This document shows positions 1 to 12,852 of a stretch of 12,852 nucleotides of DNA, in pieces. The DNA is from Oscillospiraceae bacterium. GTDB lineage: Bacteria > Bacillota_A > Clostridia > Oscillospirales > CAG-272. The stretch covers positions 1-12,852 of the forward strand of contig SVSO01000071.1 of NCBI GenBank assembly GCA_015064195.1, given 5' to 3'. A model generated the notes under the pieces. It made no database searches. It was not told the DNA's origin and worked only from the letters and a program-made list of their open reading frames with translations. A program made the translations under genes and the position numbers. Within the stretch, counting starts at the first letter, position 1. Each line of letters starts with the position of its first letter.

Positions 1-110
1 GGCTTTCCACCCCGATTCACACATGAAATTCGAGGTCGGTACGCGATTCGCCGCTTCTGTTTCATTTTTTGTCGTTGAATCGCAAATTCTAATACTGGAA
101 CCTAAATTTT
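1..110. other. Non-coding-looking segment, possible edge of an inserted element
   Basis: No convincing gene is visible here. One plus-strand frame is open from base 2 to the TAA at 122-124, but its translation resembles nothing I recognise. The stretch is richer in A/T than the genes beside it. It contains the inverted pair GCGATTC (43-49) and GAATCGC (77-83), and two similar words, AAATTCGAGGT (26-36) and AAATTTTCGAGGT (104-116). The AraC-like fragment that follows has lost its 5' part at this junction, so an insertion or deletion boundary is plausible. The words near 5-30 vaguely recall terminal repeats of IS21-type elements, but no transposase is in view and I would not rely on that. Confidence 0.25.
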
Positions 111-194
111 CGAGGTTTCCTTAAGTATCACGCCGGCTGCACGCCCAGCGAATTCCGGCAGATCTACTATGCCATCCACACCAACAACCGATAG
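111..194 (+). pseudogene. C-terminal remnant of an AraC-family transcriptional regulator
   Basis: The plus-strand frame that ends at TAG 192-194 reads FLKYHAGCTPSEFR and then about ten more residues. This matches the end of the second helix-turn-helix of AraC/XylS regulators, where a helix ending in K-Y/H is followed by G-x-T-P-S-E-[YF]-R near the C-terminus. An in-frame TAA at 90-92 lies just upstream, and the preceding residues do not continue the AraC DNA-binding domain. What is left is therefore a short 3' tail without a start, a sensory domain or most of the HTH. It converges on the FtsK-type gene and shares its terminator. Either the gene was truncated by an insertion or deletion, or a frameshift lies near 110-120. 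The family call rests on about 14 residues. Confidence 0.5.
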
Positions 195-223
195 AAAAAC
201 GCCGCGCAGTGCGCGGCGTTTTT
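195..223. terminator. Bidirectional intrinsic terminator
   Basis: A perfect hairpin has arms at 195-207 and 211-223 with a three-base loop (agt). The GC core is CGCCGCGC pairing with GCGCGGCG, flanked by an A-tract on the left and a T-tract on the right. It therefore gives a U-run in either direction. It begins a few bases past the TAA (227-229) of the minus-strand ATPase gene and immediately follows the TAG (192-194) of the plus-strand AraC remnant, so it ends transcription from both sides. Confidence 0.93.
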
Positions 224-226
224 TGC

Positions 227-3200
227 TTATTCCATCATTCTGCGAATCTCGTCGGGTTCGGGGATCGTGTAGGGCTTCAACTGGAAGGTATTCTTCACGC
301 CGTCCGTGTAATAGACCGTGTTGTCCCGCAGTCCGGCCACCGACACGCCTTCGATGAGGCTGTCCGCATCGCCGGCGGCAAGGGAGAAGATGACACGCTC
401 CGGGAATCGGGACAGCAGATTCTCGCCGTAATACATACACTCCTTCACCGTCTGATATTCGAGGCAGGTCACGACAAAATGAATGCCGTAGCCCGAGCCG
501 TCGGCCATCATCCGGATGAGCTTCTGCGACACATCGCCGGAATCCCCCGCATCTCTGGCGGCAAACATACTGTTGACCGCCGCAAAGGGATCGGCCGGAT
601 CGAAGGCTTCCTCTGATTCGTCCAGATACTCGCTCTCGTCGATCATTTCGCCCTTCATCATAGCTTTGACAAGATCGAGGAACTGGAGATTGCGGATGAC
701 AACGAAAGTCACATCGTCACTGCCGTGCTTTTTGCGCTCACTGTAGCTCTGATACAGCTCATTCACGAAGCGGATGATGTCGCCCCGCTCCCGTGCGATA
801 TGCAGTCTGCCGCATACGGACAGCGCATCGTAGAACGTCTCCGACACGCCGTCGCCCACCAGCAGATCGCCGTCCATCAGGTAGACTTCGGCGTTCCGGT
901 TGGTCAGCGCGGAAATCATATAGCCGTCCGCCACGGTATTGGCCATCTTTTCGCTTGCACCGCAGACCAGCAGATTGTGCCGCCGCTTTTTGTCGATGGT
1001 CGTCACAAACGGCGGTGCAACCTTAATAAGCTCGCCCATGTGAATGCGCACGGGAAGCTCGCTTGTGGGGACGATGCCCTCCGCCGCAAAATGCGCGGCA
1101 AGAGATGTCGTCCGTCCGCCCTCGAAGGTCTGGAGCGTATAGGGATAATCAGCGAAGGTCAGGCTGATTTTTTCAAGATAAGCCTTCTGGGTGTCGGCAT
1201 CGCAGTAGGCTGCACGGAAGCCGATATTGCCCGCTTCCGTGTAGTCCGGATTCATCACCGCTGTGCCGATGGGGCCTTTCATCATGGTCAGCGCCTTGGC
1301 ATCATTGTCCGCGAACAGATAGCGTGCATCGCTCTCGGCGCATTTGAGGCCGATACGGATGCGCATCTGCTCCACCGTGCCGTGGGACAGGGTGAGATCG
1401 GAGATGACCTTGGTGGACTGAGTCGCCATGAGCAGATGGATGCCGAAGGCGCGGCCCTCGGTCACGATGCGCTTTGCCAGCTCCGCGCAGTGCATCGCCA
1501 CCTTGCGGTTGGCGGAATCGTTGAACAGGATCTGGAATTCGTCCATGATGACGAGGATGCGCGGCATGGGCTTGCCCGCCTCTCTGGTATAGCCGGAGAT
1601 GCTGGTCTGACCCGCCTCCTTGAACAGCGTGCCGCGATGCTCCATCTCCGCCACCAGACGCTCCAGAATGCTCTCGCCGAATTCCTGCATGGCATCCAGT
1701 GCCAGCAGCTTGATATGGGGCAGGCGAACGGATTCGTAAATCTTGAACTCCGTGCCGCTCTTGAAGTCCATCAGGTAAAGATTCAGCTCATCCGGGCTGT
1801 AGGCGAGCATACTGCTCATGATGATGGTGTGCAAGAGGGTGGATTTGCCCGAACCGGTGGCACCGGCAATCAGACCGTGATGGGACGATCCTTCACCGAT
1901 GGTCAGGTTCACGATGCTGTCACCGTCGCCGACGCCCACGGGAATGGACAGTTTTTTCGCGGAGCTTTCCGCAAACAGCTGACGCGGCAGGATGTCGCCG
2001 AAGGAAAGACCCTGCTTTTTCACCGCCTCGCACTGCTTTGCATATTCCGCAGCAAAATCGTCCGCATCATCCGCCGTCGGCGTGTCGGGAATGCCGATGG
2101 GCAGGTTGTAGGGCATGAGCCGATACTGACCGTCCCGGTATTCCACAGATGCGCAGACCTTGGCCAGCTGCTCCATCCGGTCGTCCATGTTGTCGTAGCG
2201 AGAGAAATTGACGGAGGGATTGCGGCAGATGACCGTGTAAACGCCGCATTTTCCGCCGTTTCTCAGGATGCTGGTGAGCCGATCCATGGAGCGTCCGTCC
2301 ATGCCCGCCGGGAAATCGTAGAGCATGAGCAGTGTCACCGGCTCGGCACGGCGCGGTGTGGCGCGGTTATATTCGAGAATATCGCGGAAACGGTTGCCCA
2401 GCTTTTCCTGAATGAAGTCGTCGATCTGGGCGTTGATCTTTCTCAGCCGGTCGCAGATATCATCGGGGCTGGTGTAGATCTTCGCATCAAAGGCTTCCGG
2501 CACGCGCTTGCGGAAATCGAGGAAGGGGATGACGCTGTTGCCCCGCTGTTCCGCATCGAAAATGCACACGTTCACCTTCGTCACCGGCAGCTCCGATAAG
2601 AAGCTCCAGATGAGGTGATGGGACAGGGTGAGCATCTCCCGTGCGCTTGTCTCCGGCGCATGAAGCAGCAGATTGAAGGGACTGCCAAGCTCGAAGGTGA
2701 GAGGCATTTCGGCAAAGGCGGTGTTTTCCGTCTCCATGCGGCTCTCGCATCCGAACTGCTCCATGATCGGGTCATGGCACGCGCTGTCGGCGAACACATC
2801 CGCCGGATACAGCACGCTTCCCAGTGTGAGCGAATCCGGGAAACCGGCGGATTTGTCGGGCACGCGGCCATAGGATTCCGCAAAGCCGCGCATTTTTTCG
2901 TTGATCTCGTCAATCCCGGCCGCGATCTTCGCCGCATCGGTGGTCTCCATGAGCCGCCGCATGAAGGGCGGAAAGGCGATGCCGCGATTCTTGATGCCCT
3001 CGCAGATGAGCAGATATTTGCTGAAAAACTGGGAGAATGCCGCCTTGTCGGGCATGGGATGGATGAGCAGCGGCAGGCCATGGAAGAGCATCTCGCCGCC
3101 GTTCTGACTGAGTGTCGTGGTAAGGCCGGTCACCGCCTGCAGATTCTGCGCAAATTCGCGGGAATAGTTCCCCTCATCGTCCTTTCGGTTGATGATAAGG

Positions 3201-4597
3201 GTGTAAATGCCGCACCGCGCACCGTTTCGCAGGATATTGCGCAGCTCAGCAAGCGATCGCTCATCAAATCCGCGGGGGAAATCGTACAGCACCAGCAGTT
3301 CTGCGGCTGGCTTGTATCCGTTTGCGGCGGCGGCATAGTCGTAAACCGTGTCGTACTGATTACCCAGCCGGTTCTGGAGCATATCCTCGATCCTGCCGAT
3401 CAATGCCGCCAGCTTTGCCGTGATCTCATCGCGGCTGACAAAAATGCGCTCGCCGAACAGCTCCGGCAGTTTTTTTCTGGCATCGAAGAAGGGCGAAATG
3501 CTGCTTCCCCGATTTTCCGGATCAACGATGGCGAAGGTCAGCTGTCCCACCGGGCAGGCGCACAGCATTCCGTACATGACCGAATGGGTGAACAGCTGGA
3601 GCGTCTCCATGCTCTGACCGTCAGCGGCCAGCATCCACGCCGGTGCGTCGGATGCGGAGATCATCACGGGCAGTCTCACCGCGCCGTTAACTAAGATCTT
3701 CGCGCATTTGTCCTTGATGACCGAGGCGACGATCTTCGACTGGACAAAGAAATCCACCGGATAGTCGATGTAGGCCATGTACAGCACCTCATTGGTGAGC
3801 GTGCCGGAGGTGTTGACCCGGTGCAGGCATCCGCCGTGATCTGCCATGATGGCGTGGAGATAATCCACGAAGGAATCGGGCAGGATGTTGTCAAGATCGG
3901 TGCAGATTTTGTCCGCCGCCGCGTCGATGGCGGACAGATACCGCTCCTCAAAGGCATCCGACTCCGCCTTATGGGTGCCGGTCATGGCACTGCGTCCGGC
4001 GAGATATTCATCCTTGAGGGCGGACAGATGATCGTTTGTCAGCGTGGGAAGCACTTCCTCGATCTCGCTGACAAAGGATGCCACCGTGTTGCGCAGGATG
4101 ATGAGATCCTCATAATCCTGCTTGCGTTTGCCGGAAAAGAGAAAATTCAATCCATTGAGCAGTCCGGGCAGGATGTCCTCCGCGTATTTTTTGTACAGCA
4201 CATCGAACTCGCCCTTGAGGGTGCGGAGAACGGCGAAATAATCCGTCGCACCGTCGTACTTTTCGTTGGTGACATTCCGCAGCTCGGCTATCTTTTTCTC
4301 TTTGGTTTTGAGATAATATTTGTCAACCTTGGACAGCCGGTCATCCAGCAGGTCGATCTCCGCAAGGATGCCACGCGCTTCCGTGATGGTCAGCATGGAT
4401 TTGTCCTGCACCGAGGTATAGTTCGCCTTATAGGCAGCGTCATAGCTGCCGAGGGCTTTGCTGTGGGATGCCGAAAGTGCCGCCCTGCCCTGCTCATAAT
4501 CCTGGGTCAGTCCGGCGGCAACGGCTTCCGCTCTGTCCGCAAATGCGTTCAGATCGGCCACCAGCGCTACGATTTCCTGTTGTGCCAATGCTTTCAT
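227..4597 (-). CDS. FtsK/SpoIIIE (EssC/EccC-like) multi-domain ATPase of a type VII secretion-like locus
   Basis: This 1456-residue protein opens with a helical, probably coiled-coil region (about 1-250) and carries four FtsK-type modules. Modules 1 (about 300-540) and 2 (about 630-860) are mutual repeats with no Walker A lysine; both keep a Walker B-like strand, LYDFP. Module 3 (about 880-1150) is intact: Walker A GATGSGKS at 912-919, Walker B ILVIMDEF at 1014-1021 and sensor-like MATQS ending at 1061. Module 4 (about 1180-1456) has a degenerate P-loop (CGASEKMAN, 1212-1220). EssC/EccC ATPases power export of WXG100 proteins and also carry serial modules of which some are dead. Unlike them, this protein shows no clear membrane helices and no FHA domain. 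The ATG has an AAGGAAGG ribosome site and lies 11 bp after the E1-like gene. It is the last gene of the operon. A DNA translocase role is possible but less likely beside three WXG100-like genes. Confidence 0.9.
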   Translation of the reverse strand: MKALAQQEIVALVADLNAFADRAEAVAAGLTQDYEQGRAALSASHSKALGSYDAAYKANYTSVQDKSMLTITEARGILAEIDLLDDRLSKVDKYYLKTKEKKIAELRNVTNEKYDGATDYFAVLRTLKGEFDVLYKKYAEDILPGLLNGLNFLFSGKRKQDYEDLIILRNTVASFVSEIEEVLPTLTNDHLSALKDEYLAGRSAMTGTHKAESDAFEERYLSAIDAAADKICTDLDNILPDSFVDYLHAIMADHGGCLHRVNTSGTLTNEVLYMAYIDYPVDFFVQSKIVASVIKDKCAKILVNGAVRLPVMISASDAPAWMLAADGQSMETLQLFTHSVMYGMLCACPVGQLTFAIVDPENRGSSISPFFDARKKLPELFGERIFVSRDEITAKLAALIGRIEDMLQNRLGNQYDTVYDYAAAANGYKPAAELLVLYDFPRGFDERSLAELRNILRNGARCGIYTLIINRKDDEGNYSREFAQNLQAVTGLTTTLSQNGGEMLFHGLPLLIHPMPDKAAFSQFFSKYLLICEGIKNRGIAFPPFMRRLMETTDAAKIAAGIDEINEKMRGFAESYGRVPDKSAGFPDSLTLGSVLYPADVFADSACHDPIMEQFGCESRMETENTAFAEMPLTFELGSPFNLLLHAPETSAREMLTLSHHLIWSFLSELPVTKVNVCIFDAEQRGNSVIPFLDFRKRVPEAFDAKIYTSPDDICDRLRKINAQIDDFIQEKLGNRFRDILEYNRATPRRAEPVTLLMLYDFPAGMDGRSMDRLTSILRNGGKCGVYTVICRNPSVNFSRYDNMDDRMEQLAKVCASVEYRDGQYRLMPYNLPIGIPDTPTADDADDFAAEYAKQCEAVKKQGLSFGDILPRQLFAESSAKKLSIPVGVGDGDSIVNLTIGEGSSHHGLIAGATGSGKSTLLHTIIMSSMLAYSPDELNLYLMDFKSGTEFKIYESVRLPHIKLLALDAMQEFGESILERLVAEMEHRGTLFKEAGQTSISGYTREAGKPMPRILVIMDEFQILFNDSANRKVAMHCAELAKRIVTEGRAFGIHLLMATQSTKVISDLTLSHGTVEQMRIRIGLKCAESDARYLFADNDAKALTMMKGPIGTAVMNPDYTEAGNIGFRAAYCDADTQKAYLEKISLTFADYPYTLQTFEGGRTTSLAAHFAAEGIVPTSELPVRIHMGELIKVAPPFVTTIDKKRRHNLLVCGASEKMANTVADGYMISALTNRNAEVYLMDGDLLVGDGVSETFYDALSVCGRLHIARERGDIIRFVNELYQSYSERKKHGSDDVTFVVIRNLQFLDLVKAMMKGEMIDESEYLDESEEAFDPADPFAAVNSMFAARDAGDSGDVSQKLIRMMADGSGYGIHFVVTCLEYQTVKECMYYGENLLSRFPERVIFSLAAGDADSLIEGVSVAGLRDNTVYYTDGVKNTFQLKPYTIPEPDEIRRMME

Positions 4598-4608
4598 AAT
4601 GGCCTTCC

Positions 4609-5760
4609 TTACTTTTCTTCCAGCTCAAAGGCACACTCGCCCTTGCAGTCACGGCCAAAGCCGACCACAAGCGAAGTCGTGACCTGAAGCGGATAGCTGA
4701 AGATTTCCACCATTTCGCCGCCGATGCGCGGATCGCTGGTGTTGCAGATGAGGGTGTACTGCTTAAGATTGTTCAGCAGACGGGGAATGTAGCCCTCACT
4801 GCTTTCGTTGAGGATGTCGATGATCAGCTTGATGCCGATGGAGGTGATGAAATTGATGTCCACGGAAATGCCCGGCTCGAATTTGAGGCCCTCCACATTC
4901 TGCTGATTGGAGTAGACGTGATGGTTTGCCTCCACTCTGCCCGACAGATCGCCGCTTCCCAGCGCACACTTGTAGCAGGGCATATTTTTGTGGGGGATGT
5001 GATAGAAGATCTCGCCCGCATAGGCACGCTCCCAGAAGCCGATGGAGATGAACGCCGCGTCGTAATAGATGGCGATCTTGTTGGCGTATACGTCCGCAGT
5101 TCGATTGTCTGCACAGCCGACAAAGATCGTCTCGCCCGGCGCGCACATTTCATCGAGGATCGCTTTGTTGATGTTCTGCACGATGCCGCCGAAGGTGCGC
5201 ACCTCCACCTTGGGATTGATGGCGAGAAGCTTGCGGCGGAGCGCATTCACCTTCAGGTCGCCCACATCCTCAATGCCGCACTGATGCCGGCAGAGGTTGT
5301 GATACTCCAGCGTATCCGAATCGCACAGCACGAATTTGCCGACGCCGAAACGGGCCAGCTCCATGGCCACAAGACTGCCCACCGAGCCGCATCCGAGAAT
5401 GACCGCGCATTTTTTCTGCATGACATCCGTTTCGAGAATGCCCTTGTTGCGGGAGAAAATGCTCTGATACAGGCCGTAGGATTCCACCGTCACCTTCTCG
5501 CCGTTCCAGAAAAAGTCCATGCCGTCCGCAGTTTTCACGGCGCACAGTCCGTCGATCGGCGCACTGCCGGCATCCAGCACCGTGCCCAGAAGCTCGCCCC
5601 GCTCTGCCAGCTCTGCGGGGAAAATGTTGAAAATACCCGTGTCCTCGAAATATCGGCCGCGCAGTTCGGTCATGCCGGTATCATGCAGCTGCTCCTCGGA
5701 AATAAACACGGTCAGCGGAATGTCCTCGCCGAAAAAATTCTTGGGGATTTTGATTTCCAT
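4609..5760 (-). CDS. ThiF/E1-like ubiquitin-activating-type enzyme
   Basis: The 383-residue protein contains an E1/ThiF/MoeB adenylation domain at about 115-315. It has the nucleotide loop GCGSVGS (G123, G125, G128), D147-x-D149, R158 in NLCRHQ, K170 in DLKVNAL and D218 in CADNRTAD. These are the ATP/Mg-binding and catalytic positions of the family. C262-x2-C265 and C372-x3-C376 probably form a structural zinc site, as in many ThiF/E1 enzymes. Residues 1-110 are an extra domain I do not recognise. Family members adenylate the C-terminus of a ubiquitin-like or other protein and pass it to a cysteine; the catalytic cysteine here is not obvious. The ATG abuts the TAA of the JAMM gene, with its GAGGAG ribosome site inside that gene, so the two are translationally linked. 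It sits with E2-like and JAMM genes, which supports a conjugation role rather than thiamine or molybdopterin synthesis. Confidence 0.9.
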   Translation of the reverse strand: MEIKIPKNFFGEDIPLTVFISEEQLHDTGMTELRGRYFEDTGIFNIFPAELAERGELLGTVLDAGSAPIDGLCAVKTADGMDFFWNGEKVTVESYGLYQSIFSRNKGILETDVMQKKCAVILGCGSVGSLVAMELARFGVGKFVLCDSDTLEYHNLCRHQCGIEDVGDLKVNALRRKLLAINPKVEVRTFGGIVQNINKAILDEMCAPGETIFVGCADNRTADVYANKIAIYYDAAFISIGFWERAYAGEIFYHIPHKNMPCYKCALGSGDLSGRVEANHHVYSNQQNVEGLKFEPGISVDINFITSIGIKLIIDILNESSEGYIPRLLNNLKQYTLICNTSDPRIGGEMVEIFSYPLQVTTSLVVGFGRDCKGECAFELEEK

Positions 5761-6744
5761 TTATTTCTCCTCATTTCTGCCAAATGTGATGATCTTGATG
5801 ACGGAATTCAGCATTTCGCCGTGCTTTTTCGGCTTCTTTTCCTCAGCCTTTGCCGCATCCTTATCCGCCTTCGCCTTGCCGTATGCCTCCGTCAGCACAC
5901 CGACAGCGTAGTGATACCGCTTGCCCCCATATTGCAGGACGAGGGCCTTTTTGTCGGATGCCGCCGTGACGACAAGCTTTGTTGTGCCCTCCGCCGCATC
6001 CTGATAGAGCATGAGTCCGCCCTCCGCCGTCTTGATGGCCGTCTCCACCTTGAGCGTGTCCGCCAGAAAGGTCAGGTCGTCGATGATGGCATCTGCCAGC
6101 AGCTCCTGCACCGCATCATCCATGGGAGCGGCGGATTTTTCCTCGGATTCGGTGAGATACGGTTCCACCAGCCGCATGAAGCCCGCCAGACTTGCCGCGC
6201 GGTGATAGCCCGGACGGTTGGTGCCGCGATGGAGCAGGCTGTCCATGAGCGCGCCGAACTGCTCCGGCGTTTTGTAGCGAAGGAGCGCATCGGGGATGAG
6301 ATGATCGCCCACATCGTAGGAAAGCTCCGTATAGCGGCAGGCGCGGTTCACGTGATACATGGTGATGCGGAAATCCGGGTCGATGTTGACCAGCGCGGAG
6401 ATCGCACCCTCTGTGCGCATGGACGCATATTTGAGATTCGTGCCGTCATCTGTGGACGAAAACTCATCGAAAGAGCCGGGATGACGATGCCACAGACCGA
6501 TGAGGGACAGCTTGGCCGCGTAAAGATTGGCGATCTTGTTGATGAGATGCTCGGTGTATTTCCGATCATATTCAAAATATGCGATCTCGAAGATGGATTT
6601 CGGGCCGGGATCGATGGCTTCGATGATGTACCATGTGTCATTTTCCACCGCGCCGAGAAACAGTCCGCCCGTCTCCGTCCGGATCTTCTCCGCCGTTTCC
6701 GCCATGACAGCGGCATAGGCTCTGTTTGAAAAAATTACTCTCAT
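5761..6744 (-). CDS. JAMM/MPN-domain metalloprotease (deubiquitinase-like) with C-terminal extension
   Basis: The 327-residue product has an N-terminal JAB/MPN domain (about 1-135) with a full zinc-protease signature: E24 in RTETGG, then H86-x-H88-P and S96-x2-D99 in WHRHPGSFDEFSSTD. JAMM enzymes hydrolyse isopeptide or peptide bonds next to ubiquitin-like C-termini. In bacterial E1-E2 systems they process the modifier or reverse conjugation. A helical middle (about 150-225), a probable beta-rich segment (about 230-285), a Lys/Ala/Glu linker (about 290-307) and a short amphipathic end are not typical of minimal JAB proteins. I chose ATG 6744 because GGAGG (6750-6754) sits five bases upstream; an upstream TTG (6756) would overlap that site and add only four residues. 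The gene follows a hairpin placed after the E2-like gene and abuts the E1-like gene. Confidence 0.9.
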   Translation of the reverse strand: MRVIFSNRAYAAVMAETAEKIRTETGGLFLGAVENDTWYIIEAIDPGPKSIFEIAYFEYDRKYTEHLINKIANLYAAKLSLIGLWHRHPGSFDEFSSTDDGTNLKYASMRTEGAISALVNIDPDFRITMYHVNRACRYTELSYDVGDHLIPDALLRYKTPEQFGALMDSLLHRGTNRPGYHRAASLAGFMRLVEPYLTESEEKSAAPMDDAVQELLADAIIDDLTFLADTLKVETAIKTAEGGLMLYQDAAEGTTKLVVTAASDKKALVLQYGGKRYHYAVGVLTEAYGKAKADKDAAKAEEKKPKKHGEMLNSVIKIITFGRNEEK

Positions 6745-6749
6745 AGCTT

Positions 6750-6754
6750 CCTCC
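6750..6754 (-). promoter_or_regulatory. Ribosome binding site fixing the JAMM gene start
   Basis: Minus-strand GGAGG lies five bases before ATG 6744. Its position rules out the in-frame TTG at 6756, which overlaps it, as the real start. Confidence 0.85.
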
Positions 6755-6765
6755 AAAATAAGACA

Positions 6766-6797
6766 AAAGGGCCGCCGCGTTTGATGCGGCAGCCCCT
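6766..6797 (-). terminator. Internal terminator or attenuator hairpin between the E2-like and JAMM genes
   Basis: Read on the minus strand, GGGCTGCCGC (6795-6786) pairs with GCGGCGGCCC (6778-6769) through a seven-base loop. That gives a ten-pair stem with one G-U wobble. TTTTGTCTTATTTT follows. This is the shape of an intrinsic terminator, eight bases past the E2-like stop codon and just before the JAMM ribosome site. No new promoter is visible after it, so the distal genes (JAMM, E1, ATPase) must be reached by read-through. The interrupted T-tract fits partial termination. Confidence 0.7.
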
Positions 6798-6804
6798 CAA
6801 GGCA

Positions 6805-7359
6805 TCAATAATTGCCTTCCATCGCGACATCGTCGCCGATTTCGCCGTTCAGCCACATTTCGCAAAGGATGATCCATTTGCACGCCCAGCTGAGTGCGGA
6901 CGCCGCAGACGTGGACTGGGTCACATCGCCCTTGAAATATTTCGGGTCGGCGGTACAGATGAAGTACTCCTCGTTCCGGCCGAAATTATCGCGGTAAATG
7001 TGGGGAAGTCCGAGGCCGAAACCACGGCGGCAGACCTCATCGTAATCGTTGTTGTAGGTCTGCATGACGATGGGCATCACCTTCTCCGCCACATCCTTGA
7101 GGCGGGGATTCAGCGGCAGAATCTGCACCGTTCCGCCGTATTCGTTGGCACTGCCCACGTGGGGATGGGTGTTCTTGTAGATGAGCATGATATCCCATAC
7201 CATGCCGCCTTCACCGGTGGGCTGAACCTTGCCGCGCCAGTAAAGTCTTCCCGAGCCGTCCTGCAGCTGATTGATGGTGAAGGACGGGAAGAATTTCTGC
7301 ATCGCCGCAACCTCCATCTGATAGAGCTGCGGGTCGCTCTGATACCAATAATACGCCAT
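6805..7359 (-). CDS. E2-like (ubiquitin-conjugating fold) protein
   Basis: The 184-residue protein fits the divergent prokaryotic E2 fold. A helix and beta-meander occupy about 10-85, with strands around RLYWRGKVQP and MVWDIMLIYKN followed by LPLNP. Next comes LPHIYRD with H120, a strand carrying C135 (YFICTADP), and a C-terminal tryptophan-rich helix, ALSWACKWIILCEMW (W158, W162, W169). Bacterial E2 relatives in CBASS and Bil-type operons show the same order: P-H-[IV]-Y, a nearby catalytic cysteine, then a W-x3-W-type helix. C135 is the predicted thioester cysteine, although the spacer between H120 and C135 is longer than usual. The ATG has AAGGAGGG just upstream, and the gene starts 11 bp after the 63-residue gene. 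The JAMM and E1-like genes directly downstream support the call. Sequence similarity to classical E2s is low, so structure prediction is the proper test. Confidence 0.78.
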   Translation of the reverse strand: MAYYWYQSDPQLYQMEVAAMQKFFPSFTINQLQDGSGRLYWRGKVQPTGEGGMVWDIMLIYKNTHPHVGSANEYGGTVQILPLNPRLKDVAEKVMPIVMQTYNNDYDEVCRRGFGLGLPHIYRDNFGRNEEYFICTADPKYFKGDVTQSTSAASALSWACKWIILCEMWLNGEIGDDVAMEGNY

Positions 7360-7370
7360 GGAAGCCCTCC

Positions 7371-7562
7371 TTATGCCAGCTTGCCGTCAGGCACCTGAAT
7401 GCCGGACAGACCCTGCTCGACTGCTTCGTCTTTTCTTTCCACCTCGCCGCTTGCCGTTACGACAACCGGTTCGCCGGTGCGGAGTGCTTCCGCCAGTGCA
7501 CGGCGTCTTGCCGCGATGGCATCGGCATTGGGAGTCTGCTGATTGTAGTTATTGTTATCCAT
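7371..7562 (-). CDS. Small orphan protein of 63 residues
   Basis: I do not recognise this product. It starts with an Asn/Gln-rich, probably disordered stretch (MDNNNYNQQ), followed by a basic-acidic helix (about residues 13-30). A short strand-like part (EPVVVTASGEV) and a flexible tail ending in DGKLA complete it. It has no cysteine, no signal peptide and no membrane segment. A GGAGGG ribosome site lies nine bases before the ATG, and the gene fits between the zinc/membrane gene and the E2-like gene with short gaps, so it is very likely translated. Its place beside the E2-like gene makes it a candidate modifier, adaptor or substrate. However, it is too short for a full beta-grasp fold and lacks a Gly-Gly end, so a ubiquitin role is not supported by sequence. 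Confidence 0.75.
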   Translation of the reverse strand: MDNNNYNQQTPNADAIAARRRALAEALRTGEPVVVTASGEVERKDEAVEQGLSGIQVPDGKLA

Positions 7563-7583
7563 AATTCAAAACCCTCCGTTTGA

Positions 7584-8576
7584 TTATGCGGCGAAGCTTC
7601 TGATGATCTCGCCGTTTTCGTTGATGGAAGCGACACAGCCGCGCAGTGCAGCCTCTGCCTGCTCCTCGCCCTGGGTCTGCACCATGCGTGCGTATGCGTT
7701 GTCCGCCAGATTGCTGTTCTGGGTGAGAAGCGTCTCCAGATCCACGCCCTTGTTCTGATTGCGGATCATGGTGTATTCCATGTAGTCTGCCATCTGCTGC
7801 AGTGCCGCAGAGTCAGACTCGATGAAGCCGGATGTTTCCTTTAAGTAAACGATATAGTCGATGGTGTTGCGAATGGTGTAGTAGATGCACTTGAATATGC
7901 CGACGAAGATCATTATGGCAAAGCCTATGGCCGCGCCGATAAATCCTGCGCCGGAGCCTTCATCGAAGCCTGCCTTGATCGCTTCCCACAGGCAGCTGAA
8001 GTAATACTTGACGAAGGACCAGAACACGCCGCCGATGCCGGCAAAGATGAGGCCATATACCAGACCGCCGCCGAAGCTGCCGGCCGAAATGCCCATGGAA
8101 AGGCCGAGGATAAAGCCGATCACCATACCGATGATGGAAAGGATGAAGTGGAATTTGATCTTGTTCTTATTCTTGGTCAGCTGCTTCACGTTGTCCGCAA
8201 CCAGCTCGCGGCAGCAATCGTAGCAGAGAGCCTGACCCTGATACTGTTCGTCGTTGACACCGTAGTTGTCATAGCAGTCCTGACAGATAAACTTTCCGCA
8301 TCTTGCGCACTTTGCCACTGCGGGCTGATCCTGATGATAGTAGCAGATCGGGCCGCGGGGAGGCGTGAAGGTGGGCGCCGCAGGAGGCGTGAAGACAGGC
8401 GCCTGATTTGCGGGCGGCGTGAACGTGGGCGCCTGCTGCTGAGCTGCGGGCGGAGTAAACGTCGGCACCTGCTGCTGAGGCTGAGCCGGCGGGGTAAACG
8501 TCGGAACCTGCTGCTGCTGAGGCTGAGCCGGCGGGGTAAACGTCGGGATGCCGTTGGGGTTCTGATTGTTGTTCAT
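7584..8576 (-). CDS. Membrane protein with FTPP repeats and a B-box/RING-like zinc module
   Basis: The 330-residue protein has three parts. Residues 11-73 are a Pro/Gln-rich tail with six copies of x-F-T-P-P. Residues 78-121 hold eight zinc ligands in binuclear treble-clef order: C78-x2-H81, C90-x2-C93, C98-x2-C101 and C118-x2-C121. The spacing is B-box-like. A polar Lys/Asn stretch follows, then hydrophobic segments at about 143-163, 169-189 and 209-233, and a helical C-terminal region (about 250-330). It is probably a membrane protein with the zinc module facing the cytoplasm. It is the only clear membrane protein in the operon and lies next to the E2-like gene. RING and B-box domains recruit E2 enzymes, so an E3-like or scaffold role is possible but inferred. 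The FTPP tail could instead be a docking sequence. ATG 8576 has AGGAGG nine bases upstream. Confidence 0.85.
   Translation of the reverse strand: MNNNQNPNGIPTFTPPAQPQQQQVPTFTPPAQPQQQVPTFTPPAAQQQAPTFTPPANQAPVFTPPAAPTFTPPRGPICYYHQDQPAVAKCARCGKFICQDCYDNYGVNDEQYQGQALCYDCCRELVADNVKQLTKNKNKIKFHFILSIIGMVIGFILGLSMGISAGSFGGGLVYGLIFAGIGGVFWSFVKYYFSCLWEAIKAGFDEGSGAGFIGAAIGFAIMIFVGIFKCIYYTIRNTIDYIVYLKETSGFIESDSAALQQMADYMEYTMIRNQNKGVDLETLLTQNSNLADNAYARMVQTQGEEQAEAALRGCVASINENGEIIRSFAA
8358..8546 (-). repeat. Imperfect in-frame tandem repeats encoding x-F-T-P-P
   Basis: Six imperfect units of about 24-42 bp encode [PV]-x-F-T-P-P separated by Gln/Ala-rich spacers, at residues 11-73 of the zinc/membrane protein. 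On the plus strand the units show as repeated GGCGGGGTAAACGTCGG-like words. Unit number could vary between strains through replication slippage. Confidence 0.85.
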
Positions 8577-8599
8577 GCGAAATAGTCCTCCTGAGAAGA

Positions 8600-8869
8600 T
8601 TAAAATTTTACTCGGTTATACTGATCCAGCGACTGCGCCAGCTGCTCAAGCTTCGGCAGTGCCGCATTCAGCGTATCCACCGGCGCGGCTGTCAAGCGGG
8701 CGATCTGATCCATCAGCTCCCGGAACTGCATGGCCTTGTCGTCATCCCATGCGGATGTCCGGGCAACGCCTGCACGGATGCCGGCACTGATGCGCTCGAT
8801 GTCGCGGACAGTGTTGGTGATCTCACGTTTCATTTCCCTGATCACTTCAGGGGATGCTTTTACTGCCAT
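8600..8869 (-). CDS. WXG100-like small helical protein (W-x-D type), third copy
   Basis: The 89-residue protein is almost entirely helical, with a mid-point turn carrying W41 (SAWDDDKAMQF). That is the helix-turn-helix plan and length of WXG100/ESAT-6 proteins, but the turn reads W-x-D instead of W-x-G. WXG100 proteins form four-helix dimers and are exported by, or help, type VII secretion. The C-terminal half resembles the neighbouring 93-residue protein (KLEQLAQSLDQY against KLEALLEAIEQY), so the two are paralogues. It ends LDQY plus five residues with a terminal Phe, a pattern shared with two neighbours. ATG 8869 has GGGAGG upstream. Ten bases separate its ATG from the stop of the preceding gene. 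Confidence 0.82.
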   Translation of the reverse strand: MAVKASPEVIREMKREITNTVRDIERISAGIRAGVARTSAWDDDKAMQFRELMDQIARLTAAPVDTLNAALPKLEQLAQSLDQYNRVKF

Positions 8870-8880
8870 AACTGCCTCCC

Positions 8881-9162
8881 TTACAGTGACGTGTTTTCAT
8901 ACTGCTCGATGGCTTCCAGCAGCGCTTCCAGCTTCCGGATGCATTCCTCAAGCTCGGCGATGGGCTGATTCAGCGCACCGCAGCATTCGGAAATGATGCT
9001 GCCCAGCGCCGCGTATTTCTGGTCATGCCAGCCGCCGGAGCCAGCCTGACTGTAGCTTCTCGCCAGCGATTTCGCCGCGCCGTCAAGCTCACGGATGGAG
9101 GTCTGTGCGCAGCCGATGCCGCCGCGAACCGCCGATTTTTCAACAGAAACGCCGTTTGCCAT
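8881..9162 (-). CDS. WXG100-like small helical protein (W-x-D type), second copy
   Basis: A 93-residue helical protein with a Gly-rich turn around W45 (GSGGWHDQKY), flanked by two amphipathic helices. The layout matches WXG100 proteins. The W-x-D-x-K-Y turn is shared with the first gene of the operon (WKDAKY). Two adjacent cysteines (C60, C61) in the second helix are unusual for this class. It ends IEQY plus five residues (last residue Leu), close to the ends of the 89- and 248-residue neighbours. The ribosome site is GGAGA before ATG 9162. It probably pairs with one of its paralogues, but which one cannot be told from sequence. Confidence 0.82.
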   Translation of the reverse strand: MANGVSVEKSAVRGGIGCAQTSIRELDGAAKSLARSYSQAGSGGWHDQKYAALGSIISECCGALNQPIAELEECIRKLEALLEAIEQYENTSL

Positions 9163-9180
9163 ATTGTTTCTCCAATCGAA

Positions 9181-9927
9181 TCAAAATGTGGTGGAAAGAT
9201 ACTGCTCAATGTACGCCAGACACTGGGACACGGCATTTGCCTTGCCCCGCGCCATGTCGGAGCTTTGGGATTCGATGCGGCTTGCCGCATTCACATAGGA
9301 ATTCACGGCGCTCTCCAGCCGCCACATGGCCCGCTGCAGCCGTTCCAGCTTATCCTTCAGCTTGGACAGGCGGTTCTTTTCCAGATCCAGCTCCTCCGCT
9401 GTCTGATCCCGCTTCACCTTCGTCACCTTGAGGGAATGCTCCAGCACCGCCTGACGCTCACTGAGGGAACGATGCTCCGCCTCCAGTCGGTTTATCTCGC
9501 TGTAGCAGTTCTTCAGCCGCTGTTCGCAGTGATAGATGGCATCCTGACGGTTCTGATAGCTGTCATCGTCCTCATCGCTTGAGGACTGAGAGCTGAGATA
9601 GCTGATCTCCGAGCGGAGGTGCGATGCCTCCGATTCAAGGGAGCGGATGGAGCGTTCGATGCGAGGAAGGCGTTCCTCGATCCCGTCCAGCTCCCCGGTC
9701 ATCTCCTTGATCTGCTTTTCCAGTGCGGCAAGCTCCCGCTCCAGCCGGTTGACCTTCGTTTCGGATTCCTCCACATCGATACGCGCCTGATTCAGGCTCG
9801 TCTGGCATTCCGAGAGGATGCCGGAGGTGCGATTGCTTGCACGGGATGCCATGCCGGAAATATCCGATTCAAACGCGCCGAGTGAATTTTTCACCTGACG
9901 CAGTGCTTCTGCGCTAACATCGATCAC
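9181..9927 (-). CDS. Coiled-coil protein, possible long WXG/LXG-type relative
   Basis: The 248-residue protein is almost wholly helical. Heptad-rich coiled coils at about 50-110 and 140-205 are joined by a Ser/Asp-rich acidic hinge (about 112-123), suggesting a hairpin of two long helices. The first ~45 residues (MIDVSAEALRQVKNSLGAF) and the last ~45 look like a split WXG100-type helical pair with the coiled coil inserted between. The end, IEQY plus five residues with terminal Phe, matches its two downstream neighbours. No enzyme motif, signal peptide or membrane segment is seen. It starts at GTG 9927, eight bases after the first gene, with a modest AGGTG site. It may be a structural or exported partner of the W-x-D proteins. 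Its exact family is unknown to me. Confidence 0.8.
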   Translation of the reverse strand: MIDVSAEALRQVKNSLGAFESDISGMASRASNRTSGILSECQTSLNQARIDVEESETKVNRLERELAALEKQIKEMTGELDGIEERLPRIERSIRSLESEASHLRSEISYLSSQSSSDEDDDSYQNRQDAIYHCEQRLKNCYSEINRLEAEHRSLSERQAVLEHSLKVTKVKRDQTAEELDLEKNRLSKLKDKLERLQRAMWRLESAVNSYVNAASRIESQSSDMARGKANAVSQCLAYIEQYLSTTF

Positions 9928-9935
9928 GGCGCACC

Positions 9936-10166
9936 TCAGTATTTTTCATTGGCGATGATGAGAAAATGGTCGATGGCCGAGCAGCAGTCGTCACCGGCCG
10001 TGATGAGATCCCGGGACTGTCTGGCGATCTGACCCACGGAAGCGGACAGCTCCCGGTATTTCGCATCCTTCCAGAGGGCGGATGCCGATGCGATGCCGGC
10101 GCTGAGATTCTTCACCGCCGCCTCAAAATCGCGCACATCCTGCCGGATAAGCTCCGAGCCCATCAT
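9936..10166 (-). CDS. WXG100-like small helical protein (W-x-D type), first gene of the operon
   Basis: A 76-residue helical protein with the turn ALWKDAKY (W32), flanked by two helices. It is a WXG100-like protein with W-x-D in place of W-x-G and is paralogous to the two other small proteins downstream. I prefer ATG 10166 because GGGGTGA lies just upstream at an ideal distance. ATG 10187 is in frame (83 residues) but has no ribosome site. Its end (IDHF plus eight residues) is a looser version of the C-terminal pattern in its neighbours. A double cysteine lies in helix 2 (CC at 61-62), as in the 93-residue paralogue. It is the first gene after the operon promoter. Confidence 0.78.
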   Translation of the reverse strand: MMGSELIRQDVRDFEAAVKNLSAGIASASALWKDAKYRELSASVGQIARQSRDLITAGDDCCSAIDHFLIIANEKY

Positions 10167-10168
10167 TC

Positions 10169-10175
10169 TCACCCC
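10169..10175 (-). promoter_or_regulatory. Ribosome binding site of the first operon gene
   Basis: Minus-strand GGGGTGA lies two bases before ATG 10166 and contains GGTGA, complementary to the 16S 3' end of Firmicutes. It favours 10166 over the in-frame ATG at 10187, which has no comparable site. Confidence 0.6.
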
Positions 10176-10230
10176 GAATCTGTTCATTCTGCCAATAAAA
10201 TGCTTTACTTTGTTTAATGTTTTCCCTGAT

Positions 10231-10259
10231 AGTATAACATATTTTTAACCATTTGTCAA
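10231..10259 (-). promoter_or_regulatory. Sigma-A promoter of the ten-gene operon
   Basis: On the minus strand a perfect -35 box TTGACA (10259-10254) is followed by a 17-base A/T-rich spacer and TATACT (10236-10231), preceded by TG as in extended -10 promoters. Transcription should start near 10224, giving a leader of roughly 58 bases to ATG 10166. A second TTGACAAA copy lies 12 bases upstream (TTGACA at 10271-10266), overlapping the pepT stop codon. The box quality suggests strong, possibly constitutive expression unless repressed. No obvious operator palindrome is seen. Confidence 0.9.
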
Positions 10260-10267
10260 TAGTTTTG

Positions 10268-11485
10268 TCAACAATCAGCGTATAATTTTGCGATTTCCAC
10301 AATCTGGAGCGCGCCCTTGTCCATCTCTTCTGCAACGGCATATTCAAAGCGTCCATGGCAATTGTGCGCACCTGTACCGAGGTTGGGACAGGGCAGTCCC
10401 ATGTAGGACAGCCGGGAGCCATCGGTGCCGCCGCGGATGGGATGGATGATCGGTTCTCCGCCCAGCGTCCGGATGGCTTTTCCCGCATTGTCGATGATGT
10501 GGCGCACCGGTTCCACCATCTCCCGCATATTGCGGTAGCTGTACCGGATCTCCGTCTTCACCGTGCCCTCTCCGTACCGGCGGTCAAGCTCCTCCGCCGC
10601 ACGAACGGCATAGTCCAGCCGACCGTCAAGCTTTGCCGCATCGTGGTCGCGGACGATGAAATGAAGCTCCGCCGATTCCACCGTGCCGCTCATGGAGGTG
10701 AGATGATAGAAGCCCTGATAGCCTGTCGTATGCTCCGGCCGCTCCAGTGCGGGAAGCATGGCGAAATATTCCTGCGCGATGACGGATGCATTGCGCATGG
10801 TATTCTTGGCACTGCCGGGATGGGTGCTGACACCGGTGACAGTGACGGTGAGGGATGCGGCGTTGAAATTCTCATATTCCAGCTCGCCGAATGCACCGCC
10901 GTCCAGCGTATAGGCAAACGCCGCGCCGAATGCTGCCACGTCGAACCGATCCGCGCCCCGGCCGATCTCCTCGTCCGGCGTGAATCCGATGCGGATCTTT
11001 CCGTGGCGGATGGTGGGATCGGCAAGCATCAGCTCCGCCGCCGTCAGGATGTCCGCGATACCCGCCTTATCGTCCGCGCCCAGCAGTGTGGTGCCGTCGG
11101 TGACGACGAGCGAACATCCCGCATACCGGGACAGCGCCGGATATTCCGCCAGCCGCATGACGATGCCGTCGCTGAGGGTCACGTCTCCGCCCTCGTATTT
11201 GACGAGCCGGGGACGGACATTTTCAAAGGGAACGCAGTCCACCACGTCCATGTGGGCGATGAAACCGATGACCGGCGCATTCTCACAGCCCGGTGTCGCG
11301 GGGATCGTGGCAAAAAGATAGCCGTTTTCGTCAAGCGTGACCTCGGAAAGTCCCATTTCCCGCATTTCATCGGCCAACACCTTTGCAAATTCCATCTGCG
11401 AGGGCGTTGTGGGGCAGGTATCGCTCGCTTCATCGGATGCCGTGGGATACACGGCATAGCGCATCAGTCGTTCATATGCTCTCAT
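10268..11485 (-). CDS. pepT: Peptidase T (tripeptide aminopeptidase, M20B)
   Basis: The 405-residue protein has the length and motif layout of peptidase T, a cytoplasmic two-zinc enzyme that removes the N-terminal residue of tripeptides. Predicted metal ligands and catalytic residues are in place: H78 and D80 in AHMDVVD, bridging D139 in GADDKAG, E172/E173 in PDEEIG, D195 in YTLDGG and H377 in NCHGRFEY. These positions fall within one or two residues of those I recall for the Salmonella enzyme. The dimerisation domain lies between about 205 and 320, and the substrate loop RGGTDGSRLS at 351-360. The ATG overlaps the preceding acetyltransferase stop (ATGA) and has GAAGGAG upstream. No terminator follows, so some transcripts may run on into the WXG-like operon. 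Confidence 0.96.
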   Translation of the reverse strand: MRAYERLMRYAVYPTASDEASDTCPTTPSQMEFAKVLADEMREMGLSEVTLDENGYLFATIPATPGCENAPVIGFIAHMDVVDCVPFENVRPRLVKYEGGDVTLSDGIVMRLAEYPALSRYAGCSLVVTDGTTLLGADDKAGIADILTAAELMLADPTIRHGKIRIGFTPDEEIGRGADRFDVAAFGAAFAYTLDGGAFGELEYENFNAASLTVTVTGVSTHPGSAKNTMRNASVIAQEYFAMLPALERPEHTTGYQGFYHLTSMSGTVESAELHFIVRDHDAAKLDGRLDYAVRAAEELDRRYGEGTVKTEIRYSYRNMREMVEPVRHIIDNAGKAIRTLGGEPIIHPIRGGTDGSRLSYMGLPCPNLGTGAHNCHGRFEYAVAEEMDKGALQIVEIAKLYADC

Positions 11486-12327
11486 TTTTTGTTCTCCTTC
11501 GATGCCATCATGTAATACTGGCAGATTTTATACCCGGCGTAGCCGTACATCACGTCAAGACCGCTGTAGGTGTAGCCGAGAAATGCGGTTTTCATCCCGC
11601 CGTCATGCAGTGCCTTTGTTCCGTGGATGGTCAGATTCACGCCGATATGCCGGCCGCGGTGAGAATGCTTCACCGATGTGCAGCCGACACTGCCGATGCC
11701 CGCTCCCTCCGTGCCGAAGCTTACAATCAGCGTGCCGACAATTTCCCCGGCATCCTCCGCAACGAGAATACGCTGATTCTCGCTGTCAAATTTGTCCGCT
11801 GTATAATATTTCGTAAAGGACGGATGAGCGTCCTCCGTGCAGACGTGAATCGCCGGAAGATCCGCCGCCCTCGCAAAGCGATAGCAAATCGCGCTCGCTT
11901 CCGGTTTCGCCGAAAAATCCGCCAGCGCCATTTTCATATCAAAGCACTCACAGCCCCAGTCATGCGCATAGCCGCGCTTGGCAAAAAATGCCGCCGCGCC
12001 CTGTAAATTTCCGCCGCAGACCGGGCCGTCTGACGGCACACCGGGGGTAATATATCCATCCCCCGCACCGATCACGATGCGCTCTCCGACTGCTGCCGCC
12101 TCCGCTTCAAGGAGCAGCTCCGAGCCGATGCCGCGCCCTCGCCATTCCGCGTCCACGCACAGCATCCGGATGCAGTTTTTGTGTACCGCCGCCGCACCGA
12201 TGAGTTTTCCGTTTTCATAACGCCCGATCACTCTGTTTTCCGGATCGGCAAGAAGCTGCCGCACGGTTTTCTCCGAACGCACGGTATCGGGGAAATTTCT
12301 GAGATACAGCTCGTACAGCTCGCTCAT
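11482..12327 (-). CDS. Tandem GNAT-domain acetyltransferase
   Basis: The 281-residue protein contains two GNAT folds. The N-terminal domain (about 1-135) has the acetyl-CoA pyrophosphate loop WRGRGIGSELL (62-72) and the typical AAAFFAKRGY ending (111-120). The C-terminal domain (about 147-275) has HRGRHIGVNLTIHG (223-236), where H227 replaces the usual glycine of R-G-x-G-x-G, followed by a GY-x-Y-AGYK end. GNAT enzymes move an acetyl group from acetyl-CoA to an amine on a small molecule, peptide or protein. The substrate cannot be told here. Tandem GNATs often keep one active domain, and here the N-terminal one looks better conserved. The gene overlaps both neighbours by ATGA, and its own ribosome site is weak, so translation is probably coupled to the dehydrogenase gene. 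Confidence 0.88.
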   Translation of the reverse strand: MSELYELYLRNFPDTVRSEKTVRQLLADPENRVIGRYENGKLIGAAAVHKNCIRMLCVDAEWRGRGIGSELLLEAEAAAVGERIVIGAGDGYITPGVPSDGPVCGGNLQGAAAFFAKRGYAHDWGCECFDMKMALADFSAKPEASAICYRFARAADLPAIHVCTEDAHPSFTKYYTADKFDSENQRILVAEDAGEIVGTLIVSFGTEGAGIGSVGCTSVKHSHRGRHIGVNLTIHGTKALHDGGMKTAFLGYTYSGLDVMYGYAGYKICQYYMMASKENKK

Positions 12328-12852
12328 ACGATGCGGTTGAGACCCGTGCCGGTTTTGGCGTAGCTGTCCATGGAAGCGGCGATGACAGCCAGCAGACGCT
12401 CACGGGATGCCTTGCTTGCCCATGCAATGTGGGGGGTGATGATGCAGTTTTTCGCCGTCAGCAGCGGATTTTCGGGGAGTGCAGGTTCAACAGCCAGCAC
12501 ATCCAGCGCCGCACCAGCCAGCTTGCCGGAATTCAGTGCCGCTGCCACATCCGCCTCGTTCAGCACTGCGCCGCGGGAGGTGTTGATGAGATATGCGCCG
12601 TCCTTCATTCTTTCGATCATCGCCGCATTCACCATGCCCCGCGTCGCATCGGACAGCGGGCAATGGAGGGAGATGGCGTCGCTTTCCGCAAGAAGCGTCT
12701 CAAGCGGCACGAATTTCACTGTGTCTGTGTCATCGTGATGATGAGGCGTGTGGGCGATGACCCGCATTCCGAGGGCCGATGCCGCCGCCGCGACACGCTG
12801 TCCGATGTTGCCGCAGCCGATGAGTCCCAGCGTGAGATCCGCAAGCTCGGTG
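12324..12852 (-). CDS. D-2-hydroxyacid dehydrogenase, C-terminal part (cut by the window edge)
   Basis: The last 175 codons of a gene whose 5' part lies beyond base 12852. The visible frame begins TELADLTLGLIGCGNIGQRV, with the NAD-binding loop G-C-G-N-I-G at visible residues 12-17. The family's catalytic set follows: R93 in NTSRGAV, E122 in LAVEPALPENPL and H141 in TPHIAW. The ending PHIAWASKASRERLL resembles glycerate dehydrogenase/hydroxypyruvate reductase-type members, which interconvert 2-keto and D-2-hydroxy acids with NAD(P)H. The exact substrate needs the missing N-terminal catalytic half. Its TGA overlaps the ATG of the acetyltransferase gene. The open frame continues to the edge without a stop, so truncation is only by the window. 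Confidence 0.93.
   Translation of the reverse strand, partial: TELADLTLGLIGCGNIGQRVAAAASALGMRVIAHTPHHHDDTDTVKFVPLETLLAESDAISLHCPLSDATRGMVNAAMIERMKDGAYLINTSRGAVLNEADVAAALNSGKLAGAALDVLAVEPALPENPLLTAKNCIITPHIAWASKASRERLLAVIAASMDSYAKTGTGLNRIV

Follow-up and report, generated by a model that had tools for sequence, protein, structure and literature searches.

A type VII secretion-like gene cluster of Clostridia joined to E1, E2 and JAMM enzymes and a candidate peptide modifier

We describe here a ten-gene locus of an Oscillospiraceae bacterium in which a type VII secretion system (T7SS)-like set of small proteins and an FtsK-type ATPase is joined to E1-, E2- and JAMM-type proteins and to a short peptide. 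The locus lies in a stretch of 12,852 nucleotides that we refer to as the window. We consider it probable, on balance, that its products form a T7SS-like exporter of polymorphic toxins tagged with a W-x-D (WxD) domain, and that this exporter is controlled by its own ubiquitin-type cascade with the 63-residue peptide as the modifier. At the level of sequence and predicted structure this proposal is supported by the gene set, the E2 fold, the active-site residues, the toxin architecture and the polyprotein layout of the peptide. A preliminary description of the same DNA had recognized the T7SS-like set and its association with E1, E2 and JAMM, and that part stands. Of the two interpretations that it offered, a secretion system with covalently modified parts is strengthened by the finding of WxD-fused proteins in 14 of 26 related loci, with the covalent modification itself something that we infer, whereas a defence system assembled out of T7SS components loses support; the peptide, listed there as an orphan, does lie beside the E2 gene but was overlooked as the likely modifier.

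The ten genes are arranged head to tail on the minus strand, each separated from the next by 0 to about 60 bp (Table 1). Transcription from one promoter had been suggested, and there is a promoter-like site, recognized by consensus match only, that agrees with the consensus at 11 of 12 positions against 0.3 expected in shuffles. The hairpin and U-run at the other end are likely the operon terminator, and are absent from the output of a pattern-based terminator scan.

Table 1. Positions of the predicted features of the locus within the window
Feature	Position	Strand	Remarks
Promoter-like site	10231..10259	-	TTGACA-17-TATACT plus extended TG; consensus match only
W1, WxD helical-hairpin protein	9936..10166	-	longer frame from 10187; start probably at 10166, from 75-aa orthologues and in line with the preliminary coordinates
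CC, coiled-coil partner, 248 aa	9181..9927	-	also present in related loci
W2, WxD protein	8881..9162	-	family is the N-terminal domain of other loci's downstream toxin-like proteins
W3, WxD protein	8600..8869	-	weak WXG100 match (PF06013)
ZnTM	7584..8576	-	N-terminal region rich in Pro; zinc finger of B-box type; three hydrophobic segments
63-aa peptide, proposed protein modifier	7371..7562	-	C-terminus GKLA
E2-like conjugating enzyme	6805..7359	-	active-site candidate Cys135, conserved His120
JAMM metalloprotease	5761..6744	-	frame open from TTG 6756, start probably at 6744; variable C-terminal extension
E1-like adenylating enzyme, ThiF fold	4609..5760	-	
EssC/EccC-like FtsK ATPase	227..4597	-	coiled-coil N-terminus; FtsK domain residues 893-1062
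Strong hairpin then U-run	195..223	-	z -3.9; just 3' of the ATPase gene

A single scan of genome contigs with E1 as bait recovered 28 related loci, mainly from bins labelled Clostridia, with E1 proteins 64-79% identical to that of the window; the presence of E1 in all of them is by construction. Profile searches in all six frames showed that 22 of the 28 have every one of the ten families, and in the remaining six (L008, L011, L012, L016, L027, and L028) the contig stops within the operon. The profiles derive for the most part from the loci that they were used to search, so the count reflects presence and not independent homology. Within this clade the set is complete and its members are not missing at random, which bears out the co-occurrence implied by the preliminary description. 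Two of the truncated loci, L027 and L028, come from the same bin and may be two halves of one locus, and one locus (L010) is carried by a named strain, Faecalibacterium prausnitzii ATCC 27768. Conservation is highest for E2, E1, and the peptide (mean identities 80%, 69%, and 66%), followed by JAMM (52%), the ATPase (48%), and W2 and W3 (both 47%), and none of the 28 loci, as recovered, matches the genes that flank the operon in the window. In a mirror-distance test, from which rows beyond set length limits were left out (25 of 28 kept for the FtsK ATPase), E1 correlates with FtsK (r 0.69), E2 (0.63), and ZnTM (0.63), with 0 of 2000 shuffles reaching each value. The correlations are weak for JAMM (0.06 with ZnTM, 0.09 with the peptide, and 0.22 with FtsK), perhaps reflecting its variable C-terminus, and the test is therefore only partly supportive. 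Judged from sequence, the operon is real and the co-occurrence of its families is not the product of chance.

The ATPase matches FtsK_SpoIIIE (2.5e-28) and the T7SS proteins EccCa (1.1e-37) and EssC (4.4e-30), with an EccCa score of 130 bits against a cut-off of 509 and an EssC score that is also below the full-length cut-off. By hydropathy it has one marginal internal stretch and no clear N-terminal transmembrane segment. The three small helical proteins had been described as WXG100-like, and this holds in part: W3 alone in the window has a WXG100 match (2.5e-4, below cut-off), W1 and W2 have none, and the motif in all three is W-x-D instead of W-x-G, with the W and D of W1 conserved at 90% or more in an alignment of 21 sequences. 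A protein downstream of the ATPase in L017 has a related N-terminal domain that scores 27.6 bits with WXG100, above the cut-off of 27.3.

Toxin export is well supported by architecture. Of the 26 loci in which the ATPase frame is closed, 14 encode between one and three WxD-fused proteins each, 17 in total, and all are directly downstream of the ATPase with a W2-type domain first and varied C-terminal domains behind it. For five of the 17, a toxin or peptidase family scores above its cut-off, the recognized activities being an ADP-ribosyltransferase (ADPrib_exo_Tox, 7.4e-27), a colicin-type DNase (Colicin-DNase, 9.3e-21), a glutamine deamidase (Gln_amidase, 1.8e-12), a WHH nuclease (WHH, 8.1e-9), and a C39-like peptidase (Peptidase_C39_2, 1.7e-6), and the other 12 have no match above cut-off. 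There are no such proteins upstream, where the three longer matches consist of two coiled-coil proteins and a W1 frame that was extended too far. No WxD-fused protein was seen in the other 12 loci. The downstream sequence of L014 is only 1.25 kb and the ATPase frame of L015 is short; the window has no toxin within its 226 bases downstream. A small family directly 3' of four related toxins (in L001, L003, L005, and L009) is immunity-like by position, and an M48 metalloprotease family, of which one member was domain-scanned, is present in 13 loci. The absence of T7SS membrane partners noted earlier is confirmed for EssB and EsaA, neither of which was found in any of eight genomes (seven with the system and one with the divergent locus L038, mostly MAGs); YukD was likewise found in 0 of 8, the B. 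subtilis positive control was detected, and no translocation channel was identified.

The three enzyme assignments of the preliminary description are upheld. E2 matches the PADLOC E2 model (8.7e-9) with no match in Pfam, and for two AlphaFold models the best 50 structural matches listed for each are all UBC/UEV folds, the best of them CBASS E2s. With Foldseek by itself no match for E2 fell below 0.001 (best 0.19), and the assignment rests on the VIA alignment, the motif, and the PADLOC profiles. The predicted E2 fold thus holds. All 42 aligned rows and all 18 divergent rows have Cys135, and His120 is invariant even in the divergent set, where Cys160 varies. JAMM belongs to Prok-JAB (8.2e-7) with an intact HxHx7SxxD motif (HRHPGSFDEFSSTD in the window), the residues of which are conserved in at least 90% of 28 rows. 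E1 is a ThiF protein (7.6e-27), and against solved structures its profile matches MccB best (2.5e-14), tied with UBA5 (4e-14). It has conserved cysteines at positions 124, 157, 161, 262, 265, and 339, none of which, we presume, sits at the place of the catalytic cysteine in ThiF, UBA5 and ATG7, and an E1 thioester is therefore doubtful; transfer may be straight from the adenylate to E2, or via another E1 cysteine. The CxxC and the cysteines at the C-terminus resemble the usual zinc site. ZnTM matches zf-B_box below cut-off (7.8e-5) and has a conserved C-terminus (NGEIIRxFAA) whose last residue is alanine in 22 of 25 aligned rows, and it is possibly a membrane E3-like platform.

Two candidates for the modifier within the operon were set aside. 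A beta-grasp protein was not found, with no Pfam Ubl among the matches listed for the ten proteins, and the C-terminal extension of JAMM cannot be a universal modifier because it is absent in L007, L008, L012, L013, L018, and L023. A further candidate is the peptide. A peptide of 54-70 residues is encoded directly upstream of E2 in 26 of 26 E2-bearing loci, and seven of the nine final residues of its tail, IxVPxGKLA, are invariant in 34 rows. Among the best 120 of 343 homologues (the window's own included), 112 stop exactly at the motif and eight extend three or four residues past it; in the window and the 26 loci together, the peptide stops exactly there in 18 of 27 and has extra residues in nine. 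AlphaFold predicts one helix, then a hairpin and a second helix that are both short. Assignment to a known family was rejected: comparison of 34 members with Pfam gave none above chance (best 0.0016), and the PDB matches down to 4e-7 align a helix only, with designed proteins, no stretch passing alone.

In the distant relative L038, from an Oscillospiraceae record, peptide and E2 form one in-frame fusion, and another L038 protein has the peptide at its N-terminus. A protein search with this fusion returned 89 proteins (two of them L038's own), and with five closer ones 94 were examined; few have names, and those that do come from Oscillospiraceae, Treponema, Prevotella, Muribaculaceae, Chitinophagaceae, and Clostridium. 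The peptide unit is present in 80 of them, with one copy in 62, two in 12, and three in six, and the 14 without it are mostly E2s of about 154 residues or fragments whose neighbouring genes were outside view. E2 follows the unit in 78 of the 80, including 17 of the 18 multi-copy proteins, and GKLA closes the final unit in 61 of the 80. In eight proteins, neighbouring copies share 92% identity or more; in six of these they also abut with gaps of 0-1 residue (P0245, P0257, P0272, P0283, P0284, and P0314), and in two they are spaced (P0242 and P0246), while in the remaining arrays the copies have diverged or lie apart. Ahead of the first unit, 53 of 71 proteins carry a short version of the tail motif, as recognized by a loose pattern (in 500 shuffles the average was 6.7 and the highest count 14). 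In the first five fusions read, two to five residues separate GKLA from E2, and the tail would therefore not be free without cleavage. This arrangement is, as read from the proteins, the layout of polyubiquitin precursors and ubiquitin-fusion genes. A precedent is offered by passages of PMC10097602 on CBASS, in which the C-terminal Gly or Ala of cGAS is the conjugated end and the JAB enzyme Cap3 cleaves a tandem fusion at the cGAS C-terminus; a C-terminal Ala is therefore acceptable as donor. We favor as the best reading, and a fairly likely one, that the peptide is a protein modifier that undergoes processing and lacks the ubiquitin fold, and that it would be conjugated through its terminal alanine.

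The peptide might instead act non-covalently, which we consider unlikely in the form of an adaptor or scaffold for E1 and E2 that extends E2 at its N-terminus, with another C-terminus as the donor, for example that of ZnTM, in the manner of cGAS. The near-constant position of the peptide ahead of E2 in the fusions would suit such a role, and AlphaFold gives a pTM of 0.80 for the natural fusion P0116 against 0.72 for E2 alone, which is compatible with docking; the terminal alanine of ZnTM and the matches of E1 and E2 to CBASS-type models also agree with it. However, near-identical abutting units and genes stopping exactly at GKLA suit processing better than tethering, and the two distant loci L038 and L040 have the peptide, with ZnTM not found in either.

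These distant loci also indicate that the system is modular. L038 retains the peptide, E2, JAMM, and E1, next to an ATPase that resembles T4SS coupling proteins (TrwB_AAD_bind, 1.7e-47). L040, an IMG/VR contig with an E1 about 50% identical, retains the same four together with an EssC-like ATPase and a WxD protein, and the peptide is also found in L043. Conversely, a search with the N-terminal part of the ATPase matched three genomes in a set of 291 and three in a set of 148, with the centre genomes counted. Among the four other genomes E2 had no match; three of the matches (L050, L051, and L052) have no E1, E2, JAMM, or peptide, and the fourth (G055) is weak and contains a stop. L050 encodes vWA, PP2C, kinase, FtsK, and WXG-like proteins and a glutamine-deamidase toxin, and L052 resembles a canonical EssC whose N-terminus is FHA-like. 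Since the distant FtsK/WXG loci lack E1, E2, JAMM, and the peptide together, conjugation module and exporter can occur one without the other, and the conjugation module seems to replace a phosphorylation module.

The distribution of the system bears on a further possibility, that it serves anti-phage defence of the CBASS or Bil kind with borrowed T7SS parts. It is sporadic: E2 is found in 1 of 291 genomes of the class, 2 of 148 of the family, 1 of 398 of the phylum (A4), and 1 of 198 of the phylum of G006 (A9), and the peptide in 1 of 295 of the order, counts that include the centre genome and have G352 as the sole other match. Scans of viral contigs yielded two contigs, L040 (also L041 and L042) and L043, both adjoined by recombinases or phage-like genes. 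A 67% E1 match lies in MT836827, an unannotated 'Bacteriophage sp.' faecal contig with JAMM, E1, ATPase, and a WxD protein, which is probably a mislabelled bacterial contig and not of phage origin. In plasmids no E1 match covers 80% of the query, the matches being ThiF domains below 60% identity, and no divergent E2s occur in the plasmids or phages scanned. Although sporadic distribution, the adjoining recombinases, and the matches of E1, E2, and JAMM to CBASS-like and 6A-MBL models would suit defence, no CD-NTase or cyclase model is among the matches listed for the ten proteins at E<=1, and the varied WxD-toxins with a small family behind them indicate export. The downstream WxD-toxins therefore favor toxin export over phage defence, which we think improbable. 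MccB-like chemistry, with the 63-mer a RiPP-like precursor and E1 its modifying enzyme, would draw on the MccB match of E1 (MccB adenylates a peptide) and on the tandem cores that RiPP precursors can carry, but is very improbable given that the peptide is highly conserved, above all in its tail, whereas RiPP cores vary, and that a RiPP pathway has no known role for a JAMM or for an E2 with an invariant cysteine.

Returning to a conjugated peptide that controls toxin export, we propose the following sequence of events. The peptide would be made ending at GKLA, or JAMM would cut tandem or E2-fused precursors after the alanine; E1 would adenylate this C-terminal Ala; and the conserved Cys135 of E2 would carry the peptide. 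E2, perhaps at the membrane with the B-box/TM protein, might then join it to lysines of exporter parts or of WxD substrates, and the FtsK-type motor would move WxD proteins and WxD-toxins, with JAMM removing the mark. We also lean slightly towards a broader reading, in which the locus represents a new class of modifier: a helix-hairpin peptide of about 50 residues without the ubiquitin fold, encoded in single genes, polyproteins, or E2 fusions, processed by JAMM after GKLA, and served by a dedicated E1 and E2. In Clostridia the toxin exporter under its control would be a new T7SS-like system, in another lineage the peptide and its enzymes would be paired with a different motor (L038), and a distant exporter would use a kinase/phosphatase set instead (L050). 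If this is correct, ubiquitin-type enzymes are not tied to the beta-grasp fold even when the modifier is dedicated, the polyubiquitin gene layout arose in an unrelated peptide, a ubiquitin-type pathway controls a bacterial protein-export machine, and gut Clostridia have one more T7SS-like system. The enzymes and the peptide are small enough for direct reconstitution.

A search of titles and abstracts, with most subscription journals and all preprints outside its scope, found no description of this gene set among the papers listed. The locus resembles the T7SSa-j systems in its EccC/EssC-type ATPase, WXG-type small proteins, and polymorphic toxin substrates, as these are set out in the main text of Garrett, Higginson and Palmer (2024, PMC11217815), and differs from them in having E1, E2, JAMM, and the peptide, and in the lack of YukD/EsaB, EssB, and EsaA in the eight genomes and of an obvious membrane anchor on the ATPase; that main text has no occurrence of JAB, ThiF, 'conjugating', or 'activating enzyme'. 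In the portions of Iyer (2006, PMC1779556) concerned with such genes, YukD is tied to the ESAT-6 system and no E1/E2/JAB set is. The polyUbl/E2/JAB/E1 neighbourhoods of that study and the Bil operons share with our locus the E1-E2-JAB set and tandem modifiers, some of which, according to sections of a review (PMC11354881), are fused to an E2-like domain; their modifiers are ubiquitin-like domains and not a helix-hairpin peptide, and no T7SS genes are named beside them in the relevant parts of either source. With CBASS type II (Cap2/Cap3) and CdnG-E2 the likeness is conjugation through a non-ubiquitin C-terminus, but E1 and E2 are separate here, no cyclase is seen, and the locus adds a short dedicated peptide, a T7SS-like ATPase, and WxD toxins. 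As a proposed modifier, the peptide resembles Pup and UBact, short modifiers without a beta-grasp fold, although these use PafA-type ligases, unlike the E1-E2-JAMM set with which the peptide is encoded here.

The genes flanking the operon in the window have no counterpart in the available sequence of the 28 related loci, and the operon therefore lies in a variable genomic place. In the distant relative L043, recombinase-, integrase- and XRE-like genes adjoin the peptide and E2, which suggests a mobile element. The contig of a second distant relative, L040, which carries the divergent system, has phage-like genes at its start, labelled by our own reading. The peptide homologues P0187 and P0158 are labelled 'putative integration host factor subunit alpha' in a JGI record, and this name is probably a misnomer.

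Features of the operon, its surroundings and related loci
Feature	Location	Strand	Remarks
M20 peptidase (PepT-like), double GNAT acetyltransferase, D-2-hydroxyacid dehydrogenase	window, within 10268-12767	minus	flanking genes
JAMM C-terminal half	window 5761-6400		
Three recombinase-like large proteins, integrase-like piece, XRE-like gene	L043 1745-8555		immediately 5' of peptide and E2; labels our own reading
Terminase-like and portal-like phage genes	L040 29-2632		contig start; labels our own reading
T4SS coupling-protein-like ATPase, second large protein	L038 805-3504		upstream of peptide-bearing proteins, E2 fusion, JAMM, E1
M48 metalloprotease, example member	L007 15553-16428		downstream of ATPase; family match 8e-25
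vWA, PP2C, kinase, FtsK, WXG-like proteins, Gln-amidase toxin	L050 (G056) 3212-12768		distant exporter

A conserved M48 metalloprotease family lies 3' of the ATPase gene in 13 loci and is possibly a component of the exporter. The C-terminal half of JAMM is absent in six loci and poorly conserved in the others.

Within the tabulated stretch of the distant exporter locus L050, matches to E1, E2, JAMM and the peptide are all absent. At L038, a distant relative with the peptide, the conjugation module (peptide, E2, JAMM and E1) is the same and the motor is different, a T4SS coupling-protein-like ATPase.
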